Source of the DNA: Zoogloea sp. 1C4
GTDB lineage: Bacteria > Pseudomonadota > Gammaproteobacteria > Burkholderiales > Rhodocyclaceae
Length of the DNA: 64,000 nt
Direction: 5' to 3'
Assembly: GCF_009469605.1 (NCBI RefSeq)
Contig: NZ_SSXU01000007.1
Span: 186,001 to 250,000 of the forward strand
How positions within the stretch are numbered: the first letter of the stretch is position 1; every line of letters starts with the position of its first letter. The notes beneath the pieces are model-generated. The model saw only the letters and a program-made list of their open reading frames with translations. It ran no database searches and had not been told where the DNA came from. Both the position numbers and the translations under genes were made by a program. Positions 1 through 64,000 of the stretch are shown in pieces.

Positions 1-1
1 C

Positions 2-109
2 ATCATCGGCATCTCCACCAAGGTTCGGGTGATGGACTTCGACAGCATCCCGCGCACCCAGACCGGCAAGGCCCGTCGCGTGATCGACGAACGCCCCAAG
101 CAGCTTTAA
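2..109 (+). CDS. paaK: Phenylacetate-CoA ligase, C-terminal end (partial)
   Basis: This is the last 35 codons of a gene that enters from the left edge. The peptide ends in a lysine/arginine-rich tail with the TGKARRVIDERP motif typical of the C-terminal lid of phenylacetate-CoA ligases, AMP-forming enzymes that make phenylacetyl-CoA from phenylacetate, CoA and ATP in the cytoplasm. The stop is TAA at 107-109, and paaJ follows 13 bases later with its ribosome binding site AAGGAG just after the stop, so the two are co-transcribed. The identification rests on the short tail plus the surrounding paa genes. Confidence 0.8.
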   Translation: MIGISTKVRVMDFDSIPRTQTGKARRVIDERPKQL

Positions 110-122
110 GGAGAACCGGTCG

Positions 123-1328
<1,206 letters not shown>

Positions 1329-1434
1329 GGGGAATTGGGTAATGGGAAGTAGGGAGTAGGGGGCGGGCTGGACGCGGGTGCGCTGGCGATCGTGAGCGCA
1401 CCTGTCCCAAGCCCGATCCCACTCCCCACTACCT
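1329..1434. repeat. G-rich arm and C-rich arm of heptamer-type repeats
   Basis: The gap between paaJ and the substrate-binding protein gene holds a G-rich run (about 1329-1367, degenerate units such as TAATGGG and AGTAGGG) and, after a 45-base spacer, a C-rich run (about 1411-1434, CCCACTCCCCACTACC). The arms are complementary enough to fold into a long imperfect hairpin. The same arrangement occurs at 2631-2775 and 6307-6392. Confidence 0.7.
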
Positions 1435-1470
1435 CGGACCCGAATAAGGACCAAAGAGGAGACAAAAACC

Positions 1471-2622
1471 ATGAACAAAAGAACCACCCTGAAGACCCTT
1501 TTCGCCGGCACCGTGCTTGCCCTTGGCAGCTTCGCCGCGATTGCCAACGAGCCGATCAAGATCGGTTCGATCCTGTCCGTCACCGGCCCGGCCGCCTTCC
1601 TGGGCGACCCGGAGCTGAAGACCCTCCAGCTCTACGTGGAGGACATCAACAAGAAGGGCGGCGTGCTCGGTCGCCAGATCCAGCTGGTGCACTACGACGA
1701 CGGCAGCGACGCCAACAAGGCCAACGGCTTTGCCAAGCGCCTGATCGATGACGACAAGGTGGACCTGATCGTCGGTGGCACCACCACTGGCTCCACCATG
1801 TCCACCGTGCCGCTGGTCGAGAAGGCCGGCGTGCCCTTCATCTCCCTGGCGGGCGCCGTGGTGATCGTCGAGCCGGTCAAGAAGTTCGTCTTCAAGACCC
1901 CGCACACCGACCGCATGGCCGCCGAGAAGGTCTTCGAGGACATGAAGAAGCGTGGCATCAGCAAGGTGGCGCTGCTCTCCGAGACCAGCGGTTTCGGCCA
2001 GTCCGGCAAGAAGGAGACCGAGGCCGTCGCCGCCAAGTACGGCGTGACCCTGGTGGCCAGCGAAACCTACGGGCCGAAGGACACCGACATGAGCCCGCAG
2101 CTCACCAAGATCAAGAACACCGCCGGCGTGCAGGCCGTGTTCGTGTTCGGCCTTGGTCAGGGCCCGGCCATCGTCACCAAGAACTACAAGCAGCTGGGCA
2201 TCACGCTGCCCCTTTACCAGTCCCACGGCGTGGCGTCGGATGAGTTCCTGAAGCTCGCCGGCCCGGCTGCCGAAGGCGTGCGCCTGCCGTCCCCGGCCCA
2301 GCTGATTCCCGAGAAGCTGCCCGCCGGCGACCCGCAGAAGCCCGTCGTGACCGCCTACGACAAGGCCTACAAGGAGCGCTACAAGCAGGACGTGTCCACC
2401 TTTGGCGGCTACGCCTACGACGGCCTGATGATCGCCGTCGATGCCATCAAGCGTGCCGGCTCCACCGACAAGGCCAAGGTCCGCGACGCCATCGAAGCCA
2501 CCAAGGGCTTCGTGGGCACCAGCGGCACCTTCAACATGTCGCCCACCGACCACATGGGCCTCGACCTGTCGGCCTTCCGCATGCTCGAAGTCAAGGGCGG
2601 CGACTGGACCATCTCGAAGTGA
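1471..2622 (+). CDS. ABC transporter substrate-binding protein, branched-chain amino acid (LivK) type
   Basis: A 383-residue periplasmic binding protein of the Leu/Ile/Val family (type I fold). Residues 1 to about 24 form a signal peptide (KR-rich start, hydrophobic core, AIANE cleavage region). The mature protein starts with EPIKIGSILSVTGPAAFLGD, the usual opening of this family, and keeps the GGTTTGSTMSTVPL and LAGAVV segments that line the ligand cleft. The start has GAGGAG upstream. No permease or ATPase genes follow, so its partners must lie elsewhere, perhaps to the left of the window. The position inside a paa cluster suggests that it delivers phenylacetate or a related aromatic acid; that is inference. 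Confidence 0.88.
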   Translation: MNKRTTLKTLFAGTVLALGSFAAIANEPIKIGSILSVTGPAAFLGDPELKTLQLYVEDINKKGGVLGRQIQLVHYDDGSDANKANGFAKRLIDDDKVDLIVGGTTTGSTMSTVPLVEKAGVPFISLAGAVVIVEPVKKFVFKTPHTDRMAAEKVFEDMKKRGISKVALLSETSGFGQSGKKETEAVAAKYGVTLVASETYGPKDTDMSPQLTKIKNTAGVQAVFVFGLGQGPAIVTKNYKQLGITLPLYQSHGVASDEFLKLAGPAAEGVRLPSPAQLIPEKLPAGDPQKPVVTAYDKAYKERYKQDVSTFGGYAYDGLMIAVDAIKRAGSTDKAKVRDAIEATKGFVGTSGTFNMSPTDHMGLDLSAFRMLEVKGGDWTISK

Positions 2623-2630
2623 GGAGAGGC

Positions 2631-2775
2631 GGGTAGTGGGAAGTGGGTAATAGGTAATTGGTAATGGGGAGTGGGGTTTTGCCGGGTGCGCTGACGAGGG
2701 TGAGAGCCGGGCAATTCAGGCTAGGTCCCCCCCACTTCCCACTTCCCACTTCCAACTTCCCACCTCCCGCTCCCC
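2631..2775. repeat. Paired G-rich and C-rich heptamer arms
   Basis: Between the binding-protein gene and the hydratase gene a G-rich arm (2631-2677, units GGGTAGT, GGGAAGT, GGTAATG) is followed, after a 47-base spacer, by a C-rich arm (2725-2775, repeated CCCACTT). The arms can pair to form a large imperfect stem. No gene is seen in this gap. Confidence 0.75.
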
Positions 2776-2791
2776 TGAGCCACCAACAATC

Positions 2792-3580
2792 ATGACGACC
2801 TACTCAACCCTGGAAATCGAACTCGCTGGCCGCGTGGCGACGATCTGGATGAACCGTCCGGAGGTGTTCAACGCCTTCGACGAGGCGCTGATCGCCGACC
2901 TGCGCGACGCGTGCATCGAGCTCGACGCCGACGCCAGCGTGCGCGTGGTGGTGCTGGGCGGCCGCGGGCGGCATTTTTCTGCCGGCGCCGACCTCAACTG
3001 GATGCGCCGCGCATCCGGCTACAGCGAAGCCGAGAACCTCGACGACGCCCGCCGCTTCAGCGCCATGCTGCGCGGCCTGTCCGAGATGTCCAAGCCGACC
3101 ATTGCCCGGGTGCAGGGCGCGGCCCTCGGTGGCGGCACCGGCCTTGCGGCGGCCTGTGACATGGCGATCGCGGCGTCCGACGCCAGCTTTTCCACCTCGG
3201 AAGTGAAGTTCGGAATCATCCCCGCGGTCATCAGCCCCTACGTGCTGCGCGCGGTCGGGCCGCGCCACGCGCTGCGCCTGTTCCAGAGCGCCGAGAAGAT
3301 CGACGCCCAGCGGGCGCTCGCCATCGGGTTGGTGGGCGAGGTGGTGGCGCTGGATCAACTGGATGCCGCGGTGGCAAAGCTGGCCGAAACGCTGGTCGGC
3401 TGCGCCCCCCAGGCCCAGAAGGCCGCCAAGGACCTGATCGCCGCGATCAACGCCCGCCCCATCGACGATGCGGTGAGCGAGGAAACCGCCCAGCGCATCG
3501 CCCGTCGGCGTGCCACCGACGAGGCCAGGGACGGCATCGCCGCCTTCCTCGAAAAGCGCGCCCCGGCCTGGCTGCGCTGA
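2792..3580 (+). CDS. Enoyl-CoA hydratase/isomerase family protein (LiuC-like signature)
   Basis: A 262-residue crotonase-fold protein. It has the oxyanion-hole segment FSAGADLNW near residue 62 and the second conserved loop ALGGGTGLAAACDMAIA. The first catalytic glutamate of classical crotonases (GGGCEL) is glycine here, while the second is kept in STSEVKFGIIPAVISP. This pattern, with SEV..G..PAVISP, resembles methylglutaconyl-CoA hydratases of leucine degradation (LiuC). Its place between paaJ and paaA suggests service in phenylacetate degradation, possibly hydration of 2,3-dehydroadipyl-CoA (PaaF role), but sequence alone does not settle this. The start ATG has no strong ribosome binding site. 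Confidence 0.85.
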   Translation: MTTYSTLEIELAGRVATIWMNRPEVFNAFDEALIADLRDACIELDADASVRVVVLGGRGRHFSAGADLNWMRRASGYSEAENLDDARRFSAMLRGLSEMSKPTIARVQGAALGGGTGLAAACDMAIAASDASFSTSEVKFGIIPAVISPYVLRAVGPRHALRLFQSAEKIDAQRALAIGLVGEVVALDQLDAAVAKLAETLVGCAPQAQKAAKDLIAAINARPIDDAVSEETAQRIARRRATDEARDGIAAFLEKRAPAWLR

Positions 3581-3618
3581 ACGCGTCAGCCCCCGAATAA
3601 CCCAGCAGGAGAACACAC

Positions 3619-4628
<1,010 letters not shown>

Positions 4629-4632
<4 letters not shown>

Positions 4633-4988
4633 GCAACGCACAACCGTTTGAAGGTGCTCGCACCGAAGCCCGCCAGGGCGGAGGTAGTTCATCCACCACC
4701 CCCGCACTCAAGGAATGGCCCCTCTGGGAAGTTTTCGTCCGCAGCAAGCAGGGCCTCGAGCACAAGCACTGCGGCAGCCTGCACGCCGCTGATGCGTCCC
4801 AGGCGCTGCACATGGCGCGTGATGTTTACACCCGCCGCCAGGAAGGCGTGAGCATCTGGGTCGTGCCATCCGCCGCCATCACCGCCAGCAACCCGGATGA
4901 CAAGGGCGAGCTGTTCGACCCGGCCGCCGACAAGATCTACCGCCACCCGACCTTCTACGAGATCCCGGAAGAAGTGGGGCACATGTGA
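4629..4988 (+). CDS. paaB: 1,2-phenylacetyl-CoA epoxidase subunit B
   Basis: A 119-residue small subunit of the phenylacetyl-CoA epoxidase complex. After a variable N-terminus of about 30 residues it shows the conserved core [19 protein letters not shown], the segment [16 protein letters not shown] and the C-terminal [18 protein letters not shown]. PaaB is not catalytic; it is needed for a functional complex in vivo. It overlaps paaA by four bases and paaC by one. The N-terminal extension is somewhat longer than in E. coli PaaB (about 95 residues). Confidence 0.96.
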
Positions 4989-5770
4989 TGAGCGCAATCG
5001 CCGACTACATTCTTCACCTGGCCGACAACGCCGTGGTGCTGGGCCAGCGCAACGCCGAATGGTGCGGCCATGGCCCGATCCTCGAGGAAGACCTGGCGCT
5101 CGCCAACGTCAGCCTCGACCTGATCGGCCAGGCCCGGCTGCTCTACCAGCGCGCCGCCACGCTGCTGGGCGGTGACGCCACCGAAGACAGCCTGGCCTAT
5201 TTCCGCGACGCCGCCGAGTTTCGCAACTACACGCTGCTGGAGCTGCCGCACCACGGCCCGCTGGTCGGCTATGCCGCCTCGGACCGGGACTACGCCACCA
5301 CCATCGTCCGCAACTTTCTGTACTCCGCGCTGATGGTCCAGCTGTGGGAGGGGCTCACGAAGTCGTCCGACAGCGAGCTCGCCGCCATCGCCGCCAAGTC
5401 GCTCAAGGAAGCCAGTTACCACCTGCACCACGCCCGCGACTGGCTGGTGCGGCTGGGCGACGGCACCGACGAATCCCACGCCCGGGTGCAGGCCGCGGTG
5501 GACCACCTGATGCCCTACACCGAGGAGTTCTGGACCCCCAGCCCGGCCGAAAGCGCCGCGGCGGCCGCCGGCGTGGGTGTGGACGTGCGCAGCCTGCGCG
5601 CCGGCTGGGACGCGCTGGTGAATGACGCCTTCGCCGAAGCCACGGTGACCCGCCCGGCTTTCCGCGGGTATGTGACCGAGGGCAAGGTGGGCGTGCATTC
5701 CGAGCACCTGGGCTTCCTGCTCACCGAGATGCAGAGCCTCGCCCGGGCGCATCCCGGCGCGACGTGGTGA
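4988..5770 (+). CDS. paaC: 1,2-phenylacetyl-CoA epoxidase, structural subunit C
   Basis: A 260-residue ferritin-fold protein related to PaaA that forms the PaaAC heterodimer core but does not bind the catalytic iron pair. Recognisable segments are DNAVVLGQRNAEWCGHGP, EDLALANVSLDLIGQARLLY and KEASYHLHHARDWLVRLGDGT. The ATG at 4988 shares its first base with the paaB stop (TGATG); a GTG one codon earlier (4985) is also possible but less likely. Spacing to paaD is four bases, so the epoxidase genes form one tight operon. Confidence 0.96.
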   Translation: MSAIADYILHLADNAVVLGQRNAEWCGHGPILEEDLALANVSLDLIGQARLLYQRAATLLGGDATEDSLAYFRDAAEFRNYTLLELPHHGPLVGYAASDRDYATTIVRNFLYSALMVQLWEGLTKSSDSELAAIAAKSLKEASYHLHHARDWLVRLGDGTDESHARVQAAVDHLMPYTEEFWTPSPAESAAAAAGVGVDVRSLRAGWDALVNDAFAEATVTRPAFRGYVTEGKVGVHSEHLGFLLTEMQSLARAHPGATW

Positions 5771-5774
5771 TGCC

Positions 5775-6305
5775 ATGAGCGCGATGCCGATGCCAGCGCA
5801 GGCCCCGGACGAGCTCATCGACCGGGTGCTGACCGCCCTCGACAGCCTCACCGACCCGGAGATCCCGGTCGTCACCCTGCGCGAGCTGGGGATCCTGCGC
5901 GACGTGCGGATGACCGACGAGGGCCTGGAGGTGGTCATCACGCCCACCTACAGCGGTTGCCCGGCGATGGGGCAGATCGAAGACGACGTGCGTGCCACGC
6001 TCGCCGGCATCGGCATCGCCGCGCGGGTGGTGACGCGCCTGTCGCCGGCGTGGACCACCGACTGGATGAGCGAGGCCGCCAAGGAGAAGCTCCGCGCCTA
6101 CGGCATCGCGCCGCCCCACCGCCTGCCGGCGCCGGAGGTGGGCGTGGTGCGCTTCATGCGGAAGCCGGCGGCGGAAACCGTGGCCTGCCCCCAGTGCGGC
6201 TCCACCAACACCACGCTCACGTCCCAGTTCGGCTCCACCGCCTGCAAGGCGCTGTACCGCTGCCTCGACTGCCGCGAGCCGTTCGACTATTTCAAACCGT
6301 ATTGA
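5775..6305 (+). CDS. paaD: Phenylacetyl-CoA epoxidase maturation protein D
   Basis: A 176-residue protein of the MIP18/DUF59 family with an added zinc ribbon. Residues 10-100 match the DUF59 fold (LTDPEIPVVTLRELGIL and TPTYSGCPAMGQIE). The C-terminus has a CPQC...CLDC ribbon ending FDYFKPY. PaaD is thought to act in assembly of the iron or iron-sulfur centres of the epoxidase system, probably for PaaE. It begins four bases after paaC. The gap to paaE (98 bases) is unusually long for this operon and contains a repeat hairpin. Confidence 0.95.
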   Translation: MSAMPMPAQAPDELIDRVLTALDSLTDPEIPVVTLRELGILRDVRMTDEGLEVVITPTYSGCPAMGQIEDDVRATLAGIGIAARVVTRLSPAWTTDWMSEAAKEKLRAYGIAPPHRLPAPEVGVVRFMRKPAAETVACPQCGSTNTTLTSQFGSTACKALYRCLDCREPFDYFKPY

Positions 6306-6306
6306 G

Positions 6307-6392
6307 GCGGGGGTGGGGAATGGGTAGTGGGAAATAGGGAGTAGGCACGGTCCCCCACTCCCCACTTCCTGTTCCCTACTACCCACTCCCCC
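6307..6392. repeat. Heptamer-type inverted repeat inside the paa operon (paaD-paaE gap)
   Basis: A G-rich arm (6307-6345: GGGGGTGGGG, then GGGTAGTGGG and variants) is followed within a few bases by its near complement (6350-6392: CCCCCACTCCCCACTT, then CTACTACCCACTCCCCC). Here the spacer is only about five bases, so a strong hairpin is expected in the mRNA just before the AGGAG of paaE. Confidence 0.8.
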
Positions 6393-6403
6393 AGGAGCCC
6401 CCC

Positions 6404-7498
6404 ATGTCAGCCCCCCGTTTCCACGACCTCACCGTCAAGCGCGTCAGCCCCGAAGCGGCTGGCGCGGTGGCGATCACCTTTGCCATCCCCGACGACGCCC
6501 GCGAGCGATTCGCCTTCGAGCCGGGCCAGTTCCTGACCCTGCGTGCCACCATCAACGGCCAGGACGTGCGCCGCAGCTACTCCATCAGCTGCCCGCGCAG
6601 CCGGCTCGCCAAGGCCGGCGAGCTGGAAGTGGGCATCCGCCCCGTCGACGGCGGCGTGTTTTCCAACTGGGCGGCCCAGTCGGTCAAGGCCGGCGACACC
6701 ATCCAGGTGATGCCACCGGACGGCCGCTTTACGGTGAAGAAGCAGCGCGCCATCCACCGGGTGGGCTTTGCCGCCGGTTCGGGCATCACGCCGATCCTGT
6801 CCATCGCCGCCACCACGCTCGAAGAGCAGCCCGAATCCAAGTTCACGCTGGTCTACGGTAACCGCCGCATGTCGTCGGTGATGTTCAACGAAGCCCTGCA
6901 GGATCTGAAGGATCGCTACCGCGACCGCCTCACGCTGATCCACATCCTGTCCCGTCAGGCCCAGGAAGTCGATCTGCTCCAGGGCCGCATCGACGCCGAC
7001 AAGGTGAAGGCCGTGGTGGCCTCGCTGCTGCCGGCGGCGAGCATGGATGAAGTCTTCATCTGCGGCCCCGAGGCGATGATCGACGCCACCCAGCAGGCGC
7101 TGCTGGAAGTCGGCGTGCGCCCGGATCGCATCTACACCGAGCGCTTCACCGCCAACACCCCGCTGCCCGCAGGCAAGGTGCCCACCGGCACCCGCGACCC
7201 GGCGAGCGAGGCGGCCAAGTCGGTGGCCCTCACCGTGATCCTCGACGGCAAGGAGCACGAGATGGCGATGGCGCCCCACGAGCACGTGCTAGACGTGGCC
7301 CTCAACGCGGGGCTGGATCTGCCCTTCTCGTGCAAGGCCGGGGTGTGCTGCACCTGCCGCGCCAAGGTGATGGAGGGCAGCGTGGAGATGGACAAGAATT
7401 TCACGCTGGAAGCCGCCGAGATGGATCAGGGCTTCGTGCTCAGCTGCCAGGCGCGCCCCACCAGCGGGCGGCTGCTGGTGAGTTTCGACGAGCGCTGA
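6404..7498 (+). CDS. paaE: Phenylacetyl-CoA epoxidase reductase subunit E
   Basis: A 364-residue electron-transfer subunit that passes electrons from NADPH through FAD and a [2Fe-2S] cluster to the PaaA diiron centre. The order is FAD domain (RRSYSISCP near residue 62), NAD(P) domain (GFAAGSGITPILSI near 122, CGPEAMID near 223) and a C-terminal plant-type ferredoxin with the CKAGVCCTC cysteine group near 309 and the last ligand in VLSCQARP. AGGAG lies seven bases before the ATG. A Rho-independent terminator follows, ending the paa operon. Confidence 0.97.
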   Translation: MSAPRFHDLTVKRVSPEAAGAVAITFAIPDDARERFAFEPGQFLTLRATINGQDVRRSYSISCPRSRLAKAGELEVGIRPVDGGVFSNWAAQSVKAGDTIQVMPPDGRFTVKKQRAIHRVGFAAGSGITPILSIAATTLEEQPESKFTLVYGNRRMSSVMFNEALQDLKDRYRDRLTLIHILSRQAQEVDLLQGRIDADKVKAVVASLLPAASMDEVFICGPEAMIDATQQALLEVGVRPDRIYTERFTANTPLPAGKVPTGTRDPASEAAKSVALTVILDGKEHEMAMAPHEHVLDVALNAGLDLPFSCKAGVCCTCRAKVMEGSVEMDKNFTLEAAEMDQGFVLSCQARPTSGRLLVSFDER

Positions 7499-7516
7499 AA
7501 CGCGCCCCAAAGCAAG

Positions 7517-7547
7517 ACGGCCCGGTTGAACCCGGGCCGTTTTGTTT
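7517..7547. terminator. Intrinsic terminator between paaE and a convergent chemoreceptor gene
   Basis: A nine-base perfect stem (ACGGCCCGG / CCGGGCCGT) with a six-base loop is followed by TTTGTTT. It ends the paa transcript and can work in both directions, since the chemoreceptor gene ends at 7556 on the other strand. Confidence 0.85.
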
Positions 7548-7555
7548 GTGCTGCC

Positions 7556-9607
7556 TCAGTGCGCTACCCGGAAGCGGTCCACCGCCTCCGACATGCGCCG
7601 CGAGAGGCGGGCGAGGGTGCTCGCCGCGCCCAGCGCTTCCCGGGCCGAGGCGTCGTTCTGGCCGGAGATCCGGCTGATCCGTGCCACCTCTTCGCCGATG
7701 CCGCTGCTGGCGGCGGCCTGCTGACGCAGGCTGGCCGACATCTCGGCGGCGATGGTGGCCACCTCTTCGGCGCCGGCTTCGATCACGCTCATGGTGCGGC
7801 CGGAGGCTTCCACCTTCTCCACCCCCGTTGCCACCTGCTGGCGTGCGGAGGCCATGCCCTGGATCGCGTCGCTGGTTCCAGTCTGGATGGATTCGACGAC
7901 CCGGGCGATCTCCTGGGTGGAGGCCGCGGTGCGTTCGGCCAGCTTGCGCACCTCGTCGGCCACCACCGCAAAGCCGCGGCCCTGTTCGCCGGCGCGGGCG
8001 GCTTCGATGGCGGCGTTGAGGGCCAGCAGATTGGTCTGATCGGCCACCTCGCGGATCACGCTCACCACGGTCGAGATGTGCTCCGACGCTTCACCCAGGT
8101 GCTGGATGCGCTCGGCGGCGGCCGAGACGGCCTGCTCGATGCTCGCCATCTGGGCGATCACGTCGCGGGTGGCCTCCTGCCCGCGGGCCGCCTGCTGGCG
8201 GGTCTCGCGGGTGTGGGCGTCGGCGCTGCGGGCGTTGTCGCTCACCATCCGGATGCTCGCCGCCATCTGGCCCACGCCGCTGGCCATGGCATGGGAGGCG
8301 TCATTCTGGGTCGCCGCCGCGCCGGCCAGGGCTTCCGAGGTGCGGGAGAGGGTGGCCGCGGTCTCCTCGATCTCGGTCGCCTGCTGGCGCAGCTCGGCGA
8401 TCAGTGCGCCGACGTTCTGGGCGGTGGCGTCGATGTTGTTGGCGATGATGTGCAGCTCGTTGCGGGTGCCTTCCTCGTGGGGCTCGCGGCGGATGCGCGC
8501 CTGCAGATCGCCTGCACCGATGCGCCCGAGCACCTCGACGATGGCCTTCACCGGTCGCATCTGGTGGGTGATGAAGGTGTAGAGCAGCAGCGACAGCACC
8601 AGCGCCGCCACCGATGCGGCGATCAGGATGATGTTGCGCAGGGCCGTGCTCTCGGCGGTGAAGTCCTCCATGTAACCGCCGCCAGCCACCACCAGGCCGC
8701 CCAGGCTGTCGGTGTGCTCGTAGTAGGCGATCTTGGTCCGGGATGCGCCGTCCCGGTCCTTCCAGGGATAGGTGATGCTGCCGCCGCCGCCCGTCAGCAT
8801 TCGTTCAAGCGGTTGGCCGCCTTCGGCGTCGTGGATCTCGGTGGCGTTCTTGCCCGCCAGTACCGGATGGAAAATCATCAAGCCCTTCTCGTTGCCCTTG
8901 GCGCGCACCAGGAAGGCATAACCACTATTGCCGAACTTGAGGCTCTCCAGCGCCGTCTTCAGGCTGCCGAAGGCGCCGGTGAGGTCGAAACCGACGAAAA
9001 GCGCGCCCACCACCTTGCCGTCCTTGTCGCGGGCGGGGGAGTACTTGGTCATGTACTGGCGGCCGAAGAGCTTGGCGACGCCCAGATAGGTTTCCCCGGC
9101 GATGAGCTTGGCCTTGGCGGGATGGTCGGCGGCGAGCGCGGTGCCGACGGCCCGCTCGCCGGATTCGGTCTTGAGCGAGGTGCTCACCCGCACGAAGTCG
9201 TCGCCCTTGCGCACGAACACCGTCGCAACGCCGCCCGAGCTGCGCGCGAACGCGTCGACGCTGGTGAAGTCGAGGTTGACTGGCTTGCCCTGATATTCGA
9301 GCAGCGGTGTATCGACCGCGCCCACCGGGATCGAGCGTTCCGGGTGTAGCACGAAGGGTTCGGGAAAGTGGGAGAGGAAGATCGCCGACACCTTGTCGGT
9401 CAGGCCCACGCTGATCTCGTGGGTGGTGTCCACCAGCTGGCGCAGGCCGTGGATGTGGCCCTTCACCTCCCGCTCGGCGTGCTCCAGGCCAAGGCGGTAG
9501 GTGTAGGACGAGACAAACAGCGCCAGTCCGAGTATGACCAGCCCGCCCAGCAGAATGGATGCACCCACGAACTGGTGACTCAGGGACATCCGGTTGATCG
9601 ATTTCAT
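7556..9607 (-). CDS. Methyl-accepting chemotaxis protein with a periplasmic Cache-type sensor
   Basis: A 683-residue transmembrane chemoreceptor. The start [13 protein letters not shown] is preceded by GGGGGAG; the frame stays open further upstream but without another good start. TM1 covers residues 15-37. A periplasmic domain of about 260 residues has features of the Cache_3/Cache_2 group ([48 protein letters not shown]). TM2 is near 325-345, followed by HAMP and the signalling domain with the invariant hairpin tip [26 protein letters not shown]. It lies convergent to paaE; a link to aromatic-acid chemotaxis is possible but is inference from position only. Confidence 0.94.
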
Positions 9608-9918
9608 CGTGCTCCCCCACGCCGTCGATGGGCGTCCTCGATTTATTACTAAAGTAATAGGTGATCCTGCTACGGCCGCTCGGCGGAAATCTTGAGCTGG
9701 CCTGCGTTTCGGATGCACGAGGGTGTGACGGATGGCCGCTTTTGGCGCCTGTCTGAAGCGTAATCGATTAGGATTCTCATACTCATTCCGATTGGGCGAT
9801 GTCGGGCGCGAGCATGCGTGCATCCTGACGGCTGGGTTGCGCCCGGAAAACCGGCCCTGAAATGCACAAGGCCCGGTCGAAACCGGGCCTTGCTGGGGAG
9901 GATCGCTGCAGCGCGGGC
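9608..9918. other. Intergenic region between the chemoreceptor and amtB
   Basis: No gene is seen. The region holds a perfect 16-base palindrome TATTACTAAAGTAATA at 9644-9659, about 37 bases before the chemoreceptor ATG; a weak FliA-like promoter on the minus strand (TCAA-N15-GCCGTAGC, 9669-9695); the palindrome TAATCGATTA near 9761; and the amtB terminator near its right end. Confidence 0.5.
9867..9892. terminator. Terminator-like hairpin after amtB
   Basis: An eleven-base perfect stem (CAAGGCCCGGT / ACCGGGCCTTG) with a CGAA loop sits 27 bases beyond the amtB stop. The T-tract on the amtB side is poor, so efficiency is uncertain. Confidence 0.65.
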
Positions 9919-11121
9919 TTACCAGTGGGTTTCCCGGTCCGGCATGGCGGTGATCTTGTGGATCGTCAGGTCGGCGCCTTCGAATTCCTCTTCCGGATCG
10001 AGGCGGATGCCGATGAGGGTCTTCAGCGTGCCATACACGATGGTGCCGCCCGCCAGCGCGATGACAATGCCGGCCAGGGTGCCGGCCAGCTGGGCCACGA
10101 CGCTCACCCCACCAAGGCCACCCAGCGCCGTGGTGCCGAAGATGCCCGCAGCGATGCCGCCCCAGGCGCCGCACAGGCCGTGCAGCGGCCACACGCCGAG
10201 CACGTCGTCAATCTTCCAGCGGTTCTGGGTGACGGTGAAGAGCTGCACGAACAGCACGCCGGCGACGGTGCCGGTGGCCAGCGCGCCGATCGGGTGCATC
10301 AGGTCGGAGCCGGCACACACGGCCACCAGGCCGGCCAGGGGGCCGTTGTGGATGAAGCCCGGGTCGTTCTTGCCCAGCACCATTGCCGCCAGGGTGCCGC
10401 CAACCATCGCCATCAGCGAGTTGAGGGCCACGAGGCCGCTCACCTTGTCGAGGGTCTGGGCGGACATCACGTTGAAGCCGAACCAGCCCACGGTGAGGAT
10501 CCACGCGCCGAGGGCCAGGAAGGGGATGTTGGAAGGCGGGTGGGCGGCCACGTTGCCATCCTTGGTGTAGCGGCCGCGGCGGGCGCCCAGCAGCAGCACC
10601 GCGGGCAGCGCGATCCAGCCACCCACGGCATGCACCACCACCGAGCCGGCGAAGTCGTGGAACTTGGCGCCGGTGACGGCTTCGAGCCAGGGCTGGATGC
10701 CGAAGTTGTCGTTCCAGGCGATGCCTTCAAAGAAGGGATACACAAAGCCGACCAGCAGGAAGGTGGCGATGCTCTGGGGGTGGAACTTGGCCCGCTCGGC
10801 GATGCCGCCGGAGATGATCGCCGGGATGGCCGCCGCGAAGGTGAGCAGGAAGAAGAACTTCACCATCTCGTAGCCGCTCTTCTGGGCCAGCACTTCGGCG
10901 CCGGAGAAGAAATTGACCCCGTAGGCCACGGTGTAGCCGATGAAGAAGTAGGCGATGGCCGACACGCAGAAGTCGGTCAGGATCTTGACCAGCGCGTTGA
11001 CCTGGTTCTTCTTGCGGACGGTGCCGACCTCGAGGAAAGCGAAACCTGCGTGCATCGCAAGCACCATGATGGCGCCGAGCAGCACGAAGAGAACATTACT
11101 GGCGTTGCTTGATTGCTCCAT
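9919..11121 (-). CDS. amtB: Ammonium transporter
   Basis: A 400-residue Amt/MEP/Rh channel that conducts ammonium across the inner membrane. Eleven hydrophobic segments are visible. The first pore histidine lies in [16 protein letters not shown] and the second in [21 protein letters not shown] and [10 protein letters not shown] are further family marks. The ATG at 11121 is chosen because GGAG lies six bases before it; a TTG four codons upstream is also open. It starts straight at TM1, without the cleaved signal of E. coli AmtB. No glnK gene is adjacent, unusual for amtB. A sigma-54 promoter and NtrC-like site lie upstream. Confidence 0.96.
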
Positions 11122-11151
11122 TTTGGGCTCCAAAATCGAAGCGGAGCACCA

Positions 11152-11167
11152 AGCAGGTGCTGTGCCA
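11152..11167 (-). promoter_or_regulatory. Sigma-54 promoter of amtB
   Basis: On the minus strand the sequence TGGCACAGCACCTGCT matches the RpoN consensus TGGCAC-N5-TTGCW with one change (C for the first T of the -12 box). Its downstream edge is about 30 bases before the amtB ATG. Confidence 0.75.
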
Positions 11168-11230
11168 GTTTTGATTTATCAAAAATTTCAATCAATTCAT
11201 AAACTTGACATGAAGCTTGCACGAAGTTGT

Positions 11231-11247
11231 CGCACTTAAACCGTGCG
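11231..11247 (-). promoter_or_regulatory. Candidate NtrC-binding site
   Basis: CGCAC-TTAAACC-GTGCG is a palindrome with the GCAC-N7-GTGC geometry of NtrC enhancer sites. It is centred about 80 bases upstream of the sigma-54 -24/-12 element of amtB, in the usual range for an enhancer. Together they predict activation under nitrogen limitation. A second, worse half-site (TGCACC) lies at 11261. Confidence 0.6.
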
Positions 11248-11311
11248 CTTTGCGTCCGTCTGCACCAAAATCAGGCGCAAACGTCGTGCATTGAACCCCG
11301 AAACCGTGCGT

Positions 11312-12097
11312 TTACCAGGCGTTCTCGACTGCGATGTGGCCGGGGGCGGCCAGTCGGCTGAGACGAAAACCCCGTTCCATCAGGGCTTTGTGAGTGTCGC
11401 GCACCATATCGGGGCTGCCGCAGATCATGAAACGGGAGTCGGCATCGGTGAAAGGCAGGCCGACGGCGGCTTCTAGCTGGCCGCTGCGGATCAGATCCGG
11501 GATACGCGCATGAAGGGCGCCGGGCGCCGACTCGCGGGTGACGACCGGCTGATAGACGAGCTTGTGGCCGTGCTCGGCCCACAGGGGGTGCTGGCGCAGC
11601 GCGGCGATCTCGGTCTGGTAGGCCAGGTCTTCGGCCACGCGGGCGCAGTGGACGAGGATCAGGCGCTCGAAGCGCTGCCAGGTGGTCTCGTCCTGCAGGA
11701 TCGAGAGATAGGGCGCGAGGCCGGTGCCAGTGCCAAGCATCCACAGATCGCGACCGTCTGCAAAGCGGTTGGTGGTGAAGAAACCGTTGGCCGCCCGCTC
11801 GATCATCAGCGTGTCGCCCACCCCCAGCTTTTCGAGCTGCGAGGTGAAGGCGCCATCGGGCACCACGATGGAGTAGAACTCCAGGTGCTCGTCCCAGGTG
11901 GCGGAGGTCATCGAATAGGCCCGCCACACCGGCGCACCGTTCTCCTTATATAGACCTAGCCGCGCAAACTGCCCCGGCACGAAGCGGAAACCCGGCTCGC
12001 GATTGAGCCGGAAGGACAGCAGCCGCGGGCTCCAGCGGCGCATCCACAGGATGGTGGCGGTGGTGCTGCGGGCGTTCGGATCGGCGACGGTGTCCAT
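11312..12097 (-). CDS. fpr: Ferredoxin/flavodoxin-NADP+ reductase
   Basis: A 261-residue cytoplasmic flavoenzyme that exchanges electrons between NADPH and ferredoxin or flavodoxin. It shows the FAD motif RAYSMTSA near residue 59, the pyrophosphate segment GTGTGLAPYLSI near 115, FMICGSPDMV near 226 and the C-terminal tryptophan characteristic of bacterial Fpr. The start is set by GGAGGAG eight bases before the ATG, which removes a long unsupported upstream extension. It stands alone, divergent from pilA. Confidence 0.93.
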   Translation of the reverse strand: MDTVADPNARSTTATILWMRRWSPRLLSFRLNREPGFRFVPGQFARLGLYKENGAPVWRAYSMTSATWDEHLEFYSIVVPDGAFTSQLEKLGVGDTLMIERAANGFFTTNRFADGRDLWMLGTGTGLAPYLSILQDETTWQRFERLILVHCARVAEDLAYQTEIAALRQHPLWAEHGHKLVYQPVVTRESAPGALHARIPDLIRSGQLEAAVGLPFTDADSRFMICGSPDMVRDTHKALMERGFRLSRLAAPGHIAVENAW

Positions 12098-12323
12098 GAC
12101 GGCTCCTCCGGTGGAAGGCGTGGTCCCTGCTGAAGGGACAGCGCCCGGGGCGGTTCGTTCCGGCCGTGCGCGCCGCCGGGCGTGATGACTGACGCATTGC
12201 GGCAGCGGGGTGACGAAAAATGTCACACTCGGGGCCTCAGGCGATGCCGCGGGGGCGCATCCGAAGCGGGCGGTTTCCGGTATCTGCCTGATCCGTATGG
12301 AATTGAAGTGGGTTGTCGAAAAT

Positions 12324-12339
12324 TGGCACGAGCCTTGCA
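12324..12339 (+). promoter_or_regulatory. Sigma-54 promoter of pilA
   Basis: TGGCACGAGCCTTGCA matches the RpoN consensus TGGCACR-N4-TTGCW without a mismatch, 63 bases before the pilA ATG. Type IV pilin genes are typically activated here by the PilS/PilR two-component system. The rest of the 305-base fpr-pilA gap (12098-12402) shows nothing else clear apart from A/T-rich stretches. Confidence 0.92.
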
Positions 12340-12402
12340 TATGACGACGCTGTCGGGCTTCGGGCCCGTTTCGAACACCCATAATTTCCTGGAGATACGC
12401 AC

Positions 12403-12834
12403 ATGAAGAAGCAAGCCGGTTTCACCCTTATCGAACTCATGATCGTCGTGGCCATCATCGGCATCCTGGCTGCGATCGCTGTGCCCCAGTACCAGACCTA
12501 CACCAAGAAGGCCAAGTTCTCGGAAGTCGTCCAGGCGACCCAACCGTACAAGCTGGGTGTTGAGCTGTGCTACCAGAACAACGCCAACACGCTGACCAAC
12601 TGTGTTGCCGGCACCAGCCCCGACATCCCCGCCAACACCACCGGTGCTGCCGGCTTCGTTAATTCCGTTGCGACCGCTGCCAGCGGCGTCATCACCGCCA
12701 CTGCCGTCTCCTCCAACGGCCTGAGCGGCGAAACCTACATCCTGACCCCGGCCGCGGCTTCCGCCTCCGCCACTGTTGCCAACGCCCTGACCTGGACCAT
12801 CTCCGGTACCTGCAAGAGCGCCGGCATCTGCTGA
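12403..12834 (+). CDS. pilA: Major type IV pilin
   Basis: A 143-residue prepilin. The short basic leader MKKQAG is cut before Phe7, giving mature [20 protein letters not shown] with the conserved Glu at mature position 5. The globular domain has four cysteines (56, 67, 137 and the C-terminal residue 143), so two disulfides are possible; Cys137-Cys143 would make a very small D-loop ending at the C-terminus. It is assembled into pili used for twitching, adhesion and DNA uptake. It is flanked by a consensus sigma-54 promoter and a strong terminator, so it is mostly transcribed alone. GGAG precedes the ATG. Confidence 0.96.
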
Positions 12835-12850
12835 TAGTCCGCACTGCCTG

Positions 12851-12883
12851 AAAAAAAGACCGCGTCACGCGGTCTTTTTTTTT
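12851..12883 (+). terminator. Intrinsic terminator after pilA
   Basis: AAAAAAAGACCGCG then TCA then CGCGGTCTTTTTTTTT: a GACCGCG/CGCGGTC stem extended by an A-tract/T-tract. It lies 17 bases after the pilin stop and 48 bases before the next ATG. The A/T tracts on both sides make it bidirectional. Confidence 0.93.
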
Positions 12884-12930
12884 GTCGTTGACCCGTATCC
12901 TTCGCTTCAGACCTGTCCTAGTGGGTTTCG

Positions 12931-15900
12931 ATGTCCGTCTCGCCTCTTGCCGCCACATCCCGCGTGATCCGCCGTAGTCTGGCTCCTCTGGGGGCCGTCG
13001 CTGCCGCTTCCCCTTTCTCGTGGATCTTTCCGGTCTGCCTGGTGGCCTTCGCGGTCGCTTGCCTGATGGGATTGCTGTCTGAGCTGCCGTCACCCTTCAT
13101 CGGGTGGAGTTCGGCGGCCTTCCGCAACAACACCTTCAGGGCCTTCGGCCTGATCGGGCTGGTGCTGTTCGCGTTCTCCCGGCCGTCCCTGCGGGACGTG
13201 CTGATCGTGCTCGCTGCAGGTGGCGCAGCTGCGCTGGGTTGCGCCTGGGCCTTTGGCCTGACGACGGTGCTGCCGGCCGACGCGGCCCATCCGCCGCTCA
13301 TCCTGTTCGGCCATTTTGCCGGGCTGGCCGGCATGCTCTCCATTCATGCCCGGGCCGGCCGGCAGATGAGGGCGTCCGAGGCGGCAGAGCCGTTGCGCTA
13401 TCTCCTCGGGGCGGTGGCGTTCGCGCTCCTCTATGCGCTCTTTTCGGGCACCTTCCTGGCGGCGACGGTGATCTTCCACCCGCGCACCTTCGATGGTCGC
13501 TTGCTGTTCCTCGATTCGCTGCTGGGCTGGCAGCCGAGCGTGGCCACCGCCACCTTCGTGGGCGCCCACGAGGGCGTCAAGGCGGTGCTCCAGGTGGCTT
13601 ATCAGTACATGTATGCGGTGTTCCTCTTCGTTCTGGGCGTGCAGGCTCGGGAGGGCTGGCGCCAGCGGGGCTGGCACGGGGTGGAGGTGTGGTTCGTCAT
13701 CAGCATGATCGGGATGGTGGCTTATCACCTGATGCCGGTGTGCGGCCCGCTGTATGCGTTTCCCGAGGCCTTCCCCGGCGCCATGCCCGGCATGGACAAG
13801 GTGCCGCTGGACCTCATGCCGGTGGCGCCGGCGATGCGCAACGGCGTGCCGTCGCTGCATTTCGGGTGGAGTCTGGCGGCGTGGATCGTCGCCCTGAGCC
13901 TGAAGAACCGCTGGCTGAAATGGGGCTCGGGCGTGTTGATGCTGTCGATGGTGCCGGCGACGCTGGGCCTGGGCGAGCACTATCTGCTCGACCTGGTGGT
14001 GGCGCTTCCCTTCGTGATCGGGGTGATGGCGCTGCTGGTGCGGGGCGAGCCGGTGTGGAGCCCGCCGCGGCGGGTGGTGTTTGCCGCGATGGGCGGGCTG
14101 TACGTCTTCTGGATGTGGTTCCTGCTGGCGGGTTACCTGTGGCTGGCGCGGGTGCCCGGGCTGGTTCCGGTGATGGCGGTGGTGACGCTGGTTGCGTCGG
14201 CCTGGGCGCTGCGGACCCTGCTTGGCGTCGTGGCCGGGCTGTCGGCAGTGGCCGGGGGGGCTGTGGCGGCGCCGCGGCGCGCGGTGCGGGAAGGCGGCGG
14301 CTATGTGGTGCTGTTCTTCCTCTCGGGGCTAGCTGCGCTCATTTATGAAGTGCTGTTTGCCAAGCGACTGGCGGTGGTGTTCGGCAGCTCGTCGCTGGCC
14401 ACCTACACGGTGCTCGCCACCTACATGGGCGGGATGGCACTGGGGGCGTGGCTGGGCGGCTGCATCGCCCAGACCCGCCGGCAGCTGGTCGAGCGCTATG
14501 TGCAGTGCGAGCTGGGCATCGCGGTGTATTGCCTCGTCACGCCCTTCCTGTTCGACGGGGCGCTGTCCATCTACACGCATCTGGCTGCCGACGCGCCGGT
14601 GGATGCGACCTGGGTGGTGGGCCTGCGCTTTGCCCTCGGGGCGCTGGTGCTCTCGGTGCCGACGGTGCTGATGGGCATGACCCTGCCCATCCTCATCGCG
14701 CGCCTCGACCGGCGCCAGGACGTGCTGGGCGTCACCGTCTCCAGGCTTTACGGGGCCAACACCCTGGGAGCGGCCCTGGGGGCGTTGCTGGCGGGCTATC
14801 TGATCATTCCGATGCTGGGGCTCACGGCGACCAACCTGGTGGCGGTGATCATCAACCTCCTGGTGGCCCTGTCGGCCCTGGGGCTGCGCCGCTCGGATGC
14901 GGCTGCTGCTGAAGCACCTGCCGTCGCGGCGCCAGTGCAGCCGGCACGGCCGGCGCAGGCGCCCCGGTGGGCCGTCCTGCTGGCGCTCGGGGGCGTCGGC
15001 CTGATCTGTCTGGCGCTGGAGACGCTGTACATCCACATGCTGGCCATCGTGGCCGGCAACAGCACCTACGCCTTCTCGCTGATGCTGTTCGCCTTCCTGG
15101 TGGGGCTGGGCGGGGGCGCGGTGGTGTGGCGGCGGGTGCCCGGCGTCTTCGGGCGGCCGGTGCTGGCCATGTGCGTGGTGCTCCTGCTGCTGGCGCTGAC
15201 GCTGCGCTTCGGGATGTGGCAGTGGGAAGCGATGAGCGACTACTTCGCGCGCTTCCAGGGCTATCCGCTGCCGTTCTCCTTTGCCGGGCGCGAGCTGGTG
15301 CGGGGCGCGGTGTGCGTGCTGGTGCTGTTTCCGCCGGCCTTCCTGCTCGGTGCCTTCTTCCCCCTGGCGATGGACCACATGGGGCGGCACGGCGGCGGGC
15401 GGATGCTGGGCCTGGGCGTGGCGGTGAATACCCTCGGCAACATCCTGGGGGTGTTCGTGGGCGCGTATGTCCTGCTGCCGTGGGTGGGGGGCGTGGGCGG
15501 GGTGCAGATCCTCGCGGCCTTCGCCATCCTGCTGGCGATGGTGCTGGGGCAGGCCTCGGGGCTGCCGGGCCTGCGTCTCAAGGCCGGGGCGCTGGTGGCC
15601 GGCCTGGCGGTGGTGACGGCGCCCGCCGAGCTGGATTACGGCCGCGTGGCCTCGGGTGCCAACGTGTATTTTGCGGACCAGCGCTTCGGCCCGGTCATCG
15701 ACCGCGCCGAGAGCTCCGACGGCGGCCTGACCGCGGTGCACGAGAGCCCCGGCGCCGACGGCCGGGTGTTCAAGACCCTGACGACCAACGGCAAGTTCCA
15801 GGGCAACGATTCCGGCGAGATGGAGGCCCAGGCCGGCTTCGCGATGGTGCCGCTGCGGTTCGTGACCCACCGGGATTCCGCGCTGGTGATCGGCTACGGC

Positions 15901-16647
15901 ACCGGCATGACCGCCAACCTGCTGCGGCACGCGGGCTTCACCCATCTGGACATCGTCGACCTGAGCCGGGATATCGTCGAGCTGGCCGATCGTCACTTCC
16001 CGCAGCTCAACGAGGGCGTGTCCCGGGCCGACGTCACCCGGATGCACATCGCCGACGGGCGCAACTTCCTGCTGCTCCAGCGGCGCAGCTACGACCTGAT
16101 CACCGTGGAGCTCACCTCGATCTGGTTTGCCGGGGCGGCGGCGAGCTACAACCGGGAGTTCTACCAGCTGGTCAAATCGCGCCTGGGCGACAGCGGCGTG
16201 CTCCAGCAGTGGGTACAGCTCCACCACATCACTCAGCGGGATCTGCTCGCCATCCTGGCGTCGGTGCGCACCGAGTTCCGTAACGTGAAGCTGTTCCAGC
16301 TGGGCGGGCAAGGGATGATCGTCGCGTCGGATGCGCCGGACGAGCGCCTGCGCGGCCAGGACGGCGGGGCCAGCGCCGAGGTGGATGCCTTCGTGTCGCG
16401 GCTGTTCGGCCACAACGTCCGGGTGAGCCCGGAACTGCTGCTGGAGACCGATGGCGTCGATCTCTTCCTCTCCAACTGGGGCGATCCGGAGGAGTGGGCG
16501 TCCACCGACGAGAACATGTATCTCGAGTACGCGACGCCCAAGGGCAACATGCTCGACGGCGGGAAGTCCTACCAGTTCAACATTGCCGTCCTGCGGCAGT
16601 ACGGCAAGGTGGCCGCGATGAAGAAGACCCTGGAGGCCCGGCAATGA
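12931..16647 (+). CDS. PAP2-type membrane domain fused to a membrane spermidine-synthase-like protein
   Basis: A very large (1238 residues) polytopic inner-membrane protein made of two parts. Residues 1 to about 430 hold roughly ten hydrophobic segments with the active-site motifs of the PAP2/Aur1-like phosphotransfer family: GVPSLHFG (PSLH at 307-310) and GEHYLLD (His350, Asp354). From about 460 a second bundle starts FFLSGLAALIYEVLFAKRL, as in MFS-like spermidine synthases. The C-terminal domain (about 880-1230) has the nucleotide-binding loop VIGYGTGMTAN near 987, the acidic DIVDLSRD strand, and TVELTSIWFAG. Substrates are unknown. It sits 48 bases behind the pilA terminator and overlaps ampD by ATGA. 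Pilin modification or envelope lipid modification are guesses. Confidence 0.85.
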   Translation: MSVSPLAATSRVIRRSLAPLGAVAAASPFSWIFPVCLVAFAVACLMGLLSELPSPFIGWSSAAFRNNTFRAFGLIGLVLFAFSRPSLRDVLIVLAAGGAAALGCAWAFGLTTVLPADAAHPPLILFGHFAGLAGMLSIHARAGRQMRASEAAEPLRYLLGAVAFALLYALFSGTFLAATVIFHPRTFDGRLLFLDSLLGWQPSVATATFVGAHEGVKAVLQVAYQYMYAVFLFVLGVQAREGWRQRGWHGVEVWFVISMIGMVAYHLMPVCGPLYAFPEAFPGAMPGMDKVPLDLMPVAPAMRNGVPSLHFGWSLAAWIVALSLKNRWLKWGSGVLMLSMVPATLGLGEHYLLDLVVALPFVIGVMALLVRGEPVWSPPRRVVFAAMGGLYVFWMWFLLAGYLWLARVPGLVPVMAVVTLVASAWALRTLLGVVAGLSAVAGGAVAAPRRAVREGGGYVVLFFLSGLAALIYEVLFAKRLAVVFGSSSLATYTVLATYMGGMALGAWLGGCIAQTRRQLVERYVQCELGIAVYCLVTPFLFDGALSIYTHLAADAPVDATWVVGLRFALGALVLSVPTVLMGMTLPILIARLDRRQDVLGVTVSRLYGANTLGAALGALLAGYLIIPMLGLTATNLVAVIINLLVALSALGLRRSDAAAAEAPAVAAPVQPARPAQAPRWAVLLALGGVGLICLALETLYIHMLAIVAGNSTYAFSLMLFAFLVGLGGGAVVWRRVPGVFGRPVLAMCVVLLLLALTLRFGMWQWEAMSDYFARFQGYPLPFSFAGRELVRGAVCVLVLFPPAFLLGAFFPLAMDHMGRHGGGRMLGLGVAVNTLGNILGVFVGAYVLLPWVGGVGGVQILAAFAILLAMVLGQASGLPGLRLKAGALVAGLAVVTAPAELDYGRVASGANVYFADQRFGPVIDRAESSDGGLTAVHESPGADGRVFKTLTTNGKFQGNDSGEMEAQAGFAMVPLRFVTHRDSALVIGYGTGMTANLLRHAGFTHLDIVDLSRDIVELADRHFPQLNEGVSRADVTRMHIADGRNFLLLQRRSYDLITVELTSIWFAGAAASYNREFYQLVKSRLGDSGVLQQWVQLHHITQRDLLAILASVRTEFRNVKLFQLGGQGMIVASDAPDERLRGQDGGASAEVDAFVSRLFGHNVRVSPELLLETDGVDLFLSNWGDPEEWASTDENMYLEYATPKGNMLDGGKSYQFNIAVLRQYGKVAAMKKTLEARQ

Positions 16648-17258
16648 TGCGTCGGGTGCCATCCCCCAACCACGACGCCCGCGCCCCCGGCGAGGCGGTG
16701 ACGCTGGTGGTGATCCACGCCATCAGCCTGCCGCCGGACCGCTTCGGCGGCAGCGGGGTCGAGGCGCTGTTCACCAACCACCTCGACCCGGCTGCGCACC
16801 CGTACTACGCGGGCATCCACCACCTGCGGGTATCGGCCCATTACTTCATCCGCCGTACCGGCGAGCTGATCGAGTTCGTGCCGCCGGAGGCGCGGGCCTG
16901 GCATGCGGGGGTGTCGAGCTGGCGGGGGCGGGAGCGCTGCAACGATTTCTCGGTGGGCATCGAGCTGGAGGGCTGCGACACGCTGCCCTTCGAGCCGGCG
17001 CAGTACGCGGCCCTCGCCGGGCTGCTTGCCGATCTGTGCGGCCGCTTTCCGGTGGAGGGCGTGACCGGCCATTCGGACATCGCCCCGGGCCGCAAGACCG
17101 ACCCCGGGCCGTGGTTCTCGTGGGGTCGTCTGCGCCGGGAAATCGCCGCCCGCGGACGTCCGGACATCGTCGCCCTGATCGAGCCGGAAGGGTCCGCCGA
17201 GGCTGACGACGGGACGCTGATGAGCTGGCCTTTCCCGCTCTCCATGCGGCCAGGCTGA
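16644..17258 (+). CDS. ampD: 1,6-anhydro-N-acetylmuramyl-L-alanine amidase
   Basis: A 204-residue cytoplasmic zinc amidase of the Amidase_2 family that splits the stem peptide from anhydro-muropeptides during cell-wall recycling. Key segments are VTLVVIHAISLPP (first zinc histidine near residue 27), VSAHYFIRRTGELIEFV, RCNDFSVGIELEG, and GVTGHSDIAPGRKTDPGPWFSW with the second histidine and the zinc aspartate. The ATG overlaps the stop of the PAP2 fusion gene (ATGA), so the two are translationally coupled. Confidence 0.95.
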   Translation: MMRRVPSPNHDARAPGEAVTLVVIHAISLPPDRFGGSGVEALFTNHLDPAAHPYYAGIHHLRVSAHYFIRRTGELIEFVPPEARAWHAGVSSWRGRERCNDFSVGIELEGCDTLPFEPAQYAALAGLLADLCGRFPVEGVTGHSDIAPGRKTDPGPWFSWGRLRREIAARGRPDIVALIEPEGSAEADDGTLMSWPFPLSMRPG

Positions 17259-17391
17259 GGGTTTCGGGGGGCTTCCCGAAACCCGCCCGGTGACTGGTTT
17301 TTCCCGGGTCCGGTGGGCGAAAGGCGCATGGACGCTGCGATCCGGATGATGCTTTTGGAATGCTCTCCAGAACAGTGTGAATACCCCGGGA

Positions 17392-17420
17392 TTGACAAAA
17401 CCCAGTCGAATCAATACAAT
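17392..17420 (+). promoter_or_regulatory. Strong sigma-70 promoter for the lytic transglycosylase gene
   Basis: TTGACA (17392-17397), a 17-base spacer and TACAAT (17415-17420) match the sigma-70 consensus almost fully. Transcription would start near 17427, giving a leader of about 340 bases before the ATG at 17767. Confidence 0.85.
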
Positions 17421-17426
17421 GCGTTG

Positions 17427-17453
17427 TGTGTGCAATGCAGCACACATTTTTTT
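17427..17453 (+). terminator. Terminator-like hairpin at the predicted transcript 5' end
   Basis: TGTGTGC and GCACACA form a seven-base stem with a six-base loop, followed at once by seven T residues. It begins at the predicted start of transcription, so it would either end transcription very early or form a 5' stem. The 508-base gap 17259-17766 holds this, the promoter and two further hairpins (near 17625 and 17700), but no convincing gene. Confidence 0.55.
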
Positions 17454-17766
17454 GAGTCGTTTTTTGTTAAACGTCGGCGCCGAAACCGCCGCATGGCCGG
17501 GCATCCCAAGCCGGTCACTGACCAGAACCCTGGTCTGGTTTCAGCGTCATTTTTGGCACGCTGCCTGGTTGCACCAGCGTGTTTGGATCAACCCCTGGCG
17601 ACCTAGTCTTTCGAGTGCCGTCGGCCGGTTTTTTGGCTGACGAGTTGAACCCGGCCCTGCTTTTCGAGGGCTGTCGGGTGATACAAGCGGAGCATCGCTT
17701 CCCGGTTTTTTCGGGATCGATCTTTCGTGTGCGCTTGCCTGACTGTGGCCACAGAAAGGAGAGCCC

Positions 17767-18465
17767 ATGTTCGCAACTCGTATCGCGAAGTACGCACGTC
17801 ACGCGGCTTCATTCATGCTTCACTTCGCCCACGGCGGTTTGCTCGTCGCTGGCCTTATCGTCACTCTTTTTGTCGCCTCGCGGATCGCCAATCATGGCGT
17901 TCAGGGTCTTTCCCTCGGCAGTCTTACCGGTGGTCCTGCCACCGTGGCCGCCGTTGAAGAGATCGAGCCGGAAGTCGTGGAAGTCGCAGACACCACGTCG
18001 CCCAAGCTCAGCCCCGATCTGCAGCGCGTCAAGACCTACATCGCCAAGCGCTATCAGGTCTCCGCGGTTGCCGTCGAGCCGCTGCTGGCCTCGGCCCAGC
18101 AGACCGGCCGTAGTGTGGGTGTCGACCCGCTGTTGCTGGTGGCCGTGATGGCCATCGAGTCGCGCTTCAACCCCTTTGCCGAAAGCCCGATGGGGGCTCA
18201 GGGCCTGATGCAGGTCATCCCCAAGTGGCATCCGGACAAGATCGACGTCAAGTCCGACAAGAGCGCGATGTTCGATCCGGATACCAACATCCGCGTCGGC
18301 GCCCTGGTGCTCAAGGAGTACATCCAGAGCACGGGCTCGGTTGAGCGGGCCCTCCAGCAGTACAACGGATCCAGCGATCCCACCGCGCCCTACGCCAACA
18401 AGGTGATGGCGGTGAAGGCCGCCCTGAGCCAGGCCGCCCGTGGCGGCAAGTTCTTCGGCGTCTGA
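17767..18465 (+). CDS. Membrane-anchored lytic transglycosylase (SLT domain)
   Basis: A 232-residue peptidoglycan-cleaving enzyme. A hydrophobic segment at residues 24-42 (GGLLVAGLIVTLFVASRIA) acts as signal anchor, then about 60 residues of linker lead to an SLT domain with catalytic Glu131 in AIESRFNPFAESPMGAQGLMQV and the conserved ALQQYNGS. It cuts the MurNAc-GlcNAc bond to form 1,6-anhydro ends, whose turnover products are the substrate of the nearby AmpD. AAAGGAG precedes the ATG. The long leader and strong promoter suggest post-transcriptional control. Confidence 0.9.
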   Translation: MFATRIAKYARHAASFMLHFAHGGLLVAGLIVTLFVASRIANHGVQGLSLGSLTGGPATVAAVEEIEPEVVEVADTTSPKLSPDLQRVKTYIAKRYQVSAVAVEPLLASAQQTGRSVGVDPLLLVAVMAIESRFNPFAESPMGAQGLMQVIPKWHPDKIDVKSDKSAMFDPDTNIRVGALVLKEYIQSTGSVERALQQYNGSSDPTAPYANKVMAVKAALSQAARGGKFFGV

Positions 18466-18479
18466 TCCGTTGTTTTGCA

Positions 18480-18556
18480 GCCTGCCGTCAGGCAGGCGCG
18501 TGTCTCTTCCTTTCTGCCGATCCCCCTCCGCGCCCCCGCAACAGGCGCCGGAGGGG
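18480..18556. terminator. Possible hairpins between convergent genes
   Basis: Two stems lie between the transglycosylase stop and the aminotransferase stop: GCCTGCC-GTCA-GGCAGGC (18480-18497) and an imperfect CCCCTCCG...CGGAGGGG (18523-18556). Neither has a proper T-tract, so they are weak terminator candidates. Confidence 0.4.
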
Positions 18557-18574
18557 TGATGTGCCCGCCGCTGC

Positions 18575-19729
18575 CTACAGCACGCGGCGGATGCGTTCGG
18601 CGGCTTCTACCAGCCGGGCTTCGTCGGTGGTGTAGGCAATGCGCAGGTGACGCTCTGGCGCGTTGTCCCCAAAGTCGATGCCCGGGGTGGTGGCCACGCC
18701 GGCTTCCTCGATGAGCCGCTGGGCGAGTTCCTCGCTGCTGGCGGCGATGTCGGAGATGTCGGCGTAGAGATAGAAGGCACCCTGGGGCTCCGTCGCAAAT
18801 CTGAAACCGATCTCCCGTAGCGCAGGCAACAGCGCATTGCGGCGGTCGGCAAAGGCATGGCGACGGGCTTCCAGGATCTCCAGCGTGCCCGGCTCGAATG
18901 CCGCCAGCGCGGCGTGCTGGGCCGGTGTCGACGGCGAGATGAAGAAGTGCTGGGCGAGTTTCTCGATGTCCCGCACGTAGCCTTCGGGCACCACCATCCA
19001 GCCAAGCCGCCAGCCGGTCATCCCGAAATACTTCGAAAAGCTGTTCACCACGAACACGTCATCAGCCCGGCTGAGGGCGGTGCTCGCCTCGACGCCGTAG
19101 TTCAGGCCCTGATAGATCTCGTCCACGATCAGCACGCCACCGCGGGCCGCCACGGTGTCGCGCAGGGCGACGATCTCGTCCAGCTCCAGCAGCGTGCCGG
19201 TGGGGTTGGCCGGCGAGGCCACCATCAGCCCGCGGGTATTGGGCGTCCAGGCTGCGGCGACGTGGGCCGGCGTGGGCTGGAAGCGGGTCGTCGCATCCAC
19301 CGGCAGTGCCACCGGCTTGCCTTCAAAGCTGCGCACCAGATGGCGGTTGGACGGGTAGCCCGGGTCGGGCAGCAGCCATTCGTCGCCCGGATCGGTGAGC
19401 ACGCCCAGGGCCAGCATCAGCGCGCCGGAGGCGCCGGGGGTGACGATGATGCGCTCGGGCGCCACGTCGGCCCCGAGGCGGTCGTGGTAGAAGCGGGCGA
19501 TGGCTTCGCGGAGCGCGGTGAGGCCCAGGGCCGGCGTGTAATGCACGTGGCCGCTGGTCAGAAAGCGGCGGCCGGCCTCGACGATCGGGGCCGGGCTGGG
19601 AAAGTCCGGCTCGCCGACCTCCAGGTGGATGATGTCGCGGCCTTCGGCGGCCAGGGCGTGGGCGCGCTTGAGGATCTCCATCACGTGGAAGGGCTGGATG
19701 TCGGCCATGCGGCGGGCGATTCGGGTCAT
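18575..19729 (-). CDS. PLP-dependent aminotransferase (aspartate aminotransferase fold type I)
   Basis: A 384-residue class I/II aminotransferase. The Schiff-base lysine is Lys233 in NSFSKYFGMTGWRLGW; other cofactor contacts are in TPGASGALML, SPANPTGTLL and LIVDEIYQGL, with the terminal Arg of HLRIAYT for the substrate carboxylate. The amino acid substrate cannot be told from sequence. It is a single gene, convergent with the transglycosylase; GACTTCGCG precedes the start without a clear ribosome binding site. Confidence 0.92.
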   Translation of the reverse strand: MTRIARRMADIQPFHVMEILKRAHALAAEGRDIIHLEVGEPDFPSPAPIVEAGRRFLTSGHVHYTPALGLTALREAIARFYHDRLGADVAPERIIVTPGASGALMLALGVLTDPGDEWLLPDPGYPSNRHLVRSFEGKPVALPVDATTRFQPTPAHVAAAWTPNTRGLMVASPANPTGTLLELDEIVALRDTVAARGGVLIVDEIYQGLNYGVEASTALSRADDVFVVNSFSKYFGMTGWRLGWMVVPEGYVRDIEKLAQHFFISPSTPAQHAALAAFEPGTLEILEARRHAFADRRNALLPALREIGFRFATEPQGAFYLYADISDIAASSEELAQRLIEEAGVATTPGIDFGDNAPERHLRIAYTTDEARLVEAAERIRRVL

Positions 19730-19809
19730 CGCGAAGTCCTGATTCTCTGGTGTTGCAGGTAATCAGCCATTGTAGGCCAGCCCCGCCTGCAGGCGCGACC
19801 CGGCACTGC

Positions 19810-20547
19810 TCAGAACAGCGTGGTGAGGCGCAGCCAGCCTTCCGGCAACACGTCGATCACCCGAGCTTCCAGCCATTTGTCGGCGCCGGTGAGGATGGCG
19901 ACGCCGGCGAGGCCGATCAGCACGCCGAAGGCCTTCTTCATGCCGTCGCCTCGGGTGAGCACCCAGCCCCGGGCGCGGGCGAGGCTGGCCCGGGACGCGT
20001 AGGCCACTGCCACCAGCGGCGTGGCCGCCCCAAGGCCGAACACCCCGAGGATCAGCGCCCCGCGGCCGGCGCCGCCTTCGCTCGCCACCAGCGTCAGCGC
20101 CGAGGCCAGCAGCGGGCCGGAGCAGGGGCTCCACACCAGCCCGAGCACGCCGCCCAGCAGCAGCGCGCCGCCGAGGGAACCGCCGTCGAGCCGGCTCGAC
20201 GCCGCATTGGCCGACGAGGCCACGGGCAACAGCAGCTGGCTGAAGCGTTCGCCCAGGGCCGGCACCAGCATCACCAGCGCAAAGGCGATCAGCAGCACGG
20301 CGCCAAAGGTCCGCACGCTGTCGGGATCAATCCCCAGTGCCGGGCCCAGGGCACCGACCACGAGGCCGATCGCGGCAAACGATGCGGCCATGCCGGCCCC
20401 CATCGCCAGCGGCGCCAGCCGGTTGGCCTGCATCGCGCCGCCGACCACCAGGGGCAACACCGGAAAGACGCAGGGCGAGAGGGTCGTCAGGCTGCCGGCG
20501 AGGAGGCTGAGCCCCAGCTGGGGCAGGGAGAGGGCGGCGTCCATCAT
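19810..20547 (-). CDS. Cytochrome c biogenesis / DsbD-like transmembrane protein (CcdA family)
   Basis: A 245-residue membrane protein with six to seven hydrophobic segments. Two cysteines sit in symmetrical positions, in TLSPCVFPVLPL and LVWSPCSGPLLA, the pair that carries reducing equivalents across the inner membrane in CcdA and in the beta domain of DsbD. The start MMDAALSLPQLG is chosen because the hydrophobic core begins there; either of two adjacent ATGs is possible. Seven bases separate it from the upstream thioredoxin gene, its likely redox partner in the periplasm. Confidence 0.88.
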   Translation of the reverse strand: MMDAALSLPQLGLSLLAGSLTTLSPCVFPVLPLVVGGAMQANRLAPLAMGAGMAASFAAIGLVVGALGPALGIDPDSVRTFGAVLLIAFALVMLVPALGERFSQLLLPVASSANAASSRLDGGSLGGALLLGGVLGLVWSPCSGPLLASALTLVASEGGAGRGALILGVFGLGAATPLVAVAYASRASLARARGWVLTRGDGMKKAFGVLIGLAGVAILTGADKWLEARVIDVLPEGWLRLTTLF

Positions 20548-20554
20548 CGCGCCC

Positions 20555-20959
20555 TCACTGGGCCGGGGAGACGGCCGAGCGCAGGGCGGCGCGCAGGCGG
20601 TCGGCATCGGTCTCGCCGGCCAGCCTTGCCGTTTCCTTCGCACCGCGCCAGACGATCAAGGTGGATTGGGTGCGCACGCCGAGTTTTTGCCGGAGGGCGC
20701 GCTCGCTGTCGTAGTCGGCCACCAGCAGCGGCAGAGGCAGGCTCGCGTCCGGCTTGAGGCCGTCAAAAACCTTGGCCTGGGCGCGACAGGTGGGGCACCA
20801 CGGGGCGTGGAAGTGCACGGCCACCGGCTTGCCGGCCGATTGGGCGGCGGCGAGGGCGTCGGCCGAGTAGGGCTGGATCTCCAGGGCTTGGGCGGCCAGC
20901 GGCGCCAGCAGGCAGGCGAGGGCGGTAACGAAGCGGGGGAGGTGGGTGAGGCGGTTCAT
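20555..20959 (-). CDS. Periplasmic thioredoxin-family protein
   Basis: A 134-residue exported thiol-disulfide protein. Residues 1-25 are a signal peptide (ALACLLAPLAAQA). The redox site is WCPTC at 54-58, within VAVHFHAPWCPTCRAQAKVF, and the cis-proline region is RTQSTLIVWRG. Directly followed by the CcdA/DsbD-like gene, so the two likely form an electron relay from the cytoplasm to periplasmic disulfides, for example in cytochrome c maturation. Confidence 0.9.
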   Translation of the reverse strand: MNRLTHLPRFVTALACLLAPLAAQALEIQPYSADALAAAQSAGKPVAVHFHAPWCPTCRAQAKVFDGLKPDASLPLPLLVADYDSERALRQKLGVRTQSTLIVWRGAKETARLAGETDADRLRAALRSAVSPAQ

Positions 20960-21040
20960 GGCGGGCTCCGGGTGACATGCGGGCGTGCATGTCGGATTGG
21001 TCGGAGCCGGCGCTGGATTCTTACAGCGCCTCGCCAGATT

Positions 21041-21739
21041 TCAGTCGGTGTCGGGCCAGCCGGTGGGGCGCTGGTGCCAGTCGAGCTGGCGCCGGGTGAG
21101 GTCGTAGCTCGCCAGGGTGGCGAACGCGCCGCCGATCTCGGGCGCCGCGTAGTGCATCAGGCTGATGCGCTCGACACGGCAGACGAGGGCGGGCGCGGCA
21201 AAGGCATCGAGCCGGGGCAGAATGTGGGCGGTCGGCCAGGTGCCGGCGTAGAGGCCTACGGTGACATGGGGCGTGTAGGGGCCGCCGGGCTCGTCCTGGT
21301 CGCCGGCCAGGGCGCGGCGCAGGTGGCGGATGCCGCCGGCGGGGTCGGCTACCGACAGGAAGGGCGCCGAGCTGAAGCTCGCCAGCGCGCCGATGGTCAG
21401 CGCGAAGGGCGCCGGTGCGCCGGCGGTCAGCGCGGCCACCTGGGCCGCGAGGCGAGCGGGGCTGTAGTCGTCCGGGTGCCGCGGTTCAGCCGTCGGAAAG
21501 CCGCACAGGGCCAGGGTGATGTGGGGCTGGCGGCGGTAGCCGTCGAGGAGCAGCCCATCCAGATGGGCCTCGGCCCCGGCCACGGCCTGGCGTACGTCGG
21601 GCAGGTCCACGTCCACCGCCCACAGGGCGTAGTGCGGGCGGCCCAGGTGCCATTCGGGAAAATCCCGGCGCTCGTTGCGCAGGGTCTGCCCGGCGGCGAG
21701 GAAGGCCGCCCGGGCGTGGTCGAAGGTGTTTGTGGTCAA
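21041..21739 (-). CDS. 2'-5' RNA ligase / 2H phosphoesterase family protein
   Basis: A 232-residue protein with the two histidine motifs of the 2H superfamily, QPHITLALCG near residue 70 and YTPHVTVGLY near 163. Such proteins act on 2'-5' or cyclic phosphodiester bonds in RNA or nucleotides; the substrate here is unknown. The only start near the right place is TTG (21739) with no clear ribosome binding site, so the true N-terminus is uncertain. Confidence 0.78.
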   Translation of the reverse strand: MTTNTFDHARAAFLAAGQTLRNERRDFPEWHLGRPHYALWAVDVDLPDVRQAVAGAEAHLDGLLLDGYRRQPHITLALCGFPTAEPRHPDDYSPARLAAQVAALTAGAPAPFALTIGALASFSSAPFLSVADPAGGIRHLRRALAGDQDEPGGPYTPHVTVGLYAGTWPTAHILPRLDAFAAPALVCRVERISLMHYAAPEIGGAFATLASYDLTRRQLDWHQRPTGWPDTD

Positions 21740-21764
21740 CGGCGTACGGGCGGGGTGGGCGAAG

Positions 21765-22166
21765 TCAGCGGGCGGACGGAAGGCGCTCGCACATCCGGTT
21801 GCGCGGTTCGGGCAGGGTCTGGCCCTTGGCCTTGGCCCGCTCCATCATCTGGGCGTGGTGTTCGGCGACGTATGCGAGGCATTCCTCGCGGGACTGCATG
21901 CCGCGCATGCGATCCCGGTGGGCGCTGCGCTCCTCGGGCGTCATCAGCGCCATCCCCGGGGTGTTGCGACGGTTGGCTCGCCAGTTGCACTGGGGCGAGC
22001 CCTGGGCCTGCCCGGCGGCAGCGCAGGGGCGATTGGCCGGGCCGGCGCCCGGGCCCATTCCGCCGCCCATCCCACCACCCATTCCCGGTCCGGGCTGGGC
22101 CCAGGCGATGCTGCTCATCAACAGGCTGGCGGCGGCCAGCGCAAGGCTGTGCTTGAGGGTTTTCAT
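21765..22166 (-). CDS. Small exported protein of unknown function, Gly/Met-rich N-terminus
   Basis: A 133-residue protein that I do not recognise as a named family. Residues 1-23 form a clear signal peptide ending in SSIAWAQ. The next 20 residues are almost only G, M and P (GPGMGGGMGGGMGPGAG). The rest is basic and polar, with three cysteines and the motif MTPEERSAHRDRMRGMQSRE, similar in style to periplasmic proteins that bind or sense metals, though no function can be assigned. GGAGATCACC lies before the ATG. Confidence 0.7.
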   Translation of the reverse strand: MKTLKHSLALAAASLLMSSIAWAQPGPGMGGGMGGGMGPGAGPANRPCAAAGQAQGSPQCNWRANRRNTPGMALMTPEERSAHRDRMRGMQSREECLAYVAEHHAQMMERAKAKGQTLPEPRNRMCERLPSAR

Positions 22167-22296
22167 GGTGATCTCCTGAGCGAAGGGCCCACCACGCGCG
22201 AAGCGGCGCCGGCGAGAGCCATTCAGCCCAATGGTAGCGCGCCAGCGCCCGCTTTCAAGCGCCACCCCCGGAACCCCCGCCAAACAATGACAGTCT

Positions 22297-22371
22297 CCCA
22301 CTACCCACTACCCACTACCCACTACCCACTACCCACTACCCACTACCCACTACCCACTACCCACTACCCAC
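22297..22371. repeat. Tandem heptamer (CCCACTA)10
   Basis: Ten exact copies of CCCACTA (22297-22366) plus a partial copy. The complementary strand reads TAGTGGG repeated, giving G3 tracts spaced by four bases. It lies in the 325-base gap (22167-22491) between the small exported protein and the efflux operon, 121 bases before the fusion-protein ATG; nothing else clear is in the gap. Confidence 0.97.
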
Positions 22372-22491
22372 GCCAGCCTTGACGTGCTTTAACAGTCGCA
22401 TCGTGTAGCATTGCCTGCTGCTATTGCCCGGCCCCTGCCGGGTCTTCCCGGCGGTTTCCAGTTGGCCGGGCGCGTTCCGGAAAAAGTCTCC

Positions 22492-23766
22492 ATGTCCAGC
22501 CCTTCAAACGCTTCGTCTCCTTCTTCGTCATCCGTATCGCCCCCCCGGAAACGTCGGATCTGGCCCTACCTCGTGGGGCTGGCCGTGATCGCGGCCGGCG
22601 GGTGGTATGCCACCCACCGGCCCGCGCCCGAAGGGGAGGGCGGCGGCAAGCCTTCGGAAGCCCGTCGTGGGGGCCCCGGCGGGCGCGGTGACAGGCCGAT
22701 CCCGGTGACGCTGGAGACCATCACCACCCGCGACGTGCGCGTGGTGGTGCCGGCGCTGGGCAGCGTGGTGCCGCGCAACCAGGTGGTGGTGCGCGCGCGG
22801 GTGGATGGCCCGCTGCTGGCGGTCAAATTTACCGAAGGCCAGCCGGTGAAGGCCGGCGAGGTGCTCGCCCTGATCGACCCGGAGCCCTTCAAGGCCGCGC
22901 TGGAGCAGGCCCGTGGCACCCTCGCCCGGGACGCCGCACTGCTGAAGAACGCCAAGATCGACCTCGACCGCTACCGCGGCCTGCTCGCCCAGGATTCCAT
23001 CGCCAAGCAGCAGGTGGATACCCAGGAGGCGCTGGTGCGCCAGTACCAGGGCACCGTGCAGGCCGATGAAGCCGCGGTGAAGAGCGCCGAGCTGCAGCTC
23101 TCCTACACCACCATCAAGGCGCCGATCGCCGGGCGCGCGGGCCTGCGAACGGTCGACCCGGGCAACATGGTCAAGGCCTCCGACACCAACGGCCTCGTCA
23201 CCATCGCCCAGGTCACCCCGATCACCGCCGTCTTTGCGGTGCCGGAAGACCGCCTGCCGGCCATCATGGCGCGGGTGAAGTCCGGCGCCGGGCTGGGGGT
23301 GGAAGCGTGGGACCGGGACATGAAACAGCGCCTCGCCGAAGGCAAACTGCTGGCGGTGGATAGCCTCATCGACACCACCACCGGCACCGTCAAGCTGAAG
23401 GCCGAGTTCGCCAACAAGGACGGCAGCCTGTTCCCCAACCAGTTCGTCAACGTGCGCCTGCTGCTCGACACGCTCACTGGCGTGGTGGCGGTGCCCACCG
23501 CCGCGCTCCAGCAGGGCGCCAAGGGGCGCTTCGTGTATCGCCTGGGCGAAGGCGGCAAGGTGGCCGCGGTGCCGGTCAAGCTCGGCGCCACCGATGCCGG
23601 CGTGGCGGTGGTTGAAGATGGCCTCGCTGCCGGCGACAAGGTGGTGGTGGATGGCCTCGACAAGCTGAAGGACGGCGCGATGGTGGAAGCCATCGACCCG
23701 AAGGTGGTGGATGCGCCGGGCCGCGAGAAAAAGCGCGGCAATGGCGGCGGCCGGCCGGGGCATTGA
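22492..23766 (+). CDS. RND efflux periplasmic adaptor (MdtA-like membrane fusion protein)
   Basis: A 424-residue HlyD/MFP family subunit that bridges the inner-membrane RND pumps and an outer-membrane channel. A TM segment at residues 22-40 (IWPYLVGLAVIAAGGWYA) anchors it. Then come the lipoyl halves (RARVDGPLLAVKFTEGQPVKAGE and LSYTTIKAPIAGRAGLR), the alpha-hairpin between them, and the beta-barrel with LFPNQFVNVRLLLDTL. The best relatives are MdtA proteins, consistent with the two RND permease genes that follow. The start has GGAAAAAG upstream. Confidence 0.93.
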   Translation: MSSPSNASSPSSSSVSPPRKRRIWPYLVGLAVIAAGGWYATHRPAPEGEGGGKPSEARRGGPGGRGDRPIPVTLETITTRDVRVVVPALGSVVPRNQVVVRARVDGPLLAVKFTEGQPVKAGEVLALIDPEPFKAALEQARGTLARDAALLKNAKIDLDRYRGLLAQDSIAKQQVDTQEALVRQYQGTVQADEAAVKSAELQLSYTTIKAPIAGRAGLRTVDPGNMVKASDTNGLVTIAQVTPITAVFAVPEDRLPAIMARVKSGAGLGVEAWDRDMKQRLAEGKLLAVDSLIDTTTGTVKLKAEFANKDGSLFPNQFVNVRLLLDTLTGVVAVPTAALQQGAKGRFVYRLGEGGKVAAVPVKLGATDAGVAVVEDGLAAGDKVVVDGLDKLKDGAMVEAIDPKVVDAPGREKKRGNGGGRPGH

Positions 23767-23833
23767 GCGGATGGTCAGCCAGATCGACACGGCGATGGCC
23801 TGCCAGGGCGGCCTCCGTCGCCCGTCCCCGTCC

Positions 23834-23905
23834 TGTAGGTCGGACTTCAGTCCGACAACGCGGGTTGATCGGGCAGGGTTTGTCGGACTGAAGTCCGACC
23901 TACAG
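23834..23905. repeat. REP pair 1
   Basis: Two palindromic units with core GTCGGACT-TC-AGTCCGAC face each other, outer ends TGTAG...CTACA, with a 24-base linker. Confidence 0.95.
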
Positions 23906-24022
23906 GGCCTTGATGTTTTTCGGTGTGACGGCGCCGAGTGGGGGCGCGGCATGAACCCCTCCCGCCTCTTCATCCTGCGCCCGGTGGCCTGCTGGGGTAG
24001 CTTCCGTCGTCCGTCCCCGTCC

Positions 24023-24094
24023 TGTAGGTCGGACTTCAGTCCGACATCACGGGTTGGTCAGGCAGGGTGTGTCGGACTGAAGTCCGACCTACAG
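24023..24094. repeat. REP pair 2
   Basis: Same structure as the pair at 23834, in the second copy of the tandem duplication, ending 47 bases before the permease ATG. Confidence 0.95.
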
Positions 24095-24141
24095 GGCCTT
24101 GATGTTTTTCGGTGTGACGGCGCTGAGCGGGGGCGCGAGAC

Positions 24142-27100
24142 ATGAACCCCTCCCGTCTCTTCATCCTGCGCCCGGTGGCCACGTCGCTGCTGATGGTGGC
24201 GATCCTGCTGGCGGGCCTGGTGGCCTACCGGCTGCTGCCGATCTCGGCGCTGCCCGAGGTGGATTACCCCACCATCCAGGTCAAGACGCTGTACCCCGGC
24301 GCCAGCCCGGATGTGATGACCTCGGCCATCACCGCGCCGCTGGAACGCCAGTTTGGGCAGATGCCGGGGCTGGACGAGATGTCGTCCAGCAGCTCGGGCG
24401 GGGCGTCGGTCATCACCCTGCGCTTCACCCTGTCGATGGGGCTGGACGTGGCCGAGCAGCAGGTACAGGCGGCGATCAACGCGGCCTCGAACCTGCTGCC
24501 CACCGATCTGCCCGCGCCGCCCACCTATAGCAAGGTCAATCCGGCCGACGCGCCCATCCTCACCCTGGCGGTGAGTTCGCCCAGTCTGCCGATCACCCGC
24601 ATCCATGATCTGGTGGAAAGCCGCCTCGCCCAGAAGATCGCCCAGGTGCCCGGCGTGGGCCTGGTGAGCATCGCCGGCGGACGCCGCCCGGCGGTGCGGG
24701 TGCAGGTCAATCCGACCGCCGCCGCGGCCTACGGGCTGGGGCTGGAGGACATCCGCACGGCCATCGCCAACGCCAACGTCACCCAGGCCAAGGGCAGCTT
24801 CGACGGCCCCCAGCGCGCCTCCACCATCGACGCCAACGACCAGCTGCGCTCGGCGGATGAATACGCGAAGCTGATCGTCGCCTACAAAAACGGCAACCCG
24901 ATCCGCCTTTCCGACGTGGCCACCCTCGTCGATGGCGCCGAGAACCTGCGCCTCGCCGCCTGGGCCGACCGCCAGGACGCGGTGATCATCAACGTGCAGC
25001 GCCAGCCCGGCGCCAACGTGATCGAGGTGGCCGACAAGGTGACGGCGCTGCTGCCGCAGATGACCGCCAGCCTGCCTGCGTCGCTGGACGTGCGGGTCAT
25101 CAACGACCGCACCACCACCATCCGCGCCTCGGTGCACGACGTGCAGATCGAGCTGGTGCTGGCGGTGGCGCTGGTGGTGATGGTGATCTTCCTGTTCCTG
25201 CGCAGCGTGCCGGCCACCATCATCCCCAGCGTGGCGGTGCCCCTGTCCATCGTCGGCACCTTCGGGGTGATGTACCTCGCCGGCTTCAGCCTCAACAACC
25301 TCACCCTGATGGCGCTCACCATCTCCACCGGCTTCGTGGTGGACGACGCCATCGTGATGATCGAGAACATCGCCCGCTACGTGGAGGAGGGCGAATCGCC
25401 GATGGAAGCGGCGCTGAAGGGCGCGAAGCAGATCGGCTTCACCATCATCTCGCTCACCTTCTCGCTGATCGCGGTGCTCATCCCGCTGCTCTTCATGGCG
25501 GATGTGGTGGGCCGGCTGTTCCGGGAGTTCGCCATCACCATGGCCATCGCCATCCTCATCTCGGCGGTAGTGTCCCTCACCCTCACGCCGATGATGTGCG
25601 CGCGGCTGCTGCGCCACGTGCCCGAGGGCGAGCAGGGCTGGTTCTACAAGACGATGGGCGACTTCTTCGACCGGGTGATCGCCCGCTACGGAGTGATGCT
25701 CGAATGGGTGCTGGCGCGGCAGGGGCTCACCTTGATCGTCGCGGTGGGCACCCTGGCGCTCACCGTGCTGCTCTACGTCCTGGTGCCCAAAGGCTTCTTT
25801 CCGGTGCAGGACACCGGCGCGATCCAGGGCATCACCGAGGCCGACCAGTCGATCTCCTTCGGCGCCATGGCCGAGCGCCAGCAGGCGGTGGCCGAGGTGG
25901 TGCTGAAAGACCCGGCGGTGGCCGGCCTGTCGTCCTTCATCGGCGTGGATGGCACCAACGCCACCCTCAACAGCGGGCGCCTGCTCATCAGCCTCAAGCC
26001 CCGCGGCGAGCGCGACGCCAGCGCCAGCGCGGTGATCCGCCGCCTGCAGCCGGCGCTGCAGAAGGTCGCCGGCATCACCCTCTACATGCAGCCGGTGCAG
26101 GATCTGTCCATCGAGGATCGGGTGAGCCGCACCCAGTACCAGTTCTCGATGATGGCGCCGGATGCCGCGCTGCTCTCCGAATGGGTGCCGAAGCTGCTCG
26201 AACGCATGCGCGACCTGCCCCAGCTCGCCGACGTGGCCTCGGACCTGCAGGACAACGGCCTGCAGGCGTGGATCGAGATCGACCGGGCCAGCGCCGCCCG
26301 GCTGGGGGTGAGCACCGCCGCCATCGACAACGCTCTCTACAACGCCTACGGCCAGCGGCTGGTGTCGACGATCTTCACCCAGACCACCCAGTACCGGGTG
26401 GTGCTGGAGGTGAAGCCCGAGTTCCGCGGCACGCCGGACGCCATCGCCAAGCTCTACGTGGCCGGCACCGGCGGCGTGCAGGTGCCCTTGTCGTCGGTGG
26501 TCAAGGTGAGCGAGCGCCCGGCCACCCTGGCGGTGAATCACCTGGGGCAGTTCCCGGCGGCAACGCTGTCGTTCAACCTCGCCCCCGGCGCCGCGCTGGG
26601 TGACGCGGTGGACGCGATCCGCGCCGCCGAGGCCGGGCTGGGGATGCCGGTGAGCATCGAGACCCACTTCCAGGGCGCCGCGCTGGCCTTCCAGTCGTCC
26701 CTCACCAGCACGCTGCTGTTGATCCTCGCCGCGGTGGTGACCATGTACATCGTGCTGGGTGTGCTCTACGAGAGCTACATCCACCCGGTGACGATTCTTT
26801 CCACGCTGCCCTCGGCCGGTGTCGGCGCCTTGCTGGCCCTGCTGGTGGCCCGCACCGAGCTGGGCATCGTGGGGATCATCGGCATCGTGCTCCTCATCGG
26901 CATCGTCAAGAAGAACGCGATCATGATGATCGACTTTGCACTGGATGCGCAGCGGAGCAGCGGCCTCGGCCCCCGCGAGGCGATCTTCCAGGCCTGCCTG
27001 CTGCGCTTCCGGCCGATCCTGATGACGACCCTCGCGGCGCTCCTGGGCGCGCTGCCGCTGATGCTGGGCAACGGCGTCGGCTCCGAACTCCGCCAGCCCC

Positions 27101-27222
27101 TGGGCATCACCCTGGTCGGCGGGCTGCTGGTGAGCCAGGTGTTGACGTTATTCACCACGCCGGTGATCTACCTGGCCTTCGACCGCCTCGCGCGGCGGGT
27201 GAAGGGGGAGGGCGCAGCGTGA
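24142..27222 (+). CDS. RND efflux permease, first subunit (MdtB-like)
   Basis: A 1026-residue proton-driven multidrug transporter of the HAE-RND family, length typical. TM1 is in the first 30 residues ([24 protein letters not shown]). TM4 carries the proton-relay aspartates in [21 protein letters not shown] near residue 405. The large periplasmic loops, the [11 protein letters not shown] segment after TM7 and the [16 protein letters not shown] motif near residue 920 are all present. It works as a trimer with the adaptor and the outer-membrane channel. Two permeases in series suggest an MdtB/MdtC-type heterotrimer. Confidence 0.96.
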
Positions 27223-27244
27223 GCGGAGCTTCGGGCTGGCGTGA

Positions 27245-27324
27245 TGCAGTTCTGCGCTCCGCGATTGATGCTTTTTTGTGCGATGTTGCTGCAAAAAGCA
27301 TCAATCGCGGAGTTCGGAACTGCA
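27245..27324. repeat. 32-bp inverted repeat
   Basis: Arms 27245-27276 and 27293-27324 pair at 28 of 32 positions, with the only mismatch a four-base block, around a 16-base loop. The arm contains GATTGATGCTTTTT / AAAAAGCATCAATC. Confidence 0.93.
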
Positions 27325-27473
27325 TCGATGCAGAAAATAACTCGGCCTTTGCTGCAAATAGCAGCATTCATGCACTTATCAGGTGCGTGAGTGGAGGAGA
27401 GAACTGCATCGTTGCTGCTAAAAGCAGCGGTGGTGGAGTTGTTTGGTGCGTTGATGGAGTGAATGACTGCATT
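27285..27473. repeat. Three degenerate 63-bp tandem units
   Basis: Units start at 27285, 27348 and 27411, each with (G/T)TTGCTGC followed by AAAAGCA-like sequence and, near the end, a variant of AACTGCAT. In one frame they read as 21-residue repeats of the form VAAKS...C...N.CI. Confidence 0.75.
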
Positions 27474-27490
27474 AGGGAGGGCGATGCCCT

Positions 27491-27514
27491 TGTAGGTCGG
27501 ACTTCAGTCCGACA
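27491..27514. repeat. Single REP unit
   Basis: One palindromic unit (TGTAGGTCGGACTTCAGTCC and the following GACA) without an opposing partner. Confidence 0.92.
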
Positions 27515-27612
27515 TCGCGGCCCGTTGCTGCGTTTTGAGTGCAGTGATGCGCCGCGCCTGATCGATTGCGGGTCGCTGGCGTTTGCTTTTGGTGGTTGTT
27601 TCAGTAGGGTTC

Positions 27613-28160
27613 GGCCGGGACTCGCCCCGGCGGGCGACCTACTTTCTTGCTTCGCCAAGAAAGTAGGCAAAGAAGGCGACCCGGCTTCACCGGTCGGCCT
27701 TCGGCCGACTCCCCTGCGCTGCTCGCAACAGGCGGCCGGTGTCGCGAACTCGCCCTTCGGGCTCAAACAGCGACCCCGGAAAGCCCCGCCTGCTGCTGTG
27801 CTGCTCGGCGGATCAGACGGGCTTTTCGGAATCACCGAGCCTTGGCTGGGGCTGTCGTCGGAATTGAACGGGTGGAGAAAAGCACGTCGTTCCCGTGCGT
27901 TCGATCGCAACGATCGCCTCCGTAAAGGCACGGTGCCCGGCAATGGCCCGTCTGAACCTTTGATCCGCACAGCAACGGGCGGGGAAGTCCGGCGCAGCTG
28001 TTTGAGCCCGCAGGGCGAGTTCTGCGCCGGCCGCCCGTTGCGAGCAGCGCAGGGGAGTCGTCCGCAACGCGGACGACCGGTGAAGCCGGGTCGCCTTTCT
28101 TGCTTACTTCTTTGGCGAAGCAAAGAAGTAAGTCGCCCGCCGGGGGCGAATTCCCCGGCC
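27613..28160. repeat. Large imperfect palindrome of about 548 bp (repeat element)
   Basis: The left arm (GGGCGACCTACTTTCTTGC..., then GGCGACCCGGCTTCACCGGTCG and CTCCCCTGCGCTGCTCGCAAC) is repeated in reverse on the right side, over about 230 bases per arm with a unique centre near 27880. It has the look of a dispersed, non-coding repeat element of high-GC proteobacteria that is often misread as short proteins. No transposase and no clear target duplication are seen. Confidence 0.85.
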
Positions 28161-28249
28161 AATCCCTGCTGGGTGAAGCATCACAGACAAACGTCAGCCG
28201 GCAGCCGTCGACCACCCGATGCCAATCCCTGCCAACCGAAGGCACTCCC

Positions 28250-28322
28250 TGTAGGTCGGACTTCAGTCCGACATCCGTCGTGGGGGATGGCGTGGCGTGT
28301 CGGACTAAAGTCCGACCTACAG
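28250..28322. repeat. REP pair 3
   Basis: Two facing units around a 25-base linker; the right unit has ACTAAAGT instead of ACTTCAGT at its centre. It ends 44 bases before the second permease ATG, almost the same distance as REP pair 2 from the first permease. Confidence 0.95.
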
Positions 28323-28366
28323 GTCAGCGGGCCCGCCCGCCGGGGGGCAACAATGGGGACCACCCC

Positions 28367-31300
28367 ATGAACCTCTCCCGCCTTTTCATCTTCCGCCCCG
28401 TCGCCACCACGCTGCTCACGCTGGCCATCGCGCTGGCGGGTGCGATCGCCTTCCGCCTGCTGCCGGTGGCGCCGCTGCCGCAGGTGGAATACCCGACCAT
28501 CTCGGTCTCTGCCAGCCTGCCCGGGGCGAGTCCGGAGGTGATGGCGTCCACCGTGGCCGGGCCGCTGGAGCGGATCTTCGGGCAGATCGCCGGGGTGACG
28601 GAGATGACCTCCACCAGCACCCTCGGCTCCACCCGGGTGACGCTGCAGTTCGACCTCTCCCGCAGCATCGACGGCGCCGCCCGGGAGGTGCAGGCCGCCA
28701 TCAACGCGGCGCGCAGCCAGCTGCCCACCAGCCTGCCCAGCAACCCCACCTATCGCAAGGTGAACCCGGCCGACACGCCGATCATCATCCTGGCGCTCAC
28801 GTCGGCCACCATGTCGCAAGGGCAGCTCTACGATGCGGCGTCCACCGTGCTGGCCCAGCGGCTGGCGCAGGTAGACGGTGTGGGGCAGGTGAGCATCGGC
28901 GGCAGTTCGCTGCCGGCGGTGCGTGTCGAGCTCGACCCGGATCGCCTCGCCGGCAACGGGCTCAACCTGGATGACGTGCGCACCGCCATCGTCGGTGCCA
29001 ACGCCAACCGGCCCAAGGGTGTGCTGGAGGACGAGCGTCATGCCTGGCAGGTGGGCGCCAACGATCAGGCGCGCACCGCCGAGGATTACAAGCCCCTCAT
29101 CGTTTCGTGGAAGAACGGCGCCGCGGTGCGCCTCGCCGACGTGGCGCGGGTGCGCGACGGGGTCGAGAACGACCGCAACTACGGCTACGCCAACGGCCGC
29201 CCGGCGGTGCTGCTGATGATCAACCGCCAGCCCGGCGCCAACATCATCGAGACGGTGGATCGGGTCAATGAGTTGCTGCCGCGCCTGTCGGCCAGCATCT
29301 CGCCGGCCATCGACCTCACCGTGGTGATGGACCGCACGCCCACCATCCGCGGCTCGCTGAAGGAGGTGGAGCGCACCCTGGCGATCTCGGTGGCGCTGGT
29401 GGTGATGGTGGTCTTCCTGTTCCTGCGCAGCGCCCGCGCCACGGTGATCCCCAGCGTGGTGGTGCCGGTGTCGCTGATCGGCACCTTCGCGGTGATGTAC
29501 CTGGCCGGCTACAGCCTCGACAACCTGTCGCTGATGGCGCTCACCATCGCCACCGGCTTTGTGGTGGACGACGCCATCGTGGTGCTGGAGAACATCGCCC
29601 GCCACGTGGACGAGGGCATGTCGCCTCGCCGGGCGGCGCTCAAGGGGGCGCGGGAAATCGGCTTCACGGTGGTGTCCATGAGCCTGTCGCTGATCGCCGC
29701 CTTCATCCCCATCCTCGCCATGGGCGGGCTGGTGGGGCGGCTGTTCCGGGAGTTTGCGGTGACGCTGTCGGCGGCGATCCTGGTGTCGATGGTGGTGTCG
29801 CTCACCGCCACACCGATGATGTGCGCCCGCCTGCTGCGTCCGCGCCCGGCCGAGGACGCGCCCCGCAGCCGCTTCGACCGCGTCGTCGGCGGCGTGCTCG
29901 ATGCGCTGGTGGCGGGCTACCGGCGCACGCTCGGCTGGGCGCTGGATCATCGCTGGCCGGTGCTGCTGGTGCTTGCCGCCACCATCGGCTTCAACGTTTA
30001 CCTCTACAACACCATCCCCAAGGGCTTCTTTCCGCAACAGGACACCGGCCGCCTGCGGGGCTTCGTCGAGGCTGACCAGGCGATCTCCTTCCAGGCCATG
30101 AAGGCCAAGATGGACAGCTTCCTCGCCATCGTCGGCGCCGATCCGGCGGTGGATAACGTCACCGGCTTCACCGGCGGCAGCCAGCGCAACTACGGTTCGA
30201 TGTTCATCACCCTCAAGCCCATCGGCGAGCGCAAGGAATCGGCCGACGCGGTGGTGGGCCGGCTGCGCAAGAAGCTCGCCAAGGTGCCCGGCGCCAACCT
30301 CTACCTGAGCCCGGTGCAGGACATCCGGATCGGCGGGCGCTCCAGCAACTCGGCCTATCAATTCACCCTGCAGTCCGACAGCCTCGACGAGCTGCGCATC
30401 TGGGAGCCGCGCATCCGCAACGCCATGAGCCGGCTCGACGAGATCGTGGATGTGTCCACCGACCAGCAGGACGCCGGCCCCCAGACCAGCGTGGTCATCG
30501 ACCGGGACGCCGTGGCCCGCCAGGGGCTGACCATGCGCGCCGTCACCACGGCCCTCAACAACGCCTACGGCCAGCGCCAGGTGTCCACCATCTACAACCC
30601 GCTCAACCAGTACCGGGTGGTGATGGAGGCGATGCCGAGCTACCTGCAGGGGCCGGACTCCCTCGCCCAGCTCACCCTGGTTTCGCCCACCGGCGGGCTG
30701 GTGCCCCTGTCGGCCATCGCCCGCTTCGAGACCACCCTGGCGCCCCTGTCGGTCAATCACCAGGGCGGCTCGGCGGCCTCGACGATCAGCTTCTCGCTGC
30801 CCGAGGGCGGCTCCATCGGCACCGCCACGGCGGCGATCAACGACGCGCTGGCCAGGATCGGCGTGCCGGTGGGCATCCGCACCAGCTTCGAGGGCTCGGC
30901 CGGCGCCTTCCAGAAATCCATGAGCACCCAGCCGCTGCTGATCCTCGCCGCCCTCGTCACCATCTACATCGTGCTGGGCATTTTGTACGAGAGCCTGATC
31001 CATCCGATCACCATTCTGTCGACCCTGCCCTCGGCAGGCGTTGGCGCGCTGCTGGCGCTGATGGCGGTGGACATGGAGTTCAGCCTCATCGCGATGATCG
31101 GGGTGATCCTGCTCATCGGCATCGTCAAGAAGAACGCCATCATGATGATCGACGTGGCCATCGAGCTGATGCGCCGAGAAGGCGCCAGCGCCCGCAACGC
31201 CATCCACCGGGCCTGCGTGCTGCGCTTCCGGCCGATCCTGATGACCACCCTGGCCGCGCTGTTCGGGGCGATCCCGCTGGCCATCGGTGCGGGCGATGGC

Positions 31301-31474
31301 GCCGAGCTGCGTCAGCCCCTGGGCATCGCCATCGTCGGCGGCCTGATCCTGAGCCAGATCCTCACCCTGTACACCACGCCGGTGGTGTTCGTGGCGCTGA
31401 GCCGGTTCGCCCGGGGAACGAAAAAATACGAAACCGGCGCCGTGGCACAGCCCGCGCTGGATGGAGCACGCTGA
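28367..31474 (+). CDS. RND efflux permease, second subunit (MdtC-like)
   Basis: A 1035-residue HAE-RND transporter homologous to the preceding one. It begins [22 protein letters not shown]4 has [21 protein letters not shown] near residue 405; [11 protein letters not shown] and [16 protein letters not shown] are conserved. The ATG at 28367 is chosen by homology to the first permease; the frame is open upstream through the REP pair. It is followed by the outer-membrane component after two bases. The 1144-base gap between the two permeases is entirely repeats and is far longer than normal in such operons. Confidence 0.95.
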
Positions 31475-31476
31475 AC

Positions 31477-33006
31477 ATGAAACACCTGGTTGTCGAATGT
31501 CCCCCCAGCCCCGGCAGGTCAACCTGTAGGTCGGACTTTAGTCCGACATGCGCGGGTCGATCAGGCGGTGTTGTCGGACTGAAGTCCGACCTACAGGTCA
31601 ACCTACAGAAGGCGCTGGCTATCGCTGCTACGATGTGCCTGTCGGCCTGCACCATCGGCCCCGACTATGTCCGCCCGACCGTCGACACCCCCGCCGCCTT
31701 CAAGGAAGCCGGCGACTGGAAGCCCGCCACGCCCCAGAGCCCGGCCAGCGGCGACACCTGGTGGACCGCCTTCGGCGATCCGGTGCTCGATGCGCTGCAG
31801 GCCCAGGTGGAGGTCTCCAATCAGAATCTGCGCGCCGCTGAAGCCCAGTTCCGCCAGGCCCAGGCCCTGGCCGACGCGGCCCGGGCGAGCTGGTTCCCGA
31901 CCATCAACGCCACTGCCGGCGCGACCCGCTCGGCCACCTCGGCGGCCACCGACGCCGCCGGCAGCGCGCCGCCCCGCAACAGCTTCAACCTCGGTGCCAC
32001 CGCCAGCTGGGAGGCCGACGTGTGGGGCCGTATCGCCCGCAACGTCGAGGCCGCCGACCTGCGCGCCACCGCCAGCGAGGCCGACCTCGCCGCCGCGCGC
32101 CTGTCGGCCCATGCCAGCCTCGCCCAGAGCTACTTCCAGCTGCGCGCGGCGGACCGCCAGAAGCAGCTCCTCGACGCGGCCGTGACCGCCTACGAGCGCT
32201 CCCTCAAGCTCACCCAGAACCGCTACGCCGCCGGCGTGGCGGGCAAAGCCGACGTGGTCCAGGCCGAAAGCACGCTCCGCAGCGCCCGCGCCTCGGCGCT
32301 GGACGCGGCCCTGTCGCGCAGCCAGTTTGAACACGCCATCGCGGTGCTGGTGGGCAAGGCCCCGGCGGATTTCGCCATCGCCCCGGTGGATGGCCCGCTG
32401 CCCACGGCCAGCGTGCCGGTCACGCTGCCGTCGACGCTGCTGGAGCGCCGACCCGACATCGCCGCGGCCGAGCGCCGCGTCGCTGCCGCCAACGCCGCCA
32501 TCGGCGCCGCCCAGGCCGCGCGCTTCCCGGTGCTGGGCCTCACCGCGTCGGCGGGCTTCCGCCGCTCCGACATCGCCGACCTCATCACCGCCCCCAGCCG
32601 ATATTGGTCCCTCGGCCCTACGCTGGCCGCGACGATCTTCGACGCCGGCGCCAAGAAGGCCGCCGTCGGCCAGGCCCAGGCCAGCTGGGAACAGGCCGTC
32701 GCCACCTACCGCCAGACCGTGCTGGTGGCCTTCCAGGAGGTCGAGGACAACCTCGCCGCCGCCCGCTACCTCGAAGCCGCTGCCGCCGAACAGGCCGCCG
32801 CCGTGGCCGCCGCTGCCGAGGCGGAGACCATCGCCGAGAACCAGTACCGCGCCGGCACCGTGAGCTACCTCAACGTCGTCACCGCCCAGGCCACCCATCT
32901 CGCCGCCCGCCGCACCGCCAACGACCTCGCCGCCCGTCGGCTGGTGGCCGCGGTGCTGCTGGCGAAGAACGCCGGCGGGAGCGTGAGCGCGCCAAAAATT
33001 CCGTGA
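31477..33006 (+). CDS. Outer-membrane efflux lipoprotein (NodT/OprM type) with a REP insertion in its signal peptide
   Basis: The TolC-like channel of the efflux system, 509 residues from the ATG at 31477. From residue 45 on it is a normal NodT-family protein: hydrophobic core and lipobox LSAC, then TIGPDYVRPTVDTPAAF, and two TolC repeats. The first 44 residues are not normal: residues 17-40 are the translation of a REP pair. The 11-base sequence CAGGTCAACCT flanks the insert. Without the insert the frame would start at ATG 31497 and give MSPQPRQVNLQKA...LSAC, a standard lipoprotein signal. Start at 31477 has GGAG upstream and keeps the frame open. Confidence 0.9.
   Translation: MKHLVVECPPSPGRSTCRSDFSPTCAGRSGGVVGLKSDLQVNLQKALAIAATMCLSACTIGPDYVRPTVDTPAAFKEAGDWKPATPQSPASGDTWWTAFGDPVLDALQAQVEVSNQNLRAAEAQFRQAQALADAARASWFPTINATAGATRSATSAATDAAGSAPPRNSFNLGATASWEADVWGRIARNVEAADLRATASEADLAAARLSAHASLAQSYFQLRAADRQKQLLDAAVTAYERSLKLTQNRYAAGVAGKADVVQAESTLRSARASALDAALSRSQFEHAIAVLVGKAPADFAIAPVDGPLPTASVPVTLPSTLLERRPDIAAAERRVAAANAAIGAAQAARFPVLGLTASAGFRRSDIADLITAPSRYWSLGPTLAATIFDAGAKKAAVGQAQASWEQAVATYRQTVLVAFQEVEDNLAAARYLEAAAAEQAAAVAAAAEAETIAENQYRAGTVSYLNVVTAQATHLAARRTANDLAARRLVAAVLLAKNAGGSVSAPKIP
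31525..31595. repeat. REP pair 4, inside a coding region
   Basis: Two facing units (left ACTTTAGT, right ACTGAAGT at centre) with a 23-base linker. Flanked by direct repeats CAGGTCAACCT at 31515-31525 and 31594-31604, 79 bases apart. Confidence 0.95.
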
Positions 33007-33056
33007 ATTGCCTCGTGGCGAAGGTAATGACTTGAACTTTCGTCACTTTCCTTCAT

Positions 33057-33083
33057 CCATACTTAGAGTATGGTGCAGTGCAC
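33057..33083. promoter_or_regulatory. Two adjoining palindromes before the patatin gene
   Basis: CCATACT-TAG-AGTATGG (33057-33073) is a perfect seven-base inverted repeat, and GTGCA-G-TGCAC (33073-33083) follows directly. They lie 37-63 bases before the ATG and look like operator sites; the regulator is unknown. Confidence 0.55.
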
Positions 33084-33119
33084 AATCCAGTGTCTGCACG
33101 AAGAATGAAGGAGTCGAGC

Positions 33120-34169
33120 ATGTTCCGAAAGCGATGGTGGAAGGGTGAAAGCAGTGCTGCGCCGGGCCTGAGTCTGGCCTTGCAGGGCGGTGGCGCCCAC
33201 GGTGCCTACACCTGGGGCGTGCTCGACCGGCTGCTGGAAGACGGCTTGGCGCTGGAAGGCATCAGCGGCACCAGCGCGGGGGCGATGAACGCGGTGGCCC
33301 TGGCCCAGGGCTGGACGACCGGTGGCGCCGAAGGTGCACGGGAGAGCCTCTCCGCCTTCTGGGAAGCGGTGGCCGACAGCGCGCCGCGGGAGCTCGACCT
33401 GCTCCACAGCCTCAACCCCGCCGGCATGGGCTCGCTGCCCGGGCCGATGAGCATGATGCTGGGCCTCACCCATCTCTTTTCGCCCTACGAGTTCAACCCC
33501 TACGAACTCAACCCCCTGCGCGACGTGGTGCGCGCCCAGTTCGACTTCGAGCGCATCCGCAAGGATTGCCGGCTCAAGCTGTTCATCGCTGCCACCCGGG
33601 TGAAGACCGGCAAGGTGCGCCTGTTCCGCACTGACGAACTCACCGAGGAGGCGGTGCTCGCTTCGGCCTGTCTGCCCACGCTCCACCACGCGGTCGAGAT
33701 CGACGGCGAGGACTACTGGGACGGCGGCTTCACCGCCAACCCGGGGATTTACCCGCTGATCTACGAGTGTTCCACCCCGGACATCCTGCTGGTGATCCTC
33801 AACCCGCTCTCGCGGCCCGAGCCGCCGCGCACGGCCGACGAGATTGCGGCCCGCACCATGGAACTGGGCTTCTCGACCACCTTTCTGCGTGAGATGCGGA
33901 TGATCGCCCACGCCCGCAGCTACATCGACGAGAGCCGCAGCTGGATGCCCCTGGGGCGCTTCGAACGCAAGCTGATGAACCTGCGCTTCCATCTCATCGA
34001 GGCGGAAGAGCTGCTGGAAGCCGGCAAGGGCAGCAAGATGAACGCCGCCCGGGCGTTTTTGCACGATCTGCGCGACCTGGGCCGGGCCCGGGCTGCCCGG
34101 TGGATCCGCACCCAGCGCCGCTACGTGGGGCAGCGGGGCACGGTGGATCTGGCCGAGGTGTTTTCCTGA
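33120..34169 (+). CDS. Patatin-like phospholipase
   Basis: A 349-residue serine hydrolase with a Ser-Asp dyad. GGGAHGAYTWGVLD (oxyanion loop) is near residue 20, the nucleophile is Ser52 in GTSAG, and the aspartate is Asp201 in WDGGFTANPG. The family cleaves acyl chains from lipids. No signal peptide, so it is cytoplasmic or associated with the inner face of the membrane. The ATG has AAGGAG seven bases upstream; a GTG further upstream is ignored. It converges with the TauE-like gene with one base between the stops. Confidence 0.92.
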   Translation: MFRKRWWKGESSAAPGLSLALQGGGAHGAYTWGVLDRLLEDGLALEGISGTSAGAMNAVALAQGWTTGGAEGARESLSAFWEAVADSAPRELDLLHSLNPAGMGSLPGPMSMMLGLTHLFSPYEFNPYELNPLRDVVRAQFDFERIRKDCRLKLFIAATRVKTGKVRLFRTDELTEEAVLASACLPTLHHAVEIDGEDYWDGGFTANPGIYPLIYECSTPDILLVILNPLSRPEPPRTADEIAARTMELGFSTTFLREMRMIAHARSYIDESRSWMPLGRFERKLMNLRFHLIEAEELLEAGKGSKMNAARAFLHDLRDLGRARAARWIRTQRRYVGQRGTVDLAEVFS

Positions 34170-34170
34170 T

Positions 34171-34935
34171 CTACTTCAGCCGGGCCATCACCAGCGGACT
34201 TACAAGCAGCCACAGGGCGGTGAGCAGCAGCATCGCCGCGAAGGCCGTGCGCATCTGCTTCTCGGGCAGGCGATGGGCCAGGCTGACCCCGGCCGACACC
34301 GTGAGCAGCCCGCTCGCCGCCATGGGCAGGCCGATCTTCCAATCCACCTGCCCGGCGCCGGCATACACCGCCAGTGCCACCACCGAGCTGGGCGCCACCA
34401 GCGCCAGGGACAGGCTCTGGGCCACCGTCTGCTTCTGCCCGAAGAAGCCAGTGATGAGCGGCGTGGCTACCAGCCCGCCACCCACGCCCAGCAGACCCAT
34501 GCAGCTGCCGCCCACCACGCCCACCAGCGGCAGGTAGCGGGGCGCGATCTTCGGTTTTGATTCGGCCGCGCCCTTGCGGCGGGCCAGCATGCGTAGCGCC
34601 ACCCCCAGCAGGAAGACGCTGAAGACCACCTTCAGGACGGCCGGGTTGAGGGCGTTGGCAAAGTGCGCCACACCCCAGGTGGCAGCCATCGAGATCACGC
34701 CGATGGTCAGCGCCTGGCGGGCGGGCACCGGGTGGCGCTGGTTGTAGCGCCACCAGCCCACCAGCAGGTTGGGCACCATCAGCACCAGCGCGGTGCCCTG
34801 GGCCATGGGCTGTGCCATGCCGTAGCCGATCACGAACAGCGGCACCGCGATGATCCCGCCGCCGATCCCGAACAGGCCGCCAAAGAAACCCAGGCCGGCG
34901 CCCACGACGAGGGCGGGCAGAACATGAAGCAGCAT
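34171..34935 (-). CDS. TauE/SafE-family sulfite/anion exporter
   Basis: A 254-residue inner-membrane protein of the TauE/SafE (DUF81) family with about eight hydrophobic segments arranged as two repeats, each starting with a glycine-rich motif: GFFGGLFGIGGGIIAVPL and GSCMGLLGVGGGLVATPL. Members export sulfite, sulfoacetate or other small organic anions; the substrate here is not known. The start is chosen at the first TM segment. It is divergent from a chemoreceptor gene across a 228-base gap that holds a palindrome. Confidence 0.9.
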   Translation of the reverse strand: MLLHVLPALVVGAGLGFFGGLFGIGGGIIAVPLFVIGYGMAQPMAQGTALVLMVPNLLVGWWRYNQRHPVPARQALTIGVISMAATWGVAHFANALNPAVLKVVFSVFLLGVALRMLARRKGAAESKPKIAPRYLPLVGVVGGSCMGLLGVGGGLVATPLITGFFGQKQTVAQSLSLALVAPSSVVALAVYAGAGQVDWKIGLPMAASGLLTVSAGVSLAHRLPEKQMRTAFAAMLLLTALWLLVSPLVMARLK

Positions 34936-35083
34936 GGTTGGCGATACCGGCAGGACGGGTGACCGATGATAGCCATCCGGCCACTCACGTCGATGCGGGA
35001 AAACCGACAGGAGGCCGCCCGCCCAGGGCGTTGGAGCGCTGCGGTTTAGTTTTTTGTCGTGATTACCGTAAACACCCCCTCTG

Positions 35084-35105
35084 ACGGTGCGCCGATGCGC
35101 ACCGT
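35084..35105. promoter_or_regulatory. Perfect inverted repeat between divergent genes
   Basis: ACGGTGCGC-CGAT-GCGCACCGT forms a nine-base perfect palindrome between the TauE-like gene and the chemoreceptor gene. No T-tract follows, and both neighbours start here, so an operator is more likely than a terminator. Confidence 0.45.
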
Positions 35106-35163
35106 CCATCTTCACGCTGCCGGCGGGCTGGCGTGATTGTTAGAACCAGCTGGGGTGTGAGCA

Positions 35164-37290
35164 ATGAATCAAATGACGATCGGCAGGCGTCTTGCGTTTG
35201 GGTTTGGGTTTGTGCTGGCGCTGGGGCTGTTCGTTGTCGCGGTGGCAATCTACAACCTCGTCGAGCTGCGCCAGCAGTTTGGCGAGTTCGAGAGCCGGAT
35301 CGTGGCGCGGGAGCGGCTCGCTTACCGGGGCCAGGTGGCGCTGGGCAACGGCATTCACTATTTCAAGAACACGGTGCTGCGCGGGGGCGACTACCCGGGC
35401 AAGTTTGCTGCGAGCATGGACGCCATCGACCGAGTCGTCGAAGACTACCGCGCCCTCGGCGACGTCCATCCGGATGCCGCTCAGGCGCTGGAGGACATTG
35501 CCGCGGGCAGCCGTAAATACCGGTCGGTGATTGCCCAGGTGGTGGAGATGCGCGGCAACGGGGCCAGCATCAACGAGATCGACAAGGCCATCAGCGGCGC
35601 CGACAAGCCCATCGGTGCGGCCTTTGCGCGGCTGCTGGAGCGCCAGTCGGCCGAATCCCACGCGGCCCAGGAGGCCTTCGACGCCAGCGTCAAGCGGACC
35701 GTCGAGGAGGTCGCCGTCGTCACCCTGGTGATGCTGCTGGCCGGCGCCCTGGCGGCGTGGATGATCAGCCGCAGCGTGAGCCGGCCGCTGGCCCAGGCCG
35801 TCGAGATCAGCCAGGCGGTGGCGCGGGGCAACCTGCCCGAGCAGATCGAGGTGACCAGCAACGACGAGACGGGCCAGCTACTCACCGCCATGAAGCGCAT
35901 GGTCGACACCTTCCGCGGCTTTGCCGACGCCCAGGCGGAAAACGCCGAGCAGCATGGCAAGGGGATGATCGAACACCGGATCGACGCCGACCGTTTCCCT
36001 GGTGTGTACGGAAAGATGGCTGCCTCGATCAACGCGCTGGTGCGCACCCACATCGCGGTGAGTCAGCGGGTGGTCGACGTGGTCGAGCACTACGCGGTGG
36101 GCGACCTGACGTTGGACATGGAGCGTCTGCCCGGCCAGCAGGCCCAGATCACGGCGGCGGTGGATGGTGTCAAGGCGTCGATGCTGCGCGTGAATACCCA
36201 GATCCAGTCGCTGGTGGATGCGGCGGCGAGCGGCGACTTCCATGCCCGGGGCGACGCGGACGCCTTCCAGCATGAGTTCCGGCGGATGATCGAGGGCCTC
36301 AACCGGCTGATGACGGTGAGCGACCTGGGGCTTGGCGAGGTATCGAGGGTGCTCGACGCCCTCGCCACGGGTGATCTCACCCAGCAGATCGAAGGGGATT
36401 TCCAGGGTGCCTTCGCCCAGCTGCGGGACAGCACGAACACCACCGTGGCGCAGCTGCGCGAGGTGATCGGCGGGCTGCAGCGCAGCGCGACGGCCATCAA
36501 CAGCGCAGCCCTCGAGATCGCCACCGGCAACGCCGACCTGTCGCGGCGCACCGAGCAGCAGGCGGCCAGCCTCGAAGAGACCGCCAGCTCGATGGATGAG
36601 CTCAACTCCACCGTCCAGCAGAACGCCGACAACGCCCAGCGCACCAGCGTGCTGGCCAGCCAGTCCAACGAGGCGGTGCTGCAGGGCGGCGCGGCCGTGA
36701 ATCGGGTGGTGACGACCATGGCCGACATCCGCGACAGCTCGCGCAAGATCGCCGAGATCATCGGTGTGATCGACGGCATCGCCTTCCAGACCAACATCCT
36801 GGCCCTCAACGCTGCCGTCGAGGCGGCGCGGGCTGGCGAGCAGGGGCGCGGTTTTGCGGTGGTGGCCAACGAGGTGCGGGCGCTGGCCCAGCGCAGCGCC
36901 GTGGCCGCCCGGGAGATCAAGGAGCTCATCGCGATGTCGGTGGATAAGGTGGAAGGGGGCGCTGCCCAGGTGGATGAGGCGGGCGCCGCGATGGAAGAGG
37001 TGGTCGCCGCCTTCGGGCAGGTGGCCAAGCTGGTGACCGAGATCAGCGGCGCCAGCCGCGAACAGAGCGCCGGCATCAGCCAGGTGGCGCAGGCCATCAG
37101 CAAGATGGATGAAGTGACCCAGCACAACGCGGCCCTGGTGGAGGAAGCCTCCGCCGCGGCGGAGAGCCTGGAGCGGCAGGCCCAGGGGCTGACGCAGATC
37201 GTGGAGCGCTTCAAGCTGCTGCCTGGCCCGGCGGCCAGCCCGGATGCGGGGGTCGGCAATCCGCCTTCGGCGCAGCGGCGCCGGGCGTGA
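35164..37290 (+). CDS. Methyl-accepting chemotaxis protein with several HAMP-like modules
   Basis: A 708-residue transmembrane receptor. TM1 is at residues 10-30 and TM2 near 180-200; the periplasmic part between them is about 150 residues and probably a four-helix bundle. After TM2 comes an unusually long region (200-430) with repeated HAMP-like segments ([75 protein letters not shown]). The signalling tip is [29 protein letters not shown]. Ribosome binding site is weak. Confidence 0.93.
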
Positions 37291-37317
37291 TTGATCGCGC
37301 AGCCGGATCGGACGAGA

Positions 37318-37347
37318 AAGGGCCCGCAGATGCGGGCCCTTTTTTCT
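37318..37347. terminator. Intrinsic terminator after the chemoreceptor gene
   Basis: AGGGCCCGCA-GA-TGCGGGCCCT stem followed by TTTTT. It lies between the convergent chemoreceptor and hydroxyacid oxidase genes. Confidence 0.92.
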
Positions 37348-37378
37348 GGCTGGCTGGCGGCGGCTTTGCGCCGGGTGG

Positions 37379-38461
37379 TCAGATCAGGAGGTCGTCCGGA
37401 AGGTCGTCCAGGGTGGTGACGCCGCACAGGGCCATGGCGATCTCCAGCTCGTCCCGCAGCAGGCGGATCACATGGGCGACACCCTGGGCACCGGCGTTGG
37501 CGAGTCCGAAGATGTAGGGCCGGCCGACGAGCACGGCGCTGGCGCCGAGGGCCATCGCCTTGAGCACGTCGGTGCCGCGGCGGATGCCGCCGTCCACCAG
37601 CATGGGCAGGTGGCCGGCGAGGACGTCGGCGATGCGTGGCAGGAGCTCGGCGGTGGCCGGGGCGCTGTCGAGGGTGCGCCCGCCGTGGTTGGAGACGATG
37701 ATGCCGCCCACCTGCAGGTGCGCCGCCTGGCGGGCGTCGTCCGGGTGAAGGATGCCCTTGAGGATCACAGGCAGGCGGGTCTGGGCCTGCAGCCGGGCGA
37801 TGTCGTCCCAGGTGGGGGCGATGTGGAGGAGGTCGTCGAAGAGGGCGCTCTGGCCGGGCTGCAAGGCGATGTCCGGGCGCGGCGGAAGGGTGGCCAGGTT
37901 GACGGCCGAGATGCCGGGCGGCAGGTGGAAATCGGCCCGGCGCTCCCGGTCGCGGGCGCCGTGGCAGGGGGCGTCGACGGTGAGCACGAGGGCTTCGTAG
38001 CCGGCGGCTTCGGCGCGCTGGACGAGCTCGCGGTTGAAGCCGGCGTCGTGCTGCAGGTAGAGCTGCATCCACATGGGGCCCCGGTCGGCGTCGTCGCGCA
38101 CGGCGCGGGCAACGGTTTCGAGGAGCAGGCTGGACTGGGTGCTGAGCACGAAGCCCGCCTCTTGCGCCGAGGCGGCGACCGCGGTAGCGAGCTCGCCGTC
38201 CGGGTGGGCCATGCGCTGGTAGGCCACCGGGGCGAGGAGGATGGGATGGGCGAGGGTGCGCCCGAGGAGCTCGACCCGGGTGTGGCCGCCGGCGGTGGGG
38301 CGCAGCACGCGGGGCAGCAGGCGCAGGGCGTTCCAGGCCTGCCGGTTCGCGGCCATGCAGATCTCGTCCGCGGCGCCGCCGGCAAAGTAGGCCCAGGCGT
38401 TGTCGTCCAGCACCGTGCGGGCGAGGGCTTCGTGGTCGTCGAGGGAGATCGGGGCGGGCAT
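37379..38461 (-). CDS. FMN-dependent alpha-hydroxyacid oxidase/dehydrogenase
   Basis: A 360-residue TIM-barrel flavoenzyme of the lactate/glycolate/mandelate oxidase family. Tyr24 in WAYFAGGAADE, the substrate-side segment TQSSLLLE, the catalytic histidine in IIVSNHGGRTLD and the FMN-phosphate site MLVDGGIRRGTDVLKAMALGA are all visible. The exact 2-hydroxy acid is unknown. It is the last gene of a unit with a PKHD hydroxylase (26 bases upstream) and a Fiu-like receptor, so a part in handling a siderophore or its breakdown product is possible. Confidence 0.92.
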   Translation of the reverse strand: MPAPISLDDHEALARTVLDDNAWAYFAGGAADEICMAANRQAWNALRLLPRVLRPTAGGHTRVELLGRTLAHPILLAPVAYQRMAHPDGELATAVAASAQEAGFVLSTQSSLLLETVARAVRDDADRGPMWMQLYLQHDAGFNRELVQRAEAAGYEALVLTVDAPCHGARDRERRADFHLPPGISAVNLATLPPRPDIALQPGQSALFDDLLHIAPTWDDIARLQAQTRLPVILKGILHPDDARQAAHLQVGGIIVSNHGGRTLDSAPATAELLPRIADVLAGHLPMLVDGGIRRGTDVLKAMALGASAVLVGRPYIFGLANAGAQGVAHVIRLLRDELEIAMALCGVTTLDDLPDDLLI

Positions 38462-38487
38462 CGAGGTGCTTTCCGGGAAGGGCGGGC

Positions 38488-39168
38488 TCAGGTGTCGGCC
38501 CACATGCGCAGCAGGTTGTGATAGGTGCCGGTGAGGGCGACGGTTTCGTCGCTTTCGCCATGGGCTTCGCGCAGGCGCATCAGGGCCATGTCCAGGTCGA
38601 ACAGCAGGCGGCGCTGTTCGTCGCTGCGCACCATGCTCTCGATCCACAGGAAGCACGCCAGCCGGTATCCCCGCGTCACCGGGGTGACCTGGTGGATGCT
38701 GGTGCCGGGGTAGAGCACCGCGTGGCCGGCGGGCAGCTTGACGCCGCGGTTGCCGTAGGTGTCCTGCACCATCAGCTCGCCGCCTTCGTATTCGTCCGGA
38801 TCGGCCAGGAAGACCGTGCACGAGACATCGGTGCGTACCCGCACGCCGTCGCCGCTGAAGCGGATCGCGTTATCCACGTGCTCGCCGTAGAAGGGCGTGT
38901 CGCCGCCGTAGCGGTTGACCCGCGGGGTGAAGATCTTCTTGGGCAGGGCGGCGGTGAGGACCAGGGGGTTGCGCTCGATGGCGCCGAGCACCGTGGCGCG
39001 GATGCTGCGTGCGGCCAGGCAGTCGTGGGGCAGCTGCTGGTTGAGCTTGACCGTGCGGGCCTGGGTGCCGGCGCTCTCGCGGCCGTCAGCCCAGGGGGCA
39101 TCGGCGAGCAGGCGGCGGGCTTCGCGGACTTCGTCGGTGGTGAGGAGGTCGGGAATCTGCAGGAGCAT
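38488..39168 (-). CDS. PKHD-type Fe(II)/2-oxoglutarate hydroxylase (PiuC/YbiX family)
   Basis: A 226-residue double-stranded beta-helix dioxygenase. The iron ligands are HVD near residue 97 and the histidine in [11 protein letters not shown] near 158, with the 2-oxoglutarate arginine in [10 protein letters not shown]. YbiX/PiuC genes are regularly paired with catecholate siderophore receptors such as Fiu/PiuA, and the same order is seen here. The natural substrate is not known for the family. The upstream gap has a heptamer-type repeat. Confidence 0.94.
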
Positions 39169-39177
39169 CGGCGTTGG

Positions 39178-39219
39178 GGGAGGTGGGGATTGGGAAATGG
39201 GTAGTGGGTAGTTGGGGGG
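39178..39219. repeat. Degenerate heptamer repeat, G-rich on the plus strand
   Basis: GGGGGAGGTGGGGATTGGGA then AATGGGTAGTGGGTAGTTGGGG, directly before the hydroxylase ATG on the coding (C-rich) strand. Confidence 0.75.
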
Positions 39220-39240
39220 CAGGGGCCCACGGCCCCTGCC
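39218..39240. terminator. Hairpin between the receptor and hydroxylase genes
   Basis: GGCAGGGGCC-CAC-GGCCCCTGCC is a ten-base perfect stem just after the receptor stop (minus strand). No T-tract follows, so partial read-through into the hydroxylase gene is likely. Confidence 0.5.
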
Positions 39241-39247
39241 GGCGCCG

Positions 39248-41527
39248 TCAGAACTTCAGGTTGGCGGTGAGGTAGAAGGTGCGGCCGAAGCCCGGCACGT
39301 AGTGGCCGGTGTAGAAGGCGTCGGCGTACAGCTTGTTGGTCACGTTGTTGAGGTTGGCCTTGAGCATCAGCTTGTCGGCGATGGCTTCGTATTCGGCCAT
39401 CAGGTCAGCCGTCACGTAGCCCTGGGAGTAGAAGCCCGGGTTGCGGTTGGGCGTGAGCTTGGTGCGGGCGTTGATGCCCACGCCGGCGCGCAGCTTCTCG
39501 GTGAACTGGTAGCTGTTCCATAGGGTGCCTTGGTGCTTGGGGATCAGCGACGGGCGCTGGCCCTGGTTCTCGTCGTTGTTGGTGGGGCTCTTCACGTCGA
39601 TCTCGGCGTCCCAGATCCAGGTGTAGGAACCGAAGATCTCCCAGCGCGGGGTGATCTTGCCGGCCACGTCCATGTCGAGGCCGGTGGCGTGGCGCTTGCC
39701 CGACAGGGTGATGATGCTGGGCACCAGCGGGTCGGTGTTGCGCTCGTTGAGCTTGACGCCACGGAACAGCGCCATGCGGGTGCTCATGGTGCGGCTGGCG
39801 TTCTCGATGCGGCCGCCCAGTTCCATGTTGATGGCCTTCTCCGGCGGCACGTCCACCGTCGAGGCGCTGTACGAGTAGGTGTCGCCCGAGGTGTTGAAGG
39901 AGGTGGCGTAGGAGAGGTGGTAGGACTCGCGCTCGCTCGGCTGGTAGAGCAGGCCCACGCGCTGGCTGGGCTTGTAGATGGCCTGCTGGTAGTGGGTGAC
40001 GGCGCCGGTGGTGAGGTTGAACTGGTCGAACTGGCCCGACATGGCGTCGTAGCGCAGGCCGGCGAGGAACTTCCAGTGGGGGATGAATTCGATCAGATCC
40101 TGGGCGTAGATGCCGCCGGCGAAGCTCTCGAACTCGGAGGTCTTGCCCGGCACGCGCAGGCTTTCGGGCACGCCCACGCCGTCGTCGGGGGTGCCAACGG
40201 TGGTGGTGGGCTTGGTAATGTTGATGCCGCCCTGGGCGGCGGTGCGGGCGCCGAATACTCGCTTCTTCTCCCACGCGAAGTCGACGCCAGCCTGGGCGTT
40301 GTGCTTCATGCCCCAGGCTTCGAACTTGCTGGACAGATCGCTCTGGGCCAGCAGGTTTTCGTAGCTCTGCATCTTGGGCTGGAAGCCACGGGTGAGCACG
40401 GTGGCGTCGCTGAAGGTGTCGAGCGTGGCGGCCACGCCGCCCGGCTGCAGGCTGGCGGCGCCCAGGCGCACGGTGCTGGCGCGCTGGTCGCGGGTGAAAT
40501 CGCCCTTGCGCACCTTGGTGACGAGCTCGGTGTCGTTGGAGAAGCGGTGGGTGTGGGTCAGCGTGCCGTAGGTGGCGGTGCCGTAGTTGCGGTCGCTGGC
40601 CATGCCGTAATAGTTTTTCGGGTCCACCGGCAGCATGGTGGTCTGGGAGACCGGAGCGCCGGCGTACTTGCGGATCCAGGGCAGGCCGTAGTTGATGCCG
40701 TTGTTGTTCTCGAGGCGGAACAGGCCGACCTCGAACTCGTCGCGCCCGCCGATGCCCCAGCGGTAGTCGGCGGCCACGCCCTGCTTGTCGAGGCTGGTGC
40801 CGGCGCCGTTGTTGTCGGCCTTGGTGCGCATGGCGTTGATGCGCAGCGCGGCGTCGTCGTCGGTCTTGATGTTGATGTCGGCCACCACGCGGTGGTAGCT
40901 GTGGCTGCCCACGGTCACGTCGATCTGGTTCTCGTCGATCAGCCGGGCCTGCTTGTTGACCTGGTTGACCGCGCCGCCGGTGGAGCCGCGGCCGAACAGC
41001 ATCGACGCGGAGCCGCGCAGCACTTCGACGCGCTCCATGTTGAAGGTGTCGCGGTCGTAGAAGCCCGGGTCGCGCATGCCGTCGATGAAGATGTCGCCCG
41101 TGGTGTTGAGCGGGAAACCACGCAGGCGGATGTCTTCCTCGCCGCCTTCGGCCGCCAGGAAGGTGACGCCGGACGTCATCTTGAGGGCTTCCTTGATGGT
41201 GTCGATCTTGCGGTCGTCCATCAGCTTTTCGGTGACCACGGTGATGGACTGGGGAATGTCGCGCAGTTCCTGCTTGCCCTTGCCGATGCGGGTGGTGGTG
41301 GTGCGCAGGCTGTCCTTGCCCTGGGGCTCGGCTTCGGCGGCGGCTTTCACGACCACCGGCTTGAGGGTCTTGGCGTCGTCGTCGGCCGCCGCGGGCGCGC
41401 CCTGGGCCCAGCCGCTCATCGAGGCAGCAAACATCAGCGCGCCCAGGGGCAGGGTGGCCGGATTGGTGTTGGGGGAAGACTGCGGTCGGGGTGCCGGCGC
41501 GGGGCGGCGGATTTTTTTGTTAGCCAT
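39248..41527 (-). CDS. TonB-dependent siderophore receptor (Fiu/PiuA-like)
   Basis: A 759-residue outer-membrane receptor for ferric catecholate-type siderophores. An N-terminal signal region (about 40 residues, ending SGWAQG) leads to a plug domain with [38 protein letters not shown] and [24 protein letters not shown]. The rest is a 22-strand barrel ending in the outer-membrane signature with C-terminal Phe (YLTANLKF). CCGGAGG precedes the ATG. A Fur-like site lies upstream, and the PKHD hydroxylase and hydroxyacid oxidase genes follow. Confidence 0.95.
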
Positions 41528-41655
41528 GTCGGCCTCCGGAGATGAAGCGCCCAGGAAGGGCGTTGGGGTTCATGACCTGAGGCTGGCTGGCTAGGAGTTG
41601 GAAGCGCGCGAAGCGGCAACGGCTGGCTTGCCCGAAAGATCTGGTAACAATGGTA

Positions 41656-41680
41656 TTGCAAATACGAATGATTCGCAATA
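41656..41680 (-). promoter_or_regulatory. Candidate Fur box
   Basis: The A/T-rich inverted sequence ATTGCGAATCATTCGTATTT (minus strand), with GAATCATTC at the centre, resembles Fur operators of betaproteobacteria (GCAAATGATAATCATT type). It lies about 130 bases before the receptor ATG. The surrounding 319-base gap (41528-41846) also holds the hairpin at 41775. Confidence 0.5.
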
Positions 41681-41774
41681 AAGAATCTGGCGCAAGGAAG
41701 TGAAAAGTGCCGCTTGCCGCGCGGCGCTGGTGAAAGCCGCGGGCGATGTGGCGTACGGCGGGCGTAAACGGCAG

Positions 41775-41804
41775 ACGGGGGCGATGCGCGTGCATCACCC
41801 CCGT
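41775..41804. terminator. Hairpin after the second TonB-dependent receptor gene
   Basis: ACGGGGG and CCCCCGT enclose an inner ATGC/GCAT stem. It lies 43 bases past the receptor stop at 41847 (minus strand); the T-tract is weak. Confidence 0.5.
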
Positions 41805-41846
41805 CAGGGCTGGCTTGCAGTCAGGCGGCGGGCGCTGCCGGCCGGC

Positions 41847-43954
41847 TTACCAGGTGTAGCGGGCGTTCACCCCGACCATGCCGTTACGGCCCGGGGCGGG
41901 CTCGTAGTAGCGGCCGTTGCCGTCACCGACGATCACCGAGCCGATGTAGTTGCGGTCGAACAGGTTGTCGATGCGGGCGAACTCGGTGAAGCGCCACGGG
42001 CCGGCCTTCTGCTCGGCGCTCACGCGCACGTTGGCGATTGCGTAGGACGGCGCCGGGGTGGCGGTGTTGGCATCGTTCACGTAGGTGCGGCTGCGGTAGA
42101 TGCCTTCGATGGCGGCGGTGACGCCGGGCGCGGGCTTCCAGGCCAGATCGCCGAAGGCCGAGGTGCGCGGGATGCCGGGCATGGTGTTGCCGGCATCCAC
42201 CGGGGTGGTGCTGGCAAAGCCTTCGTCGTAGATCGCCCGCAGCATGGTGAAGGCGAAGCGGCTGGTGAGGTCGCGACGCCAGGCGGTGTCGAAGGCCAGC
42301 TCGACGCCCTGACGCAGGGTCTTGCCGGCGTTCTGGTAGCTGGTGCGGCCACCGCTGGAGGCGAGGACGACCAGTTCGTCGTCGGTCTTGACCTGGAAGA
42401 GGGCGAGATTGACCCGGCTGCTGTTGCCGACCAGGGCCTTCACGCCGGTTTCCAGGTGCTCGCTTCTGGCCGGGCTGAGGCCGAAGTTGAAGCCGGTGGT
42501 GGGCGTCGCGTAGAACATTTCGTTCAGCGTCGGCGTCTCGAAGCCGCGGGCGGCGCTGGCGTAGAGATTGACCGCGGGGTTGAGCTTGTAGACCACGCCC
42601 AGCACCGGCGTGGTCTTGCTGTAGTTGCGGCTGCCGCTGTCGTCGCCGTTGATGCCGACGATGTACTTGTCGTCCACCGAGAACTTGACGGCGCTGTAGC
42701 GCAGGCCGCCGCTCACGATCCAGTCGCCACGCTGCCACTCGCTCTGGATGTAGGTGCCGGTGCTCTCGACGTTGTCCACTTCCTTGCGGCGCAGGGTGCT
42801 CTTCACGCCGCTGCGGTTGTCGTAGCCGCTGCGGTTGTCCTTGCTCACGTCGTAGTCGGTGCCGAAGGTGGTGGTCAGCTTGCCACCGCCGGCCTGGCGC
42901 ACGGCGATCCAGCGGCCGCCGACGCCGTAAAAGTCGCGGTCGAAGTCCACCACGCCGCCAGAGCCGCGGGTGATGGCGGAGGGAGACGACGGGGCGATGG
43001 CCTGGTACTGGATCACGCTGCGCTGGCCGCTGTACGCCGAGAGCTGCAGGGTGTCGGGGCCGAAGCGGCGCTCGTAGGTGACGCCGCCCTGCAGGTGGTC
43101 GATGCTCTTGCGGGTGTTGTAGGTGGTGGCCGGGGTCGGGCTGGTCCCGGTGCCCGGGTCGATGGCACGGGGGTTGTTCTTGTAGCTCGCCCAGGTGACG
43201 CCCAGCGGATCGTCCGCCCGCTGCCAGAAGCCATTGACGACGAAGGTGAGCTTGCTCACGTCGTCCGGCTTGGTGGTGATCTTGGCGAAGGCCTGCTCGC
43301 GGGTGGCGGCGCTGTGGTCGCGGTAGCCGTCGGTCTTGAGGCGGGTGGCGTCGATCACGTAGCCGAGGCCTTCGAGCTGGCCCTGGGCGTTGATCTCGGC
43401 CTTGGTGGTGCCGTAGCTGCCAGCGGCAAAGCCGCCTTCAATGCTGGGCCGGCCGGTGGGTTCGCGGGTGAACAGCTGGATCACGCCGCCGGAGTGGTTG
43501 CCGTAGATCGCCGAGTAGGGGCCGCGCAGCACTTCCATGCGCTCGGCCATGTCGAGGTTGAAGGTGGCGGCCTGGCCCTGGCCGTCGGGCATCGAGGCGG
43601 GGATGCCATCGGCGATGAGCTTCACGCCGCGCACGCCGAAGGCCGAGCGGGCGCCGAAGCCGCGGGTGGAGATCTGCAGATCCTGGGCGTAGTTCTGGCG
43701 GTTGTTGGCGATAACGCCGGGCACGGCCACGAGGGCTTCGGATGCGTTGATGCGCGGCTGGCCGGCGGTGATCTGGTCGCGGTCGAGCACGTCGATGGCG
43801 GCCGGCATGTCGAAGCTGGCTGCTTCAGCGCGGCTGCCGGTTACGACCACCGGGTTGAGGACGAGCGACGTGCTGTCGTCGGCTGCGTGGGCGATGCCGG
43901 CAAGGGCGGAAGTCAGGGCGAGGGCGATGGGGGCGAGGGTGAAACGGGGGGCAT
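41847..43954 (-). CDS. TonB-dependent receptor with a one-base frameshift at a C6 tract after the start codon
   Basis: The body is a complete receptor: TonB box-like VVVTGSR, plug with STRGFGARSAFGVRGVKLIADGI and MEVLRGPYSAIYGNHSGGVIQLFT, and a barrel ending RNGMVGVNARYTW. The signal peptide (RFTLAPIALALTSALAGIAHA) is in the same frame, but no start codon is. The ATG at 43954, with GGAGA seven bases upstream, is followed by six C residues; seven C (or four) would join it to the signal peptide. As read, ATG 43954 gives only 13 codons. This is a phase-variable OFF state, a disabled gene or a sequencing error. Ligand unknown. Confidence 0.85.
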
Positions 43955-44108
43955 TCGGTGTCTCCGTGGGCGACTGTGGCTTTTTTGCGAAACATAGCGT
44001 GCCGGCGACCGGCGCGCATCATGAAAATCGTGATATGGGCACCCTGTAACAGACGGTGCCGGGTGGTGCTCGCTATACTTCGTCGAATCCATGTTAACGA
44101 CATAAGCC

Positions 44109-46139
44109 ATGCCTCCGCTTTGCCGGACCTTGAACGCCGCCCGCCGCGCCGCCGCGTTTCGCGTCGCGATGCTGTGGCTGTTGCTGGGCTGCGGGCAGGC
44201 AGTGTGGGCGCAGACCTCCGTGACCGTGCAGCTGCGCTGGCATCACGCCTTCCAGTTTGCGGGCTATTACGCGGCGGTCGAGAAGGGCTACTACAAGGAG
44301 GCCGGGCTGGCGGTGCAGCTCAAGGATGCGCGGCCGGGGCTGGACGTGGTGGACGAGGTGGTGTCCGGGCGAGCCGATTTTGGCATCGGCAACAGCGGCC
44401 TGCTGATCGACCGCCTGGCCGGCAAGCCGGTGGTGGTGCTGGCCACGATCTTCCAACATTCGCCGCTGGTGCTGCTGACCCGCCGGGAGCAGGGGGTGCC
44501 GTCCGTCCATGATCTGATCGGCAGGCGGGTGATGCTGGAGCCCGGCGCCGACGAGCTGCTCGCCTACCTGCGCAAGGAGCGCATCCCGGTCGAGCGGCTC
44601 AAGTTCGTGGAGCACACCTTCAACCCCCAGTCGCTCATCAACGGCGAGGTGGACGCGATCAGCGCCTATTCCTCCAACGAGCCGTATTTCCTTGAGGCGG
44701 CGGGGATCGACTATCAGGTCTACACGCCCCGATCGGCGGGGATCGACTTCTACGGCGACAACCTGTTCACCACCGAAGGCCTGCTCCGCCGCAGCCCCGA
44801 GACCGTCCAGGCCTTTCGCGAGGCGAGCCTGCGCGGCTGGCGCTACGCCCTCGACCATCCGGACGAGATCGCCCGGCTGATCCACACCCGCTACGAGAGC
44901 AAGCTGCCCCTCGAGTTCTTCCTCTTCGAGGCGCACCAGACGATTCCGCTGGTGCGGCCTGATCTGGTGGATGTGGGCTACATGAGCACCGGGCGCTGGA
45001 AGCACATCGCCGAGGTTTATGCCGAGATCGGCATGCTGCCCCGGGGTTTCGACTTCAAGGGGTTTCTCTACGAGCCCGTGCGGGATGACCTCAACGGCCT
45101 GCGCACCTACCTGGGCGCGGCGCTGGGCGTCATCGGGCTGATCACCCTGGTGGCGGCCTACATCCACCACATCAACCGGCGCCTGCACCGCAGCGTGGCC
45201 GAAACCCGCCGGGCGGCCGAACGGCTGGAAGCCAGCGAAGAGAAATACCGGCTCCTCACCGAGACGATGAAGGACGTGGTGTGGACGGTGGACACCGACA
45301 CCCTGCGCTTCATCTACGTGAGCCCGTCGGTCGAGCGCCTGCGCGGCTACACCGCCGACGAGGCCCTCGCGATGCCCTTCGAGGCCACTTTCCTGCCCCG
45401 CGACGCCGACGAGATGCGCGCCCTGGTGCGCCAGCGGGCGCGCAGCTTCCTCGACAACCCCGACGGCCAGCCGCGCTTCTACACCGACGAGGTGGAGCAG
45501 CCCCGCAAGGACGGCAGCACGGTGTGGATCGAGGTGGTCACCACCTACTGCCGCAACCCGCGTACAGACAAGGTCGAGCTGCACGGGGTGAGCCGCGACA
45601 TCTCCGAACGGCGGGCCAGCCAGGCGCGCATCGCTTATATGGCCGAGCACGACATGCTCACCGATCTGCCCAACCGCACGCTGGTCACCGACCGTCTGCG
45701 CCAGGCGCTGGCGGCCGCCCGTCGCAACCGGCACCGGGTGGCGCTGCTGTACATCGACCTGGACCGCTTCAAGCCGGTGAACGACGCCTACGGCCACGCG
45801 GTGGGCGATCAGCTGCTGCGCGAGGCAGCGGTGCGGATGCGCCTGTGCGTGCGTGAATCCGACACCGTCGGGCGCTTTGGTGGCGACGAGTTCGTGGTGC
45901 TCCTGCCCCACATCGATTCCATCCACGACGCCGGACTGGTGGCCGAGAAGATCCGCGTGGCCCTCGCCGAATCCTTCCAGATCGACGGCCTGCGGCTCGA
46001 TGTGTCGTCCAGCATCGGCATCGCCGTGTATCCCGAGCACGGCGCCGACGACGTGAGCCTGCTGCTCCACGCCGATGGCGCCATGTACGCCGCCAAGCAC
46101 GGGGGCCGCAATCGGGTGACGGTGTTTGGCGAAGACTGA
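44109..46139 (+). CDS. Diguanylate cyclase with NMT1/THI5-like periplasmic sensor and PAS domain
   Basis: A 676-residue membrane signalling protein. Signal peptide to about residue 35; residues 40-270 are an NMT1/THI5-like solute-binding domain (VQLRWHHAFQFAGYYAAVEKGYYKEAGL, ADFGIGNSGLLIDRLAG); TM at about 338-356; PAS at about 370-495 (FIYVSPSVERLRGYT); GGDEF domain from 505 with FGGDEF at 590-595. An RxxD inhibitory site (RESD, 582-585) sits five residues before it. NMT1-like domains often bind thiamine pyrimidine precursors, so such a ligand is a fair guess. It makes c-di-GMP. Divergent from the frameshifted receptor. Confidence 0.93.
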   Translation: MPPLCRTLNAARRAAAFRVAMLWLLLGCGQAVWAQTSVTVQLRWHHAFQFAGYYAAVEKGYYKEAGLAVQLKDARPGLDVVDEVVSGRADFGIGNSGLLIDRLAGKPVVVLATIFQHSPLVLLTRREQGVPSVHDLIGRRVMLEPGADELLAYLRKERIPVERLKFVEHTFNPQSLINGEVDAISAYSSNEPYFLEAAGIDYQVYTPRSAGIDFYGDNLFTTEGLLRRSPETVQAFREASLRGWRYALDHPDEIARLIHTRYESKLPLEFFLFEAHQTIPLVRPDLVDVGYMSTGRWKHIAEVYAEIGMLPRGFDFKGFLYEPVRDDLNGLRTYLGAALGVIGLITLVAAYIHHINRRLHRSVAETRRAAERLEASEEKYRLLTETMKDVVWTVDTDTLRFIYVSPSVERLRGYTADEALAMPFEATFLPRDADEMRALVRQRARSFLDNPDGQPRFYTDEVEQPRKDGSTVWIEVVTTYCRNPRTDKVELHGVSRDISERRASQARIAYMAEHDMLTDLPNRTLVTDRLRQALAAARRNRHRVALLYIDLDRFKPVNDAYGHAVGDQLLREAAVRMRLCVRESDTVGRFGGDEFVVLLPHIDSIHDAGLVAEKIRVALAESFQIDGLRLDVSSSIGIAVYPEHGADDVSLLLHADGAMYAAKHGGRNRVTVFGED

Positions 46140-46278
46140 GACGCCCGTCGCATACCCTTACAGTTTCTTACTGCCTTGCCGTTCTTGCGCTTCTACAGTG
46201 GGCGCGGTGGCCGGTATTGCCTTGCAGGTTTCCGGCCGATCCTTGCCCGACGTGCAAGAACGAACAGGAACCCCACGC

Positions 46279-46809
46279 ATGTCTTCCATGAAGCGAATCT
46301 TGAGCGCGGCGCTCCTCGCCGCGGCAGCCCAGGGCGCGATGGCCACCGATGTCGGCGTGTCGATCGGCATCGGCGATCCCAACTTCTACGGGCGCATCGA
46401 CATCGGCAATTTTCCCCGGCCGGTGCTGATGTATCCCAATCCGGTGGTGATCAGGCCGGCGCCGTATGCCGCCGCGCCCCTCTACCTGCGCGTGCCCCCC
46501 GGCCATGCCCGCGACTGGCGGCGTCACTGCAGGCGCTACGACGCCTGCGGCGTGCCGGTCTATTTCGTGCAGGACGGCTGGTATCGCAACGTCTATGCCC
46601 CGCGCTACCGGGCCGAATATGGTGGCCATTACGACCGCCGCGACGAGCGCCGGGACGATCGTTTCGATGATCGCCGGGATCGCCGCGACGACCGCTTTGA
46701 CGACCGCCGAGACCGTCGTGAGGATCGCCGCGATGACCGGCGCGCCGAGCGTTTCGACGAGCGAGGCGGGCAGGGGCACGGTCATGGGCATGGCCGCGGC
46801 CGTGACTGA
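46279..46809 (+). CDS. Exported protein with an Arg/Asp-repeat tail, unknown function
   Basis: A 176-residue protein. Signal peptide at 1-23 (KRILSAALLAAAAQGAMA). The middle part (24-110) is rich in Pro, Tyr and Arg, as in small periplasmic or envelope proteins of betaproteobacteria (RIDIGNFPRPVLMYPNPVVI, LYLRVPPGHARDWRRHC). From about 115 to 165 it is made of RRD/DDR/FDDRRDR repeats, and it ends with a GHGHGHGRGRD run that could bind metal. A second ATG three codons later is also possible. I do not recognise a named family. Confidence 0.75.
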   Translation: MSSMKRILSAALLAAAAQGAMATDVGVSIGIGDPNFYGRIDIGNFPRPVLMYPNPVVIRPAPYAAAPLYLRVPPGHARDWRRHCRRYDACGVPVYFVQDGWYRNVYAPRYRAEYGGHYDRRDERRDDRFDDRRDRRDDRFDDRRDRREDRRDDRRAERFDERGGQGHGHGHGRGRD

Positions 46810-46815
46810 TCCAGC

Positions 46816-46829
46816 CTGTTCCTGATCAA
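46816..46829 (+). promoter_or_regulatory. Candidate FNR/Dnr-type site before nnrS
   Basis: CTGTT-CCTG-ATCAA has a perfect right half-site and a partial left half-site of the TTGAT-N4-ATCAA consensus, 80 bases before the nnrS ATG. Confidence 0.4.
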
Positions 46830-46902
46830 GGCGTCGGCGGGCGGTGCGGGATAGCGTTGGGGCTCCGGCCTTCAGGGTCGAACCTCTTTTCCTGCTGCGC
46901 CC

Positions 46903-48063
46903 ATGAAACTCGCCACCCAACCCCTCTGGCTCGTCGGCTTCCGGCCGTTCTTCCTCCTCGCCTGCCTGGCCGGCCTGGCCCTGCCGGTGCTGTGGGCGCT
47001 CGTCTTCACCGGTCATCTGGCGCTGCCGGCGGCGCCTGTCGCGCCGGTTCAATGGCACGCCCACGAGATGTTCTTCGGCTTTGGCTGGGCGGTGATGGGC
47101 GGCTTCCTGCTCACCGCCACCAAGAACTGGGTGCAGGTGCGCGGCTACCACGGCGCGCCGCTCGTGGTGCTGGTGGCGGCGTGGTGCTTCGAGCGGGTCG
47201 GCATGGCTTTTGGCGGCGGCTGGCCGGCATGGCTGTTCTGGCTGTCGAACCTGGCCTTCCTCGGCACCATTGTCGGCATGCTGCTCGCCACGCTGCTACG
47301 CCATCGCCAGCAGGACAGCTTCCGCGACAATTATTTCTTCCTCCTCATCCTGCCCACCTTCCTCGCGGCCAAGCTGCTGGTGCTGGATGAGGCGCACTTC
47401 CAGGCCGGTGCGACGATGGCGGTGGGGCTGTTCCGGGTGGCTTTTCTGGTGATGCTGGAGCGCACGCTCACCCAGTTCATGAAGGGCGTGTTCCAGGTGG
47501 AGATCCTGCGGAGCCCGCGCCTCGACGGGGCGATCAAGTTCTCGGCGCTGGCGCTGGTCTTCCAGCCCTGGCTGCCTGTCTCGCTGGCGGGCGGGCTGCT
47601 CGCGATCTGCGCAAGCCTGCTGCTCGCGCGCTTCACCCGCTGGAAGCCGGGCCTGGCGATGACCCGCATCGACCTGGCGGTGATGTACCTCGGCTACCTG
47701 GCCATTACCCTCCAGCTGCTGGTCGAACTGGCCGGGCTCCTCGGCGCCCACGGCTGGACCGGCAGCGTGTCGATCCACCTGTTCACCTTCGGGGTGATGG
47801 GGCTGATCATCCCGCCGATGCTGGTGCGCATCTCCAAGGGCCACACCGGCCGCAAGGTGGCCTTCGATGCCGGCGACAAGCTGCTGATCTGGATCATGCT
47901 GACGGGGCTGGTGGTGCGCGTGGTGCTGCCCCAGCTGGCGCCCGGCGCCTACATGGCGTGGGTGCATCTGGCGGCGACGTGCTGGTTCCTGTGCTTCGCG
48001 ATCCTCGGTGGGCGGATGCTGCCGCGGCTGCTGAGCCCGCGCATCGACGGGAAGGAGCATTGA
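46903..48063 (+). CDS. nnrS: NnrS family membrane protein
   Basis: A 386-residue polytopic (about twelve TM) heme- and copper-containing inner-membrane protein that protects against nitric oxide stress in denitrifiers. The N-terminal WLVGFRPFFLLACLAGLALP, the histidine-rich VQWHAHEMFFGFGWAVMGGFLLTATKNW and SIHLFTFGVMGLIIPPMLVRISKGHTGR are family hallmarks. Preceded by a candidate FNR/Dnr site. Stands alone, followed by a patatin gene with its own ribosome binding site. Confidence 0.94.
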   Translation: MKLATQPLWLVGFRPFFLLACLAGLALPVLWALVFTGHLALPAAPVAPVQWHAHEMFFGFGWAVMGGFLLTATKNWVQVRGYHGAPLVVLVAAWCFERVGMAFGGGWPAWLFWLSNLAFLGTIVGMLLATLLRHRQQDSFRDNYFFLLILPTFLAAKLLVLDEAHFQAGATMAVGLFRVAFLVMLERTLTQFMKGVFQVEILRSPRLDGAIKFSALALVFQPWLPVSLAGGLLAICASLLLARFTRWKPGLAMTRIDLAVMYLGYLAITLQLLVELAGLLGAHGWTGSVSIHLFTFGVMGLIIPPMLVRISKGHTGRKVAFDAGDKLLIWIMLTGLVVRVVLPQLAPGAYMAWVHLAATCWFLCFAILGGRMLPRLLSPRIDGKEH

Positions 48064-48137
48064 GTCGCGGGGCGCGATGGTCTAACTTGTCATAATCTGG
48101 TCCGCATTTGCGGTGGCGGGCAGACGAGGAGAGGATC

Positions 48138-50663
48138 ATGCGTTACCCCAATCTGGGCGGTTGGCTGGGCGCCGCCGCATTTGCGCTATCCCCCGTCGTC
48201 GCTGCGATGACGCCGCCGGGCGCCGAGGATCAGGCCTGTCGCCCGGTCGTGCCCCACGATGCGGATGCGGGCATCGCGATCACCCTGGCCGGCGGTGGCA
48301 CCAAGGCCTCGTCGTTTGCGATGGGGGTGCTGGCGGCGTCGGTCACCAGCCAGCTTGATCTGAGCCGCGATCCCACCCGCTTCGACGGCTCCCTGTTCTG
48401 GCAGTCCGATGCGGTGTCGTCGGTGTCGGGCGGAAGCTACGCGGCGTTCTACGCCTACTCGCGGCTGATCCGCAACCGGCCCGAGGCCGGTGCGCCGCAG
48501 CCCGCCGACAAGAATCTGCAGCGCTATTTTCGCGACTGCATTCCGGCCGGCCTGCAGTCGCGTTTCTCACCGGAGCTGATCACCGCCGAAGCCGCCCGCC
48601 GCGGCATGCCGGAACAGGACCTGTTCTGCCCGACGCCGGTCGGCGCGGGCAGCCGCACCGATCCCGAGGCCCTGGCGGCCGCCCGCGCCTACTGGAACGG
48701 GGAGGGGCTGCGGCGCGACACCGTGCACCAGCAGTTCGTCCGCTGCCACGCCGACATCCTCACCTGGCAGCGCTGCGAATTCGGCAACTCCGTCGGCGCC
48801 CGCATCCGCAGCAACACGACTTACGGTGCCCTAGCGGGCGTGTGGTTGTCGTCGTTACCGATGGCGTGGGTGGCCAATACCATTTTCGACTGGCCGATCA
48901 ACCTCTCGCCGCCGCGCATCGTCTATCGCGAAGGCATCGGCATCAGCTACGGCCTGGAACCGGTCGACGCCCGCGCCCTGGAGCGGGACATCAGCGAGGC
49001 TGCGCAGGTGGGGGCGGTCAGACACTTCGTGATCGACCAGGGCGCGGAGCGGGGCGAGACGAGCTTTGCCAACCACACGCCCCGCGACAGTGCCGAAGCC
49101 GGGCTGCTTGATCGTGGCGACGACGTCCGGATCCGCCCCGATCCGGCGCGGATGACTTTTGCCGGGCTCGCCAGCCTCTACGCCGACGGACGCCAGTCGC
49201 CACCGCGCTGGGTCATCAACGCCACCGCGGCGCCGAGCCGCTCGATCCTCGGTTGGTTCGGTCGCAATGACACCAACTTCGACCGTGACATCTTCCACAT
49301 GACCGCCGATCAGCAGTGCGCTGGCGGCGTGGGGGCGATCAACGTGGACGCTGCGCTGCCCGATCTCGAGAACCACGACCGCAGCTTTGAAAAAGGGCGT
49401 CGCAATGCTTCGTTGCTCACTGCGGTCAATGCCTCGGCCGCGTTTTTCGATGCCAACCAGCGGGTGTATGGCCGGTCGTTCGTGCGCTTCAGCGCGGCGC
49501 TGGCGCAGCACGTCCTCAACCTCAACTGGGGGCTCGACCTGCGCAACATCGACGAGGCCGGCGTGCCCAAGGCCAGCGACGCCCGCCGGGCCATTCACCT
49601 GGCCCTGCCGGCGCCGCTCTACCTGGGCGAATCCTATGCGGCTTACGTGACCGACCACGATCCGGTCTACGTGCGCCTGGTGGATGGTGGCTCGTCCGAC
49701 AACCTGGGCGCCTACGCCCCCATCGTCGAGGGCGTGAAGGACGTGATCGTCTCCGATCACGCCGAGGACAAAGGCGGTTCGATGGGCGACCTGTGCCTGC
49801 TGCGCAACGAGCTGCTGATCCGCAAAGGCCTGCACCTGCACGTGCCGGGCCTCGCCGGCTGGCCGCGCGGCTGCTACGACGATCTGGTGCTGCGCCGCTC
49901 CAGCCGCCGCATGGCCGGCACCACCCAGGCCGCCAGAGATGCCCAGGCCGCGCTGGAGGGGGTGGGCGACGCGATGGACGCCCACGGGGAGCCGCGGGTC
50001 CGTTCATACCCGATCTGGGGCTGGCCTTATCCCTTCCTGGCCGGCTGCGTGAGTCACGACGCGAGCCCCGACAGCTGTCTGACCGCGCCCCGGACCCGCC
50101 TGTGGATCATCAAGCCGGCCTTCGATTACCCCGACTGGCGGCGGCGCCAGACCGCGGAGCGCAGCGCCGACGACCGGGTGCTGACGCGATGCGGCGAGGA
50201 CGACACGCTGCCCTGTGAGTCGTCCGCCTTTCTGGCGCGCCTGCTCGCCGGCAAGGGGGCCATCGACGACAACCTCCTCACGCCGATCTTCCCGCAGGAC
50301 TCCACGGTGTCGATGACCATCAACTCCTACGCCGATCTGGTGGGCGCCTACCGGGAGCTGGGCCGCCACTACACCGCGATCGCCACCGGCGAGCTGGACA
50401 AGGTGCGCGCCGAAGGGGCGGGCAGCCCGCGCTTCGCCGCGCTGTTGTGCCATCAGGCGGCCCACCCGATCCCGGCCGCGATGGCCGACAAGACCCTGGG
50501 CCTGTCGCTGCCCGACTACGAGTTCGCCCTTGAAAAATGGACCCGCGCCGAGCGGGACGCAGCCCGTTACCGCCGCGATCTGCCGTTCGCCGGCTGTTCG
50601 ACCCTCGGCCTGCCGCTCTTTGCGCCGCTCACGGTGGGCGATCGGGTGCCCAAGGCTTTTTGA
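48138..50663 (+). CDS. Large patatin-like phospholipase with long insertions
   Basis: An 841-residue protein with an N-terminal signal peptide (GGWLGAAAFALSPVVAA). The glycine loop LAGGGTKASSFAMGVL is near residue 53. The nucleophile is Ser97 in SVSGG, where the first glycine of GxSxG is Ser. The catalytic aspartate is Asp516 in RLVDGGSSDNLGAY. The two are over 400 residues apart, much more than in ordinary patatins, with a hydrophobic segment (WLSSLPMAWVANTIF) near residue 240. The C-terminal 300 residues have no assigned domain. GAGGAGAGG lies before the ATG. Probably periplasmic or outer-membrane attached. Confidence 0.85.
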   Translation: MRYPNLGGWLGAAAFALSPVVAAMTPPGAEDQACRPVVPHDADAGIAITLAGGGTKASSFAMGVLAASVTSQLDLSRDPTRFDGSLFWQSDAVSSVSGGSYAAFYAYSRLIRNRPEAGAPQPADKNLQRYFRDCIPAGLQSRFSPELITAEAARRGMPEQDLFCPTPVGAGSRTDPEALAAARAYWNGEGLRRDTVHQQFVRCHADILTWQRCEFGNSVGARIRSNTTYGALAGVWLSSLPMAWVANTIFDWPINLSPPRIVYREGIGISYGLEPVDARALERDISEAAQVGAVRHFVIDQGAERGETSFANHTPRDSAEAGLLDRGDDVRIRPDPARMTFAGLASLYADGRQSPPRWVINATAAPSRSILGWFGRNDTNFDRDIFHMTADQQCAGGVGAINVDAALPDLENHDRSFEKGRRNASLLTAVNASAAFFDANQRVYGRSFVRFSAALAQHVLNLNWGLDLRNIDEAGVPKASDARRAIHLALPAPLYLGESYAAYVTDHDPVYVRLVDGGSSDNLGAYAPIVEGVKDVIVSDHAEDKGGSMGDLCLLRNELLIRKGLHLHVPGLAGWPRGCYDDLVLRRSSRRMAGTTQAARDAQAALEGVGDAMDAHGEPRVRSYPIWGWPYPFLAGCVSHDASPDSCLTAPRTRLWIIKPAFDYPDWRRRQTAERSADDRVLTRCGEDDTLPCESSAFLARLLAGKGAIDDNLLTPIFPQDSTVSMTINSYADLVGAYRELGRHYTAIATGELDKVRAEGAGSPRFAALLCHQAAHPIPAAMADKTLGLSLPDYEFALEKWTRAERDAARYRRDLPFAGCSTLGLPLFAPLTVGDRVPKAF

Positions 50664-50765
50664 GTCGGCCTGTCATCGGTCAAGGCGAGCCCCGGCGGGT
50701 GACGCTAGCCTGAATCGCCGCGCTGGTTTCCGGCCGGCGATTCCCGTTTTGAGTGGAGCGTCGCA

Positions 50766-51377
50766 ATGCCTTACCCGCCGTTTTTCGATCTCGTACCCCG
50801 TCTGCGCCTGCGCGACCCCCTGGCCGACTTTCTCGGCGCCTTCGACGGCGGTTTCGTCGAATACGGCTACCTGGACGCCGTCAAACTGGCCGGGCATTCG
50901 TGCCCGACGGTGGCGAGCGCCTACTGGCTGACCCGCCAGGCGCTGATGGCCCTGTACGGCGACGCCGTGCCCGAACGTGGCGCCGTGAAGGTCAGCTTCC
51001 GGGAAGGGCGCAGCGAAGGCGTCACCGGCGTGATCGCCAATGTGGTGACGATGCTCACCGGCAGCACCACCGACAGCGGCTTCAAGGGCCTCGCCGGGCG
51101 CTTCGACCGCCGCAACCTGATGGCCTTTGATGTCAGCCAGCCCCTCGGCCTGCGCTTCACCCGGGTCGATACCGGCCGCACGGTGGATGCCGAGGCCCAC
51201 CTGCGTCAGGTGCCAGCCGACCCCCGGATGGCGCCGCTGATGCAGCGCTGCCTGTCGGGCGTGGCCAGCCCGGATGAGGCGCAGGACTTCCGCGGCCTGT
51301 GGCAGGCCCGGGTGCGCAGCGTGCTGCTGGATCACGGCGACGATCCGGCGGTGTTCGTGATCCGCCCGGCCGAGTGA
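50766..51377 (+). CDS. FmdE-like domain protein
   Basis: A 203-residue protein with the motif AGHSCPTVASAYWL (His44, Cys46) close to the GH-CP signature of the FmdE family, which was named after a subunit of molybdenum formylmethanofuran dehydrogenase but occurs widely without it. The rest (EGVTGVIANVVTMLTG, GLAGRFDRRNLMAF) fits the same fold. The role is unknown; a metal or cluster bound through His/Cys is likely. It is followed after 13 bases by a second small gene, so the two form an operon. Confidence 0.65.
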   Translation: MPYPPFFDLVPRLRLRDPLADFLGAFDGGFVEYGYLDAVKLAGHSCPTVASAYWLTRQALMALYGDAVPERGAVKVSFREGRSEGVTGVIANVVTMLTGSTTDSGFKGLAGRFDRRNLMAFDVSQPLGLRFTRVDTGRTVDAEAHLRQVPADPRMAPLMQRCLSGVASPDEAQDFRGLWQARVRSVLLDHGDDPAVFVIRPAE

Positions 51378-51390
51378 CAAGGAGCCCGCG

Positions 51391-51921
51391 ATGAGTGACC
51401 GCCCCCGCCGCCCCGACGAGCCCGAAACCCCGGCCCAATCCTCGCCGCCGTGTTACGCGGCGGAGTTTCCCGGCTACTTCGGCGAGACCGCCGAGGGGCC
51501 CGATCCCGAAACCATCGAACGCCTCAACGCGCTGCTCGAAGCGGAGCGTGCCGGCGCCCGGGTGCTGGCCATCCTGCGCGACGGGCTCGACAGCCGCAGC
51601 CCCGTCCGTGGGGTGCTGGAGCGCCTGCAGAAGGACGAGGGCGCCAACGCGGTGGCGCTCTACAAGACCATCCAGCGCCTGGGCGGCGTGGCGTCCCATG
51701 ACACCGGCGCCTTCGTCCAGAAGACGCTGGCCATCGACGGGCTCGCGGCGCGGCTGCAGTTTGTGAACAAGGGCCAGGCCTGGGTGGTGCGCAAGATCGA
51801 GGAGGTGCTGCCGATGGTGCCGGACGATCTGGCGCGGTCGATGCTCGACGAGATGCGCCGCTCGCATATCGACAACATCGCCGCCTGCGGGGCGCTGCTG
51901 CTGGAAGGCCTGGCCGACTAA
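51391..51921 (+). CDS. Conserved helical protein, DUF6306/ferritin-like
   Basis: A 176-residue protein, all-helical after a polar N-terminus. The first helix has LNALLEAERAGARVLAILRDG, an arrangement (E..RAG) seen in ferritin-like DUF6306 proteins of nitrate-respiring bacteria; EMRRSHIDNIAACG near the end could provide further metal ligands. Function not known. It is co-transcribed with the FmdE-like gene; its last four bases overlap the end of the LysR gene on the other strand. Confidence 0.6.
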   Translation: MSDRPRRPDEPETPAQSSPPCYAAEFPGYFGETAEGPDPETIERLNALLEAERAGARVLAILRDGLDSRSPVRGVLERLQKDEGANAVALYKTIQRLGGVASHDTGAFVQKTLAIDGLAARLQFVNKGQAWVVRKIEEVLPMVPDDLARSMLDEMRRSHIDNIAACGALLLEGLAD

Positions 51922-52835
51922 GCTGGCTGACCGGGAACCAGCCCGACCACCTGCTCGCGCAGCCAGCTGACCGCCGGGTCCACGTGGTTGCGCGGATGCC
52001 ATGCCATGCGCAGGCCAAAGCCGCCGTCGTCGAAGGGCAGCTCGAACATGTCGAGCACGTTGGCAAAGCGGCTCATCAGCATCGACGGCAGGGTGCACAC
52101 GTAATCCGAGTAGCGCAGGATCTCGGGCACCAGCATGAACTTCTCCACCGACAACACCACGCTGCGCCTGCGGCCGAGCGCGGCGAGCGTCTCGTCCACA
52201 TAGCCCCGCATGCTGCCGCCGATCTCGGTGACCAGCACGTGCGAAAGCTGGCAGTAGGCGTCCAGATCCACCGGCCCGATGCCCCGCGGGTGGGCCTTGC
52301 GCTGGGCCATCACGAAGCGCCCGTGGAGCAGCGGGCGGGTCTTCATCGACGGCGGCAGCAGGCGGTCGGACGCCAGCAGCAGATCCACCTCGCCGCGCTC
52401 CATCTGGGGCGCGATCAGCCCCACGTCGGGGTTGCGGAAGGTGAGCTTCAGCCCGGGCCCGGCCAGCGCCGAGATGCGTTCGATCAGCGGCAGGCCCAGC
52501 ACCACCATCGCCGTGTCGTTGGCGGCGATCTGGAAGGTGCGCTCGTCCTTTTTCGGATCGAAGCTGGGCTGGTGGCTCACCACCGATTCCAGATCCTTCA
52601 GCGCCGAATGCAGCGCCGGGCCCAGGGCCAGCGCCCGCGCGGTGGGCGTCATGCCGCGGCCGGTCTCGGCGGGCAGCAGCAGCGGATCGCCGAACAGCTG
52701 GCGCAGCCGCGCCAGATGCGCCGACAGGGACGGCTGGCTCATGTGCAGGCGGCGAGCGGCGCGGGTCACGTTGCACTCGGCGAGGAGCGCGTCGAGGGAC
52801 ACGAGGAGGTTCAGGTCGATCTGGCGCAGGTCCAT
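51918..52835 (-). CDS. LysR-family transcriptional regulator
   Basis: A 305-residue LTTR. The winged helix-turn-helix is at residues 1-62 (LVSLDALLAECNVTRAARRLHMSQPSLSAHLARLRQLFGDPLL), and the effector domain covers about 90-295. The N-terminal DLRQIDLNLLVSLDALL is typical of the NodD/PcpR-like branch that answers aromatic or small-acid inducers. Divergent from a small gene and an aldehyde dehydrogenase gene, its probable targets, across a 129-base gap with a T-N11-A motif. Confidence 0.93.
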   Translation of the reverse strand: MDLRQIDLNLLVSLDALLAECNVTRAARRLHMSQPSLSAHLARLRQLFGDPLLLPAETGRGMTPTARALALGPALHSALKDLESVVSHQPSFDPKKDERTFQIAANDTAMVVLGLPLIERISALAGPGLKLTFRNPDVGLIAPQMERGEVDLLLASDRLLPPSMKTRPLLHGRFVMAQRKAHPRGIGPVDLDAYCQLSHVLVTEIGGSMRGYVDETLAALGRRRSVVLSVEKFMLVPEILRYSDYVCTLPSMLMSRFANVLDMFELPFDDGGFGLRMAWHPRNHVDPAVSWLREQVVGLVPGQPA

Positions 52836-52876
52836 CGGGTTGTCGGCTCGGAGGTATCGGCTACGGTTATGGGTCG

Positions 52877-52893
52877 AATATCAACAATCGATT
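52877..52893. promoter_or_regulatory. Candidate LysR-type operator
   Basis: AAT-ATCAACAATCG-ATT has the T-N11-A layout with dyad ends, 42 bases before the regulator ATG in the divergent intergenic region. Confidence 0.45.
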
Positions 52894-52964
52894 TCAAATA
52901 TATGTCCCCGGCCCCTACACTGCAACTCATCCGCTGCCCCGGGCAGCATCGAAAGGAGTGCCAG

Positions 52965-53231
52965 ATGGACATCGTCGAAACCCTGCGGGCGATCCCCGCG
53001 AACCGTGACCTGCACGACCAGGCAGCCCACGAGATCGAACGCCTGCGCGCCGAAAACGAGATCCTGCGCACGGCGATGGCCTGCGCCGACATCGCCATGG
53101 CCGGCGCGCCGATCTGGCATGCCCGCCACCGGGAACTGGCCGAGATCATCGCCAGTCTGCAGCAGGCACTAGCCGAGGCCGCGAAGGCCGAAGCCCGCTA
53201 CATCGAAACCCACCCGCGCCTGGCGGCCTGA
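52965..53231 (+). CDS. Small helical protein of unknown function
   Basis: An 88-residue protein with AAAGGAG before its ATG. Residues 18-40 ([21 protein letters not shown]) have heptad spacing and likely form a coiled coil; a second helix is at 55-80. It does not match a family I know. It lies between the LysR gene and the aldehyde dehydrogenase gene, 28 bases before the latter, and is presumably co-transcribed with it. Confidence 0.65.
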
Positions 53232-53259
53232 CCCGCCGCGCTTACGACGAGGAACCTCC

Positions 53260-54696
53260 ATGCGCTACCCCGACACCCGCCTGCTGATCGACGGCCAGTG
53301 GCAGGACGCCGCCGACGGCCGCACGCTGCCCGTGGCAAACCCCGCCACCGGCGCCGAGATAGGCCGCGTCGCCCACGCCGGCATCGCTGACCTGGACCGC
53401 GCCCTCGCCGCCGCCCAGAAGGGCTTCGAACTGTGGCGCGACGTGCCCGCCAACGAACGCCAGAAGACCATGCGCCGCGCCGCCGTGCTGCTGCGCGAGC
53501 GGGCCGACGCCATCGCCACGATCCTCACCCTGGAGAACGGCAAGCCGCTGGCCGAGGCGAAGATCGAGACCCTCGCCGCCGCCGACATCATCGAGTGGTT
53601 CGCCGACGAGGGGATGCGCGTGTACGGCCGCGTGGTGCCTGCCCGCAACCTGGCGGTGCGCCAGCTGGTGCTGAAGGACCCGGTCGGCCCGGTGGCGGCC
53701 TTCACGCCGTGGAACTTCCCGATCAACCAGGCGGTGCGCAAGGTGTCGGCGGCGCTCGCCACCGGCTGCTCGATCATCGTCAAGGCCGCCGAGGAAACCC
53801 CGGCCGCGCCGGCCGAGCTGATCCGCGCTTTCGTGGATGCGGGCGTGCCGGCGGGTGTCATCGGGTTGGTCTATGGCAACCCCGCCGAGATATCGGGCTA
53901 CCTGATACCTCATCCGGTGATCCGCAAGATCAGCTTCACCGGCTCGACCGTGGTCGGCAAGCAGCTGGCGGCGCTCGCCGGCCAGCACATGAAGCGGGTG
54001 ACGATGGAACTGGGCGGCCACGCGCCGGTGATCGTCGCCGACGACGCCGACCTCGATCTGGCGGTCACCGTCGCTGGCGGCGCCAAGTTCCGCAACGCTG
54101 GCCAGGTGTGCATCTCGCCGACGCGCTTCCTGGTGCACGAGAGCGTGCGCGCCGAATTCACCACCCGGCTGGCCGCCCACGCGGCGTCGCTCAAGGTGGG
54201 CGACGGCCTCACCGAAGGCACCCAGATGGGGCCGCTGGCCAACCCACGCCGGGTGGCGGCGATGGCCGACTTCATCGGCGACGCGGTGGCCCGGGGCGTC
54301 ACCGTCGCTGCGGGCGGCGCGCGGATCGGCGAGACCGGCAACTTCTTCGCCCCGACCGTGCTGGCCGACGTGCCGCTGGACGCCAAGGTCTTCAACGATG
54401 AGCCTTTCGGCCCGGTGGCGGCGGTGCGCGGCTTCAACACCCTCGACGAAGCCATCCTGGAGGCCAACCGGCTGCCCTACGGCCTCGCCGGTTACGCCTT
54501 CACCACGTCTCTCAAGCATGCGCACCAGCTCGCCCGGCGGGTCGAGGTGGGCATGTTGTGGATCAACCAGCCGGCGGCCCCGTGGGTCGAGATGCCTTTT
54601 GGCGGCCTGAAGGATTCAGGCTATGGTTCTGAAGGCGGCAGTGAAGCCCTCGAGCCCTATCTCAACACCCGCGCGGTGTCGATTCTCAACGCCTGA
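53260..54696 (+). CDS. NAD(P)-dependent aldehyde dehydrogenase (succinate-semialdehyde dehydrogenase type)
   Basis: A 478-residue ALDH. It has the cofactor segment [23 protein letters not shown], the [11 protein letters not shown] turn, the general-base Glu in MELGGHAP, and the nucleophile Cys in [24 protein letters not shown] is replaced by [11 protein letters not shown]. Similar proteins oxidise succinate semialdehyde, but related semialdehydes are possible. The start has GAGGAA upstream. LysR regulation is likely from the divergent arrangement. Confidence 0.93.
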
Positions 54697-54709
54697 CCCA
54701 GAGACAGCC

Positions 54710-55288
54710 ATGGACGCCAGAACCCCCGCCGCCGCCCAGCCCGGCCACGTCACCCGCATCGCCCGCCGCCGCGCCCAGCCGGGCAAGGAGCGCGAGTACG
54801 AGACCATCGTCCGCGAGATGTTCCAGTACATGCAGAAGACCCCGGGCTTCCTGGGCGCCGAGATGATCCCGCCCCACACGCCCGGCGAGGAGTATCAGGT
54901 GGTGGTTCATTTTGCCTCCGAGGCCGCCCTGGCCGGCTGGGACGCCTGCCCGGGCCGGGCCGAGATGCACCGGCGCCTGCGCGAGGTGGCCGACGCAGAG
55001 CCGGACTACCGTAGCCTGTCGGGCCTCGAGGCGTGGTTCGCCCCGGCGGTGGTGCCGGCCTCGATGCATCCGCCCCGGGCGCGCATGGCGCTGGTCACGT
55101 GGATGGGCATCTTCCCGACGGTGTCGCTGGTGCTGTGGCTGATCGAGCCGCTGGTGCGCCCGTATCTGCCCTTCCTGCCCAAGGTTGCGCTGCTCACCGG
55201 GCTGATCGTGGCGACCATGACCTGGGTGGTGATGCCGCGCCTCACCAAGCTGATGCGGGGCTTTCTCAACCCGCATCTCAAGCAGTAG
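54710..55288 (+). CDS. Antibiotic-biosynthesis-monooxygenase (ABM) domain protein with two TM segments
   Basis: A 192-residue protein. Residues 10-110 are an ABM-like ferredoxin fold (TRIARRRAQPGKEREYETIVREMF, GFLGAEMIPP, YQVVVHFASEAALAGW), and 125-180 contains two hydrophobic segments (MALVTWMGIFPTVSLVLWLI and KVALLTGLIVATMTWVV). This domain plus TM pair is common in proteobacteria and has no proven function. It begins 13 bases after the aldehyde dehydrogenase gene and probably belongs to the same operon, which ends at the terminator beyond it. Confidence 0.85.
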   Translation: MDARTPAAAQPGHVTRIARRRAQPGKEREYETIVREMFQYMQKTPGFLGAEMIPPHTPGEEYQVVVHFASEAALAGWDACPGRAEMHRRLREVADAEPDYRSLSGLEAWFAPAVVPASMHPPRARMALVTWMGIFPTVSLVLWLIEPLVRPYLPFLPKVALLTGLIVATMTWVVMPRLTKLMRGFLNPHLKQ

Positions 55289-55312
55289 CCGAGCCGGCTT
55301 TCCGGCTTGCCG

Positions 55313-55347
55313 ACGGGCCATCCGCAGCGCTGCGGATGGCCCGTTTT
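55313..55347 (+). terminator. Intrinsic terminator
   Basis: GGGCCATCCGCAG-CG-CTGCGGATGGCCC is a 13-base perfect stem followed by GTTTT. It closes the aldehyde dehydrogenase operon. Confidence 0.92.
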
Positions 55348-55349
55348 CA

Positions 55350-55363
55350 TTGATGAAACGCAA
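55350..55363 (+). promoter_or_regulatory. Candidate FNR/Dnr/NnrR-type site
   Basis: TTGATGAAACGCAA keeps TTG-N8-CAA and the full left half-site TTGAT. It lies 105 bases before the norE-like ATG, directly after a terminator, where a promoter would be expected. Confidence 0.5.
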
Positions 55364-55467
55364 GGGAAAAATAAAAACTGATCCGCCCGGATCGGTGCAA
55401 AACTGTGCCGGTCGGGCCCGCTCGCAGCGGGATACAGTGGGGCCCGGAATCTTCTTGGGAGCAGTCG

Positions 55468-56064
55468 ATGGAACTCGCAGTAGCACCCCCGGCCGGGCGG
55501 TCGATGCTGGCGGGCTCGGTGCCGGGCAACCGGGGCATCTGGGTGGGCATCCTGTGCGAACTCACCGAGTTTGCGCTGATGTTCGTGGCCTGGGCGTGGT
55601 TCCGGTTCAACCATCCGGAGGATTTTCGCGCCGGCTCGGCGATGCTCCTCACCGGCGCCGGCATCGCCAACACGGTGGTGATGCTCACCAGCGGCTATTT
55701 TGCGGTGCGCGCGCTGCTGGCGATCCGCCGGGGCGAATCCCGCGCGGCCAGCAACTGGCTGATCGGCACGCTCGTGGGTGGCATCGGCTTCCTGCTCATC
55801 AAGGCGTGGGAGTTCCACTGGAACATCGAGCACGGCGTGGTGGGCACCGGCAACAGCTTCGTGGCGATGTACTACTACCTCACCTTCAACCATCTGGTGC
55901 ATGTGGTGTGGGGCTGCCTCGGGCTGATCTGGGCGATCCTGCGCTGCCGTTTCGGCGCCTACAGCCCCGATGACCACGAAGGCCTGGAGGCGGCGACGCT
56001 GTACTGGCACGCCACCGATCTGGCGTGGATCGTGATCTTTCCGCTGCTCTATGTGCTGAGGTGA
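55468..56064 (+). CDS. norE: NorE-like cytochrome c oxidase subunit III family protein
   Basis: A 198-residue inner-membrane protein with five hydrophobic segments and the family pattern of subunit III proteins: GNRGIWVGILCELTEFALMFVAW, EFHWNIEHG and NHLVHVVWG, ending in ATLYWHATDLAWIVIFPLLYVLR. The short length and missing N-terminal helices fit NorE, an accessory protein of nitric oxide reductase in denitrifiers, rather than a full oxidase subunit. No norCB genes are near. The ATG is 6 codons after a TTCTTGGGAG ribosome binding region. The next gene overlaps by TGATG. Confidence 0.85.
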   Translation: MELAVAPPAGRSMLAGSVPGNRGIWVGILCELTEFALMFVAWAWFRFNHPEDFRAGSAMLLTGAGIANTVVMLTSGYFAVRALLAIRRGESRAASNWLIGTLVGGIGFLLIKAWEFHWNIEHGVVGTGNSFVAMYYYLTFNHLVHVVWGCLGLIWAILRCRFGAYSPDDHEGLEAATLYWHATDLAWIVIFPLLYVLR

Positions 56065-56339
56065 TGGCGATGACGACACGTACGTCCCCCGAACGGCAGG
56101 CCACGTGGGTGTGGCTGGGCCTGGTGGCGCTGACCCTCGGCAGCGCCTGGCTGGGCGAGAGTGCGGCCTCGGCGATGGTGCTGGCCGCGGTGGTGGCCGG
56201 CATCGTGGCGGTGAAGGGCCTGCTGGTGATCCGTCACTACATGGGGCTCACCGAGGTCGGCTCGCGGCTGCGTCTGGTGATGCGGCTGTACTTCGTGGTG
56301 GTGCCGGCGTTGATCCTGCTTGCCGGCAGCCTCGCCTGA
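56064..56339 (+). CDS. NorF-like / cytochrome c oxidase subunit IV family protein
   Basis: A 91-residue membrane protein with three hydrophobic stretches (VWLGLVALTLGSAWL, AMVLAAVVAGIVAVKGLLVI, LYFVVVPALILLAG) and the VIRHYMGL motif of bacterial subunit IV-like proteins. Such small proteins follow norE in several denitrifiers, where they are called NorF. The start overlaps the norE stop by one base, so the two are translationally coupled. Confidence 0.78.
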   Translation: MAMTTRTSPERQATWVWLGLVALTLGSAWLGESAASAMVLAAVVAGIVAVKGLLVIRHYMGLTEVGSRLRLVMRLYFVVVPALILLAGSLA

Positions 56340-56377
56340 GCTGCGCGTCAGGCCTTGTTGCAGCATTACAAAAATAT

Positions 56378-56406
56378 TCGACGCGACTGGAATGCCTTGC
56401 TATTGT
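56378..56406 (+). promoter_or_regulatory. Possible sigma-70 promoter of the RRM gene
   Basis: TTCGAC (56378-56383), 17 bases, TATTGT (56401-56406). The region is notably A/T-rich for this genome. Confidence 0.45.
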
Positions 56407-56457
56407 GTGAGTGAGCGACCATCTTCCGGGCCGCCTTTCTCTCATGGAGCGCGTCAA

Positions 56458-56826
56458 TTGGGTACCAAGCTTTACGTAGGCAATCTGCCTTACAGCGTCG
56501 ACAAGGCCCGTCTCGAAGAACTGTTTGGCGAGTACGGCAACGTGACCTCTGCTCAGGTGATCATGGATCGTGAAACCGGCCGCTCAAAAGGCTTTGGTTT
56601 CATTGAGATGGGGTCGGATCAGGAAGCCCAGGGCGCGATTTCCGGTCTGAACGGCAAGAACATCGACGGCCGCAATCTGACCGTCAATGAAGCCCGCCCG
56701 CAGGAGCCCCGTACCGGCGGCTTCGGCGGTCCGCGGCGTGGTCCGGGCAGCGGTGGTCCTGGCGGCGGTGGCCGTCGTGGCCCCGGTGGTGGTGGCTATG
56801 GCGGTGGCGGCGGTGGCCGTTACTGA
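56458..56826 (+). CDS. RNA-binding protein, RRM domain with glycine-rich tail
   Basis: A 122-residue protein. One RRM fills residues 3-80, with RNP2 LYVGNL and RNP1 KGFGFIEM. The tail from about 88 consists of glycine and arginine (GGPRRGPGSGGPGGGG and so on), ending GGRY. Such RRM-Gly proteins are RNA chaperones, often induced by cold. The start is TTG (56458), giving MGTKLYVGN as in close relatives, with GGAG ten bases upstream; no ATG is available at the right place. Confidence 0.93.
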   Translation: MGTKLYVGNLPYSVDKARLEELFGEYGNVTSAQVIMDRETGRSKGFGFIEMGSDQEAQGAISGLNGKNIDGRNLTVNEARPQEPRTGGFGGPRRGPGSGGPGGGGRRGPGGGGYGGGGGGRY

Positions 56827-56861
56827 TCAGGTCGCTTCGATCGGCTGATCGAACAATCAAC

Positions 56862-56885
56862 AAACCCCGCTCCGGCGGGGTTTTG
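56862..56885. terminator. Intrinsic terminator between convergent RRM and recJ genes
   Basis: AACCCCGC-TCCG-GCGGGGTT stem followed by TT, working for both genes. Confidence 0.88.
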
Positions 56886-56905
56886 TGCGTTTACGCGGCC
56901 ATGAT

Positions 56906-58597
56906 TTACGCGGCCTCGAAATGCTCGAGCATCAGCTGGATGCTCGACACCCCGTTGTATTCATTCACCGCCAGCCGGAAGGCCGCGTGGATCGACGGCG
57001 CGGCGGCGTCGGCGTGGTTGAACTGGATCGCCTCGAGCCGGGTGTTGCCCTTCTTGAGCTGCAGCTTGAGGTGCTTGTCCTTCAGCACGCGCTGGTTCTC
57101 GACCCGGAAGACGTCGTCGAAGACCGGCGCGGCGAAGCCCTGGCCCCAGATCTCGCGCTCCAGCAGGCGGGCGGTTTCGAGGTTGTAGAGGCTGTCTTCC
57201 AGCGCGCCGTCGGTCTCGAGGCTGCGGGTGAGGTTGGCCGGGTCGATGAGGCTGGTCACGATGCCCTCGAAGAGCTGCTCGAAGCGCGGCAGGTCGTCTT
57301 CGCGGATGGTGAGGCCGGCGGCCATCGCGTGGCCACCGAACTTGAGCACCAGCCCCGGCGCCTGCTTGGTGACGAGGTCCAGCGCGTCGCGCAGGTGCAG
57401 GCCGGGGATCGAGCGGCCGGAGCCCTTGAGCTCGCCGGGGTTGCCCCGGGCGAAGGCGATGGTCGGGCGGTGGAATTTCTCCTTGATGCGCCCGGCGAGG
57501 ATGCCGATCACGCCCTGGTGCCAGTCGGGCTCGAAGAGCACGAGGCTGGAGCGGGCGCCCGGGTCGATGGCGTCGAGGTTGGCCATCGCGCCTTCCTGCA
57601 TCTCGGCCTCGATGGCGCGGCGCTCGCGGTTGAGCTTGTCGAGCTCCTGGGCGATGTTGAGGGCGCGGCCCATGTCATCGGTGATGAGGCACTCGATGCC
57701 CAGCGACATGTCGGCCAGCCGGCCGGCGGCGTTGAGGCGCGGGCCGAGGGCGAAGCCCATGTCGAAAGTGGTGGCGCGGGCAGCGTCGCGGCCGGCGGCG
57801 GCAAACAGCGCGCGGATGCCCGGCTGCATGCGGTCGGCGCGGATGCGCTGGAGGCCCTGGGCGACCAGGATGCGGTTGTTGTGGTCGAGCTTGACCACGT
57901 CGGCGACGGTGCCGAGGGCGACGAGGTCGAGGAGATCGGCCAGGTTCGGCTCGGCCTTGCCCTCGAAGGCGCCCCGGTCGCGCAGCTCGGCTCGCAGCGC
58001 GAGCATGGTGTAGAACATCACGCCCACGCCGGCCAGGCTCTTGCTGGGGAACTCGCAGCCGGGCTGGTTGGGATTGACGATCACGTCGGCCTCGGGGAGC
58101 TCGTCGCCGGGCAGGTGGTGGTCGGTGATGACGGTGGCGATGCCGTGCTCGCGGGCGGCGGCGACGCCGTCGACGCTGGCGATGCCGTTATCCACGGTGA
58201 TGAGCACGTCCGGCGCCATCGGCGCGGCGAGTTCGACGATGGCCGGGGTGAGGCCGTAGCCGTATTCGAAGCGGTTGGGTACCAGATAGCCGACCTCGGC
58301 CCCGAACATGCGCAGCGCCCGGATGCCCACGGCGCAGGCGGTGGCGCCGTCGCAGTCGTAGTCGGCCACGATGAGCATCCGCGCGCCGGCCTCGATGGCG
58401 TCGGCGAGGAGCTCGGCGGCCTCGCGCACGCCCTTGAGCTGGGCCGGCGGGAGCATGGCCTTGAGGCTGTAGTCCAGCTCGTCCTTGCTCTGGATGCCGC
58501 GGGCGGCGTAGATGCGGGCGAGCAGCGGGTGCGTGCCGGCTTCGATCAGACGGGTGACGGCGCGGGCCGGGGCCGGGCGGGGCAGGATGCGGGTCAT
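56906..58597 (-). CDS. recJ: Single-stranded-DNA-specific 5'-3' exonuclease
   Basis: A 563-residue DHH-family nuclease that works in recombination and mismatch repair. Motifs are VADYDCDGATA near residue 79, VDNGIASVDG, VITDHHLPGDELP (DHH), ARATTFDMGFALGPRLNAAGR, and the DHHA1 motif KFGGHAMAAGLTI. The C-terminal OB-like domain is complete. The ATG overlaps the stop of the upstream RpfE-like gene by four bases (ATGA), so translation is coupled. Confidence 0.96.
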   Translation of the reverse strand: MTRILPRPAPARAVTRLIEAGTHPLLARIYAARGIQSKDELDYSLKAMLPPAQLKGVREAAELLADAIEAGARMLIVADYDCDGATACAVGIRALRMFGAEVGYLVPNRFEYGYGLTPAIVELAAPMAPDVLITVDNGIASVDGVAAAREHGIATVITDHHLPGDELPEADVIVNPNQPGCEFPSKSLAGVGVMFYTMLALRAELRDRGAFEGKAEPNLADLLDLVALGTVADVVKLDHNNRILVAQGLQRIRADRMQPGIRALFAAAGRDAARATTFDMGFALGPRLNAAGRLADMSLGIECLITDDMGRALNIAQELDKLNRERRAIEAEMQEGAMANLDAIDPGARSSLVLFEPDWHQGVIGILAGRIKEKFHRPTIAFARGNPGELKGSGRSIPGLHLRDALDLVTKQAPGLVLKFGGHAMAAGLTIREDDLPRFEQLFEGIVTSLIDPANLTRSLETDGALEDSLYNLETARLLEREIWGQGFAAPVFDDVFRVENQRVLKDKHLKLQLKKGNTRLEAIQFNHADAAAPSIHAAFRLAVNEYNGVSSIQLMLEHFEAA

Positions 58598-59619
58598 GGC
58601 GTGGTGGAGGCGGGTTGCGGCGCCGTGGCGAGCACGGCGGCGAGGGTTTGGGGCTTGCGCCAGAACTTCCACAGGCTGCCGGCCGAGACTTCGAGCTCCA
58701 GGCAGTGCTTGTCGCTGGGGGCGCTGATGGTGAGCGTGCGGATGCGCTTGGCCTTGAGGGCGGCGAGGAGCGGCGCGAACCAGTGCTGCTCGAGCTGCTG
58801 CAGGGCCGCCTGCCAGGCGGCTGCATCCAGATGCAGGGCCGGGCGCTGGAGGCTGCTCACCACCGCGAAGCCGGTGCCGTCGAGGTAGCGCTCGGTGGGC
58901 TCGGGATCGACCCCGGCGAAGCGGGCGAGGCCGCGGGCGAAGGGCGCGTCGGCCTGGATGCGCGGGGCGGGGGCCTGCAGGCGGACATCCGCGGGGCCGG
59001 CGCCCCACAGCCACACGCCGTTGATCACGCGCTGACCGGCGGCTTCGCGGGCGGCGTTGACCGGGTGGTTGTAGAGCCACACCTCCAGCTCGTTCGACAG
59101 GCGCGCCCAGCGGGCGATGTCCTCGCCTTCGGGCATGAACAGCTGCACTGGCCGGCCATTGACATCGGGAAGCGGGTGAAAAAACGGGCGCGGCTCGTCG
59201 GCGAGGGCGACGTACCAGCGGTCGGGCGCGGGCGCCTCGAAGCGGCCGATGTCGGCGAAGGTGTCGTTGAGGCCGGCGATGAGCGTGGCGGTTTCGTCGG
59301 CGGTGATGCCGAGGCCCGAGGCGTCGGCCAGCAGGAGCTTGTCGCGGGAGAAGTGCAGGTGCACCGGGTCGCAGCACAGCCAGTGGGCGTCGGCCGCGGG
59401 CGGGGCTTCGCCAGCGCGGCGCAGGGCGGCGTAGGGCAGGCGGGCATCGGCCGCGCCGAAGCGGGCGGCGAGCCAGGTTTCGGGCGCGACGGCGGGCTGC
59501 CAGCTGGCCTGGGCGTGGCCCAGCAGCGCGGAAAGCGCAGGCAGCGACAGGTCTCCGGCGGCGTGACTGGCACCGCTGCGGGGCCAGGCGAGGCCGGGCA
59601 GGACAAGGTGAAACTGCAT
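58594..59619 (-). CDS. RpfE-like conserved protein
   Basis: A 341-residue cytoplasmic protein with the core HWLCCDPVHLHFSRDKLLL near residue 80, typical of proteins called RpfE or phosphoglycerate-mutase-like. The family is linked to recJ in xanthomonads and betaproteobacteria, as it is here (ATGA overlap). The biochemical role is not established. The start ATG (59619) has AAGG upstream. The frame is open further but without support. Confidence 0.7.
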   Translation of the reverse strand: MQFHLVLPGLAWPRSGASHAAGDLSLPALSALLGHAQASWQPAVAPETWLAARFGAADARLPYAALRRAGEAPPAADAHWLCCDPVHLHFSRDKLLLADASGLGITADETATLIAGLNDTFADIGRFEAPAPDRWYVALADEPRPFFHPLPDVNGRPVQLFMPEGEDIARWARLSNELEVWLYNHPVNAAREAAGQRVINGVWLWGAGPADVRLQAPAPRIQADAPFARGLARFAGVDPEPTERYLDGTGFAVVSSLQRPALHLDAAAWQAALQQLEQHWFAPLLAALKAKRIRTLTISAPSDKHCLELEVSAGSLWKFWRKPQTLAAVLATAPQPASTTP

Positions 59620-59776
59620 GGATGCGACGGCGTGGCGGCCGGGCTGGCGAGCCCGGTCGGGGAATGTAAATTCGGGTGCCGAGTCTAGCACGGGCCGCCC
59701 GCCGGCCGCGCCGTGCTCAAGGACGCGTCGGGCCGCCTCGGGAAGCGGGCTGGGAGTGGCGCGGCCCTGGGGTGGC

Positions 59777-61222
59777 TCAAGGGCTGATGCTGAGGTCGGC
59801 GATGGCCGAGCCGAAGGCCGTGGAGCACTGGCGGGCCTGGGCTGCGCCGAGGTTGCGGGTTTCGGCCCGCTGGCAGGTGAGGCTGGTGTCGCCGCCGAGG
59901 ATTTCGAGGGGCAGGTCGCGCAGGCTGCGGGCGTCGGCCGGCGCCGTCGCCACGTTGCCGGAGCCGCTGAAACCGGCCCGCATGAAGTTGCGCGGGCTGT
60001 CAGTGACCAGCGCCAGCAGGCGGACGTTGCCGCTGCCCATGTCGCGGGCGGCAAGGCTCACGCTCTGGCTGCCGGTGAAGCGCTCGGCGGGGGCGGCGGG
60101 CGAGGGATGGAGCAGCGCGAAGCCGTCGTCCCGGGCTGCAAGCAGGTAGAGCTGCCCGCTCTGGGGGCCGCTCACCGAAACGCGGATCGTCTCGCTGGCG
60201 CGATAGCTGCCGCGCATGCCGCCGACGATGACGTTGCGGCGCTCGCTGCGCTGGGCGTGGATCGCCTGCAGTAGCTTGCGGGGCGAGGTTTGCGTGGTGA
60301 CGGCAAGGCCCGGTGCGGGGGCGATGGAGGGGTTGCCGCCGAGGGTGATGCGTCCGGCGCCGAGGGCGGCCTGGGCGCAGTGGCGCCAGTCTTCGCCGGT
60401 GGCGATGCCGCCGCTGGCGGTGAGCGGTGTGCGGCCGTCGAGGCAGTCGCGCAGCGCCTGGGTGCTGCCGCGGGGGCCGGAGAGCGTCAGGGTGTTGCCG
60501 GCGCCGCCGGCCGATATTGAAGGCGCCGGGCAGCGGCCGTCGCCGGCGTCGGCCACCACCACCAGCTTGTCGGCCTTGCGGGCGAGGCTCTTCAAGAATC
60601 CGGTGAATTCCGGCAGGGGCAGGGCGCCGCCCCCGGCGGTAGGGATGGCGTCGGCGCAGGGCGGGTTGCCGCCGGCGCCGGAGAGGTGGATGAAGGCCCG
60701 GTCGTCGGTGCCGAGGCGTGCGTCGAGGGCGGCCAGGGCGCGGCGCAGGCCGTCGGCGTCGAGCTGCGCGGCGGGTGGCTGCTGGAGGTTGGCGTCCGGC
60801 ACGCCCATCAGGCGGGCGATGGCGGCGGCGGCTTCGCCGTCGGCCCTGGCGCGGGCGGGATCGAGGCTGAGGAGCAGGGCGTGATTGGAGGCGCGGGGTG
60901 TGCTGCGGGGCACGAGGCGGGCGTCGCTGCCGGGGCTGGGCTGACTGGCTCTGGCGGCGGCCGGCGCAGGCGTGTCGAGCTGCAGGCTCTGGCGGGGCAG
61001 CCAGCCGCTGCGGCCGCCGTCGGCTTCGACCCGATACCAGTCGCGGCGCTCGTCGACGATGCGCACCGTGGCAAGGCGATGGACGGCGCCCACGACCGCC
61101 GCGTAGGGGGTTGGATCGGCGCGGAGCTTTTCGGGCGCGGTGAGGGTGGCCGTGTCGGCGGCAAGGCCCGCCATCGAGGCCAGACACAGGGACAGGAAGA
61201 TCGCGGGCTTGCTGAGGCGCAT
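59777..61222 (-). CDS. Exported SH3-like protein with degenerate caspase-like domain
   Basis: A 481-residue secreted protein. Signal peptide 1-21 (SKPAIFLSLCLASMAGLA); bacterial SH3-like domain about 25-85 (LRADPTPYAAVVGAVHRLATVRIVDERRDWYRVEADGGRSGWLP). Residues 113-310 resemble a caspase-type (C14) fold, as in NHALLLSLDPARA and DDRAFIHLSGAGG. However, the usual catalytic His (SGHG) is Ala, and the region that should read D-x-C reads VADAGDGRC. Residues 335-430 look like the DUF4384 type (GQLYLLAARDDGFALLHPSP). The likely state is a non-catalytic binding protein. Single gene, divergent from lolC. Confidence 0.7.
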   Translation of the reverse strand: MRLSKPAIFLSLCLASMAGLAADTATLTAPEKLRADPTPYAAVVGAVHRLATVRIVDERRDWYRVEADGGRSGWLPRQSLQLDTPAPAAARASQPSPGSDARLVPRSTPRASNHALLLSLDPARARADGEAAAAIARLMGVPDANLQQPPAAQLDADGLRRALAALDARLGTDDRAFIHLSGAGGNPPCADAIPTAGGGALPLPEFTGFLKSLARKADKLVVVADAGDGRCPAPSISAGGAGNTLTLSGPRGSTQALRDCLDGRTPLTASGGIATGEDWRHCAQAALGAGRITLGGNPSIAPAPGLAVTTQTSPRKLLQAIHAQRSERRNVIVGGMRGSYRASETIRVSVSGPQSGQLYLLAARDDGFALLHPSPAAPAERFTGSQSVSLAARDMGSGNVRLLALVTDSPRNFMRAGFSGSGNVATAPADARSLRDLPLEILGGDTSLTCQRAETRNLGAAQARQCSTAFGSAIADLSISP

Positions 61223-61410
61223 GACGGCTGGCCGATGATGTTGGGCTGACGGGAGCTTACGGCAGTCGGCGAGGGCTTGGCAAAAGCGACCGGTAGGCGG
61301 CAGCGCACGGCGTCACGGTGGCGGGGCGGATGGCGCCTCTCGTTCAAATCGGATATCTGCGGCACAATGCGCCCCTGCGCCGGGCGCCGGCGTTTCTGGT
61401 TCCATTGCCG

Positions 61411-62664
61411 ATGTCTTATGAATTCCTGGTCGGCCTGCGCTACACCCGCTCCAAGCGGCGGGCGCAGGGCCGCAATCGATTTATCTCCTTCATTTCGCTG
61501 GTCTCGATGCTGGGCATTGCGCTGGGCGTGGCGGCGCTGATCGTCGTGCTGTCGGTGATGAACGGCTTTCAGCGCGAGCTGCGCACGCGCATCCTGGGCG
61601 TGGCTTCTCACGTCCAGGTGAGCGGCTATGACGGCGAGCTTGCCAACTGGCAGCGCATCGCCGACGAGGCGGCGAAGCACCCGCGCGTGCGGGCGGTGGC
61701 GCCTTTCGTGCAGGCCCAGGGCATGCTGTCCTTCGACCAGACCGTGCGCGGCACGCTGGTGCGCGGCATCCTGCCCGACGCCGAGGACAAGGTGGCGGAG
61801 TTTGCCAAGCACATGCGCTTCGGCCAGCTCGACGACCTGCGCGCCGGGGAGTTCGGCATCGTGCTGGGGGCGGATCTGGCCCGGGCGCTGCGGGTGTCCA
61901 CGGGTGAGAAGGTGACGCTGATCGCGCCCCAGGGGCTGGTGACGCCGGCGGCGATCCTGCCGCGGCTCAAGCAGTTCAGGGTGGTGGGTATCTTTGAAGT
62001 GGGGATGTACGAATACGACTCCAGCCTGGCACTGGTGCACCTGCAGGACGCCCAGACGCTGTACCGGATGGAAGACCGGGTGAGCGGCGTGCGCCTCAAG
62101 CTCGACGATCTCTTCGAGGCACCGCGGGTGGCGCGGGAGCTACCGCGCTATCTGGATGCCGACACGATGGTGTCGGACTGGACGCGCAGTCACGCCAACT
62201 TCTTCCGCGCGGTGCAGATCGAGAAGAACGTGATGTTCATCATCCTGCTGCTGATCGTCGCGGTGGCGGCCTTCAACATCGTGTCGACGCTGGTGATGGC
62301 GGTGCAGGACAAGCAGGCCGACATCGCCATCCTGCGCACCCTGGGGGCGAGCCCGGGCTCGATCATGGGCATCTTCGTGATCCAGGGCGCGCTGATCGGC
62401 TTCATCGGGCTCGGTCTGGGTGTGGCGGCTGGCGTGGCGCTGGCGCTCAACATCGACGTGGTGGTGCCGGCCATCGAGCAGTTCTTTGGCGTGCAGTTCC
62501 TGGCCAAGGATGTGTATTACATCTCCGACCTGCCGTCCGAGCTGCTGTGGTCCGACGTGATCGCGATCACCGTGGTGTCCTTCGTGCTGACCCTCGTGGC
62601 GACGCTCTACCCGAGCTGGCGGGCGTCGCGTCTCAACCCGGCGGAGGCCCTGCGCTATGAGTGA
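61411..62664 (+). CDS. lolC: Lipoprotein-releasing ABC transporter permease (LolC/E)
   Basis: A 417-residue inner-membrane protein with the MacB/LolCE layout: TM1 near 27-50 ([27 protein letters not shown]), a periplasmic domain of about 220 residues, and three C-terminal TMs, with the coupling motif [20 protein letters not shown] near 305. It extracts lipoproteins bound for the outer membrane. The start is set by homology ([16 protein letters not shown]); there is no strong ribosome binding site. Only one LolC/E-type gene is present, so the complex is probably a LolF-like homodimer with LolD. Confidence 0.95.
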
Positions 62665-63340
62665 TGCCGTGATCGAATGCCGCGGGCTGTCGAAGTCCTT
62701 CCGCGAAGGGGCGGATGCGGTCGAGGTGCTGCGCGGCGTGACCATGTCGGTGGCGCCGGGTGAGCGGGTGGCGGTGGTGGGTTCGTCGGGCTCCGGCAAG
62801 AGCACGCTGCTCCACCTGCTGGGCGGGCTGGACGTGCCGTCGGAGGGTGAGGTGAAGCTGCTGGGTCGGGATTTCTCGACGATCTCGGACGCCGAGCGGG
62901 GCCGCCTGCGCAACGAGTCGCTGGGCTTCATCTACCAGTTCCATCACCTGCTGGCCGAGTTCTCGGCCGTCGAGAACGTGGCGATGCCGCTCTTCGTGCG
63001 GCGCATGCCCAAGGACGAGGCCCTGGACCGGGCCGCCGAAACCCTCAAGGCGGTGGGCCTGGGGCATCGGCTGGATCACACGCCGGGTGAGCTCTCCGGT
63101 GGCGAACGCCAGCGGGCGGCCATCGCCCGGGCGCTGGTGACCAAGCCGGCCTGCGTGCTGGCCGACGAGCCCACCGGCAACCTGGATCGCCAGACCGCCG
63201 AGAAGGTGTTTGCGCTGATGCTGGAGCTCGCCGAACAGCAGGGCACGGGCTTCGTGATCGTCACCCATGATCCGCAACTGGCTGCCCGGGCGAGCCGCGT
63301 GCTGCGTCTGCAGGACGGGGTGCTCGAATACGGTGCGTGA
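62657..63340 (+). CDS. lolD: Lipoprotein-releasing ABC transporter ATP-binding protein
   Basis: A 227-residue ATPase that drives lipoprotein release with LolC. Walker A is GSSGSGKST near residue 42, the Q-loop [17 protein letters not shown], the signature LSGGERQR near 147, Walker [13 protein letters not shown], and the H-loop VTHD. It overlaps lolC by eight bases. The FxYQFHHLL motif is typical for LolD. Confidence 0.97.
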
Positions 63341-63512
63341 CCGGTGAGACAGTCGGATGCGAGGTGGAAATCGTGATAGCCCGCCGGCTGGCTGCGCATG
63401 GTTTTTCAGATAACCATTATTTAATTAGGGTTTCTTAAGTTTACGGGCGGGGGTGTCTATATATGCGCACCCGGGCCCGTGGTGGTCCCGGCGGCGATTT
63501 ACCGGAGACACC

Positions 63513-63999
63513 ATGAACGCACTATTCGCCCCCGCGGTTGCTCTGCTCAACCGCATGCGCTACCCCAAGAAATTTGCCCTGCTCGGGGTGATCGCGCTGC
63601 TGGTGATTGGAACCCTGCTGGCCCAGCTTGCCCTGACCCTTCGCGAGAACATCGACTTCGCCGAGAGGGAGGTCGAGGCGCTGGGAGTGGTACCGCGTCT
63701 GCTCAAGGTGATTCAGACGAGCCAGCAGCACCGGGGGCTGTCCTCCGGCCTGCTCAATGGCAACGAAGACATGCGCGCGCCGCTGCAGAAGAAGACCGCC
63801 GACGTGGCGGCCGCCTTCAAGGCTGCAGACGAAGCCTTTGCCGGCATGTCGGCCCGATCGGCCGTCAAACGCTGGCCGGATGCGCGCAAGGACTGGTCGG
63901 CCCTGGAATCGGGCGGCCTGCAGATGAAGCCGCGGGACAACCTGCTTGCCCACACCGCCCTGATCCGCAAGGTCATGCTCACGCTGCATGACCTGGGCG
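63513..63999 (+). CDS. Membrane sensor protein, probably a methyl-accepting chemotaxis protein (partial)
   Basis: The gene runs off the right edge; 162 codons are visible. It begins MNALFAPAVALLNRMRYPKK, then TM1 (ALLGVIALLVIGTLLAQLAL), then a helical periplasmic region with LLKVIQTSQQHRGLSSGLLNG, a pattern common in the nitrate/nitrite-sensing type and four-helix sensor domains of chemoreceptors from Rhodocyclales. CCGGAG lies six bases before the ATG. The signalling part is outside the window, so a histidine kinase or GGDEF protein is also possible. Confidence 0.75.
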   Translation, partial: MNALFAPAVALLNRMRYPKKFALLGVIALLVIGTLLAQLALTLRENIDFAEREVEALGVVPRLLKVIQTSQQHRGLSSGLLNGNEDMRAPLQKKTADVAAAFKAADEAFAGMSARSAVKRWPDARKDWSALESGGLQMKPRDNLLAHTALIRKVMLTLHDLG

Positions 64000-64000
64000 A

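What the first reader, a model, noticed from the sequence alone, without database searches (positions are those of the whole stretch)
41847..43960. TonB-dependent receptor switched out of frame at a C6 tract directly after the start codon
A good ribosome binding site (GGAGA) and ATG at 43954 are followed by six C, but the signal peptide and entire receptor are in the frame reached only with seven (or four) C. No other start exists before the signal peptide. Homopolymer tracts at the start of outer-membrane receptor genes are a classic site of slipped-strand phase variation, and this would be an OFF state. Six bases is short for high-rate switching, so a fixed mutation or a sequencing error must be kept in mind.
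Basis: seen in the sequence. Interest (0 to 1): 0.75.

Follow-up and report, generated by a model that had tools for sequence, protein, structure and literature searches.

The report
PQQ receptor gene broken at start
In a Zoogloea-like sludge bacterium the gene for an outer-membrane receptor that resembles the importer of the cofactor PQQ is out of frame right after its start codon, at a run of C; this is most likely a recent ordinary mutation (or a sequencing error), not an evolved on/off switch.

Summary
On the minus strand a good ribosome-binding site and ATG (43954) are followed by six C, and the receptor (41847-43946) lies in another frame with no ATG/GTG/TTG before its signal peptide. 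It is a PqqU (E. coli YncD) homologue: plug and barrel are present, and all 9 PQQ-contact positions checked, of 12 published, are kept, with F for Y99. In 18 of 18 other copies of the genus with a visible start, an ATG is in frame. The nearest species has C7. The tract is not conserved: 4 of 18 have C7, one an in-frame C6, 13 runs of 2-4. It is shorter than the G9 cut-off used for Neisseria. Of 79 genes matched to the nearest species, only this one shows a frame shift that leaves it startless. No second lesion lies in about 700 codons. Best reading: a recent slippage mutation in a selected gene, tolerable because pqqC is present. A draft error remains possible; an evolved switch is unlikely. 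Side finding: a mosaic stretch in the barrel.

The parts
43961..43965 (-). ribosome-binding site GGAGA, 6 nt before the ATG
   Evidence: sequence; same sequence in the sister species G014, GAGA in the 17 copies with a homologous N-terminus
43952..43954 (-). ATG start codon, at the place of the in-frame ATG of the relatives
43946..43951 (-). C6 tract, codons 2-3 of the ATG frame; C7 in the sister species
43913..43954 (-). 13-residue out-of-frame reading from the ATG, ends TGA
43884..43946 (-). signal-peptide-like stretch RFTLAPIALALTSALAGIAHA in the receptor frame (by eye; no signal-peptide program was run)
   Evidence: aligned starts in relatives
41847..43946 (-). PqqU-like TonB-dependent receptor, otherwise intact frame
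   Evidence: Pfam Plug and barrel; chains 6v81 and 9c4o, E 2.5e-152 and 2.7e-151; PQQ-contact residues
43848..43850 (-). first ATG/GTG/TTG in the receptor frame (GTG), after the signal-peptide-like stretch
42693..42992 (-). mosaic stretch (residues 321-420): nt identity to sister G014 0.55-0.77 per 20-residue bin, to G019/G020 up to 0.90
39248..41527 (-). neighbouring TonB-dependent siderophore receptor (best model Fiu, above the TIGR01783 cut-off), with a start

Best explanation
This is a pqqU homologue (TonB-dependent importer of pyrroloquinoline quinone, PQQ) that recently lost its reading frame by a one-base contraction of a C7 run at codons 2-3. Shown: the frame break, the intact remainder, the in-frame start in relatives, the kept PQQ-contact residues. 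Inferred: that the ancestor had C7 (from the sister species), that replication slippage was the cause, and that no receptor reaches the outer membrane in cells of this genotype. The loss is probably affordable because the genome carries pqqC of PQQ synthesis (other pqq genes were not searched). It could have been favoured by escape from a phage, since E. coli PqqU is a phage receptor, but that is only an analogy. The C run is taken as a by-product of two Pro codons in a GC-rich gene, not a selected switch.
For: Frame break and lack of another start. In-frame ATG in 18 of 18 other copies and C7 in the nearest species. Of 79 sister genes matched in this genome (29,687 aa) 4 showed a split frame; in 3 the split touches only the N-terminal 22-63 residues of the sister's reading and the gene here has a start; pqqU is the one left without (the other 75 were tested for frame, not for start). 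No stop in about 700 codons: in simulation P(no stop) is 0.80 at neutral distance 0.005, 0.42 at 0.02, 0.07 at 0.06 (500 runs each, substitutions only), so a loss would be recent. Plug region nearly unchanged against G014 (98% aa in residues 51-150). Tract not conserved. 7 of 7 other receptors examined, of 14 others in the genome, keep a start. pqqC present and PQQ-dependent dehydrogenase models above cut-off here. PqqU/YncD as phage receptor: PMC12124388 (abstract, passages, sections 7, 8, 10 seen), PMC8594841 (passages seen).
Against: No reads, sister isolates or proteome, so a draft error is not excluded. Only 7 G/C runs of 6 or more in the sister could be compared without a substitution: 6 equal, the seventh is this tract, so the error test is weak for long C runs; 5 of 13 comparable A/T runs of 6 or more differ by a gap (coding and non-coding not separated). 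The protein has changed faster than its sister's (75 against 34 derived residues), which could be relaxed constraint, although the excess sits in the barrel.
Confidence: 0.52

Rival explanations
1. Sequencing or assembly error: the cell has an intact pqqU; the draft lost one C.
For: A single one-base difference in the longest C run at the start of the gene, in a 140-contig draft; the remainder of the gene looks selected.
Against: One startless frame shift among 79 genes compared; 54 of 58 comparable G/C runs of length 5 and 6 of 6 of length 6 agree with the sister genome: no general G/C homopolymer error, though few long runs could be tested.
Confidence: 0.33
2. Phase variation: the C6/C7 tract is a slow contingency switch that turns PqqU off, for instance against phages, and back on.
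For: Surface receptor, tract directly after the start codon, intact gene behind it; the E. coli homologue is used by phages (PMC12124388, PMC8594841); mosaic barrel segment suggesting pressure on exposed parts; CCC CCC in 6 of 12 Pro-Pro copies, above independent codon choice; PMC2831843 proposes short tracts near gene starts as a general inactivation device (passages).
Against: Runs of only 2-4 in 13 of 18 other copies, and all 4 C7 copies and the single other C6 copy are in frame; 6-7 bases is under the G9 cut-off of Neisseria phasome work; in the 99 genomes of PMC2831843 poly(A)/poly(T), not poly(C)/poly(G), tracts were over-represented. No held paper has both PqqU and phase variation; one has Zoogloea and phase variation, and it is on Pantoea.
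Confidence: 0.1
3. Recoding: -1 ribosomal slippage or transcript slippage on CCCCCC yields some full-length receptor from the C6 gene.
For: The run CCC CCC would permit a one-base backward slip into the receptor frame (by inspection).
Against: None of the 18 other copies needs it: all are in frame. The slip would have to occur at codon 3; no stimulating element was searched for.
Confidence: 0.04

Closest known systems
PqqU / YncD of Escherichia coli (PDB 6v81; 9c4o, named Pyrroloquinoline quinone transporter)
   Same: Match over nearly the full length; Q84, Q121, K274, R304, Q308, Q310, R365, R536 kept, F at Y99, which the authors accept (PMC12124388)
   Different: This copy is out of frame at its start; 632 bits against the NCBIfam equivalog cut-off of 1200; this genome has pqqC, while none of the 14 control genomes rings for it
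Phase-variable TonB-dependent receptors of Neisseria (HmbR, HpuAB; search listing and abstract start of PMC3786947)
   Same: Outer-membrane receptor put out of frame at a G/C homopolymer
   Different: Tract of 6-7, not conserved in relatives, no second state seen in the species
Ordinary recent frameshift pseudogene
   Same: One disabling one-base difference in a homopolymer, remainder open
   Different: No difference found; an error in the draft would look the same

Membership tests
PqqU (PQQ importer) | TonB plug and barrel domains | tested here: met
   Pfam PF07715 and PF00593 above cut-off; number of strands not tested
PqqU (PQQ importer) | Signature Y/F/W99, R304, R365 (E. coli numbering) used by Munder et al. 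2025 | tested here: met
   F, R, R here and in 18 of 18 other copies aligned (positions counted by hand; PMC12124388)
PqqU (PQQ importer) | NCBIfam NF041535 equivalog cut-off (1200 bits) | tested here: not met
   632 bits over residues 34-696; best of 23 models listed. So PqqU by the published residue signature, not by NCBI's equivalog cut-off
PqqU (PQQ importer) | PQQ binding and import | not testable with these tools
   needs an assay
SSR phase-variable gene | Tract at or over the cut-off of phasome work (G9 in Neisseria) | tested here: not met
   C6 here, C7 in sister; cut-off in PMC5953494
SSR phase-variable gene | Tract kept in relatives | tested here: not met
   C7 in 4, in-frame C6 in 1, 2-4 in 13 of 18 other copies
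SSR phase-variable gene | ON and OFF lengths within a species or culture | not testable with these tools
   The genome search holds one genome per species; no reads
Decayed pseudogene | Several independent lesions or loss of constraint along the gene | tested here: not met
   open frame of 723 codons, conserved plug; but faster amino-acid change in the barrel

The most novel reading that the evidence does not exclude
A PQQ receptor that is also a phage entry point is held in a slow on/off balance in Zoogloea by a short C tract after its start codon, while exposed parts of its barrel are exchanged between species: a contingency locus in a free-living, floc-forming sludge bacterium acting on a cofactor importer.
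Probability: 0.08. Interest if true: 0.55.

Novelty: new member of a known kind. Interest (0 to 1): 0.22.

Why it matters
If the base loss is real, automatic annotation may call this gene a pseudogene or start it without a signal peptide, and a PQQ-uptake prediction for this species would be wrong. It would also be a natural pqqU-null genotype in a genus that has pqqC and PQQ-enzyme genes. As an evolved switch it would matter more, but the evidence leans against that.

Tried and rejected
Evolved phase variation: not the main reading, because the run is only 2-4 in 13 of 18 relatives and every C7 copy is in frame.

Old pseudogene: rejected because there is no second lesion and the plug is conserved.

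Error-prone assembly: tested with the sister genome. One search compared few genes and used antisense reading frames; its apparent three-frame gene at C118:257.5-260 kb reads as an antisense ORF (judged from the alignment). (coding-frame segmentation) marked 44 of 110 same-strand switches in this genome as suspicious, many of them at ordinary gene junctions, and its output was cut; not used. One search listed 107 non-triplet gaps inside ORF picks, many in antisense picks; not sorted further. (genes filtered by codon score, both directions) is the one relied on: 4 splits of 79 in this genome, 6 of 69 in the sister. It cannot see shifts that move fewer than 10 residues out of frame.

Start codons of other receptors: one search read wrong frames, and read the wrong strand for the minus-strand receptors; both were discarded. 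One search is correct (7 other receptors of 14). One of them (L006) has an in-frame C6 run at codons 6-8.

Relaxed selection as cause of faster amino-acid change: 75 against 34 derived residues. Against single outgroups p was below 0.003 for 7 of 8 and 0.08 for G017; no difference at four-fold sites. The excess lies in the barrel, where the copy partly resembles G019/G020, so exchange or diversification of that part is preferred; the donor was not identified.

Promoter scan: none found; 2 terminator-like sites against 2.2 expected.

Full report
Observation. On the minus strand GGAGA (43965-43961) and ATG (43954-43952) are followed by six C (43951-43946). The ATG frame ends after 13 residues. 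The receptor lies in the frame that is open from 44018 to 41847, 723 codons without a stop. Its first ATG/GTG/TTG is GTG 43850, behind the signal-peptide-like stretch.

What the gene is. The frame carries the Plug and the beta-barrel domain of TonB-dependent receptors. Its best NCBIfam model is PqqU, 632 bits, under that model's cut-off of 1200. Its two matches among PDB chains at E below 1e-20 are YncD (6v81) and a chain named pyrroloquinoline quinone transporter (9c4o). Munder et al. 2025 (PMC12124388; abstract, passages and sections 7, 8, 10 seen) define PqqU by Y/F/W99, R304 and R365 and name 12 PQQ-contact residues. I checked nine, counting positions by hand on the alignment: F at 99, and Q84, Q121, K274, R304, Q308, Q310, R365, R536 kept. 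All nine are the same in the 18 other copies aligned. By that signature it is a PqqU.

The organism. Of 23 named loci found with the protein, the 7 nearest are Zoogloea metagenome-assembled genomes; the other 16 are Duganella and relatives.

Relatives. Of 22 other genomes of the genus, 18 have a copy whose start can be read (61-83% identity); G016 has a piece cut by a contig end; G004, G006 and G007 gave only weak matches. In 18 of 18 an ATG is in frame. In 17 the N-terminus is recognisably the same, behind a GAGA-containing site; G008 differs there. The nearest, G014, has C7. C7 occurs in G014, G011, G012 and G013. G002 has C6 and is in frame because the next codon differs. The other 13 have runs of 2-4. 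CCC makes up 37% of 5,536 Pro codons in 272 gene picks of this genome. Among the 12 copies, this one included, with Pro-Pro at positions 2-3, the second Pro is CCC in 12 and both are CCC in 6. So the run may be locally favoured, but it is not a conserved feature.

Error or mutation. 98.6 kb of this genome was aligned to the sister G014 at 92.4% identity. Of 79 sister genes found in this genome, four showed a split frame. Three of these touch only the N-terminal part of genes that have a start here; the fourth is pqqU. In the reverse direction 6 of 69 showed a split: five near the N-terminus and one, C118:237984-239231, inside the gene, where the frame is whole here. G/C runs of the sister without substitution: length 5, 54 equal and 4 with a gap; length 6, 6 equal; length 7, one, which is this tract. 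In the other direction one more 6-run of this genome lies at an 8-base gap. Of the sister's A/T runs of 6 or more, 8 are equal and 5 differ by a gap; coding and non-coding were not separated. The draft is not generally frameshift-prone, but long C runs are too few for a strong test. Reads were not available.

Age. There is no second lesion. Under a substitution-only simulation, the chance of no stop is 0.80 at neutral distance 0.005, 0.62 at 0.01, 0.42 at 0.02, 0.17 at 0.04 and 0.07 at 0.06 (500 runs each). dN/dS to the sister is 0.40 (0.118/0.293). To the other species it is 0.35-0.48 for this copy and 0.25-0.42 for the sister, leaving out the distant G008 (0.61 and 0.53). The copy has 75 derived residues against 34 in the sister, with no difference at four-fold sites. 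The excess lies in residues 250-450 (46 of 75). In residues 321-420 the nucleotide identity to the sister falls to 0.55-0.77 per 20-residue bin, and G019 or G020 is the closest other in four of those five bins. Residues 51-150, in the plug, stay at 98%. This is not what uniform decay gives; exchange or diversification of the barrel part while the gene was in use fits better.

Consequence. Translation from the ATG gives 13 residues; no signal peptide can be made in frame. A PqqU-less cell would probably still have its own PQQ: pqqC is present in this genome and in 21 of the 22 others of the genus, and in 0 of 14 control genomes. The other synthesis genes were not searched. A PQQ-dependent dehydrogenase model matches above its cut-off in 21 of 23 genomes, this one included, and in 0 of 14 controls. 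In four relatives (G015, G019, G020, G021) pqqC lies about 7.2 kb from pqqU on one contig (coordinates), which supports the PQQ link; in this genome they are on different contigs. E. coli PqqU/YncD is a receptor of Drexlerviridae phages (PMC8594841 passages; PMC12124388 section 8), so loss could be selected by phage. That is an analogy; nothing here tests it.

Against a switch. The minimum tract in the Neisseria phasome study is G9 (PMC5953494 passage). A survey of 99 genomes found poly(A)/(T) tracts over-represented and placed near gene starts, but poly(C)/(G) not over-represented; the same paper does argue that such short tracts serve gene inactivation in general (PMC2831843 passages). Searches for PqqU with phase variation found no paper, and for Zoogloea with phase variation one, on Pantoea (only the open library is covered). 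Of 14 other receptors in the genome, the 7 examined have a start.

Verdict. The gene is an otherwise intact PqqU homologue out of frame at its start. Recent mutation about 0.5, draft error about a third, evolved switch about a tenth, recoding a few percent.

Noticed in passing
window 42693-42992 (minus strand): Mosaic stretch in the pqqU barrel: sharply less like the sister species and closer to G019/G020, while the checked PQQ-contact residues stay; suggests exchange of exposed parts among Zoogloea.
   Followed up: partly
G015:C65, G019:C6, G020:C31, G021:C2: pqqC lies about 7.2 kb from pqqU on one contig in four relatives, but on a different contig in the window genome.
   Followed up: no
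window 38488-41527: Downstream on the same strand: a Fiu-like siderophore receptor followed by a YbiX/PiuC-type Fe2+-dependent dioxygenase (the name PiuC is recalled).
   Followed up: no
window 44109-46139: Divergent neighbour on the other strand: weak SsuA-family substrate-binding match, PAS and GGDEF in one protein.
   Followed up: no
G000:C64:65032 against G014 (L137): A7 here against A8 in the sister near the N-terminus of a 956-codon gene: here the frame is continuous, in the sister it is split.
   Followed up: partly
L006 (G000:C96, another TonB receptor): A second receptor has a C6 run at codons 6-8, in frame.
   Followed up: no
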